Positions 1 to 64,000 of a stretch of DNA of 64,000 nt are shown here, piece by piece (positions within the stretch are counted from its first letter, which is position 1; each line of letters opens with the position of its first letter). Made by a program: the position numbers and the translations under genes. The notes under the pieces were generated by a model, which saw nothing but the letters and a program-made list of their open reading frames with translations, searched no databases and had not been told where the DNA came from. The stretch is from Halalkaliarchaeum desulfuricum (GTDB taxonomy: Archaea; Halobacteriota; Halobacteria; Halobacteriales; Haloferacaceae), in assembly GCF_002952775.1 (NCBI RefSeq), contig NZ_CP025066.1, positions 2,542,001 through 2,606,000 of the forward strand, read 5' to 3'.

Positions 1-722
1 CCGGGGCGCGGAATCGCGAACCAGGACGCCTCGAAGATCGGGCTGAAGTCGACGATGCCGAGCGCAGCAGCGACGACGTAGCCGACCGCGATCCCGATAA
101 TGATGCTCAACAGCCGCCAGATCCCCTTCAAGAAGAGGTTGAACAGGACGGCGATACCCAACACCAGCGAGGCGAGCGCGAGGTTCAGCATCGAACCGTA
201 GTCCTCGGCTCCGACACCGCCCGCGGAGTAGTCCATCCCGACCGGGATGAGATACAGCCCGATCACGACCACGATCAGGCCGGTCACCAGCGGCGGGAAG
301 TACGGTTTGATTCGGTCGAACTGCCAGCCGATGATCCCCTCGACGACGATTCCCGTAATCGCAAGCGAGGCGAACACAGCTCCGAGACCGTGTTCGCCAC
401 CGACGGCGATGGCAGCGCCGACGAAAGTAAAGCTCGTCCCCATGACGATCGGGAGCTTCGCCCCGACCGGCCCGATACCGTACGCCTGAACGATCGTCGC
501 GAGACCGGCGAACAGCAGCACCATCTGGACGAGGTACGCTGTATCGCCGGTTCCCAGTCCGATCGCGCCGGCAACGATGAACGCCACCGCCGTCGACGGA
601 ACGATCATCACCGAAACGTGCTGGATTCCCAGCAGTATCGATTTGGGTAACGGCGGCTTCTCCTCCAATTCGTATGACAGTTCTATCTCTCCACTCGTTT
701 CGCCGCTGGTCTCTTCTGTCAT
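1..722 (-). CDS. NCS2-family xanthine/uracil permease (3' end outside window)
   Basis: Partial gene: its N-terminal 240 codons are read from an ATG at 722 towards base 1, so the C-terminus lies beyond the left edge. After a hydrophilic N-terminus the protein has several membrane segments. It carries NCS2 (nucleobase:cation symporter-2) hallmarks, notably QHVSVM in the first membrane helix near residue 34 and a GTSFTF stretch around residue 95. The family imports uracil, xanthine or urate with H+ or Na+; the substrate cannot be read from this fragment. It diverges from the luciferase-like oxidoreductase at 962, and two amidohydrolase genes follow, so a role in nucleobase uptake for catabolism is a reasonable inference. 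An AT-rich box at about 752-765 sits at promoter distance. Confidence 0.88.
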   Translation of the reverse strand, partial: MTEETSGETSGEIELSYELEEKPPLPKSILLGIQHVSVMIVPSTAVAFIVAGAIGLGTGDTAYLVQMVLLFAGLATIVQAYGIGPVGAKLPIVMGTSFTFVGAAIAVGGEHGLGAVFASLAITGIVVEGIIGWQFDRIKPYFPPLVTGLIVVVIGLYLIPVGMDYSAGGVGAEDYGSMLNLALASLVLGIAVLFNLFLKGIWRLLSIIIGIAVGYVVAAALGIVDFSPIFEASWFAIPRP

Positions 723-751
723 GGAATAGCATGGGCAACGTCACCGACGAG

Positions 752-765
752 TTATTTAATATTTA
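752..765 (-). promoter_or_regulatory. TATA-like promoter of the NCS2 permease
   Basis: AT-rich box, read as AATATTAAATAAC on the minus strand, centred about 35 bases before the permease ATG at 722. This is the spacing of leaderless haloarchaeal promoters. The rest of 723-921 shows no coding signal. Confidence 0.5.
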
Positions 766-921
766 TGCAGGTAATTGTAGCCATATATTGCTTCGTGGTT
801 CGCCCGGCAGGAGCGCGTCACTCGTTCCTCCGTTTCGTTGCGGTGCGTGGAATACAGTCGAGAGCAACCGGAGCGTTCTGTCGCACTGTCGCGGACATCC
901 AGAGAGACTCTGTCGAACACC

Positions 922-934
922 ATTATTATATATG
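922..934 (+). promoter_or_regulatory. TATA-like promoter of the LLM oxidoreductase
   Basis: ATTATTATATATG lies 28-40 bases before the ATG at 962, in otherwise GC-rich DNA. It supports 962 as the true start rather than the longer upstream reading frame, whose N-terminal translation does not look haloarchaeal. Confidence 0.6.
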
Positions 935-961
935 AGGTGTTCGACGTTACCAACGGAGCCC

Positions 962-1999
962 ATGAGCGACACCAAGAGAGTCAGCGACAGAGGCGATCGA
1001 GTCGGGATCTACCTCCAGGACAAGCGGCCGTTGGAGGAGAACCTCGAATTGGTTCAGTATGCAGAACAGCAGGGGTTCGACGAGGTCTGGCAGGCGGAGT
1101 CCAGGCTCGCCCGGGACGCGATCACCCCGATGGGGGCCTACGCCGCCGTCACTGACGACATCAAGATCGGTGCCGGGGTCATCAACAACTGGACCCGCAA
1201 CACCGCCTTGATCGCCCAGACGATGAGTACGCTCGAGGAACTGGCCGGCCGCGACCGGATCCTCTGTGGGATCGGCGCCTGGTGGGAACCGCTGGCGTCG
1301 AAAGTCGGCGTCGACCGACGCAAACCGCTGCGCGCGATGCGGGAAACCGTCGAGGTGACGAAGCGTCTCCTCGAGATGGAGAACGTCACCTACGACGGGG
1401 AGTTCGTGAACGTCGAGGACATCGAACTCGATGTCGTCCACGGCGACACCGGCCCCCGCTCGGTTCCGGTGTACGTCGGCGGGACCGGCTTCAAGATGCT
1501 CGAACTGACGGGTCATTTCGCCGACGGGGCATTGCTGAACTACCTGGTGAGTCCGGAATACAACCAGAAAGCCCTCGACGCGCTCGAAAACGGTGCCGAA
1601 CGCGGCGGCCGATCGCTGGAAGACATCGACCGCCCGCAACTGGTCGTCTGTTCGATGGATCACGACGCCGACAAGGCACTGGACAACGCCCGGGAGCTCA
1701 TCACCCAGTATCTCGGTCAGCAGCCCCACATCATGAAAGCCAGCGGCGTGAGCCAGGACCTCATCGACGAGGTAGGGGAGGCGATCGGCGGGTGGCCGGC
1801 GGACGCCGACGACATCGAGAAGGGGATGGATCTCATTCCGGACGAGGTCGTCCACAAACTCACCGCCAGCGGTACCCCCGAACAGTGCCGCGAGAAGGTC
1901 CGGGAGTACGCCGAGAACGGCTGTCAGTGTCCGGTCCTCTACCCGCTGGGCGAGGATCGCGAACTGATGATCGACGAGTTCGCCGACGGCTACATGTAA
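962..1999 (+). CDS. LLM-class F420- or FMN-dependent oxidoreductase (Mer-like)
   Basis: 345-residue protein of the bacterial-luciferase-like superfamily, which includes F420-dependent methylene-tetrahydromethanopterin reductase (Mer) and the FMN-dependent pyrimidine oxygenase RutA. Visible family features are the N-terminal GIYLQ strand, the helix RPLEENLELVQYAEQQGFDE, a GAGV strand near residue 63 and a central VYVGGTG strand. The ATG at 962 follows a clear TATA box; the frame is open further upstream but reads implausibly there. It sits between a nucleobase permease and two amidohydrolases, which suggests nucleobase or hydantoin breakdown. A methylene-THF reductase role is a second possibility because the organism makes F420. 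Cofactor and substrate are not decided by the sequence. Confidence 0.85.
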   Translation: MSDTKRVSDRGDRVGIYLQDKRPLEENLELVQYAEQQGFDEVWQAESRLARDAITPMGAYAAVTDDIKIGAGVINNWTRNTALIAQTMSTLEELAGRDRILCGIGAWWEPLASKVGVDRRKPLRAMRETVEVTKRLLEMENVTYDGEFVNVEDIELDVVHGDTGPRSVPVYVGGTGFKMLELTGHFADGALLNYLVSPEYNQKALDALENGAERGGRSLEDIDRPQLVVCSMDHDADKALDNARELITQYLGQQPHIMKASGVSQDLIDEVGEAIGGWPADADDIEKGMDLIPDEVVHKLTASGTPEQCREKVREYAENGCQCPVLYPLGEDRELMIDEFADGYM

Positions 2000-2092
2000 T
2001 CACCGAGCGGTTTCATCCGCTCGAACAGCGTCCGTTTTTTCAGGTTCGGTGCATCCAGCGATCGCTCCGGGCGTTGTGAGTGGCTGCCGCCG

Positions 2093-3439
2093 TTATCGGA
2101 TCGGTCCCCGCTCGATGAACTCACCGTCACCTGGGTCGGACAGCACCTCGTGATCCCTGGCGGCGACCTCTCCGCCCGCGATGACCGTGTCTACTCGGTG
2201 ACTCCACTCTCTGCCCTCGTAGGGCGTCCACCCGCCGACGAAGGCAAGCTTCGAGGCGGTTACCTCGTACGGTTCCTCCCGAAGCAAAACAACGTCGGCG
2301 TCCGTGCCGGGTAGGAGCGACCCTTTCTGCGGGTACAGTCCCGCCTCGCGTGCCGGGCGAGCGCACACGAGCTCCAGCAGCCGCTGCCAGGAGAGCGGCC
2401 CGTCCCGGACGCCTTCGCTCGCGAGGAACTCCAGCATCGTCTCGATGCTCGGGAGCCCGGCGTACGGCTCCCAGATGTTTTCCCACCCCCGTTCTCGTTC
2501 CGCACGGTGAGTCGGGAAGTGTTCGCTCGCCACGAGGTCGATCGTCCCGTCCGCGAGGGCATCCCAGAGCCGATCTACCTCGGCAGGCGACTTCAAGCTC
2601 GGATTCACCTTCAAAAACGGACCCAGCTCCTCGACGTCCTCCTTAGAGAACGCCAGATAGTGGGGACACGTCTCGAGTGTCACCGGGACCTCCGCCCGGG
2701 ATTTGAACCGCGCGCCCTCCCGGGCGCCGCTACCGCTGGAGACGTGGACCACGTGAAGCGGACAGTCGGCGTATTCGGCGAACCATCCCATCCGGCCGAT
2801 CGCGTCCAGTTCTGCCTCCACTGGGCGAGAGTCCATGTACACGCCCGGATCGTCGCCGTCGATCTGTGCTCGTGCGTGATCGAGTATACCCTGTGTCTCA
2901 CAGTGAACGCGGACCTTCCCCCCTGCTTCGCCGACCGCAGAGAGGAGTTCGACGATTTCGCGGTCCTCGGCGAGGTACGGCTCCGCCGTGAAGGTCTTGA
3001 AATCCCTGGTCCCTTCCGCAATGATCTCCGCGACGTCGACGTCGGCGTCCTCGAAGTTCCCCGCCACGAGCCCGAAATCGACGTGGGCAAGCTGTTCGCA
3101 GTCGTCTCGTTTCTGCCGGACCGCTTCGGGTGTCGTCACCGGCGTCTGGGTCGGGAGTTCGACGACGGTAGTCACCCCGCCGGCGACGGCGCTCGCCGTC
3201 TCGGAGGCGAAGTCGATGTCTGCGGGAAAAAGCTCGTCGTCGTGCATGTGATTGTGAACGTCGACGACCCCGGGAATCGCGACCATTCCGTCGGCGTCGA
3301 GGCGCTCGGGGTCGCCAGCACACTCCCGTGCCGCAGTCGGACCGACTGCAGTGATCCTCCCGTTTTCGATCACAATATCTCCCTTCGTTACTCCCGACGG
3401 GTCGACGATCCGCGCGTCGGTGACGAGCAGGTCAGCCAT
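2093..3439 (-). CDS. Dihydroorotase/allantoinase-type cyclic amidohydrolase
   Basis: 448-residue amidohydrolase of the dihydroorotase, hydantoinase and allantoinase group. The metal centre is visible: H62-x-H64 in VDVHNH, a candidate carboxylated lysine K148 in DFKTF, H179 in RVHCE and H232 in VVHVSSG. The position usually holding the final catalytic aspartate (SDHAP-type motif) reads ASEH, so a glutamate (E309) replaces it. I start it at the ATG at 3439 (MADLLVTDAR, the usual N-terminus of the family); the frame stays open about 48 codons further upstream but those residues look non-coding. It is divergent from the SsnA-like deaminase at 3621. Together with the permease and LLM oxidoreductase it suggests ring opening of a purine or pyrimidine product such as allantoin or a hydantoin. 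Confidence 0.88.
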   Translation of the reverse strand: MADLLVTDARIVDPSGVTKGDIVIENGRITAVGPTAARECAGDPERLDADGMVAIPGVVDVHNHMHDDELFPADIDFASETASAVAGGVTTVVELPTQTPVTTPEAVRQKRDDCEQLAHVDFGLVAGNFEDADVDVAEIIAEGTRDFKTFTAEPYLAEDREIVELLSAVGEAGGKVRVHCETQGILDHARAQIDGDDPGVYMDSRPVEAELDAIGRMGWFAEYADCPLHVVHVSSGSGAREGARFKSRAEVPVTLETCPHYLAFSKEDVEELGPFLKVNPSLKSPAEVDRLWDALADGTIDLVASEHFPTHRAERERGWENIWEPYAGLPSIETMLEFLASEGVRDGPLSWQRLLELVCARPAREAGLYPQKGSLLPGTDADVVLLREEPYEVTASKLAFVGGWTPYEGREWSHRVDTVIAGGEVAARDHEVLSDPGDGEFIERGPIR

Positions 3440-3581
3440 ACGTTGGGCCACGACCGAGTCGTAGAAAACTGTTGGGCTGACGTGTCGCCAGTTCGGCGGT
3501 CCCGCTATCGACAGCAACGATCCCAGTTGTGTCCGGATTGTGGCCGGACCGGAGGCAGAGCGCAACGACCAGTTTCCCGGC

Positions 3582-3595
3582 ACGTATAGTTTTTT
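3582..3595 (+). promoter_or_regulatory. TATA-like promoter of the SsnA-like gene
   Basis: ACGTATAGTTTTTT is 26-39 bases before the GTG start at 3621, supporting a leaderless transcript and the GTG start. The remainder of 3440-3581 shows no coding signal. Confidence 0.5.
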
Positions 3596-3620
3596 GTAGG
3601 GCCCCGTTCATCGTTCCAGC

Positions 3621-4919
3621 GTGAAACTGAATGCAGGCACGCTCGTCACGATGAACGACGAGCGCGAGGTTCGAGAGGAAGCGCACGTCGTCGTCGAGGA
3701 CGGCGAAATCGTCGAGATCGCGGACGGCCACGCCTCCGGCGAGGACGTCGTCGACGCGACCGACGAGGTCGTCATCCCCGGTCTCGTCAACTGTCACACG
3801 CACATGTACGCGCTCCCGATCCGGGGTGCGCCACTGACCGTCTCCCCCCAGAGCTTCTATGAAGCGCTCGTAGACATCTGGTGGGAGGTAGACGAGGCGT
3901 TCACCATGGAAGACGCGCGCCTCTCGTCTCTCGGATCCTGCGCCGAGATGCTCGAGGCGGGCGTTACGACGTTCTGTGACAACTACTCGGGGCCGAACAC
4001 CCTCCCCGGTGCGCTCGACGCCGTCGCGGAAGGTGTCGCACAGACCCCGATCCGCGGGATGATCACCTTCGAAACGACGGCCCGCAACTCAGAGGAGGAG
4101 GCCTTCGACGGGATCGAGGAGAACCAGCGTTTCATCCGGGACGGCGAGTCGGAGTACGACCGGATCGAGGGGCACTACTGTCTCCACACCCTCTTTACGA
4201 ACACCGAACCCGTCGTCGAAGAGTGTGCGAGCAGGGCGACCGACGACGACCGCCCGATCCAGATCCACCTCGAGGAGGGTCTCGTCGACGTCCACAAATC
4301 CATCGAAGAGTACGGCATGCGCCCAGTGCCGGCACTCGAATCCATGGGCTTTTTCGACGCGGACGTGATCGCAGCCCACTGCGTTCACTCGACCGACCGG
4401 GAGATCGAGATCCTGGCAGAACACGACGTCGGCGTCGCCCACAACCCCTACTCGAACGTGAACAACGCCGTCGGGATCGCCAACGTAGAGAAGATGGAAG
4501 AAGAGGACCTCACGATCGGCATCGGTGACGACGGCTGGGATCCGGACATGTTCGAAACCATGCGCACCGCAGTCGGGATCCACAAACTCAAAAAGAACAA
4601 CCCCAGCGGCTTCGACATGGCCAAAGCCCTCGAGTGGGCGACGATCGGCTCCGCGGAGGTGCTGGGCATGGAAGACGCGGTCGGGAGTATCGAACCTGGA
4701 AAGCGAGCCGACTTCGTCACGCTCGATCTGGGTCCCAACCCGGTTTTACCGGGAAGCGCCCCCTACTACGTCGTCAGCGCAGCGAGCCGAGGCGACGTCA
4801 CCCGGACGATCGTCGACGGCGAGGTCGTCTACGAGCGCGGCGGCCGAGTCCGCGGCGTCGACGACGAGGACCTCCAGGCGGTCGGGGAAGCGAGCGAGGC
4901 GCTGTGGGATCGTCTCTGA
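3621..4919 (+). CDS. SsnA/TRZ-type amidohydrolase (putative nucleobase or triazine-like deaminase)
   Basis: 432-residue amidohydrolase of the SsnA/TrzN/MTA-SAH deaminase group, beginning at GTG 3621. The metal ligands are in the expected order: H59-x-H61 in NCHTHM, H216 in IQIHLE, H253 in AAHCVH and D304 in GIGDDG. The segment HNPYSNVNNAVG resembles SsnA proteins, which in bacteria sit in purine-degradation clusters. Expected chemistry is hydrolytic deamination of a heterocyclic amine, but the substrate is not determined by sequence. It is divergent from the dihydroorotase-like gene with about 180 bases between them. Confidence 0.88.
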   Translation: MKLNAGTLVTMNDEREVREEAHVVVEDGEIVEIADGHASGEDVVDATDEVVIPGLVNCHTHMYALPIRGAPLTVSPQSFYEALVDIWWEVDEAFTMEDARLSSLGSCAEMLEAGVTTFCDNYSGPNTLPGALDAVAEGVAQTPIRGMITFETTARNSEEEAFDGIEENQRFIRDGESEYDRIEGHYCLHTLFTNTEPVVEECASRATDDDRPIQIHLEEGLVDVHKSIEEYGMRPVPALESMGFFDADVIAAHCVHSTDREIEILAEHDVGVAHNPYSNVNNAVGIANVEKMEEEDLTIGIGDDGWDPDMFETMRTAVGIHKLKKNNPSGFDMAKALEWATIGSAEVLGMEDAVGSIEPGKRADFVTLDLGPNPVLPGSAPYYVVSAASRGDVTRTIVDGEVVYERGGRVRGVDDEDLQAVGEASEALWDRL

Positions 4920-5250
4920 CTGACTGACCTCCTACCGATTCTCGGTCACTTCGGGACACGTGTTTCCCGTCCTCGTGTCCATGCTACTGTGAACGGGAGC
5001 GTATACGCTTTTGTGACAGAGTGACACGGTCGCTCGGATAACATTCTTAGGGCGTTAAAGTATTTTAATACACTAAGCGAGTTAATTTTGCTCTGGTCGA
5101 GGCCATGTGGGTAGGTATCATTATGCTAGCCCCCGCCACAAGATCTCGTCTGATAGATGCGTTCAGTGGCTCCAAGCGACCCTTCGCCGAGTTAGTCACA
5201 GTCTGCCTTCGACTACAATCGGTAAACTGTGCGTATCCGAGATACGGAAA

Positions 5251-5270
5251 CTCGGGGGCTATCCCCCGAG
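5251..5270. promoter_or_regulatory. Perfect inverted repeat just upstream of the cofH TATA box
   Basis: CTCGGGGG (5251-5258), CTAT loop, CCCCCGAG (5263-5270): an 8-bp perfect stem ending two bases before the cofH TATA element at 5273-5286. The position would suit an operator or activator site; this is inference from position and symmetry only. Confidence 0.45.
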
Positions 5271-5272
5271 TG

Positions 5273-5286
5273 CGTAAATTTAAGTG
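5273..5286 (+). promoter_or_regulatory. TATA-like promoter of cofH
   Basis: CGTAAATTTAAGTG is 23-36 bases before the ATG at 5309. It places the transcript start next to that ATG and decides against the longer upstream reading frame. Confidence 0.6.
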
Positions 5287-5308
5287 CGAGCATAAGATTT
5301 TACGGGTG

Positions 5309-6715
5309 ATGAACGATCGTATCGCCTCCAGGCCGGGATTAGGGGACAGTGAGTTCGAGCACGTCCCAGAGACGGATCAGACGTTCCAAAACGCGCTCGA
5401 GAAAGCGCGAAACGGGGAGCGACTTTCCGTCGACGACGGCATCGAGCTTTTGACTACTGGCACTGACGTGGAGGGCATCGATCCGCGCCGAAAGGAGTTA
5501 GTTCTGGAAGTTGCAGATCGACGGCGGGCAGAACGCGTCGGCGACGAGGTCACCTTCGTCACCAATCTCAACAACAACGTATCAACTGCGTGTAACGTCG
5601 GCTGTCTCTTCTGTAATTTCAAAAACACCGCCCACAAGTTCGAAAGCGATCACGAGGGGGAACACGCAGGGTTCACGCGAACGCCTGCTGACTCGCGACG
5701 GGCGGTCGAGCGAGCCCTCGACAGGGGAATCTCGGAGGTGTGCTCGGTTTCGGGACTACATCCGGCGTTCGCATTGAACGAGGAGCATCGGGAGATACTG
5801 GAGGCGTACGATCGACCGGCACGCGAGGTCAACTACAAACCCCCCGAGGTCTATGACACGAGTCCGGGGACGTACGTCGAACAGATCCGGGCGATGTCGA
5901 TCGATGGCGTTCACGTCCACTCGATGACTCCCGAGGAGGCGTACCACGCGCGGCGTGGCACCGACTGGTCCTACGAGGAGGTGTACGGGAGGCTCCGGGA
6001 CGCCGGTCTGGATTCGGCACCGGGAACTGCCGCGGAGATCCTCGTCGAGGAGGTACGAGACGCCATCTGTCCCGGAAAAATTTCCTCCGAGGAGTGGATC
6101 GAGGCGATGGAGGGCGCCGTCGCCGCCGGACTCGACGTCACCGCCACGATCATGTACGGCCACGTCGAAAACGCGGCACATCGGATCCTCCACCTGGATC
6201 GGGTCCGCGATCTCCAGGACCGGACTGGCGGGATCACCGAGTTCGTGCCGCTCTCGTTTGTCCACGAGAACACCCCGCTGTATCGTCACGGTATCGTCGA
6301 TGGCGGCCCCACCGACGCCGAGGACGAACTGATGATCGCCCTCTCGCGGCTCTATCTCGATAACATCGACAACATCCAGTCCTCCTGGGTCAAGTATGGG
6401 AACGAAAAGGGACTCAAACTGCTCAACTGCGGTGCGAACGATTTCATGGGGACGATCCTCTCCGAGGAGATCACGAAGCGTGCCGGTGGCAAGTACGGGG
6501 AGTATCGGACGGTGGGAGAGTACGTGGAGATGATCGACTCCATCGGTCGCCCTCCCGTGGAACGATCCACCGACTACCGAACGCGCCGGGAGATCGACAT
6601 CGACGAGGAACCCTACGGTCCCATGATTGGCCCCAGAGCGGACGGTTCGCCGATGTTCGGGTCCGACCACCGGTCGGTCGGTGACAGCGGCGATCCGACC
6701 GCCGCCGACGACTGA
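5309..6715 (+). CDS. cofH: FO synthase subunit 2, radical SAM
   Basis: 468-residue CofH. With CofG it makes FO (7,8-didemethyl-8-hydroxy-5-deazariboflavin), the chromophore of coenzyme F420, from tyrosine and 5-amino-6-ribitylaminouracil; CofH catalyses the first radical SAM step on tyrosine. The 4Fe-4S cluster motif is C95-x3-C99-x2-C102 in CNVGCLFC, and the C-terminal FO-synthase region has the usual family sequence (QSSWVKYG). The start is the ATG right after the TATA box. It converges with cofG, with a single base between the two stop codons. Other F420 genes in the window are cofE (14684), a gch3/arfA-type gene (20444) and cofC (21282). Confidence 0.95.
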   Translation: MNDRIASRPGLGDSEFEHVPETDQTFQNALEKARNGERLSVDDGIELLTTGTDVEGIDPRRKELVLEVADRRRAERVGDEVTFVTNLNNNVSTACNVGCLFCNFKNTAHKFESDHEGEHAGFTRTPADSRRAVERALDRGISEVCSVSGLHPAFALNEEHREILEAYDRPAREVNYKPPEVYDTSPGTYVEQIRAMSIDGVHVHSMTPEEAYHARRGTDWSYEEVYGRLRDAGLDSAPGTAAEILVEEVRDAICPGKISSEEWIEAMEGAVAAGLDVTATIMYGHVENAAHRILHLDRVRDLQDRTGGITEFVPLSFVHENTPLYRHGIVDGGPTDAEDELMIALSRLYLDNIDNIQSSWVKYGNEKGLKLLNCGANDFMGTILSEEITKRAGGKYGEYRTVGEYVEMIDSIGRPPVERSTDYRTRREIDIDEEPYGPMIGPRADGSPMFGSDHRSVGDSGDPTAADD

Positions 6716-6716
6716 C

Positions 6717-7874
6717 TCAATTCGGAGCCCCGAACAGCTGCGTTCTGGTGGCGATTCGACGGTATTGCCGTCCGGTTTCGTCGGAAGCGAACAGTGCCTC
6801 GGAAACGCGATCGGAGATCCAGCGTCGGTTCCGGTCGTTCCCGGCGGCCGGGACGTCAGAACTTCGCAACTCGTCGGGCAAGTACCGTCGGTAGATCGGG
6901 AGACGTTCGTAGAGGGGAAGACCCGCGGATTCGGCGATCTCCTGTAACTCCTCGAGGGCCGGCCACTTGTAGGCGGGGTTGATGTGGTCGTCCGTGACTG
7001 GAGACACTCCCCCCAGATCGTCGACGCCGCAGTCGAGCAACTCGCGCGTCGGAGAGAGGTTCGGGGGCACCTGTACCGACACAGCCTCCGGCAGCGCAGC
7101 CCTGGCCATGGCGACCGTCCGTCGCATGGTTTCGACGGACGGCTGCTCGAAGTCCGACCGCTCGTTCGGCACGACGTTCTGGACGATCACCTCCTGTACG
7201 TGATCGTATCGCTCGTGGAGTTCGGCGATGGCAAGCAGGCTTTCGGCCCTGTCACGTTCGGTTTCGCCGATGCCGACGAGGATACCGGTCGTGAAGGGGA
7301 CGCCGGCTCTCCCTGCGGCGCGGATTGTGTTCAGTCGCTGTCCCGGTGACTTGCGTCTGCCTCCACTGTGGGCTTCGATGTCGGCTGTCGTCTCGAGCAT
7401 AACGCCCATCGACGCGTTGACCTCCCTGAGCCGTCTGAACTCCTGTTCGGTGAGATCTCCGGGGTTCGAGTGCGGTAACAGTCCTTCCTCCAGTGCAATT
7501 TCACATGCGCGGTAGAGATACGCCAGGATCGAATCGTATCCCCACTCGTCGAGCTGTGCATGAATCGCCCGATACCGGCTGTCCGGCTTGTCGCCGAACG
7601 TGAAAAGCGCCTCGGTGCAACCCGCTTGCGCGGCCGAACGGAGCGTTTCCCGTATCTCTTCGGGGGACATGAGGGTGGCGTCACCAGGAACGTCGTAGAA
7701 GGAACAGTACGTACAGGTGTATCGACAGGCGGTCGTCAGCGGGAGAAAGACGTTTCGCGCGAACGTGAGCTCGGAAGGCGTGTCGACGTCCTGGGGTGCG
7801 GTAGATAACACGCGCTCGACGTCCGCCTCGTCGATGGTGATATCGATGTCGTACTGTTCCTGGTCCGTGATCAT
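6717..7874 (-). CDS. cofG: FO synthase subunit 1, radical SAM
   Basis: 385-residue CofG, partner of CofH in deazaflavin (FO) synthesis. It condenses the CofH product into the 5-deazaflavin ring. The radical SAM cluster motif is C50-x3-C54-x2-C57 in CRYTCTYC, preceded by the NVFLPLTTAC strand. PPNLSP and a C-terminal VSPVTDDHINP segment are typical of CofG. Its 3' end meets that of cofH, so the two FO-synthase genes are convergent rather than an operon. The start at 7874 is plausible but could be a few codons shorter. Confidence 0.95.
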   Translation of the reverse strand: MITDQEQYDIDITIDEADVERVLSTAPQDVDTPSELTFARNVFLPLTTACRYTCTYCSFYDVPGDATLMSPEEIRETLRSAAQAGCTEALFTFGDKPDSRYRAIHAQLDEWGYDSILAYLYRACEIALEEGLLPHSNPGDLTEQEFRRLREVNASMGVMLETTADIEAHSGGRRKSPGQRLNTIRAAGRAGVPFTTGILVGIGETERDRAESLLAIAELHERYDHVQEVIVQNVVPNERSDFEQPSVETMRRTVAMARAALPEAVSVQVPPNLSPTRELLDCGVDDLGGVSPVTDDHINPAYKWPALEELQEIAESAGLPLYERLPIYRRYLPDELRSSDVPAAGNDRNRRWISDRVSEALFASDETGRQYRRIATRTQLFGAPN

Positions 7875-7993
7875 ACTGTCCGATTCGACCCGACCGACAA
7901 AAAGCTTCTACACGATACAGACGACCATAGAGTCCGGTGAACCAATCCGAAAATAGGGAAACACCCTGTGAGTTCCTACACTCAGTTGGTTTG

Positions 7994-8352
7994 CTACCCC
8001 CCCCCCCCCCCGGGGCTCGGTAGATCGCCACGAGTACCCAGAAGAGAAACGAGATCACGTTGGCGAACGCCGTCAGCCAGAGTTCGAGGCCGGTAAAGCC
8101 AATAATGAAAAGGAAGACCGCGATCGAGCCGGGGATACTGGTGGACCGTGGAACTGTCGCCCGCGAGTCGAGCAGCGTCGGAACCAGCACGAACGCGATC
8201 AACAGTGTCCCGAACAACAGCACGTAATCCTGCCAGATCTGGTCGGTAAGGAGGTATGCGGGGATCCACATCGCTATTGGGATGACGAATACACCCCACG
8301 TCCGGACTAGTTGACGCCGGAGGGTGGGGATCTCCGACAACGCTCCGATCAT
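7994..8352 (-). CDS. Small multi-TM membrane protein whose 3' end runs into a 15-G tract
   Basis: An ATG at 8352 opens a protein with about four hydrophobic segments (WGVFVIPIAMWIPAYLL, DYVLLFGTLLIAFVLV, IAVFLFIIGFTGL, NVISFLFWVLVAIY). It ends in an APGGGG run encoded by 15 consecutive G on the minus strand (7997-8011). As given, the frame runs on past the tract into cofG and has no natural end. With 16 G the next codon is TAG (7996-7994), giving a compact 119-residue protein. I therefore think the true gene ends at 7994 and the tract length is either variable in the cell or miscounted by one base. The protein family is not recognised. A TATA box (about 8373-8385) precedes it. Confidence 0.6.
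7997..8011. repeat. Homopolymer of 15 C (+ strand), followed by GGGG
   Basis: An uninterrupted C15 followed directly by G4. It lies on the last codons of the membrane-protein gene, where a change of one base decides between immediate termination and a long out-of-place extension. It could be a slippage-prone site or a sequencing length error. Confidence 0.9.
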
Positions 8353-8372
8353 ACATCACGTGTGGTTTGTGA

Positions 8373-8385
8373 CTGTTTTATACCT
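8373..8385 (-). promoter_or_regulatory. TATA-like promoter of the small membrane protein
   Basis: GGTATAAAACAG on the minus strand, 21-33 bases before the ATG at 8352. It is one of the clearest TATA boxes in the window and good evidence that the membrane-protein gene is expressed. Confidence 0.65.
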
Positions 8386-8474
8386 GCCCATCGATGCTCC
8401 CGTGGGGGATCGGGAGGAGGATATCGTATCAGCAAACACCCGGGTTTTTATCTGTCGGATCCGAACTCCCGACC

Positions 8475-9719
8475 ATGACAATGGAGCACGTCGAAGCGCT
8501 GAAGTGTACTGTCTGTGGCGAGGAATACGAGGCCGAGGGGATCACATACACGTGTCCGAAGCACGATGGCCCAGTCGAGGGCGTCCTCGACGTCGTCTAC
8601 GACTACGACGAAGTACTCGATCGGTTCGATCACGACGTCGACGGGGATATCCCCGACATGTGGAAGTATCGCGCGTTCCTGCCGGTCGAAGACGACGCCG
8701 ACCCGATCACGCTCGGAGAGGGTGGAACAGACCTCTTCGACGCCCCACGACTCAGCGAGGAGCTCGGGGTCGAAGTTCGGGTGAAAGACGACAGCCGAAA
8801 TCCCACGGCGAGCTTCAAAGACCGGGCGACGTCAGTGTCGGTCACGAAGGCGAACAACCTCGGCCACGACATTGTGGTGTGTGCTTCCACGGGCAACGCC
8901 GCGGCCTCTCTCTGTGGATACGCGGCACGTGGGGGGATGGATGCGCGCATTTTCGTCCCGGGGTCGGCACCGGAGGGGAAACTCGCGCAACCACTCGTCT
9001 ACGGCGCCGACGTCCTCCAGGTCCAGGGAAGCTACGACCAGGCGGCCAAACTCAGTCTGGAAGTAACCGAGCAGTACGGGTGGTACAACCGGAACGCCGC
9101 GTACAACCCGTATCAAGTCGAGGGGAAGCGGACGGCTGGACTCGAGATCGCCGAACAGACCCGCCACGATGTCCCCGACTGGGTGGTCGTCTCCGTCGGC
9201 GACGGCTGCACGATCGCGGGGGTATGGAAGGGCCTCAAAGAGTTCGAAAAACTCGGGTTCATCGACGAAGCGCCACGCATGCTCAGCGTCCAGGCGGAGG
9301 GCGCAAGCGTGGTTCACGACACCTTCCACGGTGACGAGGACGTCGACGAAGTCGCAGAGACGCTCGCCGACAGCATCGCCGTCGCCAAGCCGGCCAACCT
9401 CCGGAAAGCTGTTCGAGCCGTCGAGGAAAGCAACGGCGACTCAGTGGTCGTGTCCGACGAGGCGATCCTCGAAGCCGAGGTTCGCCTCGGCAGCACCGAA
9501 GGGCTGTACGCCGAACCGGCAGCCGCCGCGACCGTCGCCGGCGTCGAGCGCGCCCTCGAACAGGACATCATCCACGAGGACGACTCCGTGGTGGTCGTCT
9601 CCAGCGGCTACGGCCTCAAGGACACGAAAAACGCCAAGCGGGCGACGGGCGACCCTCACAGGATTTCCCCCGACATCGGGGAAGTGGAACGGATCTACGG
9701 AGCCGGTCCCGACTACTGA
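8475..9719 (+). CDS. thrC: Threonine synthase
   Basis: 414-residue PLP-dependent threonine synthase, which converts O-phosphohomoserine to threonine. An N-terminal zinc-ribbon-like segment (C11-x2-C14, C27) precedes the fold-type II catalytic domain. The Schiff-base lysine is K115 in NPTASFKDR, the phosphate loop is STGNAAAS near residue 140, and SSGYGLKD lies near the C-terminus. The ATG at 8475 follows a TATA-like box (8444-8454); the frame is open upstream but not convincing. A paralogue at 53814 lacks the lysine. A 23-base tandem repeat begins over its last codons. Confidence 0.95.
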   Translation: MTMEHVEALKCTVCGEEYEAEGITYTCPKHDGPVEGVLDVVYDYDEVLDRFDHDVDGDIPDMWKYRAFLPVEDDADPITLGEGGTDLFDAPRLSEELGVEVRVKDDSRNPTASFKDRATSVSVTKANNLGHDIVVCASTGNAAASLCGYAARGGMDARIFVPGSAPEGKLAQPLVYGADVLQVQGSYDQAAKLSLEVTEQYGWYNRNAAYNPYQVEGKRTAGLEIAEQTRHDVPDWVVVSVGDGCTIAGVWKGLKEFEKLGFIDEAPRMLSVQAEGASVVHDTFHGDEDVDEVAETLADSIAVAKPANLRKAVRAVEESNGDSVVVSDEAILEAEVRLGSTEGLYAEPAAAATVAGVERALEQDIIHEDDSVVVVSSGYGLKDTKNAKRATGDPHRISPDIGEVERIYGAGPDY

Positions 9720-9774
9720 TCCCCTCCTCTCCTGACTACCGATCCCCTCCTCTCCTGACTACCGATCCTCTCTT
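9711..9774. repeat. Tandem repeat of about 23 bases (2.7 copies) at the thrC 3' end
   Basis: Unit 9711-9733 is repeated with one change at 9734-9756 and partly at 9757-9774. The first unit includes the last codons and stop codon of thrC (GACTACTGA); the later units have GACTACCGA, so only the first carries the stop. The unit contains a CCCCTCCTCTCCT pyrimidine run. This looks like slippage duplication downstream of the gene. Confidence 0.85.
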
Positions 9775-9972
9775 ACGCCGCCAATTGACTGTTCCTCCGG
9801 ACGGATCGAAAACAACACCTCCCGCCGAAGTGGCTGGCGATGTATGTGGCAGGGGCCATCACTAGCAGGAGGCGGATACAAATTGTAATTCATCTCAAAA
9901 AAAGTTTTTGGAATCGAACGGAAGCGCACCATCAACACGTGATCTGGTCCGATCCCGATCGGTTGGTAAGCC
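9775..9972. other. Non-coding stretch between thrC and the MCP relic
   Basis: I see no gene. The stretch contains an AT-rich segment around 9880-9910 with a run of seven A (9898-9904) and then GTTTTTGG, which could hold a promoter or terminator. Nothing else stands out. Confidence 0.4.
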
Positions 9973-10191
9973 CTATCCGTCGGTCGTCAAGTTCTCGACG
10001 CCGCCGACCAGGGTCTCTACTGTCGTCTCCTGTTTTTCCGCTCGTTCGACGACCGACCGTGAATTAGCTTGCCCCTCGTTGGCCTCGGCAACGACAGCAA
10101 ACCCATCGCCCGCCTCGTCAGCGCGTGCGGCTTCGATGGATGCGTCGAGCGCCAGCATGTTCGTCTCTAACGTTCTGTTCTTTTGGGACAT
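9973..10191 (-). pseudogene. Relic of a methyl-accepting chemotaxis/transducer signalling tip
   Basis: The minus-strand reading contains ETNMLALDASIEAARADEAG followed by DGFAVVAEA, the near-invariant hairpin tip of chemotaxis transducers that contacts CheA/CheW. Only about 70 residues remain. There is no sensor, HAMP or methylation-helix region and no convincing start, and the sequence after the tip (EGQANSRSVVERAEKQ) has drifted from the normal continuation. It lies between thrC and glyA with no chemotaxis gene nearby. The best explanation is the remnant of a deleted transducer gene; expression as a short peptide cannot be excluded. Confidence 0.75.
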
Positions 10192-10286
10192 GGCGGTCGA
10201 GTTGACGCACAGGGTAGTTGTAACTCCTGAATCGGGGACTGGTGAAGGTGACCCACGCGACAGTTGAATTTCCGGACGAACGACAA

Positions 10287-10295
10287 CATTTAACG
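10287..10295 (+). promoter_or_regulatory. TATA-like promoter of glyA
   Basis: CATTTAACG is 24-32 bases before the ATG at 10319 and supports that start over a GTG eight codons upstream. Confidence 0.5.
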
Positions 10296-10318
10296 TGAGT
10301 GTCCGACCAGTAGGAAAC

Positions 10319-11566
10319 ATGGAGTTCGACCAGATACGGGAAGCCGATACAGCAGTTGCCAACGCGATGGAGGGAGAACTCTCCCGGCAGCAGGAGACGT
10401 TCTCGCTGATCGCCAGCGAAAACTACGTCAGCGAAGCGGTCCTGGCCGGCCAGGGGTCCCCGCTCACGAACAAGTACGCCGAGGGATACCCCGGCGAGCG
10501 GTACTACGCCGGCTGTGAGTACGTCGACGAAATCGAGCAACTCGCCATCGATCGTGCAACGGAACTGTGGGGCGCAGATCACGTCAACGTCCAGCCCCAC
10601 TCCGGAACGCAGGCAAACATGGCGGTGTACCTCGCCGTGCTGGAACCCGGCGACAAGATCCTTTCGCTGGATCTAAACCACGGTGGTCACCTCAGTCACG
10701 GTCACCACGTCAACTTCGCCGGCCAGTTGTTCGAGGTCGAACACTATGAGGTCGACGCAGACACCGGCTACCTGGACTACGAGAGCATCCACGAACACGC
10801 CGAACGGTTCGAACCCGACATCATCGTTTCCGGTTTCTCCGCGTATCCACGCGAGGTCGAGTGGGAGCGGATACAGGAGGCTGCCGACGCCGTCGACGCC
10901 TACCATCTGGCCGACATTGCCCACATCACTGGGCTGGTCGCCGCCGGCGTTCACGAGTCTCCGGTCGGCGTCGCCGACTTCGCCACCGGCTCCACACACA
11001 AGACTATCCGGGCGGGTCGGGGCGGAATCATCATGTGCGACGAGGAGTACGCCGACGACATCGACAGCGCCGTCTTCCCCGGAAGCCAGGGTGGACCACT
11101 CGCGCACAACATCGCGGGCAAGGCCGTCGGCTTCGGCGAAGCGCTCACACCGGCGTTCCAGTCGTACGCAGAACAGGTCGTCGCCAACGCAAAGGCCCTG
11201 GGCGATGTCCTGACAGACAAGGGCCTCTCGCTCGTGTCCGGGGGCACAGACACACATCTCCTGCTCGTCGACCTCCGGGAATCCCACCCAGACGTGACCG
11301 GGAGTGACGCCGAAGACGCGCTGGCGGACGCGAACCTCATCCTCAATGCGAACACCGTGCCGGGAGAAACTCGCTCCGCATTCGATCCCTCCGGCGTTCG
11401 CATCGGAACCCCGGGTATTACGACCCGCGGGTTCGACGAGGCGGCGACCCGCGAACTCGGGGAACTCATCTACGAGGTCATCGATAACGTCGACGACGAT
11501 AGCGTGATCGAATCCGTCCGCTCGCGGGTCGAAGAACTGAGCCGCGAGTACCCGCTCTACGAATAG
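10319..11566 (+). CDS. glyA: Serine hydroxymethyltransferase
   Basis: 415-residue PLP enzyme interconverting serine plus THF with glycine plus 5,10-methylene-THF. The PLP lysine is K228 in GSTHKTIRAGRGG. The N-terminal IASENYVS and LTNKYAEGYPG motifs and the folate-region HSGTQAN are present, and the length is normal. I chose the ATG at 10319 (MEFDQIRE, the usual haloarchaeal N-terminus). It is the entry point of one-carbon units in this organism and would be the natural outlet for methyl groups delivered to folate by the corrinoid module at 24-33 kb (inference). Confidence 0.96.
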   Translation: MEFDQIREADTAVANAMEGELSRQQETFSLIASENYVSEAVLAGQGSPLTNKYAEGYPGERYYAGCEYVDEIEQLAIDRATELWGADHVNVQPHSGTQANMAVYLAVLEPGDKILSLDLNHGGHLSHGHHVNFAGQLFEVEHYEVDADTGYLDYESIHEHAERFEPDIIVSGFSAYPREVEWERIQEAADAVDAYHLADIAHITGLVAAGVHESPVGVADFATGSTHKTIRAGRGGIIMCDEEYADDIDSAVFPGSQGGPLAHNIAGKAVGFGEALTPAFQSYAEQVVANAKALGDVLTDKGLSLVSGGTDTHLLLVDLRESHPDVTGSDAEDALADANLILNANTVPGETRSAFDPSGVRIGTPGITTRGFDEAATRELGELIYEVIDNVDDDSVIESVRSRVEELSREYPLYE

Positions 11567-11659
11567 TGTCTCGACCGCCAGCATAGCGCAGTCCTGCGGT
11601 CCCTTTTCTGTTCCGTCCGCCTTCAGGATCAACTGTTTTCTCGGACCGACACCATCCGT

Positions 11660-11938
11660 CTACTCCAGTTCCCCGGCCTGTTGGATCGCTTTCGACCGTT
11701 TCCGATAGTACTTGACCCCTGCTCCCATGACGACGAGCCCTGCGGCCACACCGGCTATCCAAACGTCTTGTATCCGTCCTGTGTAATGACCCCAGACGAA
11801 CCCCACCGCGACGACGAATCCGAACACAACGAGCGCAATCGCCCATCGACGCGTCATGACCGCCTGCCCGCAGTGTGGACACCGACGGTCCGAGGGACTG
11901 ATTTTTCGTCCGCAATTACTGCAACGAAGGGACGTCAT
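11660..11938 (-). CDS. Small zinc-ribbon membrane protein
   Basis: 92 residues. An N-terminal zinc ribbon (C6-x2-C9 and C20-x2-C23 in CSNC and CPHC) is followed by two membrane segments (ALVVFGFVVAVGFVWG and WIAGVAAGLVVMGAGV) and a basic C-terminal stretch. Such zinc-ribbon plus two-helix proteins are common in haloarchaea; function unknown. It is a single gene between glyA (convergent) and the azgA-type permease. Confidence 0.75.
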   Translation of the reverse strand: MTSLRCSNCGRKISPSDRRCPHCGQAVMTRRWAIALVVFGFVVAVGFVWGHYTGRIQDVWIAGVAAGLVVMGAGVKYYRKRSKAIQQAGELE

Positions 11939-12022
11939 AGTTGGGGACAGCAGCCTCGGTTACTTAGCTCTGGCGTCAATCGGTTCCGCGTCGCGTGCCA
12001 AAAAAGAGTTGGCTGGTCTATC

Positions 12023-13417
12023 CTACCCGATGAGGCCCGACGTCTGCGTCCAGAGGTAGAACACGAACGCGAGTGCCAGGAGCCACTGGCCCAGGTGCAC
12101 TTCCGTCGCCTTGCCCTGGGCGAACTTGAGTACCGGGTACACCATCAGTCCAGCAGCGATACCCCACGCGATCGAGTACGTGAGCGGCATGATGAGGATG
12201 GTGAGACCTGCAGTGATCGACCACGCTGGGTCGCTCCAATCAATGTCAGTCACTCCTTCGAGCATAATTAGCCCGACGATAACCAGCGCAAGGTAGATTG
12301 CGTAATCGGGGATCGCAGCCACAATCGGGACCGCGATCAGTGCGACTGTAAACAGCGCCGCGATGACCAGTGCAGTCAGACCGGTCCGACCTCCCTCTTC
12401 GATACCGGTCGCGGATTCGATGTACGTCGTCGCCGTGGAAGTCCCGACCATGGCGCCAGCAGTCGTGGCAATTGCGTCGGCCATCAGGGGCTTTTCCATT
12501 TCCGGAAGGTCCCCCTCTTCATCGAGGAGATCCGCCTGTTGTCCGACGCCGAGCAGGACACCTGCCGTGTCGAAGAAGTCCACGAAGAAGAACGTGAACA
12601 CGACCAGCGAGAACGTCAGTGGCTCGATGTCTGCAAGTCCCTCGATGAACGCACCAACGAGCGGGGTGATGTCGTAGTGTGGCGACGGCAGTTCGGCCGG
12701 GGTGATGACACCGCGTTCGAAGAATCCTGCAAGCGTCAACGCCCAGCCCACGATTCCGGTCGTGAGGATACCGATGATGATCGACCCCTTGATCCCTCGC
12801 GCGAACAACATCAGAGTAAACAAAAGACCCAGCAGGCCGAGTATCGCCCAGGGGTTCTGAGCGACCATTCCGAGTTCGACCAGCGTGCCTTCGTACCCGA
12901 CGACGATTTCCATCTCCTGGAGTCCGATGAACAGCAGGAACGCACCGATACCCGCACCGACCGAGAACTTGACGGGTTCCGGGAAGATCGAGATGATGTA
13001 TTTCCTCGCACCGGCCGCAGTCAGGAGGATGAAGATGACCCCCTCGACGAAGACTGCGGCCAGCGCGGTTTGCCAGGATATCCCCATCCCGATAACGACG
13101 GTGAACGCGAAGAAGGCGTTCAGTCCCATCCCGGGTGCGACGCCGAATGGACGCTTCGCATACAGCGCCATTACAAGACCCCCGATGACGGCGGAAATGA
13201 TCGTCGCGATAGCGATCATCTGGAAGACCTCTCCCTCTGTGTAGCCCGGGATTTCGATCGCGGCACCCAGGATCGCTGGGTTGACCACGATGATGTACGA
13301 CATCGTTAGGAACGTCGTCGCCCCGGCGATCAACTCCGTCGATAAGTCTGTGTCGTACTTATCGAACTCGAAGAACTCGGCTATCCCGGATGAACCAGTG
13401 TCAGATTGTCCTGACAT
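12023..13417 (-). CDS. AzgA-type purine (adenine/guanine/hypoxanthine) permease
   Basis: 464-residue membrane transporter of the NCS2-like AzgA/PbuG family of proton-driven purine importers. Family motifs are GATTFLTMSYII near the N-terminus, APGMGLNAFFAF near residue 105 and GTSTATTYIESATG in the second half, with 12-14 hydrophobic segments. It is monocistronic. Its promoter lies in a symmetrical element (see 13442-13474). It complements the NCS2 permease and amidohydrolases at the left of the window, which together point to use of exogenous nucleobases. Confidence 0.92.
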   Translation of the reverse strand: MSGQSDTGSSGIAEFFEFDKYDTDLSTELIAGATTFLTMSYIIVVNPAILGAAIEIPGYTEGEVFQMIAIATIISAVIGGLVMALYAKRPFGVAPGMGLNAFFAFTVVIGMGISWQTALAAVFVEGVIFILLTAAGARKYIISIFPEPVKFSVGAGIGAFLLFIGLQEMEIVVGYEGTLVELGMVAQNPWAILGLLGLLFTLMLFARGIKGSIIIGILTTGIVGWALTLAGFFERGVITPAELPSPHYDITPLVGAFIEGLADIEPLTFSLVVFTFFFVDFFDTAGVLLGVGQQADLLDEEGDLPEMEKPLMADAIATTAGAMVGTSTATTYIESATGIEEGGRTGLTALVIAALFTVALIAVPIVAAIPDYAIYLALVIVGLIMLEGVTDIDWSDPAWSITAGLTILIMPLTYSIAWGIAAGLMVYPVLKFAQGKATEVHLGQWLLALAFVFYLWTQTSGLIG

Positions 13418-13441
13418 ACACTGGCCATCAATTCATGGGTA

Positions 13442-13474
13442 TTTAAAGGTTAGGTCCAAATTAATACCTTTAAA
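13442..13474. promoter_or_regulatory. Inverted repeat containing the purine-permease TATA box
   Basis: TTTAAAGGT (13442-13450) and ACCTTTAAA (13466-13474) are perfect inverted copies separated by 15 bases. The left arm, read on the minus strand, forms the TATA-like element (ACCTTTAAATACC) about 25-33 bases before the permease ATG at 13417. The symmetry suggests an operator for a dimeric regulator or a bidirectional promoter. The rest of 13418-13713 shows no gene. Confidence 0.5.
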
Positions 13475-13683
13475 TTACAGCAGGTCTCCGTCTGTCGATC
13501 ATGACCTCCGGAGTTCACAATTGATATCAAAATGGGCTCATCATCATCCTCCGGTAATTGTCAGACTATTGTGGCAGGTGCGCCGTGTACTCCGTAGGCC
13601 TCTCCGACAGAGCATAGGTGTTCCCAAAACCGGAATCACGATATAATTCCGCCATCGAATCGTGCCGCTCACGAAAAGTGTGT

Positions 13684-13692
13684 GTTAAATAC
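13684..13692 (+). promoter_or_regulatory. TATA-like promoter of pdxS
   Basis: GTTAAATAC, 22-30 bases before the ATG at 13714, as in leaderless haloarchaeal genes; it supports that start over the longer upstream frame. Confidence 0.5.
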
Positions 13693-13713
13693 GTTCATCC
13701 ACTATCACGGATC

Positions 13714-14622
13714 ATGTCGGAGGCAACGGATCTCGAGGAGCTGGAGCACGGGACGGAACTCATCAAGCGCGGGTTTGCCCGCATGCAGAAGGGCGGCGTG
13801 ATCATGGACGTGGTAAACCGCGAGCAGGCTCGCATCGCCGAGGACGCCGGCGCGGTCGCGGTGATGGCCCTCGAGGCGGTGCCCGCCGACATCCGCAAGC
13901 GCGGCGGTGTCGCCCGGATGCCCGATCCCCAAAACGTCATCGAGATCATCGACGAGGTTTCCATCCCGGTGATGGGCAAATCCCGCATCGGCCACCGCAA
14001 GGAGGCCGAAATCCTCCAGGCGCTCGGCGTCGACATGGTCGACGAATCGGAAGTGCTCACCCCCGCCGACGAGGCCTACCACATCGACAAACGCGCGTTT
14101 ACCGCCCCGTTCGTCTGTGGCGCGCGCGACCTCCCCGAGGCGCTGCGCCGGATCAACGAGGGCGCTGCCATGATCCGGACGAAAGGCGAGGCCGGCACCG
14201 GCGACGTCAACCAGGCGGTCACACACCAGCGCACCATCCAGGAACAGATCCGCACGCTTTCGGGACTCCAGCACGAGGAGCGCGACGCCTGGGCGCGCGA
14301 ACACGGCGCCCCCCGCGAGCTGGTGCACGAGACGGCCGAGATGGGCCGACTCCCGGTGGTCAACTTCGCCGCCGGCGGGATCGCCACGCCCGCCGACGCC
14401 GCCCTGATGATGCATCACGGCTGTGATGGGATCTTCGTCGGCTCGGGCATCTTCGGTGCCGAACGCCCCGAACAAATGGGGAACGCGATCGTCGAAGCTG
14501 TCACCAACTGGGACGACCCCGACACGCTGGCGGACATCGCCACCGACGCCGGCAGCGGCATGCGCGGGGAATCCACCGCCGACATGCCCGAGGAAGAACG
14601 CCTCCAGAGTCGCGGGGTCTAA
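13714..14622 (+). CDS. pdxS: Pyridoxal 5'-phosphate synthase lyase subunit
   Basis: 302-residue PdxS (SNZ family). With the glutaminase PdxT it makes PLP from ribose 5-phosphate, glyceraldehyde 3-phosphate and ammonia. The TIM barrel has D32 in VIMDVV, the Schiff-base lysine K89 in [10 protein letters not shown] and a second lysine in [10 protein letters not shown]. Length and the C-terminal SGMRGES segment are normal. pdxT is not in the window. The product serves the PLP enzymes seen here (thrC, glyA, threonine ammonia-lyase). Confidence 0.96.
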
Positions 14623-14683
14623 GAGTCACTTCTCAGCAATGTAACACCGGTGGGTTTTTTCCGACGCTCGGGTATCATCGGGC

Positions 14684-15439
14684 ATGAAACTGTTCGCCGT
14701 TCCGGACCTACCAGAGATCGAGCCCGGGGACGACATCGCGTCCCTGATCGACGAACGAGTCGATCTCGAACCGTCGGACGTCGTCTGTGTTGCATCGACG
14801 ATCGTCTCGAAGGCTGAAGGTCGACTCGCCGATCTCTCGGCGTTTCCGGCCGGCCCCAGAGCCCGGGAGATCGCTGCCAATCTGGAAGACGCAACAGGCG
14901 AACCGAAGGATCCCCGATTCGCCCAGGCGGTGCTCGAGGAAAGCGTCGGTCTGCTGATCGAATCGCCATTCCTCCTCACGGAAACCCGATTCGGTCACGT
15001 CACCGTCAACGCAGGTATCGACCGGTCGAACGTTCCCGGTCACGACCTCCTGTTGCTTCCGCGCCATCCGAGCGCGAGTGCGGAGGAAATTGCCGGTGGG
15101 CTCGACGCCGACAGGGTGATCGTGACGGATACGTGTGGCCGACCGTTCAGGCACGGTCAACGCGGCGTCGCGATCGGGTGGGCGGGGATGCCGGCCAGCC
15201 GCGACTGGCGGGGCGAGCACGACCGGACCGGACGAGAACTGGGCGTCACAGTGCAGAACGTGATCGACGAACTGGCGGCAGCGAGCAACCTCCTTGCAGG
15301 GGAAGGCGCCGGCGGGACCCCGGTCGTCGTTGTCCGCGGGTTCGAGTTCGGCGACCACGAGGGGTCGGACGAGCACTTCCGGGAGATCGAAGGCGACCTG
15401 GTACGGCAGGCGCTCCGCGAATGGAACGACGGATCGTGA
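14684..15439 (+). CDS. cofE: Coenzyme F420-0:L-glutamate ligase
   Basis: 251-residue CofE, which adds the gamma-linked glutamates to F420-0 using GTP. Family signatures seen are the IVSKAEGR strand near residue 40, NVPGHDLLLLP in the middle, TDTCGRPFR near residue 150 and GVAIGWAG. The start ATG is 61 bases after pdxS, with an oligo-T stretch between them that may act as pdxS terminator or cofE promoter. Independent single-gene transcription seems likely. Confidence 0.93.
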   Translation: MKLFAVPDLPEIEPGDDIASLIDERVDLEPSDVVCVASTIVSKAEGRLADLSAFPAGPRAREIAANLEDATGEPKDPRFAQAVLEESVGLLIESPFLLTETRFGHVTVNAGIDRSNVPGHDLLLLPRHPSASAEEIAGGLDADRVIVTDTCGRPFRHGQRGVAIGWAGMPASRDWRGEHDRTGRELGVTVQNVIDELAAASNLLAGEGAGGTPVVVVRGFEFGDHEGSDEHFREIEGDLVRQALREWNDGS

Positions 15440-15498
15440 TACCTATCCACTAAACCAGCCCAGTTTTGGCTGCGAGGTGCTGGCCCACCAGCGGAACA

Positions 15499-16305
15499 TC
15501 ATCCGTCTTCTATCACCGTGAGACGACGATCTGCGATCAACTCGACGACCTCATCTGCAGACAAAACCTCCGGATCCACACCGTTCGAATCGGCGGAAGC
15601 GCTCTCGAACCGCCGGATCCGATATGAATTGATCTGGTTGTTGTCCGCACTCACGAGTTCGAGGACCTCGAGCGTCTCACCGGTCACCTCGTCGCGATAG
15701 CGACGGCCCGCCTGGATACTGACGGCTGGATATTCCGTCGAACACGCCCAGTTGAATTCTTTACAGTACTGATCTATTGCCCACACCAGGTCTTCGACGT
15801 CGGCCGCCTCACTCGACTGTTCGGACGTGGATTCGAGTGTTCTGTCCCAGTAATCGACGACACACCTCTTCAGGTCCGCTTCGACTGCCTCCTCGACGAG
15901 TTTCTGTTCGATCGGATACCCGATCTCGATCGCGACCAGCGCGTGTTGATCGAGTCGATGCAAGCAGTTCTGACACCCGAGTTCGATTTGCGTGATATTC
16001 ACGCGATCCTCGACAGTGAGATGAGCTATTTCGGAGACACACTGTGGACACCACAGAAAGATGATTCCGTCCTCGGGAGCCTGTAGTTCGCTGAAGACAG
16101 TCAGAGACTCGAATTCCTTGTCGACGTTCCGCTCGAGATCGGGGGTGCTTAGTTCCGGTTCGTCCTGTTGCGGACTTGCAAACTTCGCCAGCTCCCTGTC
16201 CTTGAGTAACGACTTGATCACGGAATCGTGTGAGGAATGTGATTCCCGGTTTCTGATCTCCTCGATTCGGTCTTTTGTCCATTCGCGTACTCTGATTGTG
16301 GGCAT
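15499..16305 (-). CDS. Ribbon-helix-helix plus zinc-ribbon protein, unknown function
   Basis: 268 residues from the ATG at 16305. The N-terminus (MPTIRVREWTKDRIEEIR) has the strand-helix pattern of a ribbon-helix-helix DNA-binding domain. A zinc ribbon follows (C86-x2-C89 in CPQC and C111-x2-C114 in CQNC), and the acidic C-terminal half is not recognised. It is likely a haloarchaeal regulator. It lies downstream of the SMC-like gene on the same strand but has its own AT-rich promoter region around 16325-16340, so coupling is uncertain. The frame is open 16 codons upstream of the chosen start. Confidence 0.65.
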   Translation of the reverse strand: MPTIRVREWTKDRIEEIRNRESHSSHDSVIKSLLKDRELAKFASPQQDEPELSTPDLERNVDKEFESLTVFSELQAPEDGIIFLWCPQCVSEIAHLTVEDRVNITQIELGCQNCLHRLDQHALVAIEIGYPIEQKLVEEAVEADLKRCVVDYWDRTLESTSEQSSEAADVEDLVWAIDQYCKEFNWACSTEYPAVSIQAGRRYRDEVTGETLEVLELVSADNNQINSYRIRRFESASADSNGVDPEVLSADEVVELIADRRLTVIEDG

Positions 16306-16383
16306 GACGTAAACTAAGCGTATTATCCGATAATAAATTTGGGTTGTTGCCACACTGCGGGAACGACAGTGGGTGTCGACGGT

Positions 16384-18177
16384 CTAGGTTGACGAGGCCC
16401 GCTCGGGCGTCCCGACCTCCCATTCGCTCGGATCGATTTCCTGCCCGTCGAACGGGCTGTGTTCCGGAAAGGTCGTGAACACGAAGTAGTCGGTACGCTG
16501 TTCGATGTATTCGACTAACGCATGCAGGTTTTCGTCTGCGAGACTACCGATCCCATCCAGGACCATAATCGGTGCGACCTCTGTCGTGTCGAAGGCCTCG
16601 TGCCCGGCCAGGCCGGCAACGATACCGAGCAGTTCGAGTTCGCCTTCACTCAGCGCATCGAGTGGGGTTTCGCGTCCGTCCCGGGCAACGACGAGTTCGA
16701 AACTGGACGTGAGGCGTGCGGATTCGAAGCCCGTGTTCAACCGTTCGACGAGGTCACCAACGGCTTCGTCGAACGCGTCTCTCGTCCCCCGTTTGATTTC
16801 CTCTTTCCGGCTTCGGAGTTCCTCGATCTCGGAGCTGATCTCTTCGTACTCGTCTTCGAGAGTGTCGGCCCGTTGGGCCCGCTGTTCTATCTGCTCGAGT
16901 TTGCCCTCCTTGTCCTGGAGTTCTGCTTTCCTGTACTTTATCTCGCCTTCGATATCCGTGATTTCCTCGAGCGTGGTATCCACCTGATCCGAGAGCTGTT
17001 CTATCCGTTCTTCGGCTGCTTCCAGTCGATCCCGGGCGTCCGAGAGGCTCTGGCGTCGATCCGACAGTTTGGCCTGGAGCTCCGAGATATTCGTTTTTAG
17101 ATCCGATTTCCGCCGTTTGGTCTGTTTGATCTCTTCGCGGCGGGCTTCCAGTTTGTCGATGCGCTTGCGGCGGTCGTCGACCTGTGCACGCTTTTCGGAA
17201 ATCTTCTGTCCGAGCCGATCCAGCCGTTCCTCGATCTGACCGCGGGTGACTCTTTCGCCGCAGGTCCAACACTCGAGACTGTCGTCGACGAGTCCTCGTT
17301 CGACGTCCGCAATGAGATCGACCTTGTTCTCGGCCAGAACCATCTCGTTGGCCGAATACACCGACTGCAGAACTTCGTTCTCCTGTTCGAGTCGATCGAC
17401 GGTATCGCGTACTTCGGCGAGCTCGGCAGTGACGTCTGCGTCCTCGTCGACGCTAATCTCTTCGAGTTCGGCCTCGTACTCCGCGAGTTTTTCCTCCGCC
17501 CGTTGAATGGTGCGTTCCAGCCGGTCGATCTGATTTTCCGCCTGGTTTCGGTCGGAGCGCGCCTGGCTCAGTTCCTCGCGTGCCGAACTCGAGTCGGTGT
17601 CCTGGTCTGTGACGTCGGACGATAGCTGCTTCCGTTTTTCATTCAGCTCCGAGAGCTCCGACTCGAGCTGAGTGACCTCCTCCTGGACTTTCGGCAGTCT
17701 ATTCCTCGCCTGCTGGGCCTTTTTGCGTTCGGACTCGACTCGCTCCCGTTCCCGTTTGAGGTCCGATATTTTCTCGTCGATCCGTTGGAAATCCAGCGGC
17801 TGCAATAAGCTGTCCTCCAAGCTGTCCCCCTGTCTGACGGCGTCACGAATGGCGTTTCGTTCGTCCAGACAACCGAACAGCTCCATTCGCGCCACGTCGT
17901 ACTCGTCAGCCAGTACGGGTGTGCCGTTCCTGACGACGGTTCCGTTTTCCCTGACGAGATCGACCGTGTACGTTTCATCTGGTGTGTCGATCCTGACCTG
18001 CCCTTCGTCCGCCCCTTCCATCAGCTCTTTCGAGACGCCCAGGCCGACTTTGATGGCCTCGACGAAACTCGATTTCCCTTGCCAATTGGACCCCCGTACG
18101 GCGTTTAGTCCAGGTTCGATACTGGCGCTACCGCTGGCGATACCTCCGATACTGTCGATTCGAATCTGCCAGGTCAT
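16384..18177 (-). CDS. Archaea-specific SMC-related (Rad50-like) ATPase
   Basis: 597-residue SMC/Rad50-like protein: an N-terminal Walker A (GSNWQGKSS, residues 29-37), long heptad-rich coiled coils (about 130-290 and 310-470), a central hook with C303-x2-C306 (CWTC) resembling the Rad50 zinc hook, then the signature LSEGELELLGI and Walker B IMVLDG. It is much shorter than true SMC or Rad50. Its ATG overlaps the stop of rdfA, so the two are translationally coupled. By association with RdfA it probably acts in cell-shape control; the mechanism is unknown. Confidence 0.85.
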   Translation of the reverse strand: MTWQIRIDSIGGIASGSASIEPGLNAVRGSNWQGKSSFVEAIKVGLGVSKELMEGADEGQVRIDTPDETYTVDLVRENGTVVRNGTPVLADEYDVARMELFGCLDERNAIRDAVRQGDSLEDSLLQPLDFQRIDEKISDLKRERERVESERKKAQQARNRLPKVQEEVTQLESELSELNEKRKQLSSDVTDQDTDSSSAREELSQARSDRNQAENQIDRLERTIQRAEEKLAEYEAELEEISVDEDADVTAELAEVRDTVDRLEQENEVLQSVYSANEMVLAENKVDLIADVERGLVDDSLECWTCGERVTRGQIEERLDRLGQKISEKRAQVDDRRKRIDKLEARREEIKQTKRRKSDLKTNISELQAKLSDRRQSLSDARDRLEAAEERIEQLSDQVDTTLEEITDIEGEIKYRKAELQDKEGKLEQIEQRAQRADTLEDEYEEISSEIEELRSRKEEIKRGTRDAFDEAVGDLVERLNTGFESARLTSSFELVVARDGRETPLDALSEGELELLGIVAGLAGHEAFDTTEVAPIMVLDGIGSLADENLHALVEYIEQRTDYFVFTTFPEHSPFDGQEIDPSEWEVGTPERASST

Positions 18178-18815
18178 TGTTTCGAAGCCTGTATTTCCCG
18201 AGGCGTATCGCGATGTCGTTCACAGACGAATCCTCTGTCGATTGCTACCCCGATCGGGACCCTGGTCGGACAGTGACCACAGCGCAATTTGACCTGCACC
18301 TCGACGCTGGCGTGATCGACTCCGGCGAGTTGACCTTTCGATCCCAGTGCAGATACCGTGCTTTCGACCTTTTCGCGGGCGAAGTTGCGGGCCATATCGA
18401 TGCTCTTTCGCTCCCAATCAGTCGCGTCCGTCGTGGTCTCCTTGGAGGCGCCAAGACAGTCCTGGAGATGGTTTCGCATCGTCCCCCACGAGACGAAGTC
18501 GTCGAGGATCTCGTCGACTGGTATTCCAGTCGAGAGCAGATCTTCCCTCACTTCGTTTTGAAGGAGTTCGTCTTCGCCAGTCAAACTCTCGTAGTCGTGG
18601 AGAACTCTGTTTCCGAGCGTCTCTCGCCCGGTATCGTCGTAAACGCTTTTCAGTATCCGCCTGTTGAACCAATCCGTGAGCGATCTGTAGCCCATCTCCT
18701 CGTGGCTGTGTTCGCCCTTCCACCGGGAAACGAGACCCTCGTCGATAGATTCGTGCATCGGATCTGCACGCTCGAGGTCGTATTTCTCGACCACCCGGTC
18801 GACCTTGCAGGCCAT
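18174..18815 (-). CDS. rdfA: Rod-determining factor RdfA-like protein
   Basis: 213-residue protein resembling RdfA, known from Haloferax volcanii as a factor needed for rod-shaped cells. Visible features are a basic, charged N-terminus (CKVDRVVEKYDL), a long helical middle, and C-terminal cysteines (CGHC, CERH) that could bind zinc. Its stop codon overlaps the ATG of the SMC-like ATPase. The assignment rests on recognition of the sequence and this pairing. It begins at ATG 18815 after an AT-rich promoter region. Confidence 0.78.
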   Translation of the reverse strand: MACKVDRVVEKYDLERADPMHESIDEGLVSRWKGEHSHEEMGYRSLTDWFNRRILKSVYDDTGRETLGNRVLHDYESLTGEDELLQNEVREDLLSTGIPVDEILDDFVSWGTMRNHLQDCLGASKETTTDATDWERKSIDMARNFAREKVESTVSALGSKGQLAGVDHASVEVQVKLRCGHCPTRVPIGVAIDRGFVCERHRDTPREIQASKQ

Positions 18816-19068
18816 ATATGTTCACCCAAAACACCCGGACAAATAAAATTTTGTATTCAATCTGTAAACTCAGTGCGGATCACTGCTCTACTCTCTTCCT
18901 GTCTCGAAATAAATTTTAACACCCTTAGTCCATTAATCGAGGGCGCAGTCACAATGCGGGTCTACTCGGTAAACTGTATGCGGTATTTCTCGAGGAACTG
19001 CTGTAACGGCTCTGTCACTGCAGCGGACACGAGCAGGCCTTATGGGACTTCCCCTCGGTGTCGGGTTC
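18816..19068. other. Intergenic region between rdfA and the threonine ammonia-lyase gene
   Basis: It holds the rdfA promoter (AT-rich at 18839-18860) and a TATA-like TAAATTTTAACA at about 18909-18920 on the + strand. A 48-codon frame from ATG 18954 follows, but its cysteine- and arginine-rich translation is not convincing and it runs into the convergent gene. Confidence 0.4.
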
Positions 19069-20331
19069 TCACATCGGGGTGGTGTTCCACTGCATCATGA
19101 CTTCCTTCATCGCGTTCCGGTTCATGTACTCCACCTCGTATCCGAGTTCTTCGATCGCGTCGACGATCGTTGCGGAGTGTTCGCTGCCTGCAGTTTCGAT
19201 TTCGAAAGTGAGGAACGCCTCGCCGACGTCGAGGTCCGTATCCGCCCGGTCGTGTTCTGAAGCGTGAATGTTTGCGTCGTGGTCCGCAATAACCCGTGTT
19301 ATTTCGGCCATCCGGCCGGGCATGTCCTGAATCCGGACCCGCAGTTTGAGCAACTGTTCCCGATGGGTCAACGCGTGGGTCAACACGGTCTGAAGCATCG
19401 TCATGTCCAGGTTCCCACCGCACAAAAGCGGCATTACCGTCTCACCCTGGACGTCTACGTCCTCGCTCAACATGCCGGCTACCGAGGCCGCACCGGCTCC
19501 TTCGACGAGCTGTTTCGCCCGCTCGAGCAAAAGCAGGATCGCCTGGGCGATCTGGTTGTCGGAGACGGTGACGATTTCGTCGACGTGCGACTCGATCAGC
19601 GAGAGCGTCAGCTCCGAAATTCCGCCAGTCGCAATCCCGTCGGCAATCGTATCGACCGAATCGAGGGTCACCGGGATCCCCTTGTTGATGCTGTCGGGCA
19701 CGGTTGCCGCGTCCGTCGCCTGCACCCCGACGATGCGGGTATCCGGGCTCAACTCGTCGAACGCGAGGGAGATCCCGCCGATCAACCCTCCACCGCCGAT
19801 CGGGACGATGACCGTGTCGACCTCGGGACAGTCGTCGTGCATTTCGACTCCCAGGGTCCCCTGGCCGGCGACGATCGCCGGGTCGTCGTACGCGTGGATG
19901 AACTCGACTCCCGGATCGCCAGCTCGCTGTCGTGCGTCGGCCATCGCCTCCTGGAAGTCGTCGCCGACGAGTTCGACTGTTGCACCGTAGTCCCGCGTCG
20001 CATCGATTTTCGTCTGTGGCGCCGTTCTCGGCATCACGATGGTCGAATCCACACCGAGTTTCGTCGCGGCGAGGGCAACGCCCTGAGCGTGGTTTCCGGC
20101 ACTCGCGGCCACGACGCGGTCGACGTCTCGCGTGTCCAGGGTTTTCGCGATCTTGTTGTATGCACCCCGGGTCTTGAACGATCCCGTCCACTGGAGATGT
20201 TCCATCTTGAGACGAACGTCCGCCCCGACGAATTCGCCCAGAGAGGTGCTCTCCTCGACCGGAGTGCGTTTCACGACAGTGTCGTCGTCGAGCCGTTCCC
20301 GAGCGCGTTCGATATCCGCAAAATCTACCAT
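19069..20331 (-). CDS. Threonine ammonia-lyase (catabolic type, with ACT domain)
   Basis: 420-residue PLP enzyme deaminating threonine to 2-oxobutanoate. The PLP lysine is K53 in GSFKTRGA; the glycine loop is PIGGGGLIGG near residue 180. A single C-terminal ACT-like regulatory domain (about 335-415, LKLRVRIQDMPGRMAEITRV) resembles TdcB-type enzymes with an ACT tail rather than the two-ACT biosynthetic IlvA. It may supply isoleucine synthesis or threonine breakdown. It is a single gene, divergent from the GTP cyclohydrolase III gene. Confidence 0.93.
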   Translation of the reverse strand: MVDFADIERARERLDDDTVVKRTPVEESTSLGEFVGADVRLKMEHLQWTGSFKTRGAYNKIAKTLDTRDVDRVVAASAGNHAQGVALAATKLGVDSTIVMPRTAPQTKIDATRDYGATVELVGDDFQEAMADARQRAGDPGVEFIHAYDDPAIVAGQGTLGVEMHDDCPEVDTVIVPIGGGGLIGGISLAFDELSPDTRIVGVQATDAATVPDSINKGIPVTLDSVDTIADGIATGGISELTLSLIESHVDEIVTVSDNQIAQAILLLLERAKQLVEGAGAASVAGMLSEDVDVQGETVMPLLCGGNLDMTMLQTVLTHALTHREQLLKLRVRIQDMPGRMAEITRVIADHDANIHASEHDRADTDLDVGEAFLTFEIETAGSEHSATIVDAIEELGYEVEYMNRNAMKEVMMQWNTTPM

Positions 20332-20407
20332 GTGAAGTAACTGGTAGCTGACTGTCTAAAAGGTCATCGTGTTCTCAAAACGGGAGCTGCCTCGAAGCGG
20401 ATAGAAA

Positions 20408-20418
20408 GTTTTTAAGTC
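20408..20418 (+). promoter_or_regulatory. TATA-like promoter of the GTP cyclohydrolase III gene
   Basis: GTTTTTAAGTC, 26-36 bases before the ATG at 20444. Confidence 0.5.
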
Positions 20419-20443
20419 GCTTTCGAACTACCCAACGATATTC

Positions 20444-21220
20444 ATGGTACAAGTCACGGTACTACAGCTCGATAACTACGGTCCCTGGACCGTTACCCCG
20501 AACCCCCGCCGTGAAACGGATCTACAGGCGCTACAGGCCCGACTCTACGCGGACCTGTGTCAGCAGTTCGGTCTTTTGGGCGGCTACGTTTTTTACGGGC
20601 GGTTCGATAACCTGATCGCGTTTACCGACGGGATCTCGAAGCGAGAGCACGGGCGCATACAACAGTCGATCGACAATCTGTATCCGGTTTCGGTAAGCAT
20701 GTCGATCGGGAGAGGGAATACACCCAAACAGGCGGTCGAGATCGCGTCGGCGAACCTCCAGGAACAGGGAAGCTCTCAAGACGCCGACCGGTCGGAAGTG
20801 CTCGTAGAAGACGAGATTGACGAGTTGCACACGACCGCTGTCGGTGTTGCCCATTTCGACGTGGTCGACGTTACTGACAAAATCACTGACGAAGAGAACG
20901 CATACGAGGCGTGCCTGTCGATGGAATCGGTTTACTCCGACCTGATGCGGAGGATGTACGCCGATTACGATGCTCTTTCGTTCTTTGTCGGGGGGGACAA
21001 CATCATCTCCGTAACGCCGAAACTGAGCGACTCGGCTCTCGACGAAGTGATTGTAAAGACGAAGCAGAACACGAACGTCCAGCTTCAGGTGGGATACGGT
21101 CTCGGTGACACCCCCTCCGAGGCGGGAATGCAGGCGAAGCACAATCTGGAACTGTGTCGGGAGAAGGGAACGGTCATCGAGCGAGACAGGGCGGTCGTCG
21201 AGCGCTCCAGCGCGGACTGA
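20444..21220 (+). CDS. GTP cyclohydrolase III (IIa)
   Basis: 258-residue archaeal GTP cyclohydrolase III (arfA/gch3 type). It hydrolyses GTP to 2-amino-5-formylamino-6-ribosylamino-4(3H)-pyrimidinone 5'-phosphate, the first step towards riboflavin and the FO part of F420. Family landmarks are VTVLQLDNYGPWTVTP at the N-terminus, the GGYVFYGRFDN strand and, in the second half, FFVGGDNI; the two halves are related GGDEF/cyclase-like folds. It precedes cofC by 61 bases and links precursor supply to F420 assembly. Confidence 0.93.
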   Translation: MVQVTVLQLDNYGPWTVTPNPRRETDLQALQARLYADLCQQFGLLGGYVFYGRFDNLIAFTDGISKREHGRIQQSIDNLYPVSVSMSIGRGNTPKQAVEIASANLQEQGSSQDADRSEVLVEDEIDELHTTAVGVAHFDVVDVTDKITDEENAYEACLSMESVYSDLMRRMYADYDALSFFVGGDNIISVTPKLSDSALDEVIVKTKQNTNVQLQVGYGLGDTPSEAGMQAKHNLELCREKGTVIERDRAVVERSSAD

Positions 21221-21281
21221 TAGCCGGACTCGAGATGCGCAATAGCTTTTTCAGTACAAACGATGAAAGCGACGAACAGGT

Positions 21282-21902
21282 ATGAAAATCCTCATTCCTT
21301 TCGACGGGCGTAACCCGAAAACCCGTCTTTCACAGACACTCTCTCCGGAGGAGCGATCGGAGTTCTCTGCGGCCATGCTCGAGGACGTGTTGGATGCGAT
21401 CCCGTCCGATTCGCTGGATCCGGAAGTCGTGACGACAGAACCGTTCGATCGTGATCCGGGCGTGGAAACCTCGACCAGCAGCGAACCGCTGAATTCGGTC
21501 GTGAACAGCTACATTGACTCGACAGTTCCGGTGGCTGTGGTGATGGCAGATCTCCCGTTGATCCGGACCGAACAGGTCGAGCGTCTGCTCGAAACGCCTG
21601 GCGACGTGGTTCTGGCGCCCGGAATCGGCGGTGGGACCAACGCACTGGTCGTTCGAAACCAGTCGTTTTCTGTCGACTATCACGGCGTGTCCGTTCGTGA
21701 CCACCAACGGATAGCTCGCAACCGGGGACTCTCTACTACCAAAGTCGATTCGTACCGACTGGGTCTCGACGTCGACGAGCCCTCGGATCTCATCGAGGTT
21801 CTCCTCCACAGTTCGGGACGTGCCGCCGACTGGCTCGAATCGAACGGGTTCGAAATAGTCGAGCCGGGTGGCCGACCAACCGTCGCTCGCGAATCAGACT
21901 GA
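21282..21902 (+). CDS. cofC: 2-phospho-L-lactate guanylyltransferase
   Basis: 206-residue nucleotidyltransferase that activates 2-phospholactate (or phosphoenolpyruvate) with GTP to feed CofD in F420 synthesis. It has the N-terminal KILIPFDGRNPKTRLS signature, AVVMADLPLI near residue 90 and the glycine-rich APGIGGGTNAL. The start is ATG 21282. cofD itself is not in the window. Confidence 0.93.
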   Translation: MKILIPFDGRNPKTRLSQTLSPEERSEFSAAMLEDVLDAIPSDSLDPEVVTTEPFDRDPGVETSTSSEPLNSVVNSYIDSTVPVAVVMADLPLIRTEQVERLLETPGDVVLAPGIGGGTNALVVRNQSFSVDYHGVSVRDHQRIARNRGLSTTKVDSYRLGLDVDEPSDLIEVLLHSSGRAADWLESNGFEIVEPGGRPTVARESD

Positions 21903-21947
21903 CACAGTGGGTCATACCTCGTCGGAGCCGTCACCGAACGCCGACAG

Positions 21948-23204
21948 TCAATTATCTCGTCCAAAGCCTCTGGGGAGGCCAGACCGTCTGTAGAGCACGA
22001 CGACCCAACCGACGATACCGCCGACGATCGAGAGCGCCCCGAAGGCCGGTAGAATGACACGATAGCCGACGACAGGCGTGACGAACATTGTCCCGGCGAG
22101 GACGGTAAAGGCGACGGGGCCGACTGTCTGTCCGATGCGGAGCATGCTCGTCTGAACCCCCGCCATACTCGCCCGCGTCTGAGCCGTCGTCAAGGTGACG
22201 ACTGCAGCGTTCAACGCCGGCATAACGAGGCCGAATCCGGCTCCGAACACGACCAAAAGTAGTGCGACCTGGAATGGAGAGGTAACGATTCCGACACCCA
22301 AAAACGAGATCCCGAACAGCACGAACCCGAACGCAACGAGGAGGGGAATACTGAACCGTTGCTCGACGCGGCCGAACTGGGAGGCCACCGCCGCGTTTGT
22401 GAAGGAAACGATGGACAGGATCAACCCGAGATACGGTTCGACGACGCCGTACTCGTCGGTGAGCAACAGCGGGATGGCGGTGAGGACGCCACCATAAAAC
22501 AGGAAAAACACCGCGATGTCGGCGAGGTAGATGCCGAACGCGGCCGGCATAAGCAGGATCTCGCGCGTGTTCTCGATGTAGGTCCGGAAATCCTTCGGAC
22601 GGGCGAAGGACGGTTCCTCGAGAACGAACACTGCCACGAGGCCGACCAGAATACCCACAGCAAAAAACAGGAACGGAACGTTCCAGCGAATCGCCGCGAG
22701 CACCCCACCGATGAGGGGAAATAGCCCTGCCCCGGTACCGATGACGCTGCTGTTGAGACCGATTATCGTCTGTTGTCTGTTCCCGGAATAGTAATCGCCG
22801 ATCAACGTCACTGCAAGCGGAATGAGCGCACTCGCCCCGATTCCCTGCAGGAACCGTAACCCCAGCACCTGCCGAAACGTCGTCGCTCCGGCGATGGCGG
22901 CACCGGCGATTCCGAACAGAAACAGGAGGGGAATCAGGGTCCGCCGTCTTCCGAGCCGATCGGCCACGAGGCCGACAAACGGCGTCAGGAAAATCCCCGG
23001 AAGGGTGTAGATCGTGATGATGAGCCCGACCTGCGCGTCGGTGATCATGAACGTCGTTCGCAGCGCGGGAAGAACTGGACTGAGCAGCGAGACGCCCATC
23101 ACCCCGATGAGTGAGCTTGCAAGAATTGTCTGTAGGCGGGGGGAAGTCCAGGGGACCCCGTCCGACGTCTCGGAAACGGTGTCGCTATCCACCATGGGCA
23201 CCAC
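21948..23204 (-). CDS. MFS transporter (DHA1-like drug/metabolite exporter type)
   Basis: 418-residue major-facilitator protein with 12 predicted membrane segments. The MFS loop motif between TM2 and TM3 is GLVADRLGRRRT, and LRFLQGIGASALIPL is the TM4-TM5 motif typical of drug:H+ antiporter-like members. Substrate unknown. It converges with cofC. The start may be the ATG at 23204 or three codons later (MVDSDTVSE). It ends the housekeeping block; the AT-rich island follows upstream of it. Confidence 0.85.
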   Translation of the reverse strand: MVPMVDSDTVSETSDGVPWTSPRLQTILASSLIGVMGVSLLSPVLPALRTTFMITDAQVGLIITIYTLPGIFLTPFVGLVADRLGRRRTLIPLLFLFGIAGAAIAGATTFRQVLGLRFLQGIGASALIPLAVTLIGDYYSGNRQQTIIGLNSSVIGTGAGLFPLIGGVLAAIRWNVPFLFFAVGILVGLVAVFVLEEPSFARPKDFRTYIENTREILLMPAAFGIYLADIAVFFLFYGGVLTAIPLLLTDEYGVVEPYLGLILSIVSFTNAAVASQFGRVEQRFSIPLLVAFGFVLFGISFLGVGIVTSPFQVALLLVVFGAGFGLVMPALNAAVVTLTTAQTRASMAGVQTSMLRIGQTVGPVAFTVLAGTMFVTPVVGYRVILPAFGALSIVGGIVGWVVVLYRRSGLPRGFGRDN

Positions 23205-23444
23205 GCAAACTCAAATCGACGTCTCGTAGACGTGGCTGTCGTCGCTGAGGTCCAACCGGCCCGGGGCGACAACGGTGGCGTAGCGAAGGAAATAGCAGAA
23301 AGGCGAGAAGTGTCATCGTCCTCTACGGGGAAACATGACCCGTGAGAACTACTTTATACTTTTCATCCCGAAGCACTATACTCAGCGACGTTCTCCATTA
23401 CCGACGATGTCGATGGCCTTCGAAGAGGCGACGGCGGAACAGCG

Positions 23445-23678
23445 TCAACGTTGTCGTGATCTAGAGCACGGTTCTGTTCCACATATCGACGTCCGGTGAT
23501 GGATACACTTCCAAAAACGACGATGCGAGAGACCGTCGATAGTTAAGACGGAGTCCGGGTTAGGCAGGTTTTCGATATCAATGAACAGAGTTGGTAGTTC
23601 GCCATTGATTCGATATGGATTACTGCTGCTGAAAAACTGGGTACCCGGATAGTTTTCCGCAAGTGGATTTACCGACAT
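23445..23678 (-). CDS. Small unrecognised ORF at the edge of the AT-rich island
   Basis: A 77-codon frame starting at ATG 23678. I do not recognise the product. Its composition (few acidic residues, several Cys/His/Arg near the end) is unlike typical haloarchaeal proteins, and the surrounding DNA is lower in G+C. It may be a remnant or not a gene. Confidence 0.22.
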   Translation of the reverse strand: MSVNPLAENYPGTQFFSSSNPYRINGELPTLFIDIENLPNPDSVLTIDGLSHRRFWKCIHHRTSICGTEPCSRSRQR

Positions 23679-23689
23679 ATGTATCCATT

Positions 23690-23960
23690 AAATAAGATAG
23701 ATTTTATTATAATATTCTAATAAGTCCAATACTATATTATATTTCAAATATTTTTTTACTTACAATTATATATATAATTAGATAATATTTATATTATATT
23801 CCAGTATTTTAAAATTATAATGTGATTATAGCTATATATTAACACGAAATTCAAATAAAACCCAATATATTGATTTCAGTCAGCTATAGCAATATAGATT
23901 TTACATATAAATAGTATTTAATAGTAGAACAAATTTTCTACCTAAATATTGTTATTATTA
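23690..23960. other. Extremely AT-rich island
   Basis: Direct count over 23701-23940 gives 38 G or C in 240 bases (about 16 percent), against G+C-rich genes on either side. No open frame or known element is visible; many short TATA-like runs occur. It lies directly upstream of the corrinoid methyltransferase module. The remaining parts of 23205-24166 are mixed-composition non-coding DNA with nothing recognisable apart from the small ORF at 23445. Confidence 0.9.
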
Positions 23961-24166
23961 GAAAGGCTGACTTCCCGGGAGTTCCGGTCACAACAGTACT
24001 GTTGAGTTGGGATTACACTCATAATCTTGTAATTCAATAGTCCACGGGTGGAGGATTACGGAATACTGTGCGACAGTTCTCTCCGGGTATTTCGCGAAGA
24101 GACAGGCCCAAGCTCAACCGATACGACAACTGTTCGTCACCGTCGAATCCAATATGCGGCAAATCC

Positions 24167-24952
24167 TTACCGAGTTTTCAGGTCGCTTTCGATGCGGTAA
24201 TTCATATCCTGGTAGCTGATGTTGATGTTCAACTTGCCGATCTTGTATCTGAGGATTTCTGCAATCTCCTCGACGCGGTCTTGGTCGAACCGAAGCGCCG
24301 GAACGGGAACGACGATTCCTCCATGGAACTGCCCCTGGTTGTCTACTATCGGGGCTGCGACTGTCCCTACGTCATCAACAATTGATACGTTCCCATGTGC
24401 GATTCCATCCTCACGGATCTGTTCGAGCTCGGCCAAAAACGAGGCACGGCCGACCCTGTTTTCCAGCGGAAACTCGAGTCCGTCGAGTATTTCGTCTCGA
24501 CGTTCTTCAGGGAGGAATGCGAGGAGCAGTTTTCCTTCAGGGGTCGTGTGGAGATCCGTACAAAAGCCCACGTGGATGTCGGTGCGGATTCCCTCTTTCC
24601 CTCGCCCGATACCCGCAAAGACCATCTTTCCGTCAGTTTCGACGACGTAGTTGACGCTTTCGTTCGTCTCCTCGGCGATTTCCTCTAAAAGCGGTTGCAC
24701 GTGATGATAGATGGTACGTTTTTGTCGTACGGTCGCACCGAGAGCGAAAAAACGGAGTCCGAGATGGTATTGATTGTCATCGTCCTTGACAACGTACCCT
24801 CGGCGTTCGAGCGTCGAAAGATGAGAGTGAATTGTGCTCTTTGCCATATTCAGGTCCTCGGCCAATGTCGATACCCCTGCCCCCTCGACGTATTGAATGT
24901 GTTCGATGATATCGAACATTCGATCGATCGCCTGTATTCCGTTTCGGGTCAT
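24167..24952 (-). CDS. IclR-family transcriptional regulator
   Basis: 261-residue IclR-type regulator: an N-terminal winged helix (about residues 5-65; VSTLAEDLNMAKSTIHSHLS is the recognition region) and a C-terminal IclR effector-binding domain (about 75-250; TTPEGKLLLAFLP and APIVDNQGQFHGGIVV). IclR proteins bind small carboxylic or aromatic metabolites and control catabolic operons. It lies at the end of the corrinoid module next to the DUF1638 gene on the same strand, so it is the likely substrate-responsive regulator of the module (inference). AT-rich DNA at 24959-24985 holds its promoter. Confidence 0.92.
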   Translation of the reverse strand: MTRNGIQAIDRMFDIIEHIQYVEGAGVSTLAEDLNMAKSTIHSHLSTLERRGYVVKDDDNQYHLGLRFFALGATVRQKRTIYHHVQPLLEEIAEETNESVNYVVETDGKMVFAGIGRGKEGIRTDIHVGFCTDLHTTPEGKLLLAFLPEERRDEILDGLEFPLENRVGRASFLAELEQIREDGIAHGNVSIVDDVGTVAAPIVDNQGQFHGGIVVPVPALRFDQDRVEEIAEILRYKIGKLNINISYQDMNYRIESDLKTR

Positions 24953-25201
24953 GGGATCGTATTTTATATGTGATGGCTAAAAGTTTTCCCAAAGGAAGAG
25001 ACCTCAACCCGATGAAATCACAACGTTCAGCGCAACCGACGCGTAATACGATCAGGGGGACACCGACGTTCGAGAACCAAAACCCTCATCAAACGCGGGT
25101 ATTCGACGAAGACGAACGCTACTCCCCATGTTCGGTGTCAAATAATCTGTGCTCGAAAAGTAACGTACTTGTGTGCGATCTGGATAGGCCGCCGAGCCAT
25201 C
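24953..25201. other. Intergenic region between the IclR gene and the DUF1638 gene
   Basis: It holds the IclR promoter (minus-strand TATA-like boxes at 24959-24970 and 24974-24985). I see no further gene or clear repeat. Confidence 0.4.
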
Positions 25202-26032
25202 TCACTCCCCGGACGGTTCCGATAGTATGGGTGACGGACCGGGTTCGGAGACAGGTTCTCCAGGGTCGTACCGTTCGACCTCCCGAACGCTTTCAGGTTC
25301 GCCGAGGATCCGTTCGAGCCGAGAGAGATCGGCCTCGGAGACCGAAAGCGACGCGCTGGCTGCGGCCGAGTCGTCGCCGCCTACCCCGATTACAAACTGC
25401 CGGAAGGACTCGGCGTACTCCCGGTGGAAGGGATACAGGTTTCCGGTGTCCAGGAGGACGACGTGGTGATAGCAGCTGACCACGTCGCGGACGAGCGCTT
25501 CCGGCGGGGTTTGCATTCGTTCGCTCCGCGTTGCAGCCTCCTGGACTCGTTCACTGTGAGGCCAGTTTACCCACATGTCGGGATGGTTCTCCTGTGCCTC
25601 CTCGAACCGGCGAACCAGCCCGTCGTACTCTCCCGCGTAGGCGCTATACACTTTGAAACAGTCCAGCCCGACGTCGATCCAGCCCCGGGTGAGGTAGTAA
25701 GTACCGGCGGACTTCCGTTCCCCGTGGGGGCCCCTGGGTCGGTCGATGAGAAATAGTTCGATGCAATCTCCTCCCCAATAGACGAACAACGGAACCTCGG
25801 AACTGCTCACGCCAGCGACGCCCGCAGGGTCGTGATACAGGACGAGGATGTCGTCGACGCCCTCTTCCTCCAGTGTGTCGATACTCTCTTGAACCTGATC
25901 GTGTATCCGTTGAGATTCTGGTGCGTGGATCGGGAACTCGTGGTACCACTGCGGGACGAATTCGATCGACGCGTCGGGTGCCAGGCGGCCTAGTTCATCG
26001 TACAGCGTTTCACAGGCGACGATGCCGAGCAT
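25202..26032 (-). CDS. DUF1638 protein associated with corrinoid methyltransferases
   Basis: 276-residue DUF1638-like protein. The family core is visible: LVLYHDPAGVAG, then GDCIELFLIDR, then GTYYLTRGWID near the middle. DUF1638 genes are known as neighbours of corrinoid-dependent methyltransferase genes in methanogens and anaerobic bacteria, but their function is not established. Here it is downstream of the corrinoid protein on the same strand with 132 bases between. The acidic, proline-rich last 40 residues look like a halophilic extension. Confidence 0.85.
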   Translation of the reverse strand: MLGIVACETLYDELGRLAPDASIEFVPQWYHEFPIHAPESQRIHDQVQESIDTLEEEGVDDILVLYHDPAGVAGVSSSEVPLFVYWGGDCIELFLIDRPRGPHGERKSAGTYYLTRGWIDVGLDCFKVYSAYAGEYDGLVRRFEEAQENHPDMWVNWPHSERVQEAATRSERMQTPPEALVRDVVSCYHHVVLLDTGNLYPFHREYAESFRQFVIGVGGDDSAAASASLSVSEADLSRLERILGEPESVREVERYDPGEPVSEPGPSPILSEPSGE

Positions 26033-26164
26033 TACCCCACCGTTGAATTGGGGACGAAATAAGCGTTCGCACCTTGCTAATTGGCGGTACGGACCGGCCG
26101 AGTGCTCTCCGTTACGTTCAAACGAGACTAAAATTCGGGATCGCGGCGGTCTCGGGATGTATGT

Positions 26165-26827
26165 CTACGTTTCCGCTCCGAGCCACTCTTTCGCCAGGTT
26201 GACGCCGCCGGGTGCGTCGGTCTCGTATCCGTCGGCGCCCACGTGTTCGCAGACGTCGTCGGTGATCTGCCCGCCGCCGATCATCACTTTCGTTCCCTCC
26301 CGGAGTCCCTCCCCGTCGGACTCTTCGAGGAGACCCGTCTCCTCGAGAGCGTCGACGGTCTCTTTCATCGAGTCGAACGCCGCGGTCAGGAAGCCGCTCA
26401 GGGCGACGATATCCGGATCGTGTTCCTCGACGGCGTCGACGAAGTCCTGAACGGGTACGTCGATCCCGAGGTCGTGGACGATGAACCCGTTCAGATCGAA
26501 CATGAAATACACCAGATCCTTCCCGATGTCGTGGATGTCGTCTTTTACCGTTCCCAGTACGACGACCCCTGCAGCGTCGTCCTCGTCGGCGTCGGGCATC
26601 TCCGTCTGGAGGCTCTCGGAGATCTGCTCGATGATGTCACCGGCGTACATAAGGTCCGGAATAAAGTAGTCTTCGGCCTCGTACCGATCGCCGACGATCG
26701 CCATTCCCTTCTTGAGGTCGTCGAGGATGTCGAGGGGGTCCTCGCCGGCCTCCAGCCGCTCTTCGGCCATCTGTACTGCTTTTTCCTCCTCTAACTCGGC
26801 CAACGCCTGGACAAATTCATCTGACAT
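26165..26827 (-). CDS. Methyltransferase cognate corrinoid protein
   Basis: 220-residue corrinoid protein of the MtaC/MtbC/MtvC type: an N-terminal four-helix cap (about 1-80) and a Rossmann-like B12-binding domain. The cobalt-ligating signature D97-x-H99-x2-G102 lies in KDDIHDIGKD, with ALSGFLT near residue 144 and IGGG near 184 completing the nucleotide-loop pocket. It shuttles the methyl group between MT1 and MT2. It is transcribed divergently from the MT2 gene at 27056. No other corrinoid protein is seen in the window. Confidence 0.95.
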   Translation of the reverse strand: MSDEFVQALAELEEEKAVQMAEERLEAGEDPLDILDDLKKGMAIVGDRYEAEDYFIPDLMYAGDIIEQISESLQTEMPDADEDDAAGVVVLGTVKDDIHDIGKDLVYFMFDLNGFIVHDLGIDVPVQDFVDAVEEHDPDIVALSGFLTAAFDSMKETVDALEETGLLEESDGEGLREGTKVMIGGGQITDDVCEHVGADGYETDAPGGVNLAKEWLGAET

Positions 26828-27055
26828 CGGTAACCAGCTAAAACGTCCAAGTACGATTCCTTAAAGATTGCGGGGATGAGGCGCTGAGAGCGGCGAATTA
26901 GACATATTAGTTTTAATTACCACAACTTCGTTTGTTCTTCTCGGAGGTTCTGGCGCCGGCCACCGGATCCTCTGACAGCCAGTAGTCCTCCCTGGGACTG
27001 CTCTAAGGTAACACAATCCTTTTACTGGCTCGCTGGGACAGTCTCAGGTGACAGC
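26828..27055. promoter_or_regulatory. Divergent promoter region of the corrinoid module
   Basis: It separates the leftward corrinoid-protein gene from the rightward MT2 gene. A minus-strand TATA-like CTTTAAGG at 26860-26867 serves the corrinoid protein; CCTTTTACT at 27019-27027 is 28-36 bases before the MT2 ATG. An AT-rich stretch at about 26900-26925 (ATTAGTTTTAATTA) lies between. This is the most likely place for IclR control; no perfect operator palindrome was found by eye. Confidence 0.5.
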
Positions 27056-27904
27056 ATGTCACTCCAGACGACAGTGGAAGGAGCCGGCGAATCGGTGACG
27101 CTCGATCGGACCCAGCAGGTGCATCTGATCGGAGAGCGAATCAATCCCCGTCCCGAGTCGGACCTCGCAGAAGCGCTGAGCGAGGGGAACCTGGAACCGG
27201 TGCGGGAACTGGCAGACGAACAGGTCGAGAACGGCGCGGACCTGATCGACGTGAACGTCGACGCCGACGGAGTGGACAAAGACGAAATGCTCCCGAAGGC
27301 AGTCGAGACCGTGGCGGACGCGGTCGACGTGCCGATCGTGATCGACACGAATTACGAGGACGCCGACGCGCTGGAGGAGGCGCTGGATCTGTGTCCGGGC
27401 AAGCCGATCGTCAACTCCGTGAACGGGGAACTGGAGTCCCTCGAGACGATCCTTCCACTGGTGGACGAATATGAAACCGCGGTGATCGGACTCACCATGG
27501 ACGACGATGGGATCCCGGACGACGCCGATACCCGATTCGAGATCGCTCAAGCGATTCTCGCGCGTGCTGACGAGCACGGTATTCCCAAAGAGGACGTGAT
27601 CATCGACTGCGCGGCGCTGCCGCTGTCGACGGATTCAGAGGCCGGTCGGACGACCCTCGACACGATGGAGATGGTCCGGGACGAACTGGGCAACAGCATC
27701 ACGCTCGGTCTCAGCAACGTCTCCTTCGAACTACCCAATCGAGAGGAGATCAACAGCGTGTACCTGGCGATGGCGATCCGGGCGGGCCTGAACGTGCCGA
27801 TCGTTCGCGCCGAGACGACCAAAGAAGTCGCACTGATCGCCGACCTCGCGATGGGCCGCGACGACTTCGCGAAACGGTACCTCGGGTACTACCGCGGACG
27901 GTAA
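27056..27904 (+). CDS. Methyl-THF:corrinoid methyltransferase (MT2; AcsE/MtvA/MtrH-like pterin-binding TIM barrel)
   Basis: 282 residues, essentially one pterin-binding (dihydropteroate-synthase-like) barrel. Signatures are IGERINPRP near residue 25, GADLIDVNVDADG near 60, GKPIVNSVNGE near 120 and GLSNVSFELPNR near 218, matching AcsE, MtvA and the folate module of MetH more closely than methanogen MtrH. It should move a methyl group between the corrinoid protein and tetrahydrofolate, the one-carbon carrier used with GlyA in haloarchaea. There is no homocysteine or other extra domain, so it is not a methionine synthase. It is divergent from the corrinoid-protein gene. Confidence 0.92.
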   Translation: MSLQTTVEGAGESVTLDRTQQVHLIGERINPRPESDLAEALSEGNLEPVRELADEQVENGADLIDVNVDADGVDKDEMLPKAVETVADAVDVPIVIDTNYEDADALEEALDLCPGKPIVNSVNGELESLETILPLVDEYETAVIGLTMDDDGIPDDADTRFEIAQAILARADEHGIPKEDVIIDCAALPLSTDSEAGRTTLDTMEMVRDELGNSITLGLSNVSFELPNREEINSVYLAMAIRAGLNVPIVRAETTKEVALIADLAMGRDDFAKRYLGYYRGR

Positions 27905-28103
27905 TCCGTATTCTTGCGGATATACAGTGGGGAGATTCGAACAACGGGATCCGGATTCCCTTGTCGATAGTCGTTAGGTATATATCTCGGGGTGGAAATT
28001 TAATTCGTGTGAGTTGAGATGTGGGGCCTGCAAACCGTGTCGTCGATAGTGGATAGGCCGTTCAAAAGTCAGCTGAACCGAAGACGGACGAGGTGGATCA
28101 CTC

Positions 28104-29306
28104 ATGACGAGTAAGGACTATCCCAAAAAGCGATGGACTGTACTTGGACTCGCGTGGGGTGCGTTTTTCGCCGTTGCAATGGCGTGGTACATCATGCCGA
28201 CACTCCAGCCGGATATCCTCGAACTGTACGGGATTACCGGCAGCCAGTTCCAGCTCGCGTTTACCCTCCCGTTCGGTGTCGCGGCAGTGCTTTGCATCCC
28301 GGGAGGAATGCTTGCCGATCGACTCGGGATACGGCGTGCGGCAACCCTCGGTATGGCGATTTCGGGCGTCGGCTTCCTCCTGCGATCTCGGACTGGAAGT
28401 TTCGAGATTCTCTTGGGATCGATGCTGCTTGTTGGAGTCGGTCTGGGACTGGTAATGCCGAACCTTCCGAAGCTCGTAAGCGTGTGGTTCCCGTCGGACG
28501 AGACAGGTCTCGCCACCGGGATTTACAATACCGGACTGATGGGTGGACTGTCGACGGGAATGGTCATCGCGCCGTTCCTCCCGGCGTGGCAATCAGGAAA
28601 CGTGCTACTCGGTGGAATCGTGCTCGCGTTCGCTGTCGTGTTCTTTGTTATCGTCCGAGACACACCACCTGGGAAAGAACTACCCTCCACTCCACTCGTC
28701 GAAGGGCTTCAGCGCGCGGTGAAGAGCAAGAACGCCTGGGTCGCGGGCTTTGCTGTGTTTGCCGGTCTCGCTGGGATGGTTGCGATACAGGGTGAACTCC
28801 CTGTTGCGCTCTTCGAGATCCACGGGATCGATACCGCTACCGGCGGTCAGATCGCTTCGATGATAACCTACGGTGGGATCCTCGGCTCGCTAACCATACC
28901 GGCGATCGCAACGAAACTCGACCGGCGTAAAGGAACTCTGGTTTCCGTGGCCGTCGGATTCGGAGTGATCATGTTCCCGGTGTGGCTGACGGGGAACACG
29001 ACGATTCTCTTCGTCGGCACAACCGTCGCCGGTTACCTGGCCGGCGGCGCCCTCCCCATTATCATGGAAGTCCCCACCTGGCTGCCGCGGGTCGAAAGCG
29101 ATCCGGTGGAGCCGCAACACGTCGGCGGCGCCTCCGGGTTAATGACTGCGATGATGAATCTTGGAGGATTTATCGGACTCCCGTTCATCATTGGGCCGAT
29201 CATCGGCTGGCAGGGATACACGATCGGCCTCCTCGCTGCGATGATCATCTTCTCCTTTCAGGGGATTCTCGGAATCTTGTTCACGCTTCCTGAACTCGGT
29301 GACTGA
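28104..29306 (+). CDS. MFS transporter of the corrinoid module
   Basis: 400-residue major-facilitator protein with about 12 membrane segments. The MFS motif GMLADRLGIRRA follows TM2, and PNLPKLVSVWFP lies before TM5. It is embedded between MT2 and MT1 on the same strand, so it probably imports the methylated substrate or exports the demethylated product (inference). A long leader (about 200 bases after MT2) with a TATA-like GGTATATATCTC near 27977-27988 and a purine-rich GAGGTGG 8-14 bases before the ATG suggests a leadered transcript, unlike most genes here. Confidence 0.88.
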   Translation: MTSKDYPKKRWTVLGLAWGAFFAVAMAWYIMPTLQPDILELYGITGSQFQLAFTLPFGVAAVLCIPGGMLADRLGIRRAATLGMAISGVGFLLRSRTGSFEILLGSMLLVGVGLGLVMPNLPKLVSVWFPSDETGLATGIYNTGLMGGLSTGMVIAPFLPAWQSGNVLLGGIVLAFAVVFFVIVRDTPPGKELPSTPLVEGLQRAVKSKNAWVAGFAVFAGLAGMVAIQGELPVALFEIHGIDTATGGQIASMITYGGILGSLTIPAIATKLDRRKGTLVSVAVGFGVIMFPVWLTGNTTILFVGTTVAGYLAGGALPIIMEVPTWLPRVESDPVEPQHVGGASGLMTAMMNLGGFIGLPFIIGPIIGWQGYTIGLLAAMIIFSFQGILGILFTLPELGD

Positions 29307-29420
29307 ACCCCCCCGCACGTCATAACGTCTTGAAGAAGGTGAAAGTATAAGTGTTATCACAGAGAACCGCCGCTGTGGAAGAGACCGCCAAAAATCCGAC
29401 GCTATACTGATAATAAACAG

Positions 29421-30716
29421 ATGACACACGACACGGACGTCACGCTGGAGAACTGGGAGACGGGAGTTGGAATCGACTTCGAGGACGAAGCGGCCCGCGA
29501 AGCGTATCAGGAGCGTGCAGGACGGTTCGCGACTGCGATTCGCGGCGGGGAGCCGGACCGCATTCCGACGGCGCTCAGTGCGACGTTCTATCCGGTCTTC
29601 CATGCCGGGATTACCCCGGAGAAAGCGATGAACGATGCTGCAGCGTTGGCCGCCGCCTTCGAGGAGACGGCCTACGACCTCGAGCCCGATGCCCATCAGT
29701 TGTCGGCCGCGCTGCTCCCTTCGGCGAAGATGCTGGAGATCCTCGATTACCAGCTGTACGCCTGGCCCGGTGACGGTGCCTCCCCGGACACCGGCTATCA
29801 GGCGCTCGAGGACGAATACATGGGCCCGGAAGACTACGAACATCTGATGCGGGATCCCACTGATTTTTGGCTGCGAAACTACATGCCCGAAATCGTCGGC
29901 GCGCTGGAACCGTTCCGGGAGTTGCCTCGCTTCACCGACCTGGTGGAGATCCCGAGCATCCACTACATGGCGATCCCGTTCGGGTTGCCCCACGTCCAGG
30001 AGGCGCTCGAAACGCTCATGGAGGCCGGGGAGGAGGCGCTCAGGTGGCAAGAGATCGTCGGCGGGACGACAGAAGAAATCATCCAGTCGGGGTATCCCAC
30101 CTCGTTCGGCGGCTTCACCAAGGCCCCATACGACACGCTCGGGGACACGTTGCGGGGCACCAAGGGTGTCGCCATGGACCTCAAGCGAAACCCCGACACC
30201 CTGCTGGAGGCGGTCGACCGGCTGACCCCGATCATGACCGAAATGGGGATCCGCTCCGCACAGGCCGCCGGCAACCCCATCGTGTTCATCCCGCTGCACA
30301 AGGGCGCGGACGGGTTCATGTCCGACGAGGAGTTCCGAACGTTCTACTGGCCGCAGCTCAGGGAAGTGATCGACGGTCTTACGGACGCCGGATTGGTCCC
30401 CTGGTTGTTCGCAGAGGGGAGCTACGACAACCGACTCGAGGCCGTCTCGGATCTCCCGGACGGCAACATGGTCTGGCAGTTCGATCGGACGGACATGCGG
30501 GACGCGAAAGCAGCCCTGGGTGATCAGGCGGCGATCGCCGGTAACGTCCACAGTTCCCTCCTCAACACGAAGGAGCCGGAAGACGTCGACGAATACTGTC
30601 GCGAACTCATCGAGGACGTCGGCCCCGATGGGTTCATCCTCGCGCCGGGTGTGGCGATGGACGAGGCGGAACCCGAAAACGTCCGGGCGATGATCGAGGC
30701 ACCCCGAAAGTACTAG
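29421..30716 (+). CDS. UroD-like methyltransferase 1 (MT1; MtvB/O-demethylase-like)
   Basis: 431-residue protein of the uroporphyrinogen-decarboxylase superfamily, which includes the corrinoid methyltransferases MtaA, MtbA and acetogen MtvB. Landmarks are the GEPDRIPT strand near residue 43, the FRTFYWPQLREVID segment near 306 and IAGNVHSSLL near 372. The H-x-C zinc motif of MtaA/MtbA is absent (LFAEGS at 329-334), and the whole protein has one cysteine (C393), outside any zinc motif. Acidic and His candidates are E340-x14-D355-x21-H377. It is therefore unlikely to be a thiol methyltransferase or heme enzyme; the module context makes it the substrate:corrinoid MT1. Substrate unknown (methoxylated aromatics, glycine betaine or methylamines are options). 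Confidence 0.85.
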   Translation: MTHDTDVTLENWETGVGIDFEDEAAREAYQERAGRFATAIRGGEPDRIPTALSATFYPVFHAGITPEKAMNDAAALAAAFEETAYDLEPDAHQLSAALLPSAKMLEILDYQLYAWPGDGASPDTGYQALEDEYMGPEDYEHLMRDPTDFWLRNYMPEIVGALEPFRELPRFTDLVEIPSIHYMAIPFGLPHVQEALETLMEAGEEALRWQEIVGGTTEEIIQSGYPTSFGGFTKAPYDTLGDTLRGTKGVAMDLKRNPDTLLEAVDRLTPIMTEMGIRSAQAAGNPIVFIPLHKGADGFMSDEEFRTFYWPQLREVIDGLTDAGLVPWLFAEGSYDNRLEAVSDLPDGNMVWQFDRTDMRDAKAALGDQAAIAGNVHSSLLNTKEPEDVDEYCRELIEDVGPDGFILAPGVAMDEAEPENVRAMIEAPRKY

Positions 30717-30794
30717 CACTTCCCCGTTCTTTGATCGCGGTTCGATGTGTTAGGCCTCCGACCGCGTCCGGTCGGGATCGACAGAGGATGCCTC

Positions 30795-32711
30795 TCAAAG
30801 CGATCGGTCGACGCCGACTTCTTCCAGACGTGCTTTCACGTCCGGATACCGGTCGAGATCGCGGTGTGGAAGGTACATCGCTTCCATGAACTCGTCGTGG
30901 AATCCGTCCCAGGCGGCGAGTTCGACGTAGTCGACTTCCTCGACGATGCGTTCGGCTTCGGCCTTCGCCGCTTCCTCCAGCAGCGCGTAGATCGCCCCGT
31001 AGCCGGCGGCGTTTCCGAGGAACTCCACCTGATCGGCGCCGACCTGCGGGTACATCCCGAGCAGCTTGGCCGACTCGGGATCGAGATAGTTGCCGAACCC
31101 GCCGGCCATCACCAGCCTGTCCACGTCGTCGATGCCGGCCTCCGAAAGCAGGATGTTCGTCCCGGTCTGGATCGCCGCCTTGGCGTTTTGAATGTCCCGA
31201 ACGTCCTCCTGGGAGACCACGATAGCCGAGTCGCCGTTCGCCTCGGTGGCCTCGACGAGCACGAACTCCCGGTCGCCGTCATCGGTTTCCCGAACCCGAC
31301 CCCGGCCGTCCTCGGGAGTCACGAACCGACCGCGCCGGTCGATCGCACCCACGAGGAACAGTTGGGCGACGACGTCGACGATTCCGGAACCGCAGATCCC
31401 GACCGGCTCCGCGTCGTCGATAACCTCGAGTGTCGGTTCCCAGGTGTCGGGATCCAGCGTCACCGCCTCGATCGCGCCGGGTTTGGCACGCATCCCGTGG
31501 GAGATCTCTGCGCCTTCGAGTGCTGGGCCGGCGGGCGCCGACGCAGTCCACGCCGTTTCGCCGTCGTAGACCGCGATTTCGCCGTTCGTCCCGATGTCGA
31601 TACAGACGACCGTCTCCGTCCGATCGAGAATTCCCGCCGCGAGCAGGTCCGCCACGAAGTCCGGGCCCACCCAGCCGCCGATGATCGGCAGCCACGAGAG
31701 GTAGCCGGAGTCGTTGATCTCCACGTTCAGCTCTCTGGCTTTCACTGTTTCCGAGGCCTGCATCGCTGGAACGTACGGGCTGGCCGCGACCGCGCTCGCG
31801 TCGATCCCGAGAAAGAGGTGATGCATGGCGGTGTTCCCGACGAACACCGCTTCGAAAATTTCGTCGGGTTCGATGCCTGCCTCCGTCGTCACCTCGTCGA
31901 TGCTCTCGTTGATCGTATCGACGATCTCCGACTGGAGCTCTTCCCGGCCCCCTGGCTTCTGGCTGTGCTGGACGCGACTGATGATGTCGCCGCCGTGTCG
32001 CCGCTGCGGGTTGAGCGTTGAGCTAACGCTTTCGACGGTGCCGCTTCGAACGTCCAGGAGGTACACGGCGACCGTCGTGGTCCCGATGTCGACCGCAAGC
32101 CCGTACGCTGATTGAGCGGTTCCCGGAACGACCGAAAGTAGCTCCTCCGTTCCAAAAACCACGGCAGTACAACGAAGCGTTCCCTCGGTTTCTTCCGCTC
32201 GAATCCTCGAGGGAAGTTCCGTCGTCGCGAGACGATCGGCGGAGGTAACCTCAATCCCGTACTGTTCCTGAAGAGCATCGAAGAGACGTTTCCGATCCGC
32301 GGTGTTGTCCTCGAGCGTGGGCGCGGCCAGTTCGAGCCGGTAGAGGCGGACGGACGGGTCCAGATCGAAATCAACCTCGACGCCTTCCGTCATCACGATC
32401 TCGCCTTCGCTCCGTGAAGAAGCGGGAACGTGCACCGAAACGTCGCCTTCAACGACGGCTCGACAGCCCAGTCGATAGCCGTCATCGAGTTGTGCCTCGG
32501 TGAGAACGCTTTGTTCCTCGTCGGTCACCGACGAGAGGTTTTCTGCCCCCGATTCGATCTGCACTGCACAAGTCCCACACAGGCCGTTCCCCCCACAGAG
32601 TGCTTCGATCCGGGCGTCGGACCCGTCGGCCACCTCCAACACGGTTCGACCTGCCTCGGCCTCGACGTCGATGTCCCACGGACTGAAGGACACGACAGGC
32701 TCTTGTGCCAT
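30795..32711 (-). CDS. Reductive activator of corrinoid protein (RACo type)
   Basis: 638 residues from ATG 32711. An N-terminal plant-type 2Fe-2S domain has C39-x5-C45-x2-C48 and C83. A linker and then an ASKHA ATPase-like domain follow (AVDIGTTTVAVY near 210, VFVGNTAMHHL near 310, CIDIGTNGEIAV near 390). It reduces adventitiously oxidised Co(II) corrinoid back to Co(I) with ATP. The architecture matches bacterial RACo and O-demethylase activators; methanogen RamA instead ends in two 4Fe-4S clusters, and the C-terminus here has no cysteine motif. It converges with MT1 (78 bases between stops) and has its own TATA box. Confidence 0.93.
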   Translation of the reverse strand: MAQEPVVSFSPWDIDVEAEAGRTVLEVADGSDARIEALCGGNGLCGTCAVQIESGAENLSSVTDEEQSVLTEAQLDDGYRLGCRAVVEGDVSVHVPASSRSEGEIVMTEGVEVDFDLDPSVRLYRLELAAPTLEDNTADRKRLFDALQEQYGIEVTSADRLATTELPSRIRAEETEGTLRCTAVVFGTEELLSVVPGTAQSAYGLAVDIGTTTVAVYLLDVRSGTVESVSSTLNPQRRHGGDIISRVQHSQKPGGREELQSEIVDTINESIDEVTTEAGIEPDEIFEAVFVGNTAMHHLFLGIDASAVAASPYVPAMQASETVKARELNVEINDSGYLSWLPIIGGWVGPDFVADLLAAGILDRTETVVCIDIGTNGEIAVYDGETAWTASAPAGPALEGAEISHGMRAKPGAIEAVTLDPDTWEPTLEVIDDAEPVGICGSGIVDVVAQLFLVGAIDRRGRFVTPEDGRGRVRETDDGDREFVLVEATEANGDSAIVVSQEDVRDIQNAKAAIQTGTNILLSEAGIDDVDRLVMAGGFGNYLDPESAKLLGMYPQVGADQVEFLGNAAGYGAIYALLEEAAKAEAERIVEEVDYVELAAWDGFHDEFMEAMYLPHRDLDRYPDVKARLEEVGVDRSL

Positions 32712-32729
32712 AGCGTGAAATACGGGCAA

Positions 32730-32741
32730 CAATATATAGTA
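32730..32741 (-). promoter_or_regulatory. TATA-like promoter of the RACo gene
   Basis: ACTATATATTGT on the minus strand, 19-30 bases before ATG 32711; it favours that start over a longer upstream frame. Confidence 0.6.
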
Positions 32742-32989
32742 GTTGCGAGAGATGGGGTCTCCCCACTCTGAGAAAACGAACAATCCGTGTCGGAGAACAG
32801 AATTTTTATCTCACGAAACACACTCAATATACAGACAAAGTATTTATGAATAGTTATAATTTTAATATAAGATAATACTACTATTCCATTACTCTATCGT
32901 AGTACTACCGCTGGGATTGCAACAAAACTGATGCGTCCGTTGAAACGGACCGAACTCCGAACTGTGTACGGGTTTACTCCGGAAGCGCC

Positions 32990-33070
32990 GTTATAAGGGC
33001 CTCTAACACCGTTTTAAGATCATGGATACAGTTTTAGGATCTCGGATACCGTTTTAGCGCTCTCGAGGTG
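32990..33070. repeat. Four degenerate 20-21-base tandem units with TTTTAA core
   Basis: Units begin with GTTATAAGG (32990), GTTTTAAGAT (33011), GTTTTAGGAT (33031) and GTTTTAGCGC (33051); the middle pair also share a GGATAC ending. The period is 20 bases, about two helical turns. Each unit has a TATA-like core. It could be a protein-binding array or slippage product; too short and without spacers for CRISPR. Confidence 0.75.
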
Positions 33071-33106
33071 CATTTGCGAATTTTCGCCAAGAAGCCGCCG
33101 AATTAT

Positions 33107-33129
33107 GCCCAAATCATGGAAATTTGGGC
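33107..33129. repeat. Perfect 8-bp hairpin in intergenic DNA
   Basis: GCCCAAAT (33107-33114), loop CATGGAA, ATTTGGGC (33122-33129). It stands alone, not next to a gene end, so terminator or operator roles are both open. Confidence 0.6.
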
Positions 33130-33375
33130 GTGAAACTCCAGAAGCGTACTATCGAACTGTGAGATCTCCCTCCTGAAGATGACGTGTGCCCGATACCCTC
33201 ACACGTAATTACTCGGCGCAGTATCACCCGCTATTTATTATATCAGTATTTATATTATTTCTATATCAATTATAGTATCTATATTCGAGTCGACCGCGAC
33301 TCCACAGTGATTCGAGGCGAGTGCCTCGAAACGTTCGGAAATCTTCGATTCCCGTGGTGGCGAAACGCTCGGTCA

Positions 33376-33492
33376 TCAGTCCGTGCAATAGTTGCGGAGG
33401 TCGTGAACGGTGTCCGCGAGCGCACGCTACAGTTCGGATTCGTCCATCTCGTCGTAGATGATCTCCTCCGTTTTGCGTCGATCCTCCAGATG
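33376..33492 (-). pseudogene. Decayed partial duplicate of the gene at 33931-34182
   Basis: On the minus strand this encodes HLEDRRKTEEIIYDEM, then DESEL, a TAG stop (33427-33429) and RALADTVHDLRNYCTD. It aligns without gaps to the C-terminal half of the intact 83-residue protein (DLEDRRTAEEIIYDEM, EDDSELQRALADAFHDLRN). The CAG glutamine codon of the intact gene has become TAG, and the N-terminal half is missing. It is a direct-repeat copy about 560 bases from the intact gene. Confidence 0.8.
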
Positions 33493-33544
33493 ACCACCAC
33501 CACTGGTGGGCAACTGTTTTGTGCCGCTCGAAACGACCTCCGGT

Positions 33545-33850
33545 ATGCAGGCGAACGCCCTCTCGGCCGAACGCGATGTTCCCGTTGCGGTCGCCATCGC
33601 CGTCCTCGTCGCGTTCGGCGTCCTGGTCGGCATCGCGATCCTCAACAACAGCTGGCGGATCTGGGATACGGCTGCCTTCTGTGGTTCGTACGCCGACTTC
33701 TACGATCCACCGGTTCCCGAAGTCTGTCTGTCGTTCCCGGTTTACCTTCGACTCTCGCTCACTCACGCACCACACGTGGTGCCAGCAGTACTGCTCGGGA
33801 TACTCGTCGCGATCGGATACGTCTGGCGACGCGCACAAGCAGGGTCATAG
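33545..33850 (+). CDS. Small two-helix membrane protein
   Basis: 101 residues from ATG 33545 (a GTG at 33506 is an alternative). Two hydrophobic segments, AVAIAVLVAFGVLVGIAIL and VVPAVLLGILVAIGYVW, flank a loop with two cysteines (AAFCGSY and PEVCLSF). Family not recognised. Its codon use is haloarchaeal. It lies between the intact and decayed copies of the small acidic gene. Confidence 0.6.
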   Translation: MQANALSAERDVPVAVAIAVLVAFGVLVGIAILNNSWRIWDTAAFCGSYADFYDPPVPEVCLSFPVYLRLSLTHAPHVVPAVLLGILVAIGYVWRRAQAGS

Positions 33851-33930
33851 ACGTTCACACAACGTGTGCGTCGGAGTTGTACAGCTCTCGCAATAACACG
33901 AACGCCGACATTCCTCGCGCGTCTGCTGGA

Positions 33931-34182
33931 TCACCAGTCCGTGAAATGGTTGCGGAGGTCGTGAAAGGCGTCGGCGAGGGCACGCTGCAGTTCGGAGTCG
34001 TCCTCCATCTCGTCGTAGATTATCTCCTCCGCTGTGCGTCGATCCTCCAGGTCGTGGATGTCGTGCGTCTCGAAGAACTCGCTGTACTCGCTGTCGTCTG
34101 GAATCATCTCGACGGTCTCGTGCCACTGTTCGAGAACCGCGTCTTTCGCCGAGGGAGGTGGTCCGGGTGTTGGATCCGACAT
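33931..34182 (-). CDS. Small acidic protein, duplicated locally
   Basis: 83 residues, strongly acidic and helical (ETVEMIPDDSEYSEFFETHD, EDRRTAEEIIYDEM). Function not recognised. A second, broken copy of its C-terminal half lies at 33376-33492. It is divergent from the alcohol dehydrogenase gene. Confidence 0.65.
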   Translation of the reverse strand: MSDPTPGPPPSAKDAVLEQWHETVEMIPDDSEYSEFFETHDIHDLEDRRTAEEIIYDEMEDDSELQRALADAFHDLRNHFTDW

Positions 34183-34304
34183 GGTGTTTCACGTCCGTTG
34201 ATACGACCTTAGACTGCCGAGTACAAAAGAATCAACCGATCGGAAAAGTACCACCGTCGAAATCAGGGATTCGATTTATAGTATTGGTTGAACAACTATT
34301 TACC

Positions 34305-35375
34305 ATGCAGTCTGCAGTATTCCACGGCCGAGAGGACATCAGGGTCGAATCGATCCCGGAGCCGACGGTCGGTAGCGACGACGTGTTGATCGACGTCGTC
34401 GCGTGTGGGATCTGTGGTTCGGACCTTCACGAGTACGTCGCCGGTCCGATCTTCATCCCCGGCGAAGAGCCCCACCCGATCACCGGAGAAATGGCACCCG
34501 TTCCGATGGGCCACGAGTTCGGCGGTGAGGTCATCGCAGTCGGCGACGACGTCGAGGACGTCGCTGTCGGCGACGTCGTCGCGGTCAATCCGATCATCTA
34601 CTGTGGGGAGTGCCGATACTGCGAGGCCGGCACCTATCACCTCTGTGAATCGGTCGGCTTCGTCGGCCTCGCGGGTGGCGGCGGTGGCTTCTCCGAACAG
34701 GTTGCCGTGCCTGCAGAGCAGGCCATTCCGCTTCCGGACGGTGTGCCTGCGGAGTACAGCGCGCTCGTCGAACCCTTCGCAGTCGGGCTTCACGCCGTCC
34801 GGAACGCCGAGTTCGAGCCCGGGGATTCCGTCGCGGTCTACGGGACCGGGCCGATCGGTCTGACGGTCGTCCAGGCGGCGGCCGCCGGCGGCGCAGGGAC
34901 CATATTCGCCGTCGAACCCCAGGACTCCCGCCGCGAGATGGCCGCAGACCTCGGCGCGGACGTGACGATCGACCCGACCGACGAGGACGCAGTCGAGACG
35001 ATCGTCGATCAGACCGATGGCGGCGTCGAGGCTACCTTCGAGGTCGCCGGCATCGGTCCGACCGTCCGTGACGCGATCGCGTCGGCAAAAAAGGAGGGAT
35101 CGGTCACGATCGTCAGTATCTTCGAAGAGCACGTCGAAATCGACCCGAACGCGATCGTGCTCGGGGAGCGCTCGGTGGGCGGAACGCTGGCCTACGAGGG
35201 CGGTCCACGTTCCGACGTCGAGTTCGGTGCCGTCCTGGACATGTTCGCCGACGGCACCCTCGATCCGGAGCCGCTCATCACCAGCCGGATCGGCCTCGAC
35301 GCCATCGTCGACGACGGGTTCGAAGCGCTGCTCGACGACGACCGCGAGGAGGTCAAGATCCTCGTCGAGCACTAA
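34305..35375 (+). CDS. Zinc-dependent alcohol dehydrogenase (2,3-butanediol dehydrogenase-like)
   Basis: 356-residue medium-chain dehydrogenase. Catalytic zinc ligands are visible: C38 in GICGSD with GHEF following, and the structural zinc loop has CGECRYC and a fourth Cys in HLCES. The Rossmann loop is YGTGPIG near residue 178. The spacing before GHEF (a longer loop than usual) resembles (R,R)-butanediol dehydrogenases. It oxidises a secondary alcohol or polyol with NAD(P). The start at ATG 34305 follows a TATA-like GATTTATAG (34273-34281); the upstream extension of the frame is rejected. Confidence 0.88.
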   Translation: MQSAVFHGREDIRVESIPEPTVGSDDVLIDVVACGICGSDLHEYVAGPIFIPGEEPHPITGEMAPVPMGHEFGGEVIAVGDDVEDVAVGDVVAVNPIIYCGECRYCEAGTYHLCESVGFVGLAGGGGGFSEQVAVPAEQAIPLPDGVPAEYSALVEPFAVGLHAVRNAEFEPGDSVAVYGTGPIGLTVVQAAAAGGAGTIFAVEPQDSRREMAADLGADVTIDPTDEDAVETIVDQTDGGVEATFEVAGIGPTVRDAIASAKKEGSVTIVSIFEEHVEIDPNAIVLGERSVGGTLAYEGGPRSDVEFGAVLDMFADGTLDPEPLITSRIGLDAIVDDGFEALLDDDREEVKILVEH

Positions 35376-35433
35376 CGATTCTTCGACGTTCACCGCAGGA
35401 GATAGTTGATCAATTTTCGGCCGCCCTTCCGAT

Positions 35434-35616
35434 ATGGCTGATGACGCGATCAGCCGGTTCGAAGACCGGATCGAACCCAGTGACGAACTGAACGAGGTCG
35501 ACGGAGATCTTTTTGCACTTCTCCGGCGAGTGTCAAAACAACCACGACCGCACGTAGATCGCTCTGATCTCCGGTGCAGGCCCGCGTGGGGGAGAACTCG
35601 AAACCAACCAGGTTGA
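35434..35616 (+). CDS. Small unrecognised ORF, possibly frameshifted
   Basis: A 60-codon frame (MADDAISRFEDRIEPSDELN) with an acidic, haloarchaeal first half. From about 35570 a second frame (SGAGPRGGELETNQVDDLEP) reads more acidic and protein-like than the first, suggesting a frameshift in a longer old gene ending near 35740. No family recognised. Confidence 0.35.
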   Translation: MADDAISRFEDRIEPSDELNEVDGDLFALLRRVSKQPRPHVDRSDLRCRPAWGRTRNQPG

Positions 35617-35749
35617 TGATCTCGAACCCAGCGAGCACGGGTTGCGGCTCACGTTCGAGGACAAGCAGTGCCGGTCGACTGTCGGGTTCATTCTCGCGTC
35701 GCCGTGGTGTCCGTCGAAAGCGACGTCTGCTGTCTTTATCCGAACCCGC

Positions 35750-36496
35750 TCAGTCTACGAGCCAGCCACCGTCGACGTCAACGGCGGTCCCGTGGACGAA
35801 TGAGGCGTCGTCACTCGCGAGGAACACGGCGACAGCCGCTATCTCTTCCGGCTGCGCGTACCGCTGTGCTGGCGTGTCGGCAGTCATCGCTTCCATCTCC
35901 TCGATCATCTGATCGGTCATCCCCGTTTCGACGGCGCCCGGACAGATCGCGTTGGCTCGGATCTCGGGGCCGTAATCGTGCGAGAGCTGTTTCGTGAAGC
36001 CGATCAAGCCGTGTTTGGAAGTCGTGTAGGCGGCGCCCCCGCCCCCGGCGACCTTGCCGGCGATCGAAGCGGTGTTGATGACGACACCCTCGTCGTCGCC
36101 CTGCTGCAACTCCGGCAGCGCGGCCCGCGTCAACAGGAACGGACCGTGAAGGTTCACGTCGATGACGCCATACCAGAGTTCGTCGGACGCATCCCCGACT
36201 GGAGTGAAGTCGTCCAGTACACCTGCATTGTTGCAGAGGACGTCGATTGTCCCGAACTCGTCGATTGTACGATCGACGACCTCGTCCACGCTGTCAGCAT
36301 CCGTGACGTCTCCAATTACAGCTATCGCGTCCCCGCCGCCCGATCTGATATGTTCGGCGACGTCGGTTGCCCCGTCTTCATCTACGTCAACCACGACGAC
36401 TGATGCCCCCTCGTCTGCAAACGCTTCCGCCATTGATCGTCCCATTCCCGACGCCGCACCGGTGACGACCGCAACGCTATCTGGTAGTGACACCAT
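35750..36496 (-). CDS. Short-chain dehydrogenase/reductase (SDR)
   Basis: 248-residue classical SDR. The cofactor motif is TGAASGMG near residue 12, followed by LCNNAGV near 87, the active-site region with NTASIAG near 140 and Y-x3-K in AAYTTSK. FabG-like overall; the substrate is not predictable. A minus-strand TATA-like ATTAATTATAG at about 36512-36522 supports the start at 36496. It is next to, and could work with, the alcohol dehydrogenase at 34305, but they are on opposite strands. Confidence 0.9.
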   Translation of the reverse strand: MVSLPDSVAVVTGAASGMGRSMAEAFADEGASVVVVDVDEDGATDVAEHIRSGGGDAIAVIGDVTDADSVDEVVDRTIDEFGTIDVLCNNAGVLDDFTPVGDASDELWYGVIDVNLHGPFLLTRAALPELQQGDDEGVVINTASIAGKVAGGGGAAYTTSKHGLIGFTKQLSHDYGPEIRANAICPGAVETGMTDQMIEEMEAMTADTPAQRYAQPEEIAAVAVFLASDDASFVHGTAVDVDGGWLVD

Positions 36497-36569
36497 ATCT
36501 TAAGTATCACTATAATTAATAAAGAACCCTCCGACGATTCTCGCACAGCCAGAACATCGCTGTATCGTT

Positions 36570-36773
36570 TTGCTACCGCGGAACGGTCCAGATCGTCACG
36601 TACCCATCGTCGACGATCGCCTCGGACAACTCATCGAACGCCTCGAAACCGAGCAACTGTCACTCCAGCAGGCCGACCGCCTCCACGAGGAGGCAACAGA
36701 ACTGCTCGAGGAACTCGAAGCCGAACTAGACGTTGGCGACGGGCGCGTCACGCCACTCGATACCGATGAGTGA
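36570..36773 (+). CDS. Exodeoxyribonuclease VII small-subunit-like protein, possibly 5'-truncated
   Basis: 67 codons from a weak TTG start. Residues 13-60 (RLGQLIERLETEQLSLQQAD, then LLEELEAELDVGDG) show the two-helix pattern of XseB, the small subunit of exonuclease VII. There is no ATG or GTG start in frame, and no xseA (large subunit) in the window. It may be a remnant or an orphan small subunit. A diverged, gap-free copy of the same 52-residue segment lies at 37725-37880 beyond the hydrolase gene. Confidence 0.5.
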   Translation: MLPRNGPDRHVPIVDDRLGQLIERLETEQLSLQQADRLHEEATELLEELEAELDVGDGRVTPLDTDE

Positions 36774-36870
36774 AACCCGGGTCACGATGCCAACGCCGCT
36801 CGTGGAGCAGGCCCTTCGTGCCTGGTGAGCTGGCGCGTCGAATAGTCATCGATACTCGCGTTCGTGCAGT

Positions 36871-37668
36871 TTAGCACCGATCGACGAACGCAGTCAACAC
36901 CCGGTTGAATCGATCGGGCTGCTCGAGGAACGGACAATGACTGCTCTCCTCGAATCGTTCGAGTTCCGCACCCGGCGTCCGGGCTGCGACGTACTCGACT
37001 CCCGCCGGATCGACGAGCGCGTCGTCTACACCGGTACAGACCAAGGTCGGGACAACAACATCCTCGAGGACGTCCCGATAATCTCTGACCGACTGGTCGA
37101 AGAGGATCGCGCTTTTGATCGCCGGTGGAACACGAGAAATCTCGTCGAACATGAGTCGGTCGAGTTCCTCGTTTCCCTCGCCGTGGATCATCTGGTCGAC
37201 GAACAGGCCGGCGAGGGCGTGGGGATCCCTCTGGGCGAGTTCCATGAGATCCACCAACTCGTCGAAGTCGAACACGCCGTGTTCGAAGTCCTCCTGTTCG
37301 AGATCGACCGGCTGCTGGTCGACCACGACGAACCCCGAGAGACGGTCCGTCCCGAACTGGTCGATATACTCCCAGCCGACCAACGATCCCATCGACCACC
37401 CCACGAGCACGATGTCGTCGAGCGCCAACTCCTCGAGGAAGGCTTCGAGGTCGGCCGCATAGGCCGGCACCGTGTGTCCCGTTTCGGTCTTCTCCGAGCG
37501 GCCGTGCCCACGGAAATCGAGCACGACCGACTGATATCCCTCTGGTAAGTCCTGCTGTTCGGTGAAGAATCGCCCACCCATCATCACCCCGTGCAAGAAC
37601 ACGATCGGCGTCCCGTCACCTGACGATTCGTAGTACAGTTCGGCACCGTTGACAGTTACCGTCGGCAT
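36871..37668 (-). CDS. Alpha/beta-fold hydrolase
   Basis: 265 residues from ATG 37668. The oxyanion region is FLHGVMMGG near residue 23, the nucleophile elbow GWSMGS near 93, the acid is in CTGVDDALVD near 215 and the catalytic His in SSHCPFLE near 245. The family covers esterases, haloperoxidase-like and C-C hydrolases; substrate unknown. It is flanked on both sides by XseB-like remnants on the opposite strand. Confidence 0.88.
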   Translation of the reverse strand: MPTVTVNGAELYYESSGDGTPIVFLHGVMMGGRFFTEQQDLPEGYQSVVLDFRGHGRSEKTETGHTVPAYAADLEAFLEELALDDIVLVGWSMGSLVGWEYIDQFGTDRLSGFVVVDQQPVDLEQEDFEHGVFDFDELVDLMELAQRDPHALAGLFVDQMIHGEGNEELDRLMFDEISRVPPAIKSAILFDQSVRDYRDVLEDVVVPTLVCTGVDDALVDPAGVEYVAARTPGAELERFEESSHCPFLEQPDRFNRVLTAFVDRC

Positions 37669-37724
37669 ACGCGGTAGTTGCAGTCCGTGTGACTTCTCTT
37701 TTCCCCCATGTGTTCTTTGGTGTG

Positions 37725-37880
37725 GCCGTTGACGGCTGGCTCGAACAGCGTACCGACCGCATCGAAATTCAGCAACCGTCTCGCCAGGACGTCGGTCACC
37801 TGTACGGGGACGGGGAAGAGTTGCTCGAAGATCCCGGATCCGAGTTGGACGTTGGCGAGGGGGGCGCAGGCGAGTTCGAC
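37725..37880 (+). pseudogene. Second, decayed XseB-like segment
   Basis: 52 in-frame codons (AVDGWLEQRTDRIEIQQ to SELDVGEGGAGEFD) that align without gaps to residues 13-64 of the small ORF at 36570. Shared pattern: VD..L.Q, R.E, ELLE and ELDVG-G. Helix-breaking residues (PSRQ, DPGSE) now interrupt the helices, and there is no plausible start. It is most likely an eroded duplicate. Confidence 0.5.
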
Positions 37881-38011
37881 GGCAAGGGTAAGCCACACTC
37901 GTGTGAGACTGAGTTGTCCGGGTACAACTCCATCACCGACTCCGTACGTTCTTGGCTGAGTTCTCGGACAGTCGCCTCCCGAGCCGGGCGAGTCGCTTTT
38001 GAGCGCTCTCG

Positions 38012-38050
38012 CGGCTCTTCGACTCCACTTCGTTCCGTCAGAAGAGCCGG
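38012..38050. repeat. 9-bp inverted repeat overlapping the tRNA-Thr 3' end
   Basis: CGGCTCTTC (38012-38020) and GAAGAGCCG (38042-38050) are perfect inverted copies with a 21-base spacer. The right arm includes the last five bases of the tRNA, so the precursor's trailer could fold back on the acceptor 3' strand, or this could be a scar of past recombination at the tRNA. Confidence 0.5.
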
Positions 38051-38118
38051 AGGAGGGATTTGAACCCTCGACCTAATCCTTACGAAGGATTCGCTCTGCC
38101 AGCTGAGCTACTCCGGCG
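38046..38118 (-). tRNA. tRNA-Thr (anticodon CGT)
   Basis: 73 bases on the minus strand folding as a cloverleaf: acceptor GCCGGAG/CTCCGGC, D-arm GCTC..GAGC, anticodon stem AATCC/GGATT with loop TTCGTAA (anticodon CGT, reading ACG), T-arm with GGTTCAAATCC. Discriminator base T, CCA not encoded. A CCCTTATTG box about 30 bases upstream (near 38145-38155) is a plausible promoter. Confidence 0.95.
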
Positions 38119-38173
38119 CGCATTGGTTCGTATCCAGATGACGGCAATAAGGGTTCCGGATTCGAGCAAGGGG

Positions 38174-39196
38174 TCACCGTTCACTCAAGCGGACATCCAG
38201 GCAGACGTTGAGTTCGTGTGGCGCGTACGACCGGACCACGTGCTCGGTTTCGACCCGAACGTCGTACTCCTCGCCGGCCGCCTCGCGGATCGCCTGCAGT
38301 CCGGGACCGAACGGATCGTCCTCGTGTTGAATGTCGTAGTAGTGGAGCAAACACTCCTCGCCGGCGAGCGCGACCGCCGTCTCGAGGAACTCCCCCGCCG
38401 AGTGCGGGAGGTTCATGAAGATTCGCTCGGCCCAGCCCTCCCAGTCGTCGGCGACCTCGCGGACATCGCCGTGTATCGCGGTGATCCGATCGCTCACGCC
38501 GTTCCGGCGGGCGTTCTCCCGGAGGTAGTCGATCGCCCGTTCGTTGAGATCGCAGGCCACCACCACCGCCCCTCGGTCGGCCGCAGGGATCGCATACGGC
38601 CCCACGCCGGCGAACATGTCGAAGACGTGCTCGCCCGAGTCGACGTTCTCGAGCACGCGGTGTCGCTCCGTCGCGAGCCGCGGCGAGAAGTACACCTCGT
38701 CGACGTCGAGCAGGAACTCGTAGCCGTACTCGCGGTGGACGGTCTCCGTGGGAGAACTGTAGGGATTCGGCGCCCCGATATCGTCCGGGGAGACGAGCAC
38801 CTCCCAGTCTCGAACCCGCAACTCGCCCCGGATCTTCGAGGCGCGATTCAGAACCGTTCGAACGGGAATGTCGGAGTCGACGACCGCGTTCGCGATCTCG
38901 CGTGCTCGATCGAGGTCGTCCTCGTCGAGGATGACGATGTCCCCGAGTCGTTCGTAGGTCGGATCGTAGCCCAGAAGATCCGCCGGGGTCCGCTGTGGCT
39001 CCTGTTCGGGAAGCTCGCGAGTCGTCACCGAGTCGGCGTATTCCTCGGGAACGCCCGCCTTGTCTGTGATCGGCAGATAGATCGTGTCTTCATCGACGAC
39101 GATCCGGTGGCTCCCGTCGAGCACGCCGGCTTCCGCAAGCGCCTGACGGACGGCCTCGCCTTGCTCCCTGGAGACCGCCACGCACGGAACGGACAT
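38174..39196 (-). CDS. trm5: tRNA (guanine37-N1)-methyltransferase, Trm5 family
   Basis: 340 residues from ATG 39196. Archaeal/eukaryal-type Trm5, which methylates G37 next to the anticodon using SAM. Features are an N-terminal D1-like region, the RTVLNRASKIRGELRVRDWE segment near residue 112, the SAM-binding MFAGVGPYAIPAA near 190 and the motif IV-like FMNLPHS. Length is typical. The frame is open far upstream but the upstream translation is not protein-like. Confidence 0.92.
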   Translation of the reverse strand: MSVPCVAVSREQGEAVRQALAEAGVLDGSHRIVVDEDTIYLPITDKAGVPEEYADSVTTRELPEQEPQRTPADLLGYDPTYERLGDIVILDEDDLDRAREIANAVVDSDIPVRTVLNRASKIRGELRVRDWEVLVSPDDIGAPNPYSSPTETVHREYGYEFLLDVDEVYFSPRLATERHRVLENVDSGEHVFDMFAGVGPYAIPAADRGAVVVACDLNERAIDYLRENARRNGVSDRITAIHGDVREVADDWEGWAERIFMNLPHSAGEFLETAVALAGEECLLHYYDIQHEDDPFGPGLQAIREAAGEEYDVRVETEHVVRSYAPHELNVCLDVRLSER

Positions 39197-39227
39197 ACCG
39201 GGAGAAGTCAGCCGACCGGCGAAAGCG

Positions 39228-40634
39228 CTACGGTTCGTCCGTCCCGCTGTGATCCTCGAGAACCGCTTCCCCACCCGCCTCGTCGCTGGCCTCGACATCG
39301 ACGTCGGCGAGACGTTTGTCGATCGCACACGCGACGGACTCCGGCTCCAGCGATCGGGCGTCGACGACTGGCGGGAACTGATCGCCGGTGGACTCTTCGA
39401 GAAGATCCTCGACTGGACGCGGCACGTCGCCGGCCCGGACGAGACAGTCCGCCGACGAGACGACCTCCCCAACCCGTTCGATCGTCGCGTCGGACAGCCC
39501 CGAAAACGGCGGGACTGTCACCGTCTCGGCCCCCACGTCGTCGGCCAGCACGGCGGCGTCGTCGCCATCGTGGACCGGGCCCAGCGAGATCGTTGCGTCA
39601 GTTGCCGCGAGGCGGGCCAGAACCAGTGCCGCCGGATGTCCGTTGCCGAGCACGTGGACGCGCAGATCAGTACCGAGGTCGGTACACGCCGCCGGCGAGA
39701 ACGCCGTCACGCCCGGCGCGTTCGCGGCCGGCTGTCCAGTCACGACAGCCGTCGCGTCAAATGTTTCCTTCAGGCTCTCGGCGGTGAGCACCTCCGAAGG
39801 GGAACCGGACGCACGCACGCGCCCGTCGGAAAGCAACACGAGTTCGTCGCAGTACCGCGCCGCGAGGTCCAGATCGTGGATCGCGGCCACCACGGTCTTA
39901 CCCTCCTCGACAAGTTCGTCGACCATCTCGAGAGTTCGAACCGCGTGGTTCACGTCGAGGCTCGCCGTCGGCTCGTCCAGAAAAAGGACGGGCGTCTCCT
40001 GGGCGAGCGCCCGGGCGAGGAGGACTCGCTGACGCTCGCCGCCCGAGACCTCCGTTATCGACCGGCCGGCAAACTGGGTGATCTCGGTTCGTTCCATCGC
40101 CGTCAGGATCGCCTCCCTGTCGTCGGATCCGAGCGTGCCGAACCGGGAGACGTGCGGGGTCCGTCCCATCTCCACGGTCTGCTGGACGCTAAAGGAAAAC
40201 GACAGTGTCGTCGTCTGGGGGACAGTCGCGATCGTGCGGCCCACCTCCCGGGCGGGCCGATCGTGGACCGGGACACCGGCCACCCGAACCTCCCCTGAGT
40301 CGATGGGGATCAACGCGCGCATCGCCCGAAGCAGCGTCGACTTCCCCGCTCCGTTGGGCCCAACGAGACCGACCAGCGTCCCGGACTCGACTGTGACGTC
40401 GACGTCTTCGAGGATCCGAACGCCGCCAAGCGACACGTCTATTCCCCTGGCTTCGACGACTGGCTCACCGACTGACCCACCTGCTGTATCACCGACTGTA
40501 TCACCCCCGGAAGTCTCATCCCCGGGGAGTTCGAGCGGGAGGTCGCTGTCGCCGTTTCCGTTGTGTTGCTCACCGTTCCGTGTTTCGTTCGCGTCCCCGA
40601 TCCGTCGGTCCGGATCGAACTCGCCGCGGTTCAC
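39228..40634 (-). CDS. btuD: Cobalamin ABC transporter ATP-binding protein
   Basis: 468 residues from a GTG at 40634 that overlaps the btuC stop (GTGA), implying translational coupling. After a low-complexity acidic linker of about 56 residues comes a standard ABC domain: Walker A GPNGAGKST (92-100), Q-loop VPQTTT, signature VSGGERQR, Walker B VLFLDEPTASLD. A C-terminal extension of about 170 residues (LRVHVLGNGHPAALVLARL region, then Rossmann-like and acidic) is absent from bacterial BtuD; its function is not known to me. It energises B12 import with BtuC and BtuF. Confidence 0.9.
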   Translation of the reverse strand: MNRGEFDPDRRIGDANETRNGEQHNGNGDSDLPLELPGDETSGGDTVGDTAGGSVGEPVVEARGIDVSLGGVRILEDVDVTVESGTLVGLVGPNGAGKSTLLRAMRALIPIDSGEVRVAGVPVHDRPAREVGRTIATVPQTTTLSFSFSVQQTVEMGRTPHVSRFGTLGSDDREAILTAMERTEITQFAGRSITEVSGGERQRVLLARALAQETPVLFLDEPTASLDVNHAVRTLEMVDELVEEGKTVVAAIHDLDLAARYCDELVLLSDGRVRASGSPSEVLTAESLKETFDATAVVTGQPAANAPGVTAFSPAACTDLGTDLRVHVLGNGHPAALVLARLAATDATISLGPVHDGDDAAVLADDVGAETVTVPPFSGLSDATIERVGEVVSSADCLVRAGDVPRPVEDLLEESTGDQFPPVVDARSLEPESVACAIDKRLADVDVEASDEAGGEAVLEDHSGTDEP

Positions 40635-41794
40635 AGTTCGTGCACCTCCCGTTTCCGGAGCAGATACAGGAAGAAGGGCGCGCCGACGGCGGCAGTGACG
40701 ATCCCCACGGGGATTTCCGTCGCGCCGGCTCTGGCCACCGTGTCGGCGACGACCAGGAACGCCGCCCCCGCGAGCGCCGAGGCGGGCAACAGCACGCGGT
40801 GATCCGGACCCACGACGAGCCGGAGCATGTGTGGAACGATCAGCCCGACGAACCCGATAACGCCGGCGACGGCGACCCCGGCGGCGGTGATCACGCTCGA
40901 GGCGGCAAGCAGAACCCGTTTCGTCCGTTCGACCTCGATGCCGAGCCCCTTGGCGTCTTCCTCGCCAAGGAGGAGCACGTTCAGATCGCGGGAGTAAGCC
41001 AGCAGGACGACGAACAGCAGCGGAACCACGAGCAGCGTCGCCTGCACCTCTGCCCAGGTCGACCCCTGGAGATGGCCCATGAGCCACGCGACGACCTGCC
41101 TGAGGCTCTCGCCCGCCTGGAGCTGGAGATACGAGATCATCGCCCCCAGGAACGTCTGCACGGCCACCCCCGCGAGCAACAGCGTGGCGACCGGTGTCCT
41201 GCCGTTTTCGGTCGCGATCGCGTAGACCGCAAACGCAGCGAGCAACGCGCCGGCGAACGCCGCCCCGCGAAGCCCGAGCCCGAACGGGAGCGCCAGGGGC
41301 GCGACGATGAACACCGTCGCGCCCAGCGCCGCGCCCGACGAGACGCCGATGATCGACGGATCCGCCATCGGATTGCGGAAAAAGCCCTGCATCACGGTGC
41401 CGGCTGCCGCCAGCGAAAAGCCGACCAGCCCAGCGAGAAGAATCCGTGGGAGTCTGACCTGCATCACGATCCGTTCGTGTGTCTCATTTACCGGGTACGC
41501 CGTCAAGGACTGCCAGCTCACTTCGAAGCCGGGATGCTGTAATAGCCCGCCGGCCAATGCCCCACCCCACGTCAATTCGAGCCCGACAGGGACCGCGATC
41601 GAGTTGAGCAGGATTTTGGCGATTTCAGCGGGCGGGATCGACACGGGGCCGATCCCGGCGGCAATCGTAATGACGACCGCAAGCAGCGCGCTCAACAGCA
41701 CAGACCACGCTACGGCACGCGATTTCGCCGTCCGAGCGGCTGGCTCCCACCGCGTAATGGTCCGGACGAGCCGATCGACTCCCTCAGTGCTCAC
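40631..41794 (-). CDS. btuC: Cobalamin ABC transporter permease
   Basis: 387-residue FecCD/BtuC-type permease with about ten membrane segments and the family motifs RLPRILLAGLVG near residue 113, GVSSGAALGATVF near 150 and a C-terminal GFVGLIVPHMLR. An extra segment of about 35 residues after the first helix is periplasmic-facing and unusual in bacterial BtuC. It is first in the operon with btuD and divergent from btuF; 59 bases separate btuC and btuF. Confidence 0.92.
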   Translation of the reverse strand: MSTEGVDRLVRTITRWEPAARTAKSRAVAWSVLLSALLAVVITIAAGIGPVSIPPAEIAKILLNSIAVPVGLELTWGGALAGGLLQHPGFEVSWQSLTAYPVNETHERIVMQVRLPRILLAGLVGFSLAAAGTVMQGFFRNPMADPSIIGVSSGAALGATVFIVAPLALPFGLGLRGAAFAGALLAAFAVYAIATENGRTPVATLLLAGVAVQTFLGAMISYLQLQAGESLRQVVAWLMGHLQGSTWAEVQATLLVVPLLFVVLLAYSRDLNVLLLGEEDAKGLGIEVERTKRVLLAASSVITAAGVAVAGVIGFVGLIVPHMLRLVVGPDHRVLLPASALAGAAFLVVADTVARAGATEIPVGIVTAAVGAPFFLYLLRKREVHEL

Positions 41795-41816
41795 AACTAC
41801 AAGCCCACTTTCAATA

Positions 41817-41830
41817 GATAAATACTTATT
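41817..41830 (+). promoter_or_regulatory. TATA-like promoter of btuF
   Basis: AGATAAATACTTAT, 24-37 bases before ATG 41854. The 59-base btuC-btuF gap must also hold the leftward btuC promoter, so the two promoters overlap and are probably co-regulated. There is no room for a cobalamin riboswitch. Confidence 0.6.
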
Positions 41831-41853
41831 GGGTTAGCTCCTCGCCCAAATCG

Positions 41854-43005
41854 ATGCGACGGACAACAATACTGATTTCGATACTTGTTCTCCTGGCCGG
41901 TATCGGCGCCGCTCCAGCGGCCGGGGCGGCGTCTTCGCCGGTTGCGGACATGGACGAACCGAACGCGACGTACGAACCGTGTGAATTCCCGGTCGAGATG
42001 ACCGATGCGACCGGCGAGAGGATAACGCTCGACGAACAGCCCGAACGGGTGACCACGATCGGACCGAGCGCCGCCCAGACGATGTGGGAGATCGGCGGCG
42101 ATGAACAGGTCGTCGGCGTCTCACAGTTCGCCCACTATCTCGATGGCGCAGAGGAGAAGGCGAACGTCTCCGCAGAGTTCGGTGCCAGCGTCGAACAGGT
42201 CGTCGCGACCGATCCAGATCTGGTTCTGGCCCCGAACGTCAGTGCTCAAGACGTCGAACCCCTGCGCGAGGCCGGTCTGACGGTGTATCACTTCCCCGAA
42301 GCGACTGACACGCAGGATGTCGCCGAGAAGACGGAAACGATCGGCAAACTGACCGGGAACTGCGAGGGTGCCGCCGAGGCGAATGCGTGGATGAACGCCA
42401 ATGTGGACGCCCTGAACACCGTCAGCGACGAGGCCGATGAACGTCCGGCCGCATTGTATCCCCTCGGTGACGGCTTCGTTGCCGGCGGAAACACGTTTAT
42501 CGACGAAATCATCACGATTTCCGGTGCCGACAATGTCGCCAAGGAATACGAAGGGTTCCCACAACTGAATGACGAAGTACTCACCGAACTTGATCCCGAA
42601 GTGCTCGTGGTGACGATGCCCGGCGTCTTCCTCGAACAGGAACCGTACGACACGACGACCGCCGGCGAAACCGAGTCCGAGGTCGTCGTCGAAGTACAGT
42701 GGCTAAACCAGCCTGCACCACGCAGCATCGTGGAGGCGACACACACGCTTGCCTCCCAGTTACACCCTGAGCTCTACGACGAGAGCGTTTACGTCGAGCG
42801 ATCCGAAATAAGCGTCCAGTCGGTCGATGCGGAGACTGAAGCGGAAACCGATGAAGAGGAAAGCGATGTAGAAGACGTTGACGAGGAGACGCCCGAAGAC
42901 ACGCCAGACGATGCAGCTGACGTGTCAACCCCCGGATTCGGCGTCGTCGTCGCTTTGGTCGGCACGCTTTTGGCCGCGCTACTGGCGCTTCGACGGGTCG
43001 AATAG
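41854..43005 (+). CDS. btuF: Cobalamin-binding ABC transporter substrate protein, PGF-CTERM anchored
   Basis: 383 residues: a Sec signal peptide (1-26, LISILVLLAGIGAAPAAGA), a helical-backbone metal-receptor/BtuF domain (about 50-320; RVTTIGPSAAQTMWEIG, LYPLGDGFVAGGNTFIDEI), an acidic, Thr/Asp/Glu-rich stalk (about 325-360) and a C-terminal STPGF motif plus hydrophobic helix and basic RR tail. That C-terminus is a PGF-CTERM signal for archaeosortase-dependent lipid anchoring. It captures corrinoids outside the cell for BtuCD. Confidence 0.92.
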   Translation: MRRTTILISILVLLAGIGAAPAAGAASSPVADMDEPNATYEPCEFPVEMTDATGERITLDEQPERVTTIGPSAAQTMWEIGGDEQVVGVSQFAHYLDGAEEKANVSAEFGASVEQVVATDPDLVLAPNVSAQDVEPLREAGLTVYHFPEATDTQDVAEKTETIGKLTGNCEGAAEANAWMNANVDALNTVSDEADERPAALYPLGDGFVAGGNTFIDEIITISGADNVAKEYEGFPQLNDEVLTELDPEVLVVTMPGVFLEQEPYDTTTAGETESEVVVEVQWLNQPAPRSIVEATHTLASQLHPELYDESVYVERSEISVQSVDAETEAETDEEESDVEDVDEETPEDTPDDAADVSTPGFGVVVALVGTLLAALLALRRVE

Positions 43006-43104
43006 AACCATCCGGAGTGGACTGACCTCTCGATCCGTTTGAAAACAGCTGTGAGCGGTTCGAACTCTCTTTTAAATCGGAGGGGTTCCTCCACGACACA
43101 CCGG

Positions 43105-43332
43105 TCAGGCGCCTGCATCCACACCGTCGCGCCACCGGAGATACATGTACGGGATCACCGCGAGGATGGCAAACACGAGCGTCGCGACTCCCCACAGGGC
43201 GGCGTATCGGCTCCCGCGCTCACGGGCGTCAGTGTACACCCAATATGCGACAGCCACCAGAATCCCGTACACCGCACCGTAATAAAGCAGGGAGCGGATC
43301 GTCGGCAGACTCTCGATCAGCAGCGGTTCCAT
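43105..43332 (-). CDS. Small two-helix membrane protein
   Basis: 75 residues with two membrane segments (LLYYGAVYGILVAVAYWVYT and ALWGVATLVFAILAVIPYMYL) separated by a charged turn (DARERGSR). The pattern resembles short phospholipase-D-nuclease-N-terminal-like or DUF-type haloarchaeal membrane proteins. Function unknown. Confidence 0.6.
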   Translation of the reverse strand: MEPLLIESLPTIRSLLYYGAVYGILVAVAYWVYTDARERGSRYAALWGVATLVFAILAVIPYMYLRWRDGVDAGA

Positions 43333-43398
43333 CGATCATGTTTCGGGGCGAACGTGTAAAAACCCAGCCATCGGGGGTGCGATACGCCCCAGAGACGC

Positions 43399-44382
43399 CT
43401 ACAGGCGGCCGTCTTCCGGCACGAGTGCCGGATCGGTCAGATCGGCAGCCATCACGAAGTCGGGCTCGGCAGCGACAGGCACGCGTGCGGCGGCGACGTC
43501 GCTGATCCACTCGACTCCCTCCGGGATCATCACGCGAACGTTGTCGACGCCGACGGTTGCCGCATCCCGGGCCACGGCCGCAAACAGGGACGCTGCCGCC
43601 TTCGAGGTGTCCCACGCACCGACGGCGTATAGCGCCCACTCCTCCGTCTCACCGTCTTCGTTCTCTCGCTCGAACGTCCGATCCCGATAGGTGAACCCGC
43701 GGACGCCCCGATCGTGAACCGTAAACAGACGGTCCTCCGCAGCTGCGGTCTGCAGTTTTTCGGGCGTAAGCTCCGAGAGCGCCCACGATTCGCTGTCGTC
43801 CATGGCGAGCCCACAGAGGTGGGTCCTGATCTCCGACTGGCCCCAGAACGTCCAGGCGCCGGCCGCGTCGGCGCCGACCGAAAGCGCCGGCTCGGCGTCG
43901 GCGTCGGGATCCGGCCTCGCGTAGCGGAACTCCGTGCAGGGATCGAATCCGGCCGCCCGGGACTGGCCGAGTCCGGCCACGTTCCAGGAGAACACCATGT
44001 TCCGAATCACCGTCGCTCCCCGATCGCGAGCCCACTCGAAAATTGCGTCGGTGAGCAGCCGCGAGATTCCCATGCCGCGGTAATCGGGATTCACGCGCAT
44101 TCCCTGCGCCCAGGCCTCGTGATCCGAGAGCAACACGCCTTGACAGATCCCGGCGACGTCCTGGTCGCCGCCAGCATCGTCCTCGACGTCGAGGACGAAC
44201 GTGCGCTGGGTCGGTCCGTCGGTCTCGACCCACTCCGAGAACACCCGGGGAATGTAATCGGAGGCGTCCCTGTCGCTCCAGGTGTCTGCCGTGAATGCGA
44301 CGACTGCGTCCTCGTCGTCCGGTTTGGCTTGCCTGACGGTGACGTCGAGATCGGCGGTCGGAGTTTCGTCGCGATCAGTCAT
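43399..44382 (-). CDS. GNAT-family N-acetyltransferase
   Basis: 327 residues. The N-terminal half is a GNAT domain with the acetyl-CoA motif RVNPDYRGMGISRLL near residue 96. The C-terminal half (about 170-327) is a second, more diverged module of the kind seen in double-GNAT haloarchaeal proteins. Substrate unknown. It lies 16 bases downstream of gatD on the same strand, so the two probably share a transcript. Confidence 0.85.
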   Translation of the reverse strand: MTDRDETPTADLDVTVRQAKPDDEDAVVAFTADTWSDRDASDYIPRVFSEWVETDGPTQRTFVLDVEDDAGGDQDVAGICQGVLLSDHEAWAQGMRVNPDYRGMGISRLLTDAIFEWARDRGATVIRNMVFSWNVAGLGQSRAAGFDPCTEFRYARPDPDADAEPALSVGADAAGAWTFWGQSEIRTHLCGLAMDDSESWALSELTPEKLQTAAAEDRLFTVHDRGVRGFTYRDRTFERENEDGETEEWALYAVGAWDTSKAAASLFAAVARDAATVGVDNVRVMIPEGVEWISDVAAARVPVAAEPDFVMAADLTDPALVPEDGRL

Positions 44383-44398
44383 TGCTCGATTCTCCCAG

Positions 44399-45703
44399 TC
44401 ACCGCCACGGCTGTGATTCCGCGGTCAGTTCGCCGGCGAGATCCGTCCGCATCGCCTCGGCGACCGACTCGGGCGCGACGGCGTCGCCGCCGACGTTTGC
44501 GAGTACCCACATCAGCTTCACCTTCGCGGTTCCCGGAAGCGTGTCGCCGCCCTCGATCACGCCCGCATCGAGGATGTCCCGTCCCGTGTCGTAAACGCGG
44601 TCGCAGACGCGACCCTCGAGACACTGGCTGGTCATCACGACGGCGGTGCCGTCGTCAGCTAACTCTTCGAGCCGCGGAATGAGATCCGTGTGGACGTGAC
44701 CGAGTCCGGTGCCCTCGACGACGACGCCGTCTTTGTCGTCGAGATACTCCCAGGCGGCCGGATCCATTCCCGGGGTGAACTTCACCAGTTCGACGCCGGG
44801 TTCCAGCTCCGGCGACAGCGAGAGTTCGACCGACCCGCGTTCCCGGTAGTCGCGCCGAAAGGTGATCGCCTCATCGGCGACATCCCCGTCTGCTCCCTCC
44901 TCGATAGCCGCCTCGTAGTCGACTTCCCCGAGGGGGGTGGCGCCGACGGTGTCGAAGGCGTCCCGGCGGGAGGTGTGGTTCTTCCGGACCCGGGTGCCAC
45001 GGTGGAGCGCACAGACGTCGTCGGAGGCGCTCGCGTGCATGCAGACGAGGACCTCGGCGTGATCGGCCTTTGCGGCCTCCACCGAGCAGACCGCGTTCAT
45101 CACGTTGTCCGAGGAGGGCCGGTCGGCCGACCGCTGGCTGCCCGTGAACACGATCGGTACCGGCGTCTCGAGCATGAACGACAGCGCCGACGCGGTGAAC
45201 TGCATCGTGTCGGTACCGTGCATGACCACGATGCCGTCCGCCCCGGCTTCGATTTCCTCGTGGACAGCCCGCGCGAGTTCCTGCCAGATCGGCACCTCCA
45301 TGTTCTCCGAGAGGATGTTCGCGACCACTCGCCCGCGGTAGTTGGCCCGCCCGGCGAGTTCCGGAACCGCCCGGAGGACGTCCTCTGCGTCGAACTGCGC
45401 GGTGACTGCACCAGTCCGATAGTCGACCGTCGAGGCGATCGTCCCGCCCGTCGAGATCAGCGAGATCGTCGGAAGCTCGCCTTCGAACTCGATTTCGGAC
45501 ACCTCGTCGTCACCGGCGCCGTTCCCGTCGATGTCGTGAACTCCAGATTCGAGGACCTCGACGGACGCCTCCTCGCGGTCGATTCCGACGTTGTAGCCCC
45601 CGTCGAGCTTTACCACCAGATACGTCTCGGTCGTCGAGGGCAACAGTACCCCTTCGTTTGTGACGCCCCCGCGTTCGACGCGGACACGATCTCCCGGTTG
45701 CAT
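44399..45703 (-). CDS. gatD: Glu-tRNA(Gln) amidotransferase subunit D
   Basis: 434-residue archaeal GatD, the asparaginase-like subunit that releases ammonia from glutamine for GatE to convert Glu-tRNA(Gln) to Gln-tRNA(Gln). An N-terminal SH3-like domain (about 1-70) precedes an asparaginase fold with the catalytic threonines in STGGTIAS near residue 83 and HGTDTM near 160. Length is normal. gatE is not in the window. Confidence 0.95.
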   Translation of the reverse strand: MQPGDRVRVERGGVTNEGVLLPSTTETYLVVKLDGGYNVGIDREEASVEVLESGVHDIDGNGAGDDEVSEIEFEGELPTISLISTGGTIASTVDYRTGAVTAQFDAEDVLRAVPELAGRANYRGRVVANILSENMEVPIWQELARAVHEEIEAGADGIVVMHGTDTMQFTASALSFMLETPVPIVFTGSQRSADRPSSDNVMNAVCSVEAAKADHAEVLVCMHASASDDVCALHRGTRVRKNHTSRRDAFDTVGATPLGEVDYEAAIEEGADGDVADEAITFRRDYRERGSVELSLSPELEPGVELVKFTPGMDPAAWEYLDDKDGVVVEGTGLGHVHTDLIPRLEELADDGTAVVMTSQCLEGRVCDRVYDTGRDILDAGVIEGGDTLPGTAKVKLMWVLANVGGDAVAPESVAEAMRTDLAGELTAESQPWR

Positions 45704-45828
45704 GCACGCGGGTTTTCCGTCCCGAGACTTGAAACCATCCGTTCGGCCGCACGCGAGATCGGGGACGCCCGGCGGATCCGTCTCCGTACCGTTTTAAGTT
45801 CCCGGGACACGCCAGTACGGACAGTCGC

Positions 45829-46338
45829 ATGTGGGTTCGATCGGAGTACGCGGGGGAACTCGCGGTGGTCTCGGCGTGGCTCGCGGTATTCATCCCGTGG
45901 AACGTGGCGCTCAGCGAGCGCGTGTTCGACGGGCGGTTCCTCGCCGTCCGGTTTCCGCTATTCGAGGTACAGTACGGCTGGGGGTTTGCGATCCCCGAAC
46001 TGAACGGCCTCGGGATCCAGTCGGTGCCCGCCGCGATCCGGCTCCAGGCCGGCGAAAGCGTTGCTGTCGCCTACCAGCTGTGGGGAGTGGCGGCAATCGT
46101 CGTCCTCGCGGCGGCGGCCGTCGCGGGAGTGTACTATCTCCGCGAAGCGGCCGTCGAATCGGGTCCCGTCGACCCGGTCCGGCTCATCGGCGCGCTGCTG
46201 GTGCTCGCCGGCGTGCTGTTCGTCGGGGCTGCGTACCTCCGATACAGTCTGGGCATTCCGGAGTACCCGATTCCGCTCGGCACCGTGATCCTGTTGGTCC
46301 TGGGTGTCGTGCTGCTTCGCGTGGACCGACGAAATTGA
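45829..46338 (+). CDS. Conserved haloarchaeal membrane protein
   Basis: 169 residues, four hydrophobic segments (LAVVSAWLAVFIPWNVAL, VAAIVVLAAAAVAGVYYL, GALLVLAGVLFVGAAYL, GTVILLVLGVVLLRV) and an extracytoplasmic loop with aromatic residues. I recognise it only as a conserved haloarchaeal hypothetical; function unknown. A GTTTTAAG box at 45791-45798 precedes the ATG at 45829. Confidence 0.7.
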   Translation: MWVRSEYAGELAVVSAWLAVFIPWNVALSERVFDGRFLAVRFPLFEVQYGWGFAIPELNGLGIQSVPAAIRLQAGESVAVAYQLWGVAAIVVLAAAAVAGVYYLREAAVESGPVDPVRLIGALLVLAGVLFVGAAYLRYSLGIPEYPIPLGTVILLVLGVVLLRVDRRN

Positions 46339-46349
46339 ACCACGTCTCC

Positions 46350-47273
46350 TTATAAGAGGAGTCCGTCGACGATCACTTCCTCGAGGAGGAACAGCACAGC
46401 GAGCCCAGCGACGAATCCGAGCGACGTCCTGCGGGTGACAAGCGACTCCACCTCCGACGTGATGAGCTCGGCCATTTCCCAGAGGACCTGCACGATCGCG
46501 CCGAACGCGATGGCGAAAAAGAGGGTCGCGACCAGCGCCGAATCCACGAAGCTGCCGATCCAGCCGCCGAGGATGACGCCGCCGCCGGCGAGCAGGCCCA
46601 GCGCGGCGAAGTGACGCAGCGGGGGTGTTTCCTGTTCGCGAGCCAGTGCGGCGATGACGGCCGGTCCCTCGGTGACGTTGTGGATGATGAACCCGAGCGT
46701 CAAAAGCGCCACGAGTCCGACATCTCCGAGGACGTACGCGCTCCCGATCGCGAGCCCCTCGCCGATACTGTGGAGTCCCAGGCCGATAGCGACCAGATAC
46801 GCGACCCTGAGGCCGTCACCCGAAACCGACGCAGTCTTTCGGCTCCGCCATCGGCTTGCGAGCTCCATCGTCGCCACGGTGACGAGCACGGCCCCGATCG
46901 CGACCGATTCGCCGACGAACGGCGTCGGAACTTCCGCGGCGAACCCGACCGCTTCAAGGGCCATCTCGACGGCGATGTACGCGAGGATCCCCGCCGAGAA
47001 CGCCAACACCGCGTGGATCCACCCCAGATCCAGCCGCCGGAAATACGGAAACCAGAGCATCCCCACTATGACCGGGAGAATGCCGGCGACGAATCCGATC
47101 CCCGTCAACACCACGAGAACGTCGAGCGTCTCTGTCGCTGCGAGCCAGTCGACGCCCACGAGCGAAACCACTCCGTAGATAGCCGTAACGAGAATCGCGA
47201 GGACGAAGAACGGGCCGAACGCGAGTATCCAGTCGGGATACTCGTCGTGTTGGACCCGACGAGAGAGCGCCAT
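46350..47273 (-). CDS. ZIP-family divalent metal transporter
   Basis: 307 residues with eight or so membrane segments. The ZIP metal-site motifs are HSIGEGLAIG in TM4 and HNVTEGPA in TM5, in the order expected for zinc or iron uptake (GufA-like ZIP). A minus-strand TATTTATTTAGG box (47291-47302) precedes the start. The metal cannot be told from sequence. Confidence 0.88.
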   Translation of the reverse strand: MALSRRVQHDEYPDWILAFGPFFVLAILVTAIYGVVSLVGVDWLAATETLDVLVVLTGIGFVAGILPVIVGMLWFPYFRRLDLGWIHAVLAFSAGILAYIAVEMALEAVGFAAEVPTPFVGESVAIGAVLVTVATMELASRWRSRKTASVSGDGLRVAYLVAIGLGLHSIGEGLAIGSAYVLGDVGLVALLTLGFIIHNVTEGPAVIAALAREQETPPLRHFAALGLLAGGGVILGGWIGSFVDSALVATLFFAIAFGAIVQVLWEMAELITSEVESLVTRRTSLGFVAGLAVLFLLEEVIVDGLLL

Positions 47274-47868
47274 ACCGGTAATACCAATTCCCTAAATAAA
47301 TAATTTGGCATGTCTAAACCGGCGTGTTTGGACAAGCTGTTCCCGTGCGGATGGAGTCCGTATAACCACTCGTGAGCAGTTTCTACGTGGACGGGGAAAT
47401 ATAATCAGAAGTCAAATAAATATATCTTACTACCACTTATCTGATGTTTTTTGAGTCGCGGTCTCTGTGGCGTTCGAGATGCGGATAGTAATCGTGGTGA
47501 GATCAGGCATCTTTCAACGATTGCGAGCCGTCGATGAGAACTCCAGCGTGGATACGTCATTACTTTCGTGGAGCGTCGTGAGTCCCTTTACGAGTCCGCT
47601 ATTAAGGAACCTCATAACCGATCAGCACCAATTCAGTAATATCAAAATCGACAGCGGCGTACAGCCGGTACTGTTCGTCACGAGTCGAATCACGGTCTCA
47701 TCAGCGGCAACGTTAGTCGGGTGGTGTCGATCGTTAGGCGTAAATAACTGTCGGGAAGCCAGTTGGAACTGGTGAACTATGGACTTCAACACCAATAACT
47801 TCGGAGATATTCTCAGTCATATATAATAGTAATGTATATAATAATTTTGCTACTTACTTCTCATCGGG

Positions 47869-48195
47869 TTGTGGATTTGTTTCAGTCTCCACATCGCGTA
47901 CGAACCCCCGCCTGAACGCCCGGATATCGGACGAATTTACGTGCGATCGCTCACCGACGCCTCCGACCGCAACCTCACGGCCGTCGGACTGGCCGATTTC
48001 GAACACGCCGACCTGGAGATGGCGACCGACCGGAAGAAAACGTTCATCAACGCGGTGACCGCGAGCGCCCCGCAGGGAACGCGGATGCCGCCGGTCGTGG
48101 AAACGGATCCTGAGGGACTCGTCGCCGCCCTAGCAATTGTACTGTCTAGTGGTAAATATTTACACATATATTACGTGTCCACCCCCGTTTGCTAA
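47869..48195 (+). pseudogene. C-terminal fragment of an unidentified protein
   Basis: From about 47900 to 48130 the + strand reads IYVRSLTDASDRNLTAVGLA, DFEHADLEMATDRKKTFINA and onwards with haloarchaeal codon use, embedded in AT-rich DNA. No natural N-terminus is present, and the last 20 codons run into AT-rich sequence. The middle (threonine, asparagine and serine-rich turn followed by RMPPVVETD) faintly recalls C-terminal parts of DUF2088/DUF362-type proteins, from memory only. It is probably a truncated relic. Confidence 0.4.
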
Positions 48196-48237
48196 ACGAT
48201 CAATAGCCAATCACACACATAGAGTTGTAACGTTCCG

Positions 48238-48541
48238 TTATTCTAAACCAGTCGTGAGGGCCCTGTCGATCGGGAATGCACTCGCTCACGAGAGTAGAAG
48301 AGATAGCCGTGCCCTCGCCGAATTAGTGCCGGAGAATGGTCTCGAGAGTATGACCGATGCAATCGAGTACGCAGTTAATCAGAACCGTGAGCCAGAAACG
48401 CTCTCAGATGTCGAATTAGCCCGAAATTTGTATTACAATTCGCTGACAGGAGTTAGTTACCATAATAGTACGGTGATTCGTTGGCTTAAAATTGATATCC
48501 TCAGCAGTAGCGTCATTCCAGGGGAGCCGGTACGTTTTTGA
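48238..48541 (+). pseudogene. Unrecognised ORF fragment upstream of the VOC gene
   Basis: An open frame continuing to a stop at 48541, with a plausible helical, charged section (NALAHESRRDSRALAELVPE, then SDVELARNLYYNSLTG). The start is unclear, and there is no recognised family. Composition is closer to A+T-rich foreign DNA than to neighbouring genes. It may be the end of an old acquired gene. Confidence 0.3.
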
Positions 48542-48564
48542 CGTCGTGAGGAGACTGCATTGAC

Positions 48565-49323
48565 ATGGGAACGCTCGACCATGTGATGATCCGCGTTGAG
48601 GATCTAGACGAATCTCTGGACTGGTACAAGACACACCTCGATTACGAGGAGAAGGGGCGCTGGGAGGCGGACACCTTTACGAACGTCTTCCTCGGCCCGG
48701 AAGACATGCACGAGGACGCAGCGAAACTCGAATTGACGTACAATCACGACGGTCGAAGCTACACGATGGGGGACGCGTGGGGACACATCGCCGTCCGCGT
48801 CGACGACCTCGAGGACGCCTACGAGCGACTGATGGATCAGGGAGTCGAAGACTACCGGGATCCCGAATCCTGCGGGTACAATTACGCGTTCGTGAAAGAC
48901 CCCGACGGGCACGAAATCGAGATCGTCGAGCGCGACCACGGCGCCCAGTGGAGCCTGGATCACACCATGATCCGCATCGAGGACCCCGACGAGGCCCTCG
49001 GGTGGTGGACCAGGAAGCTCGAATACGCGTACAACGGGAAGCGGTGGGAGGCGGACACGTTCGCGAACTACTTCATGGAGCCACTCGACGCCGCCCCCGA
49101 GGAGATGGCAGTCGAACTCACGTACAACTACGACGACCGTACGTACACGATGGGCGACGCGTGGGGTCATCTCGCCGTCCGCGTCGACGATCTCGAGGAT
49201 GCGTGGGAGGACCTAATGTTGCGGGAGGCTGAGGACTATCGGGACCCCGAATCCTGTGACTACAACTACGCGTTCACGAAGGACCAGGACGGCCACGAAA
49301 TCGAGATCGTGACTGCCGACTGA
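48565..49323 (+). CDS. Tandem VOC (glyoxalase/dioxygenase-superfamily) protein
   Basis: 252 residues made of two similar VOC domains (about 1-123 and 129-252). Metal-ligand pattern in the first half: H6 (LDHVMIR), E56 (LELTYN), H74 (WGHIAV), E119 (HEIEIV); the second half repeats LDHTMIR, VELTYN, WGHLAV and HEIEIV. The halves match over whole phrases (YRDPESC, YTMGDAWGH), pointing to a recent internal duplication. VOC proteins include glyoxalase I and ring-cleavage dioxygenases. The enzyme reaction is undetermined. It converges with the aldehyde oxidoreductase gene. Confidence 0.88.
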   Translation: MGTLDHVMIRVEDLDESLDWYKTHLDYEEKGRWEADTFTNVFLGPEDMHEDAAKLELTYNHDGRSYTMGDAWGHIAVRVDDLEDAYERLMDQGVEDYRDPESCGYNYAFVKDPDGHEIEIVERDHGAQWSLDHTMIRIEDPDEALGWWTRKLEYAYNGKRWEADTFANYFMEPLDAAPEEMAVELTYNYDDRTYTMGDAWGHLAVRVDDLEDAWEDLMLREAEDYRDPESCDYNYAFTKDQDGHEIEIVTAD

Positions 49324-49436
49324 GAAAGGAGGATGTAGTTAGTTCCCGGTGGATCGGCCTTCCGATGTTCCGATCGCCCGGTAACGACCGACAACCGTCA
49401 GGATAGATGACCCACTTCTAAGGGGAGCGACGGAAC

Positions 49437-51119
49437 CTACCCGTAGATGGCGTTGACTTGCTGTTCGGGGACGGTCCCGTCGTCGTTCCAGCCACGCGCA
49501 TCGTAGTACTCGTTGAGCGCGTTCTCGAACCCCTCGAGCTGGTCGACGTACGGGAGCGTGTCGTCCTCGCGGTCGAACCCCCGCCGGTTGTTGAAGTCGC
49601 GCTCGAGTGTGACCACCCGATCGCCGACAGACTGCAGGTCCGAAAGCTCCGCGTCGAACAGCGCCTCGAGCCGCTCGGGATGCTCGGCGATCATCCCTCG
49701 GGAGAACCGACAGATGACGCCACAGTCCTCGAGGGCGCGCATGTTCTCCTGGGTGGCGACCGCCGGCGCTTTCCCGTCGAGTCCCTCCGGGGGGAACGCA
49801 TCCGCCTCGTCGACCAGCGGGTACTCCCACGCGTAGAAGGTGGAGTACATGTGGTCGCCGCCCCGGTTGGCGACCGCGTACGCGAGCCCCTGGCCGTGCA
49901 GTGTCCGACCCTCGTGGGCCGCAAAGTCCAGCCCTTTCACCGTCCAGTTGCCGACACCCAGTTCCTCGTGACACCGGGCGATCCCCTCCGCGAGCGTGTC
50001 GCCGATCCCTTCGCGATGGGCAATCTTCTCGACGAGTTCGTGGACCAACTCGACGTCGCCGAAGGCGTCCTCGCTTTCGAGATACGCCGCGATCGTGTTG
50101 CCACACGAGATGGTGTCCATCCCCAGCTGATCACACAGTTCGTTCGACTGCATCACGTCGACGACGTCGTCAACGCCCTGGTTCGAGCCGAACGCCATGA
50201 TCGTCTCGAACTCCGGACCCTCGGTCTCGAGACCAGTTTCCTCGTCGCGGGTGGGAAGCTTGCAGGCGAAGGCACACCGCGAACAGGTGCCGCGTTTGTG
50301 TTTTTTCGCCTCAACGGCGTCGCCGTTGATCCCTTCGATCCCCTCGAACTGTTTCTCCGACCAGTAGCGAGTGGGCATCCCCTCGACTTCGTTTGCGAGG
50401 TCCGTCACCGACGTCGTCCCCTGGCGTTTCATGATGCTGTCGCTTTCGGCGGCCTCCCGGTGGATCTCCGCTTGCACGTCCGGGACCTCGACGTCCGGTG
50501 CGGAGTCGCCCTCGAACGTGACCGCCTTCAGATTCTTCGCCCCCATCACCGCCCCGAGGCCTCCCCGCCCGAACGCGCGGCTCTCGGAGGTCATGATCGA
50601 GGCGAACCTGACCTGGTTCTCGCCGGCCGGCCCGATGGCGACGATGTGTTCGGCGTCGAGATCTCGCGTCGACCGCACGTACTCGGTGACCTCCGGGACG
50701 CGCGCGCCTTCGAGTTCCGGGGCTGGATCGAACTCGACGCCGTCGTCGGTGACGTGGATGACGAGCAGTTCGTCGCTTTCGCCGGCGAACTCGACGGCGC
50801 CGTACCCCGTCTCCACAAACGGACGGGAGACGAACCCGCCGGCGTTCGAAGACGCGAGCCCATCAGTTAGCGGCGATACGGCGGTCGCATTCGTTCGACC
50901 GGTGAAGCTCATTTCGGATTGCTGGAGGGGACCGGTTGTGAAGTAGAGCCTGTTGTCCGGGCCCAGTGGATCGGCGTCGAAGGGAATCCGTTCGTGGGCC
51001 AGCCGCGTCGCGACCCCGCGACCGCCGATGAACTCGTCCAGTACGTCGTCAATCCGTTCGGTCGTGTGATCCCTCACGGACAGATCTACAGTGAGGAGTG
51101 GACCCTTGGTTCGGAGCAT
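49437..51119 (-). CDS. Tungsten-type aldehyde:ferredoxin oxidoreductase
   Basis: 560 residues of the AOR family, which oxidises aldehydes to acids with a tungsto-bispterin and passes electrons to ferredoxin. Features are the N-terminal IGGRGVATRL segment, the pterin-binding GRGGLGAVMGAKNLKA (185-200) and 4Fe-4S ligands C279-x2-C282-x3-C286 in CSRCAFAC with the fourth likely C470 in DCGVIC. Slightly shorter than the roughly 600 residues of Pyrococcus AOR. It is flanked by AT-rich DNA and paired only with the VOC gene. Physiological substrate unknown. Confidence 0.92.
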   Translation of the reverse strand: MLRTKGPLLTVDLSVRDHTTERIDDVLDEFIGGRGVATRLAHERIPFDADPLGPDNRLYFTTGPLQQSEMSFTGRTNATAVSPLTDGLASSNAGGFVSRPFVETGYGAVEFAGESDELLVIHVTDDGVEFDPAPELEGARVPEVTEYVRSTRDLDAEHIVAIGPAGENQVRFASIMTSESRAFGRGGLGAVMGAKNLKAVTFEGDSAPDVEVPDVQAEIHREAAESDSIMKRQGTTSVTDLANEVEGMPTRYWSEKQFEGIEGINGDAVEAKKHKRGTCSRCAFACKLPTRDEETGLETEGPEFETIMAFGSNQGVDDVVDVMQSNELCDQLGMDTISCGNTIAAYLESEDAFGDVELVHELVEKIAHREGIGDTLAEGIARCHEELGVGNWTVKGLDFAAHEGRTLHGQGLAYAVANRGGDHMYSTFYAWEYPLVDEADAFPPEGLDGKAPAVATQENMRALEDCGVICRFSRGMIAEHPERLEALFDAELSDLQSVGDRVVTLERDFNNRRGFDREDDTLPYVDQLEGFENALNEYYDARGWNDDGTVPEQQVNAIYG

Positions 51120-51859
51120 CGTTCGAATGATCGATCCATTGGGGTTTGAATCTACTGCTCGGTTCGTCTTTTCCCCCTCCCCTTCGTTTCAGGTGGCCTT
51201 CGGAGTCACACTATGTTTTCAAAAGCCGTATTAGTATAGGTATAATTATATAATATAAAATTAAATACTTTTATAATATCACTATATATTATATGTTTGA
51301 AAGATATAATATCCGTGACGTTCGACTTGTGGGCTAAGGTAGTGCCGAGAACAAGAGTAATTAAACGGACACAATTTGTCGAAGAGAAACACGGTGTCGT
51401 CAACGTCGTGATCCTCGTGAGAGCGGCAAGAAAAATGATTGCACGTACACTGTCTGTCTGTTTGTCGTCTGTCTTCGCCTCGTGCTGTGTATGCACCAAT
51501 TCGTTACTGTCGGTTCGACAACGGCTTACAGCCAGTACTGTCCATCGTTGGGTCGACCTACGGTTTCGTCAACAGCAACGCGTGTATGATATGTCCATCA
51601 AGGGGTCTATAGCTCAACCTCGTGAAGCCAGTTATGAACAGTACCTGCTGCACGTATAATACTACATATAAAAATGACTACAATATTGAAATTTATTATT
51701 ATATAAATAATTTAGATATTGATATTTATAAACTATTATAATATTTATGATAATAAAAAGATTTGAAAACATCACGACCCGCTCTTCAATCCATATCCGA
51801 ACACCGCCCTCGTTCGCGGGCGAACCTTCATACATCATCACATAGTAGTATCGAACACT
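51120..51859. other. AT-rich intergenic region upstream of the AOR gene
   Basis: It is AT-rich at about 51225-51305 (5 G/C in the 60 bases 51241-51300) and 51655-51770, with a middle of mixed composition. A 120-codon frame at 51297-51659 reads as cysteine-, serine- and arginine-rich and is not convincing. No known element is visible. Confidence 0.7.
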
Positions 51860-52408
51860 ATGGACTGTCGAGTCGTCGTCGAAGCTGCAGTGCCGGTGTA
51901 CGACGTGGAAACGCCCGACGAGGCGATCCGGATCGCCATCTCCAAGACGGGGGAGATGTTGAACCCGGATCTCAACTACGTGGAGATCAACATGGGCGAG
52001 CGGACCTCCCCCGAGGGAGAGTCGTTGCCACCGGCGTTCATCGCCGCCGACGAGGCGCTGGTCGCACTGGAACTGGAGATGACCGTGTTCAACGTCGAAC
52101 GGGAGGAACACGCGAGCCGCATCGCGCGCAAGGAGATCGGACAGCGGCTCCGAAACATCCCCCTCACGGTGCTCGAGGTGGAGGAGATCCCGTCCGAAGA
52201 GGACTCGGAAAACGAAGAGACGGAAAGCGAGAACGACGGATCCGACGGAGACGACGGAGACGACGGAGACGACGAATCAGACGGAGAGGGCCCCGAAAAC
52301 GGCAGTTCGGACGACGGGACCGACGGGACCGACGACGGAGATGACCACGGAGACGACGACGGAGATGACGATCTCCTGCCAGAGTTCGAGGAAATGGTAG
52401 ACGAGTGA
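51860..52408 (+). CDS. UPF0212/DUF555 family protein
   Basis: 182 residues. The first 115 match the archaeal UPF0212 (DUF555) family (CRVVVEAAVPVYDVETPDEA, then INPDLNYVEI-like GEMLNPDLNYVEI). The remaining 65 are an extreme Asp/Glu/Gly tail (repeats of DGDDGD and DDGDD) typical of halophilic low-complexity extensions. Function unknown. Confidence 0.88.
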   Translation: MDCRVVVEAAVPVYDVETPDEAIRIAISKTGEMLNPDLNYVEINMGERTSPEGESLPPAFIAADEALVALELEMTVFNVEREEHASRIARKEIGQRLRNIPLTVLEVEEIPSEEDSENEETESENDGSDGDDGDDGDDESDGEGPENGSSDDGTDGTDDGDDHGDDDGDDDLLPEFEEMVDE

Positions 52409-52417
52409 TCTGCTGGG

Positions 52418-53245
52418 CTACACCGCGGAGCCGTACGCCTCGAGAACCTCGGCGAGTGTTCCCTGGCGCTCGGTCGTGTGCGGTGCGGAGAGCGGCGAAA
52501 CCGACACCCGGCCGTTCATGACGGCGTGTCGGTCCGTCCCCTCGGGTTCGGGGAGCGTTCCGTCGGCCATTCGCTCCCAGATGCGGTCTCGGAGTCGAAT
52601 CGAATCCCCGTTTCGTTCGGCAGTCATGTCGTACAGCCGCGAGGGGCGGGTGATTTCGACGGGAAGGCGATCATCCGTACCGCCCTCGGAGTCCACGTCG
52701 GACTGTTCGGCCGTGTTGTACGGGGCGTTGACGTTGAGATAATCGGCGTGTTCGAACACGCCGGCGTCGATCGCGTGTTCCGCCAGAAACGTGGCGATCT
52801 CGACGGGTTCCCTGAAGTCTTCGGGCTCGGTCGCCAGTTCCTCCCAGTCGTCGGAGACAGGGATGTAAAGCGAGACGGCCATCGCCGGCACCTCGAAGAA
52901 CGCCGCCTCGACCGCGGCAGAGACCGTCCCCGACCGACCAAGCGTGTACGCACCGATGTTCGCCCCCTTGTTACAGCCCGCGACGACCAGATCCACGTCG
53001 GGACAGAGCACCTCCAGTCCCGCGACCGTACAGTCGGCTGGCGTCCCCTCGATCGCGTAGCCGAGTTCGTGTTCCTCGACCGGCACCTCGTGTGACATCG
53101 TCCGGCCGACCGAACTCCGGTCGTTCCGGGGAGCGACCGCCACCACGTCCGCTACTCGAGAGAGACCGTCGTACAGCGCCCGGAATCCGACGCTGTCGAT
53201 GCCGTCGTCGTTCGTCAGCAAAATACGCGTCCGGCCTTCGTTCAT
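52418..53245 (-). CDS. surE: 5'/3'-nucleotidase SurE
   Basis: 275-residue SurE phosphatase, removing phosphate from nucleoside monophosphates. The metal site is TNDDG near residue 11; NDRSSVG near 41 and SGCN-type GCNKGAN near 90 are family motifs. The acidic middle is typical of halophiles. It converges with the DUF555 gene (9 bases apart) and diverges from the DUF5798 gene. Confidence 0.93.
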   Translation of the reverse strand: MNEGRTRILLTNDDGIDSVGFRALYDGLSRVADVVAVAPRNDRSSVGRTMSHEVPVEEHELGYAIEGTPADCTVAGLEVLCPDVDLVVAGCNKGANIGAYTLGRSGTVSAAVEAAFFEVPAMAVSLYIPVSDDWEELATEPEDFREPVEIATFLAEHAIDAGVFEHADYLNVNAPYNTAEQSDVDSEGGTDDRLPVEITRPSRLYDMTAERNGDSIRLRDRIWERMADGTLPEPEGTDRHAVMNGRVSVSPLSAPHTTERQGTLAEVLEAYGSAV

Positions 53246-53382
53246 ACCTGATGCAGACTGCGTACCCTAAAAAGGGCTCCGTCGGTCGGCGTGGTTTCGT
53301 CCCCTACGCCAAAGGGGCGCTTCCGTCGACAGGGAGACAACAAGCGGAACGCACTCAAGGGCGGGGAATAAATACGACGGCT

Positions 53383-53790
53383 ATGGGACTCGGTGGAACC
53401 GCAAAGAAGATCCAGACGCTCGCGGACACGGCCGAAAAGATGTATCAGCGGCTCAACGAGCTCCGCGAGCAGGTACAGGCAACCCAAGAAAGCGTCACCG
53501 ACACGACGGACCGCGTAAAGCGGCTCGAAAACGAGATGGCCGAACAGCGCGCGCTGTTGAACGCCGTCGCCGCCGAACTCGACATCGACGTCGAAACGGT
53601 GAGTGCCGAGGCGCACATCTCTGACGCCGAAGTAGCCGAGGAAACTCACGAGGAAACACCCGAAGGTGCTGCCGAGGAAACTCACGAGGAAACACCCGAA
53701 GGTGCTGCCGAGGAAACTCCCGGAGGGGCTTCCGGTGACGCACCCGACGGGGACGGCGACCGCGAGGACCCCGAAACAGCGAGTGATTAG
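53383..53790 (+). CDS. DUF5798-type coiled-coil protein with acidic repeat tail
   Basis: 135 residues from ATG 53383. The N-terminal half (GLGGTAKKIQTLADTAEKMY, then ENEMAEQRALLNA) is a coiled coil matching the haloarchaeal DUF5798 family as I recall it. The C-terminal half contains a 12-residue repeat (AEETHEETPEGA) twice and then a partial AEETPGGA, encoded by 36-base DNA repeats around 53632-53721. Function unknown. Confidence 0.78.
   Translation: MGLGGTAKKIQTLADTAEKMYQRLNELREQVQATQESVTDTTDRVKRLENEMAEQRALLNAVAAELDIDVETVSAEAHISDAEVAEETHEETPEGAAEETHEETPEGAAEETPGGASGDAPDGDGDREDPETASD
53632..53721 (+). repeat. In-frame 36-base tandem repeat (about 2.5 copies)
   Basis: A unit beginning GCCGAGGAAACTCACGAGGA recurs every 36 bases inside the DUF5798-type gene; the copies are nearly identical, so the array is young and probably length-variable without shifting frame. 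Confidence 0.8.
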
Positions 53791-53813
53791 TAGGGCGGGC
53801 GAGAACGGCCAGT

Positions 53814-55007
53814 ATGGAGACGACGAAGGCGTTTTCCGGACTCGAGTGTACCGACTGCGGTGCCGACCACGACGCCGACGTTGCGGGACGCTGCCCGGAC
53901 TGTAACGGGGTGCTCGACCCGGCGTATGACCTTTCGGCGGTCGATTCCCGGACCGACCTGGTGGAACACTACCCGGACGCGGACGGCATGTGGGCGTTCG
54001 GAGCCGTGTTACCCTTTTCCGGACGGAACCGGGTGAGCGCAGTCGAAGGGGGAACGCCGCTCGTCGCGGCCGATCGACTCGCCGACGAACTCGATGTCGC
54101 GAGCGTGGAGATCAAAGACGAGTCCCGCAATCCCACCGGGACGGTTCTCGATCGCGGAATGAGCCTCGCCGTAACCGCCGCCGCAGGTCACGCCACCCAA
54201 CGGGATATCGAACCGCTGGCGCTTGCCGCAGCCGGCAACGCCGCACAGTCGGCGGCGGCGTACGCGGGTCGAGCCGACCTCCGCCTGCACGCGTTCGTCC
54301 CGTCTCGGTGTGCGTTTGCGAACAAGGCGATGGTGAACGTCCACGGCGGGGAGATGCAGGTCGTCGGGGGACGCTACGACGATGCCCGGGAGGCGATCGA
54401 CGAACGGCTCGCGACCGACTACTACTCGCTGCAGGAGTTCGCGACGCCGTACCGTCACGAGGCAGCCAAGACAGTCGCCCTCGAGTTGCTCGCGGACCGC
54501 GGCTGGTCGGCGCCGGACGCCGTGTTCGTCCCGACCGGAACGGGCGAACTCCTCGTTGGCGTGGTCCGTGGATTCGAACTCGCCGCCGACCTGGACGTGA
54601 TCGACCGGATCCCCGAGGTGATAGCGGTACAACCCTCCGGCTGTGCGCCGATCGCTGCGGCCCACGAGCGGGGGCTCGCGGTGCCGGAGCCGTGGGAGGT
54701 TCCAGACACGATCGTCGGAGAACTCGAGATACCCGCCCCCGAGGGCGGGCCGCCCGCACTCGAGGCGCTCGACCGGATCGGCGGCCGTGCGGTCACCGTC
54801 GACGACGAGGAGATCCTCGAGAGCGCAGTGACGATCAATCAGACCACCGTCGTCGAGATGGGTCCAGGCGGGGGAGCGGCGGCCGCCGGCGCCTGGAAGC
54901 TCGCGTCACAGTTCGACGACGACGCGGACATCGCGTTGCTCAACACAGAATCGGGCGGAAAAACACCCGATGTGCTCCGGAGCCACCTGATGAGCAAAGG
55001 GATCTAA
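53814..55007 (+). CDS. Threonine-synthase-like protein lacking the PLP lysine
   Basis: 397 residues with the same layout as threonine synthase: N-terminal zinc ribbon (C12-x2-C15, C27-x2-C30) and a fold-type II domain. The PLP-lysine motif NPTxSFKDR reads NPTGTVLDRG, with L112 where the lysine should be. The phosphate loop is AAAGNAAQS instead of STGNAAAS, and the C-terminal serine motif reads NTESGG. All residues that bind PLP covalently or hold its phosphate are altered, so classical PLP catalysis is unlikely. It may be a pseudoenzyme with a structural or regulatory role. The intact enzyme is at 8475. Confidence 0.85.
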   Translation: METTKAFSGLECTDCGADHDADVAGRCPDCNGVLDPAYDLSAVDSRTDLVEHYPDADGMWAFGAVLPFSGRNRVSAVEGGTPLVAADRLADELDVASVEIKDESRNPTGTVLDRGMSLAVTAAAGHATQRDIEPLALAAAGNAAQSAAAYAGRADLRLHAFVPSRCAFANKAMVNVHGGEMQVVGGRYDDAREAIDERLATDYYSLQEFATPYRHEAAKTVALELLADRGWSAPDAVFVPTGTGELLVGVVRGFELAADLDVIDRIPEVIAVQPSGCAPIAAAHERGLAVPEPWEVPDTIVGELEIPAPEGGPPALEALDRIGGRAVTVDDEEILESAVTINQTTVVEMGPGGGAAAAGAWKLASQFDDDADIALLNTESGGKTPDVLRSHLMSKGI

Positions 55008-55058
55008 TGCCGGGACGGAAAGACCTATATCGTGCCAACAATTACCAAACACCGAACC

Positions 55059-55247
55059 ATGACCACGCATTCCGACGACGGGTCGAAGCTGGATCGGTCG
55101 CCGTCGCCGCTCGCCGAACTGTCGGCGTGGGCTGACGACACCGTGGAGGCGTACGAGGACGACGGGAACGTGGTGTTTTACGACGCGGAGAACCCTCTCG
55201 CGTGGGTCGAGACGACGCGAGCGCTCGACCTCGGTAACTGCGCGTAG
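55059..55247 (+). CDS. Small conserved acidic haloarchaeal protein
   Basis: 62 residues from ATG 55059 (MTTHSDDGSKLDRSPSPLAE), acidic, with a compact C-terminal half (NVVFYDAENPLAWVETTRA). It looks like one of the short conserved haloarchaeal families of unknown function. A TATA-like CCTATATCG (55024-55032) precedes it. Confidence 0.6.
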   Translation: MTTHSDDGSKLDRSPSPLAELSAWADDTVEAYEDDGNVVFYDAENPLAWVETTRALDLGNCA

Positions 55248-55320
55248 GCGCGAACGGGGCCTCGGTATCGACAGGCTCACAGCGAATCCCTTTTTCCCGA
55301 CGACCACCTACCCGCGAGCA

Positions 55321-55737
55321 GTGACCGAACCCGGCGGCACGGAGGAAGCGGCCGACGAACCCGACGAGTCCCCAGAGCGGTTCGACCTCGAGGAGACGGT
55401 TTCCATCGAACCCAGTTCCGTCGAGATTCCCGAAGCGCCGACGGTTCGGACCTTCGGGAAGAACGCCACGGACGAACAGCTCCAAGGGGCGATCGAGGGG
55501 GTCCATCCGGACCTGCTCCGACTGTTCGTCGCCAGCGTCGTCGCGCTCAACCTGGCGCTGCTCGCGTTCAGCCTCGGCGTCATGGTGTGGTACTTCGAGG
55601 GAATGAGTCGGATCGGCGGGGCGCTGGTGTTCGTCGGCGCAGTCGCCGGGTTCCGGACGTACCAGTACTACCGGGAGTACGACACACGCGACTGGAACGA
55701 GGAAGATCCCACAGACAACGAGGTGACGAACTCGTGA
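55321..55737 (+). CDS. Haloarchaeal membrane protein
   Basis: 138 residues from GTG 55321: acidic N-terminal domain (about 1-65), then two membrane segments (LLRLFVASVVALNLALLAFSL and GGALVFVGAVAGFRTYQY) and a short acidic tail. Function unknown. Its TGA overlaps the GTG start of the next gene (GTGA), so the two are co-translated. Confidence 0.7.
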   Translation: MTEPGGTEEAADEPDESPERFDLEETVSIEPSSVEIPEAPTVRTFGKNATDEQLQGAIEGVHPDLLRLFVASVVALNLALLAFSLGVMVWYFEGMSRIGGALVFVGAVAGFRTYQYYREYDTRDWNEEDPTDNEVTNS

Positions 55738-56168
55738 GAACAGTTCGCGACGAGGAGGGAACGGTGTACGTGCTCCTGCGTGAGTCCTCCGACTCCAGCC
55801 TCGTTCGGGATCCGACGACCGGCGAAACCACCCACTTGCCGAACGCGTCCCTGGAACCCGTCTCCGGGGAGTCACCGCTCTCGATCGCTGCGATGGCGGT
55901 CCCGGAGCCAGTGCGGGCGGTGCTCACGGCCGTTCACGACGAGCAAGCGCTCGGGTTGCTCGTCGAACTCGTCGACAGAGAGCGCGTCTCGGTCCGCGAG
56001 CTGCTCGGGGCGGTCGACCTCTGTGAGTCCGATCTCCACGGAACGTTCTCGGAGTTTCGCGCTGCCGGACTAATCGAGGAGACGACCGTCGACGGGCGAC
56101 GAGGCTATGCCGTTACGGACCGGGCGCGGCGGGGGATCCGGTCGATCCGGGGAGACGACGACGGATAA
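55734..56168 (+). CDS. Haloarchaeal protein with C-terminal winged-helix domain
   Basis: 144 residues from GTG 55734, overlapping the previous stop. The N-terminal part (about 1-55) is a small strand-rich domain (TVYVLLRESSDSSLVRDPTT); the C-terminal part (about 60-135) reads as a winged helix (RVSVRELLGAVDLCESDLHG, then AGLIEETTVDGRRGYAVT). Probably a regulator paired with the membrane protein upstream. Family not named with confidence. Confidence 0.7.
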   Translation: MRTVRDEEGTVYVLLRESSDSSLVRDPTTGETTHLPNASLEPVSGESPLSIAAMAVPEPVRAVLTAVHDEQALGLLVELVDRERVSVRELLGAVDLCESDLHGTFSEFRAAGLIEETTVDGRRGYAVTDRARRGIRSIRGDDDG

Positions 56169-56267
56169 AGAGCGTGACAACGGAAACTGCCTCGTTGGGA
56201 CCGCCCGACGTCTCGTGGCTCTGTGACTGATACCCGTCCGGAACGCGGAGTAGTGAGACTCGAATCG

Positions 56268-58496
56268 TTACCCTTCGTCCCGATCTCCCGGCTCGGGGTC
56301 GGACGGCATGGCCATCAAGCCCGACCGACAGTCGCTACAGTAGTCGAAGATTTCCTCCTCGCCCGGACCGAGATCGCCCACGAGATCACCCACCTGTTCT
56401 CGCATTACGTCAGCCGACGCGGCCGAGGCGAACGGCTTCCCACAGCCGGCACACTCCATTACCTCACCTTCGTACACCGTCATCCACGGATCACCGCCCC
56501 TGTCTTCGGGCAACAGCGAGCGGTCGAGACCGTCGTGCATCGTGAGGACGTTCTCGATGCAGCCCTCCGCACAGATGCCACAGTTCACGCACAGTTCGTG
56601 GTTGAATTCGAGACGCCCCGCTTCGATGTTCCGGCGGATCGCGTCGGTGGGACAAAGCGTCGCACACGTCGGCGTGAGCGTACAGCCCTCGGCGACCTCC
56701 ATGTATCCGAAGTCCTTCAATCCCCGAACGAGATCGCGCTTCGGGTCGGCGTGGTCGGTGATCGCCCGAACCGACTCGAGCGCCCAGGCGTGGCTGGCAA
56801 ACGACGGCGTCGATCCATCGTATCGGTCTTCCGTCTTGCCGGGCAGCGGATCTCCCCCCGACTGTCCCCCGACTGTGTCGAGCCGCCCGGTAGCAACGTG
56901 CTCTCCCGCCGGGATCGGCGAGGGATCCAGAGCGGAGACGAACTCCCTGACGGAGTCGGCGAACTCTGCCGTGGCACCGGACGACGGCGAGAGGAACGCG
57001 AACCGCTCTCCGAGACCCAGGTCCGCAGTAGCCTGGTTACATCGCTCGACCAATTCGGCGGTCGGGTCGGGTCCCGAGTGAAGACAGTCGTCCCCACAGC
57101 CCAGGACGGCGACGCCGTCCGCTCCCGCCGCGAGCGTGTGCAGGAGATGGGCTTCCCCGACCGTGTCGGTACAGCCGACCGACACTGGAAGCAATGGGGG
57201 ATAGTCGACGTCGGTTTCACCGGCCGCCTGCAGCTGTCCGTATTCGCGGACCGTACCCGCAGCACGTTCCGAACAGACGAACGCGACGACAGGCGTGTGG
57301 ATCCCCTCCTCGTCGCTTCCGAACAGCCAGTCGCCCGGGCCCCCGGAGCCGCCGTCGGTGGGTGAAACGAGCGCTTCCACCCGGCGTGCGATCCCTTCGT
57401 TCGAGGGGTCATCGAGCTGTACTGCCCCCGTCGGACAGGCGCTCGTACACGCACCGCAGTTCAGACACGCCGCCTCGAAGAACTCGACGGCGTCGACGGC
57501 GGCCCGTTCGATCGCACCGTGTGGACACGCGTCGACGCAGTCGTTGCAGCCGGGCTGTCCCGAGTCGCCGGCGACGCAGGCGTCCATCTCCAGGTCGAGA
57601 TGTTTCGGCTTCTCGATGCCGTCCAACAGCGACTCGACAGCCAGAACGGTGCCGGCGTCGACAGGCCCGGTGTGGTAGCCGACTTCCCGCCCACGCGTTC
57701 GGGATTCGCCCGCCGGATACACCACCTGGTCGAATTCGACGGACCGACGAACGCCGTCCATCTCGATGGCGTCGGTCGGACAGCAGTCGGTCCACTCGCC
57801 GTCCGGCGCGTCGGGAGCGATGTCGACTGGATACCGGGTGATTGCCCCATCGGGCCCGTCCCGAACACACTCCATACAGGAGACGCAGTCGTCGGTAACG
57901 CGGGACTCGACGGTCACCGTGAAGTCGCCGAACCGGCCGTCGACGCCGACGACACGGCCGCGTTCGACGAGGACGTCTCCGAGGTCGTCGACCCGCGAGG
58001 CGAGTTCGCGGCCGTCGGAAAACAGGGTGACGTCGGCCGCCGCCGGGAGCGCGGCGGCCGCGTCCGGGTCGCCGATCACGGCGACGCGGGAGCCGGTCTC
58101 GCGTTCGACTGTCCGCTTGCTCCCACGGGCCGCGGCGACCTCGCGGCCGGCCACGACGGCGTTTATCAACCGCGCCGTCTTGTCGGTCGCCTCCGCTTCC
58201 GCGTGGATCCAGCCGGCCCCTTCGCGCTGATCGACGAACGAAACTGCGTTCCTCTCGATCTCCATCCCCTCGGCGAACTCGCGAAAGCCGGCCCGGACCG
58301 ACGACTCGGGGCAGGTGATCACCAAGTCGTCGAGTTCGTGCTCCGCGATCACCTCCCGCATCGCCGGCAGTCCCTCCTCGCCGCAGAGATGCGAGGAACT
58401 CGCGATCACGTCGACCCCGTCGATCCCGTTTCGCACTGCCTCGAGATCCAGCTCGCAGGTGTCGACACACGAACAGACGAAGGCACCAGTGCTCAT
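56268..58496 (-). CDS. HdrA/MvhD-like polyferredoxin (hydrogenase iron-sulfur subunit domain)
   Basis: 742 residues, rich in cysteine. In order: an N-terminal HdrA-like segment (CSCVDTCELDLEA, SSSHLCGEEG), ferredoxin-like clusters (CVSCMECVRDG; CNDCVDACP; CLNCGACTSACP), an MvhD/FlpD-type domain (about 400-490; VVAFVCSERA, VGCTDTVGE, GCGDDCLHS), two more clusters (CTLTPTCATLCP; CVNCGICAEGC) and C-terminal zinc-like CAGC/CSDC pairs. No FAD motif of HdrA is obvious. In methanogens such parts deliver electrons to heterodisulfide reductase, but no hdrB/hdrC or hydrogenase genes are nearby. Electron donor and acceptor unknown. Confidence 0.8.
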   Translation of the reverse strand: MSTGAFVCSCVDTCELDLEAVRNGIDGVDVIASSSHLCGEEGLPAMREVIAEHELDDLVITCPESSVRAGFREFAEGMEIERNAVSFVDQREGAGWIHAEAEATDKTARLINAVVAGREVAAARGSKRTVERETGSRVAVIGDPDAAAALPAAADVTLFSDGRELASRVDDLGDVLVERGRVVGVDGRFGDFTVTVESRVTDDCVSCMECVRDGPDGAITRYPVDIAPDAPDGEWTDCCPTDAIEMDGVRRSVEFDQVVYPAGESRTRGREVGYHTGPVDAGTVLAVESLLDGIEKPKHLDLEMDACVAGDSGQPGCNDCVDACPHGAIERAAVDAVEFFEAACLNCGACTSACPTGAVQLDDPSNEGIARRVEALVSPTDGGSGGPGDWLFGSDEEGIHTPVVAFVCSERAAGTVREYGQLQAAGETDVDYPPLLPVSVGCTDTVGEAHLLHTLAAGADGVAVLGCGDDCLHSGPDPTAELVERCNQATADLGLGERFAFLSPSSGATAEFADSVREFVSALDPSPIPAGEHVATGRLDTVGGQSGGDPLPGKTEDRYDGSTPSFASHAWALESVRAITDHADPKRDLVRGLKDFGYMEVAEGCTLTPTCATLCPTDAIRRNIEAGRLEFNHELCVNCGICAEGCIENVLTMHDGLDRSLLPEDRGGDPWMTVYEGEVMECAGCGKPFASAASADVMREQVGDLVGDLGPGEEEIFDYCSDCRSGLMAMPSDPEPGDRDEG

Positions 58497-58596
58497 TGGG
58501 TAGAGCTTTCCGGCACAGATAAAAATGTGTTCGGCGAATACCCAGGTTTTGAGACCGGTCGAGGAAACGCGGCTCCGAACGATCCGCTGTCGGACC

Positions 58597-61122
58597 TCAA
58601 AGGAGGTCCCGCGAGGAGTTGATCACGACGAGCAGACTGCTCGTCGCCATGGCAAGCGCGGCGAAAAGTGGGTTGAGCAGGCCGGATATCGCAAGCGGGA
58701 TCGCGATCGCGTTGTAACAGAACGCCCACCCGACGTTTCCTTTCACCCGCCGGTCTGTCGCCTGCGCCAGATCGAAGACGGTTTCGACGCTCTCGAGGTC
58801 GTCCTCGAGCACCGCGACGTCGGCGGCGTCGGCTGCCATCGCGGTTCCACCGCCCATGGCGATTCCGAGATCCGCGCTTGCAAGCGCCGGCGCGTCGTTG
58901 GTGCCGTCGCCGACCATGACCGTCCGGCCTCGCTGACGCAGGCGCGATACCGTCTCGGCTTTGCCCTCCGGGGGGACGCCGGCGAAGACCCGATCGATCC
59001 CCGGATGTTCCGAGAGGGCCCCGGAGGCCGCGGAGTCGTCGCCGGAAAGCACTACGACCTCGACCCCCCGCTCTGCAAACCGGTCGATCGCGGCTTCCCA
59101 CCCCGGTCTGTACTCGTCACCGACGGTCGCGACGCCCTCCGCAGCGCCGTCCCGTCCGACGAGCACCGGGACGCGACCGGCCTCGCGGGCCCGTTGTGCG
59201 GTCGACGTGAGCTCTTCGGGGACTGTCCACCCGCGGCGGTCGAACAGGTCGGGGTGACCGACCGCCACCTCGGCGCCGTCGACGACACCGGTGACGCCGT
59301 CGTCGTGCGATCGGTAGTCGTCGACGCCGGCCGACGCCGTTCCCATGGCCGTATCCGTATCCGTTTCCGATGCCGTGGCTCCGCCGTCGAAGGCGAGGTC
59401 GTCCGGGGAGCCAGCGTCGCTCCCGAAGGCGTCGACGATCGCCGCAGCGACCGGATGGCCGGACCGACGTTCCAGGGCGGCCGCCGCCACGAACGCCTCC
59501 GTCGGCCCCGTCGACTCGAGGACGCCCATCTCCCCGGTCGTGAGCGTCCCGGTCTTGTCGAAGACGACGGTTTCGGCGCCGTGGATCCGCTCGAAGACGG
59601 TTTCGTCGAACACGACGAGGCGGCGTTCGAGCGCCTCCCTGACCCCGGCCGCGGTCGCAAGCGGGGTCGCGAGTCCGAGCGCACACGGACACGACACGAT
59701 GAGCACAGTCAGTCCGACCAGCAGTGCCGCGGTGACGCCTGCGCCCGTCACGAGGTAACCCATGAATACGACTGCCGCAAGGACCAAAACGACCGGAACG
59801 AACACCGTCGCGAGTTTGTCCGCCAGCTTCTGGATGCCCCGGTTGGAGCTCTGGAGGTCCCACACCATCGCCGAGAGGCGGTCGATGCCGCTTTCGCCGC
59901 CCGGCGCGACCTCGATCACCAGCGCGCCGTCGCGGACGACCGAGCCACCAACGACCGCGTCCCCGGGCTTGCGCGTCGCGGGGAGCGATTCGCCGGTGAT
60001 CACCGCCTCGTCGACCGCGGCCGTTCCCTCCAGGGCGGTGCCGTCGACGGGAACGCGCTCGCCCGTCCGGACGAGGACGCGTTCGCCGCCGGCGAGTTCC
60101 TCGACTGGGACGGTTTCGCCGGGGTCCCTCGTCCCGTCCCCGGAGTCGGGAAGCAGACGGGCCTCGCGAACCCGCACCGTCGACAGTTCCGAGAGCAGTT
60201 CCGTCGCGCGGGCTTTCGCCGTCGACTCGTAGTGGCGTCCCACCGTTACAACGACGACGATCGCCACCGTGACGTCGTAGTAGACGTGGGTGCCGCCGGT
60301 CGCGACGATCAGATGGCTGTAGAGATACGCGCTCACCGCCGCGATCGAAACCAGCAGATCCATGTTCGGCGATCGGGTCCTGATCGCGACGTACGCCCCA
60401 CGCAACAGGGGTTTGCCGGCGACGACGAGCACGATCGTCGTCAGTACCGCGATCACGACGAACAGGTACCGTCCCCCGGTTGCGGCCATCGATTCCGCGA
60501 GGAACTCGGCGGTCCGCTCGTCGTAAAACAGGCCGTCGAAGTACGTGGGGTAGATGAGAACGACGTACTGGAACATCACCATCATCCCGAACAGCACCCC
60601 CACAGCGAGCCGGATGAAGGCGGTGTTTTCCGCCTGTCGTCGCGCGAACTCGTCGTCGCGTGGGGTCGCCCGGTAGCCGAGCCCTGTCAGTCTGTCTGTG
60701 AGTTCTTCGTCACTGACGGCGTCGGGATCGTGATCGACCCGGACGGTGTCTGTGACGTAGCTCGCCCGGGCGTTTTCGACTCCGTCGGCCCCGCAGGCGA
60801 CCGACTCGACGAACGACTCGCAGGTGACACAGTGCATCCCGTCGACCCGGAAGAAGCTCCGGTCGTAGCCGTCGGTGATCGATCCGTCGTCCGACCCGTC
60901 GGCTCCACGTTCGGAGTCGGGGACCCTCCCCTCCCGACGCTCGCGAACGTCTTCGGCGTCGACGCCGTCGACGTCGCCGAGCGCGTCGTACACGTCACGA
61001 CAGCCGCGACAGCAGAACGGCTCCCCCCCGTCGTTGCTGACCGGCGGCGTCGCTGTCGGGAGCCCGCAGAGCGTACAGCCGTCGTCGGGGGTGGATGCTC
61101 GAGTTGCGGGATCAGTGGCCAT
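58597..61122 (-). CDS. Copper-translocating P-type ATPase (FixI/CcoI-like)
   Basis: 841-residue P1B-ATPase. An N-terminal metal-binding domain (C16-x2-C19 and CCRGC at 37-41) plus one HMA domain (GMHCVTC, C98 and C101) match FixI/CcoI-type exporters that supply copper to haem-copper oxidases. SCPCAL is the transport site, DKTGT the phosphorylated motif, TGES the actuator motif and GDGTNDAPAL the hinge. The start overlaps the upstream TauE/SafE-like gene by 11 bases in the sco-tlpA-ccdA operon. An acidic insert (about 555-590) interrupts the nucleotide-binding domain. Confidence 0.93.
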   Translation of the reverse strand: MATDPATRASTPDDGCTLCGLPTATPPVSNDGGEPFCCRGCRDVYDALGDVDGVDAEDVRERREGRVPDSERGADGSDDGSITDGYDRSFFRVDGMHCVTCESFVESVACGADGVENARASYVTDTVRVDHDPDAVSDEELTDRLTGLGYRATPRDDEFARRQAENTAFIRLAVGVLFGMMVMFQYVVLIYPTYFDGLFYDERTAEFLAESMAATGGRYLFVVIAVLTTIVLVVAGKPLLRGAYVAIRTRSPNMDLLVSIAAVSAYLYSHLIVATGGTHVYYDVTVAIVVVVTVGRHYESTAKARATELLSELSTVRVREARLLPDSGDGTRDPGETVPVEELAGGERVLVRTGERVPVDGTALEGTAAVDEAVITGESLPATRKPGDAVVGGSVVRDGALVIEVAPGGESGIDRLSAMVWDLQSSNRGIQKLADKLATVFVPVVLVLAAVVFMGYLVTGAGVTAALLVGLTVLIVSCPCALGLATPLATAAGVREALERRLVVFDETVFERIHGAETVVFDKTGTLTTGEMGVLESTGPTEAFVAAAALERRSGHPVAAAIVDAFGSDAGSPDDLAFDGGATASETDTDTAMGTASAGVDDYRSHDDGVTGVVDGAEVAVGHPDLFDRRGWTVPEELTSTAQRAREAGRVPVLVGRDGAAEGVATVGDEYRPGWEAAIDRFAERGVEVVVLSGDDSAASGALSEHPGIDRVFAGVPPEGKAETVSRLRQRGRTVMVGDGTNDAPALASADLGIAMGGGTAMAADAADVAVLEDDLESVETVFDLAQATDRRVKGNVGWAFCYNAIAIPLAISGLLNPLFAALAMATSSLLVVINSSRDLL

Positions 61123-61939
61123 GTCCTGGCGTCTCCAGCGGCTGATAGAACGGAATCTCCGGATGCGGGAGGTGGATTCCGTACAGCATCAGCCCGTGCT
61201 GGAGAGGAATGTACCCGAGCAGGATAAACGCCGCGCCCAGAACGCGGTGGAGTTGTCGCCGTCGCGCCGGGTCGACCGCCTCGATGAGCGTCCCGTAGAG
61301 GAACACCGCCGGGATCGTGCCGAGGCCGAGCGCAGCCAGCGCGAATCCGCCCGAGGTCGCCGACCCCGCAGCGAACGCGTACAGATACGCCGGGTAGAGG
61401 ATCGGACACGGGAGCAGCCCGTGGAGCGCACCCAGCCCGACGATCCCCGGTCCGGACGCGAGACGGTCGAGACGGGTCGTGAGCGCGCTCACGAGGCGGT
61501 TGCCGCCGAATCCGAGGTGGAGGCCGGGTGCCGATCGCCCGGCGAGATAGTAGACGCCGATGGCGATGACGAACAGTCCGACGACGATCCCGACTGAACC
61601 ACGGATCGCGTCGGTGATCCCGGTGAGTGTCCCGGTCGTGAGATAAAACAGCCCGCCGATCGCGCCGAAGACGGCTCCGATCGCGGTGTAGCTGGCTGCC
61701 CGTCCGAGATTGAAAAGGCCGTGCTGTCGAACCTCGAAGACCGTCAGCCGTTCGCCGGGTGCGGAGGTTCGCTCGTCCATCCGCCCGGCGTAGATGGTCA
61801 CCAGCGGTCCGCACATCCCGATACAGTGTGCGCCGCCGAGCAAACCGATCAGGAAAAACAACACCAGCTCCCCGCCGAACGCGCCGGCCAATCCGTCGAA
61901 TCCGTCGAACTGCAGAATCGTCGACGCCAAAGCGTTCAT
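61112..61939 (-). CDS. TauE/SafE-like (UreH-domain) membrane protein
   Basis: 275 residues, six or more membrane segments. The first motif GGAHCIGMCGP near residue 35 and the later HGLLPCPILYPAY characterise the sulfite-exporter-like/UreH-domain (DsbD-related) family found next to FixI-type copper ATPases. It probably takes part in copper or thiol handling during cytochrome oxidase assembly. Start and stop overlap neighbouring genes (ATGA overlap with ccdA; 11 bases with the ATPase). Confidence 0.85.
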   Translation of the reverse strand: MNALASTILQFDGFDGLAGAFGGELVLFFLIGLLGGAHCIGMCGPLVTIYAGRMDERTSAPGERLTVFEVRQHGLFNLGRAASYTAIGAVFGAIGGLFYLTTGTLTGITDAIRGSVGIVVGLFVIAIGVYYLAGRSAPGLHLGFGGNRLVSALTTRLDRLASGPGIVGLGALHGLLPCPILYPAYLYAFAAGSATSGGFALAALGLGTIPAVFLYGTLIEAVDPARRRQLHRVLGAAFILLGYIPLQHGLMLYGIHLPHPEIPFYQPLETPGHGH

Positions 61940-62598
61940 AAGCTACCCCCGTATGCGACGTACAGCTGTCCGAGTCCGGCCAGGACAAGCACCACGCCGG
62001 CGATGCGCTGGAGGAGCGCCGGCCGATCGCCGAGACGTTCGAATCCGACCCCGGATCCGACCGCGATCGCGATCGTCGCGCTCGTGAGCAACAGCCCGAG
62101 GCTACCGGCGTACGCCAGAAACACGGCGAGCGTCCCCGTCGTGGTGAACGAAAGCGACTGGACGACGACCCCGAAGAAGACGGGAGCGACACAGCCGGCG
62201 GCCGCCGCGGCGTAGAGGCCGCCGAACAGCGCGAACCCCGAAACGGACGCCCGACGACCGGGAAGCTGGATGTGCCACCCCGGAGTCACCCGGAGGAGCG
62301 TGGCGAGTCCGAATCCGATCAGCGCGATCCCGACGCCGACCTCGAGGAACGGCAGGGAGGTTCGGACCGCCTCGCCGGCGGCCGCCGCGAGCACGCCGAG
62401 CGCGAGGACGATCCCCACCGCGCCGGCTGCGGCCGCGAGACCGCGGACGGCAGCCCCCGACAGCGTCGGCCCGCGATCGCCGGTCGCCGAGACGTAAAAC
62501 CCGACGTAGCCCGGGAGCAGCGCGTACGCACACGGCGAAAAGAACGTCGCAACACCCGCGACACCCGCCACGCCGAGTGCGCTGACGAGCCCTGTCAT
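61936..62598 (-). CDS. ccdA: Cytochrome c biogenesis/thiol-transfer protein CcdA
   Basis: 220 residues from ATG 62598, six membrane segments. The paired redox cysteines lie in TFFSPCAYALLPGY near residue 23 and AAAAGCVAPVFF near 135. CcdA passes reducing power across the membrane to periplasmic thioredoxin-like proteins, here the TlpA-like product of the gene just upstream. Overlaps both neighbours by 4 bases. Confidence 0.9.
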   Translation of the reverse strand: MTGLVSALGVAGVAGVATFFSPCAYALLPGYVGFYVSATGDRGPTLSGAAVRGLAAAAGAVGIVLALGVLAAAAGEAVRTSLPFLEVGVGIALIGFGLATLLRVTPGWHIQLPGRRASVSGFALFGGLYAAAAAGCVAPVFFGVVVQSLSFTTTGTLAVFLAYAGSLGLLLTSATIAIAVGSGVGFERLGDRPALLQRIAGVVLVLAGLGQLYVAYGGSL

Positions 62599-63131
62599 GG
62601 ATCGATCCCGAACGCCTCCTCGACAAGCGACCGCAGTTCCGATTCCGACTTGTATCCCCGGTCCGTCTCCAGCACTCTTCCGTCCGCGTCGAGGAGGATC
62701 GTCGTCGGGGTGTCGGAGAGGTCGAGTTCGCGCGTCAGATCCAGGTCGGGATCGTATCCGACGGTCCAGTCGCCGCCGTGTTCTCGCCACCACGCACGAA
62801 CGTCTTCCCGGGTGACCGTGTGGCCGATCGGCTCGTTCGTCACAGACACGAACCACACGTCGTCACCGAAATCCGCCTCCACCGCGGCGATGTCGGGCAT
62901 CATCCGGGCACAGACGGTACACCACGTCGCGAAGAACTCGACGACAGTTGGCCGGTCGGCATCGGGAACGATCGCGGTCCCGGCATCGCTTCCGGGCGCG
63001 TCGATCGTCTCGATCTCGACGGGATCGATGCGGTCGTTCCTCTCGAACAGCCGCGACCGGAACGCGACCGCACCGCCGGCGCCGACGACCCCGAGGCTCG
63101 CGACGCCGGCGATCGCCTCCCGTCGCTTCAC
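62595..63131 (-). CDS. TlpA-like thioredoxin-fold protein (Tat-exported)
   Basis: 178 residues from GTG 63131, overlapping the sco stop (GTGA). Twin-arginine signal (KRREAIAGVASLG) with one hydrophobic helix, then a thioredoxin fold with C71-x2-C74 in ATWCTVCARM and the cis-proline in SDTPTTILLD. It probably reduces cysteines of Sco or of the oxidase copper site, with CcdA as electron donor. Confidence 0.9.
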   Translation of the reverse strand: MKRREAIAGVASLGVVGAGGAVAFRSRLFERNDRIDPVEIETIDAPGSDAGTAIVPDADRPTVVEFFATWCTVCARMMPDIAAVEADFGDDVWFVSVTNEPIGHTVTREDVRAWWREHGGDWTVGYDPDLDLTRELDLSDTPTTILLDADGRVLETDRGYKSESELRSLVEEAFGIDP

Positions 63132-63823
63132 CGGTATCCCTCCCTCACGGTGTCGAGGTCGTCGATCACCTGTGCGGGCGACGGCGCTCCGGGGTTGTAG
63201 CCCCGCTCGACGAACCCGTCGCGGTTCGCGAGGATCGTGACCGAGGTGTGGACGAACTCCATCTCGTCGCTCACTTCGTCGGGTGTGTACGCGTCGGTTT
63301 TCTCGAATCCGACCCCGAACGTCTCCGCGACGACCTCCCGGGCGCGCTCTTCGGACTCCGGCCGGAGGAACTGCCAGTTCTCCGCCGTCGGATCCGCGCC
63401 GACGTACTCGGAGTACTCCCGAAGTACCTCGGGGGTGTCGTAGACCGGGTCGAACGTGATCGGCAACAGCGCGATCTCTCCCTCGAAACCCTCCTCTGTC
63501 GCATGGGCCTGTACTTGCGCCAGGTTGCCGGTGAGTGCGGGACAGACCATCGAACACCGGGTAAACACGAACGTCACGAGCGTCTCCCGCTCGCCCTCGA
63601 ACGCCGTGGTGGTCACCTCGCGGTCGTGCAGGGGAGACGGCAGCGTCACCTCCGGGAGTCGCTGGCCGTGTGCGGGAAACGAAAGCGCCTCGCTTTCGGC
63701 GTCCCGATCCTCGGGCGAGCCCAGGACGGTGTCGTCGTCGCCGAGACAGCCGGCCAGCGCTCCCCCGAAGCCGATGGCTCCCACCGTCGCGAGATAGGTA
63801 CGACGGCTCGTCGGTAGATCCAT
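63128..63823 (-). CDS. Sco1/SenC copper chaperone for cytochrome oxidase (lipoprotein)
   Basis: 231 residues: twin-arginine signal (SRRTYLATVG), lipobox LAGC with lipidation at C26, then a thioredoxin-like Sco domain with copper ligands C90-x3-C94 (CSMVC) and H192 (FVHTS). Sco proteins insert copper into the CuA site of cytochrome oxidase. First gene of a five-gene operon with 4-11-base overlaps (sco, tlpA-like, ccdA, tauE/safE-like, copper ATPase). Confidence 0.92.
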   Translation of the reverse strand: MDLPTSRRTYLATVGAIGFGGALAGCLGDDDTVLGSPEDRDAESEALSFPAHGQRLPEVTLPSPLHDREVTTTAFEGERETLVTFVFTRCSMVCPALTGNLAQVQAHATEEGFEGEIALLPITFDPVYDTPEVLREYSEYVGADPTAENWQFLRPESEERAREVVAETFGVGFEKTDAYTPDEVSDEMEFVHTSVTILANRDGFVERGYNPGAPSPAQVIDDLDTVREGYR

Positions 63824-64000
63824 TATCGTCCCTCAGGAGTGGAGCGTAAAAACGGGAGTGGTGCGACCGTCGAATCAATGGACTCTCGTCGACGCGGATA
63901 ACGGCGGTTCGGATCCGCCACAGGAACTACGATGATGGCCCTCCAACGTCTCGTATGGAGTTTCACTTGCTCGACAGGGGACGCATCCACGCCGACCTGA
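63824..64000. other. Right-edge sequence, no feature recognised
   Basis: It should hold the promoter of the sco operon; no strong TATA box stands out. The final 45 bases could begin a rightward gene (ATG at 63955), but too little is present to judge. Confidence 0.3.

Follow-up and report, generated by a model that had tools for sequence, protein, structure and literature searches.

Related corrinoid methyltransferase systems

The biochemical precedent for the protein described here comes from MtoB (PMC8630106) and CdmB (PMC13222342). In the archaeon Methermicoccus shengliensis, the O-demethylase MtoB/MtoC/MtoA/MtoD includes an MT1 of ~47 kDa whose gene is clustered with those of a corrinoid protein, an activase and an MFS transporter, and its methyl acceptor is tetrahydromethanopterin (PMC8630106). 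CdmB, the chloromethane methyltransferase of Acetobacterium dehalogenans, belongs to a system (CdmB/CdmC/CdmA) composed of an MT1, a corrinoid protein and a tetrahydrofolate (THF)-type MT2, in which CdmB contained no zinc and showed no zinc effect (PMC13222342). It was also recorded that the Moorella O-demethylase MtvB is devoid of zinc, and that some O-demethylases contain this metal, as reported for A. dehalogenans enzymes (PMC13222342). The acetogen O-demethylase MT1 proteins OdmB/VdmB and MtvB are likewise accompanied by a corrinoid protein, a THF-type MT2 and an activase. In the literature searched, no report of corrinoid O-demethylase-like methyl transfer in haloarchaea was found.

A probable MT1 gene and its cluster in a haloarchaeon

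The window analysed here, that is, the whole stretch of 64,000 nucleotides from Halalkaliarchaeum desulfuricum, harbors a probable MT1 gene (MT1a) in the following setting:

24167..24952, minus strand: IclR-family regulator of the cluster (PF01614, PF09339)
25202..26032, minus strand: DUF1638 protein, a conserved cluster member (PF07796)
26165..26827, minus strand: corrinoid protein, the methyl carrier (PF02310 and PF02607; cobalt-ligand motif D-D-I-H-D-I-G)
27056..27904, plus strand: MT2, a methyltetrahydrofolate-type methyltransferase resembling AcsE/MeTr (PF00809)
28104..29306, plus strand: MFS transporter (PF07690)
29421..30716, plus strand: MT1a, a UroD-superfamily substrate:corrinoid methyltransferase (PF01208; match to CdmB 9rui; orthologues)
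30795..32783, minus strand: RACo-type corrinoid reductive activase with 2Fe-2S and ASKHA parts (PF14574, PF17651, PF17650, PF00111)

The MT1a frame is open throughout and encodes a product of 431 aa. The original prediction, made from the sequence, had taken it for an MT1 of the UroD fold, and this was supported both by the PF01208 match (E 2e-22, 80 bits vs 23.9) and by the corrinoid protein, MT2 and RACo genes found alongside. PF01208 was the sole domain detected in MT1a, the MttB superfamily domain PF06253 being absent from it; genes for MttB proteins lie in other parts of the genome. When compared by sequence with solved structures, MT1a matched CdmB (9rui) best (E 3.8e-32), and a profile built from haloarchaeal proteins also led to this structure (E 1.7e-45).

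The genes are laid out so that the IclR, DUF1638 and corrinoid protein genes lie on the minus strand, those for MT2, the MFS transporter and MT1a on the plus strand, and RACo is convergent to MT1a. Some of the products fell under the cut-offs of specific models: the corrinoid protein reached 151 bits with TIGR02370 (cut-off 215), and its own sequence bears the D-x-H-x-x-G motif; MT2 scored 244 bits with NF005719, slightly under the cut-off of 259; and RACo scored 477 bits with the AcsV model (cut-off 800). The true start of RACo is probably an ATG located ~24 codons inside the called frame. An MT1, a corrinoid protein, a methyl-THF MT2 and an activase are encoded together, as in O-demethylase-type systems, and judged by its genes the cluster would supply every component needed to carry a substrate's methyl group to a corrinoid and from there to tetrahydrofolate.

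Orthologues of MT1a with related gene neighbourhoods were found in four other genomes. The cluster is kept within the genus of the window's organism (89% identity) and in a second genus; the gene set is conserved in other genomes in a rearranged order, and the second species of the genus adds a Liv-type ABC transporter. Relatives of the MFS transporter near MT1 clusters, as well as the DUF1638 and IclR genes, were each present in three genomes (G001, G007 and G604). The transporter is a probable importer of the methylated substrate, and the DUF1638 protein may contribute to methyl transfer via corrinoids. By sequence resemblance to the DUF1638 gene of the window, a second such gene was also noticed in a C1 locus (L070:5767-6582) that is described below. 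MT1a shares this conserved cluster with the corrinoid protein, MT2, RACo, the MFS transporter, DUF1638 and IclR, and for this reason most likely acts as the substrate-specific MT1; its assignment to the corrinoid MT1 proteins as such is highly likely.

Residues at the positions of the thiol-type zinc site

In two profile alignments with the thiol methyltransferases MtaA and MetE, the stretch FAEG of MT1a was placed opposite HMCG of the thiol enzymes, with F330 on the His and E332 on the Cys of the H-x-C motif. D355 occupied the position of the acidic zinc ligand, which in MetE is Glu642 (PMC539065), and V411 that of the second Cys. Therefore, of the four ligand positions of the thiol enzymes, two are carboxylate and two hydrophobic in MT1a. 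In this way, MT1a resembles MtaA (4ay7) and MetE in its fold and in the acidic residue at position 355, and differs from them in the replacement of the His, Cys and second Cys ligands by F330, E332 and V411. The original prediction had stated that the thiol-type zinc site was missing, that C393 was the single cysteine of the protein and that the H-x-C motif was lacking; all of this agrees with the alignments and with the sequence, in which neither H-x-C nor C-x-H occurs. The residues that it had numbered (E332, E340, D355 and H377) were also found in their places. The codons discussed below are:

30297..30299, plus strand: H293, candidate metal or acid residue, the first residue after predicted strand 284-292
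30414..30416, plus strand: E332, aligned with the Cys of H-x-C in the thiol enzymes (profile alignments)
30438..30440, plus strand: E340, a candidate of the original prediction, in helix 335-342
30483..30485, plus strand: D355, at the acidic ligand position of MtaA/MetE (profile alignments)
30549..30551, plus strand: H377, specific to MT1a, the first residue after predicted strand 371-376

Two structure models were obtained. The first, from an alignment of two rows, reached a pLDDT of 44 and a pTM of 0.35, too low for any use; the second, with 14 viral HemE rows, reached 58 and 0.59, so that only its fold and the secondary structure of its C-terminal half are usable, with a possible bias from the UroD rows. 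In the second model, the strands 284-292, 326-331, 351-354 and 371-376 are consecutive barrel strands that just precede H293, E332, D355 and H377, respectively. Its fold matches, read with the UroD homologues of its alignment in mind, included UROD (Z 19), MtaA (Z 17.9) and MetE with bound zinc (Z 14.0). CdmB was not among the listed fold matches although it is the best match by sequence, which is no argument against kinship. The earlier placement of the candidate residues in the right part of the barrel holds in this model of limited confidence for E332, D355 and H377, all just after predicted strands, but not for E340, which lies inside helix 335-342.

E340-x14-D355-x21-H377 had also been put forward as candidates for a zinc site resembling the E/E/H type of acetogen O-demethylases. 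The O-demethylase of A. dehalogenans reportedly has the zinc motif E-x14-E-x20-H (the zinc-site paper is said to be that of Studenik et al. 2011). The E-x14-[DE] spacing of MT1a resembles this motif, with x21 instead of x20 before the His, but the exact motif E-x14-E-x20-H is absent from the MT1a sequence, E-x14-[DE]-x21-H arose in 14% of the shuffles of MT1a, and a looser version in 91%. Human UROD and the HemE of this organism likewise have an acidic residue at position 340, which is E or D among the five MT1a orthologues (Asp in three); both of these UroD proteins also carry Asp at position 355. UroD is not a metalloenzyme (PMC539065). With E340 placed in a helix, at a position that often holds an acidic residue in metal-free UroD proteins, the pair E340-x14-D355 argues little for zinc; because UroD proteins can have acidic residues at the two positions, the zinc reading of this pair was dropped. 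E340 is probably a structural residue. Some weight is lent to the candidates by the conservation of D355 and H377 in the MT1a orthologues.

H293 and H377 appear to be the histidines nearest to the ligand positions E332 and D355. H293 is invariant in the haloarchaeal MT1a, MT1b and MT1c proteins (see below) and in archaeal proteins called MtoB-like by similarity, and is Trp in CdmB. Position 332 is Glu in MT1a and in the archaeal MtoB-like proteins, and Gln in CdmB. D355 is invariant in all five MT1a orthologues and is Gln in MT1b. H377 occurs in five of five MT1a proteins; at this position MT1b/MT1c have P or S, CdmB has S and most of the MtoB-like proteins have P. Owing to its absence from the paralogues, CdmB and most MtoB-like proteins, H377 may be tied to the substrate of MT1a more than to the general mechanism.

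Because zinc is not general in the O-demethylase/Cdm branch, it would not necessarily be expected in MT1a, and the missing H-x-C is normal within this branch. MT1a very probably represents a genuine MT1, from a known family in which it is ordinary to lack the cysteine site, and the surprise lies in the host organisms rather than in the missing site. The three haloarchaeal paralogue groups, which differ at single sites (His/Pro/Ser at 377 and Asp/Gln at 355), are useful for testing the need for a metal.

Proposed mechanism and substrate

The corrinoid set probably removes methyl groups from a compound taken up by the cell and passes them on to folate, this being the reaction direction that we infer. 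A methylated compound, probably imported by the adjacent MFS transporter, would be positioned at the opening of the UroD-type barrel, where its methyl group would be accepted by the cob(I)alamin of the corrinoid protein. E332 and D355, in the Cys and Glu ligand positions and flanked by H293 and H377, could serve in the activation of the leaving group, either by acid catalysis or by a metal held there. MT2 would then move the methyl group from the corrinoid to tetrahydrofolate, RACo would re-reduce inactive cob(II)alamin, and methyl-THF would be oxidised via MTHFR, FolD, FTHFS and formate dehydrogenase, with the electrons passing to respiration. The likeliest substrate would be a methyl ether, for instance an organic or aromatic acid that bears methoxy groups. 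For the statement as a whole, namely that MT1a is the MT1 of a corrinoid-dependent methyl transfer acting on a methyl ether through a site of E332, D355, H293 and H377, we consider the chances evenly balanced.

The comparison with the archaeal MtoB-like proteins carries the substrate class that we infer. MT1a shares with these proteins, three of whose loci also hold corrinoid protein and RACo genes, His 293 and Glu 332, a signature that comes from this analysis rather than from a published definition; it differs from them in its ~28% identity and in the Pro that most of them have instead of His 377. Like the Mto system, the haloarchaeal cluster is archaeal and combines an MT1 of ~47 kDa with a corrinoid protein, an activase and an MFS transporter, but its MT2 is of the methyl-THF type. 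Outside Halobacteria, the closest relative of MT1a (35% identity) is a protein of genome G474, encoded beside a Liv-type binding protein and ~15 kb from bzd-type benzoyl-CoA reductase genes, which hints at an aromatic substrate. This reductase family was searched for in the haloarchaeal genomes and was not found; therefore, these haloarchaea would demethylate such compounds without using the ring by this route. Neither the MFS nor the Liv-type transporters gave more than weak matches to any substrate. As a separate observation, a reductive dehalogenase-like protein (TIGR02486, 210 bits vs 160) is encoded in G474 (L050:13515-14795), directly before an MtaA-like gene.

CdmB being the closest solved structure by sequence, and the corrinoid protein, methyl-THF-type MT2 and activase being of the kind found in its system, MT1a might be a methyl halide dehalogenase with a metal-free scaffold. 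This is quite unlikely, however, as in the tree CdmB groups with the MtoB-like proteins (88/72), apart from the haloarchaeal ones, MT1a has His and Glu where CdmB has Trp and Gln (positions 293 and 332), and a conserved transporter suggests a solute rather than a gas. Since H293 and E332 match the MtoB-like proteins and CdmB has W/Q, these two positions would point to ether-type rather than halide-type chemistry. A thiol methyltransferase of the MtaA/MtbA kind or a uroporphyrinogen decarboxylase is barely credible: NCBIfam models for MtaA and HemE matched weakly, but at scores far under their cut-offs (46 vs 244 and 26 vs 303), an MtaA model gave 29.5 against a cut-off of 400, both the H-x-C and the second Cys of thiol (CoM) methyltransferases are absent from MT1a, and a separate HemE is encoded in the genome, as is a separate MT2 in the cluster. 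Sulfonium and thioether compounds are expected in hypersaline settings, and a substrate such as DMSP could be considered on that account; it is very unlikely, given that no specific genomic hint was found and that MT1a is devoid of the thiol-type zinc site.

N-demethylation of a quaternary amine or an amino-acid betaine, which comes second after the ether in our order of substrates, is unlikely. In its favor, the MT1b of G000, with a corrinoid protein of its own (L015:7334-10758), lies beside a probable cis-3-hydroxy-L-proline dehydratase (NF043002, 519 vs a cut-off of 500), the start of a similar, possibly broken, dehydratase gene is found near MT1b in G604 (L049), the MT1b of G001 is near a PutP-like symporter, and MttB-type proteins are encoded in the same genomes, in G000 close to a BCCT transporter. 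These betaine hints, however, belong to MT1b and not to the MT1a of the window. Moreover, quaternary amines are not known to be substrates of any UroD-fold MT1, the known MT1 proteins for them being members of the MttB superfamily. The original prediction had favoured an ether or an amine over a thiol; its non-thiol part is supported by the adjoining genes for RACo, a corrinoid protein and an MT2 of the methyl-THF type distinct from MT1a. Of the two, the ether is the likelier, and the amine is kept as the lesser rival.

Distribution and paralogues

Three of the 292 sampled Halobacteria genomes gave a close MT1 match, so that the corrinoid MT1 set is rare in this group and, as far as the literature was searched, new to it. 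These three are the window's genome, which contains a second MT1 copy (60% identity), and two genomes of another genus, with three copies each. The second species of the window's genus also has three copies. An 80% match to MT1 in a Halodesulfurarchaeum MAG contig suggests that this other genus is Halodesulfurarchaeum. The haloarchaeal proteins form three paralogue groups in the tree, namely MT1a (the window's), MT1b and MT1c.

Scans of viral sequences with MT1, MtoB-like, Sporomusa and thiol-enzyme queries retrieved no relatives. HemE-like (uroporphyrinogen decarboxylase) proteins with ~30% identity to haloarchaeal HemE were observed in 28 IMG/VR viral contigs (L105-L132). A plasmid scan yielded one distant UroD-family protein, encoded on pSPTER of Sporomusa termitida (L055:7983-9080) near MFS transporters and FAD oxidoreductases, which presents H-x-D in place of the H-x-C of the thiol enzymes. 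In two genera, apparently related proteins of 225-231 aa that matched neither Pfam nor NCBIfam are encoded near methyltransferase and transporter genes (L011:15217-15894 and L134:6316-7011).

Folate-dependent C1 metabolism and nearby observations

FTHFS and MTHFR were found in all four genomes examined, in which the ACS catalytic family had no match. A previous study on Halodesulfurarchaeum described the oxidation of formate with reduction of sulfur, as well as C1 enzymes dependent on THF, and the word corrinoid is absent from that paper (PMC5437934). The MT1-bearing Halobacteria probably respire sulfur and have folate C1 enzymes. A link between sulfur respiration and the oxidation of methyl groups would be plausible in view of FTHFS and MTHFR without an ACS match and of the published formate and sulfur metabolism of Halodesulfurarchaeum. 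In a broader and doubtful picture, sulfur-respiring haloarchaea would live partly on methyl groups from several methylated compounds through MttB- and UroD-type corrinoid methyltransferases, with folate-based oxidation to CO2 without acetyl-CoA synthase and with an MT1 in which a His/carboxylate site (H293/E332/D355/H377) replaces the thiol zinc site. If true, haloarchaea would join the known hosts of corrinoid O-demethylase-like methyl transfer, which in them would be tied to folate-based C1 oxidation and sulfur respiration.

MttB was above its cut-off in 8 of the 292 Halobacteria, and an MttB-superfamily gene was found near FTHFS. In G000, this neighbourhood additionally holds genes for a corrinoid protein and a BCCT transporter and one resembling dimethylglycine dehydrogenase; this C1 locus (G000:C1:462000-481900, L070) includes FTHFS, FolD-like, formate dehydrogenase-like and MTHFR genes, an MttB-type methyltransferase and a second type of corrinoid protein, a content that suggests glycine betaine demethylation in a haloarchaeon. 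Pyrrolysine in a haloarchaeal MttB (G063) was considered and rejected, since TAG is a normal stop there. Finally, an MttB-family frame with one in-frame TGA was observed in G604 (G604:C2:693966-695369), which may point to a pseudogene or simply mark where the frame ends.
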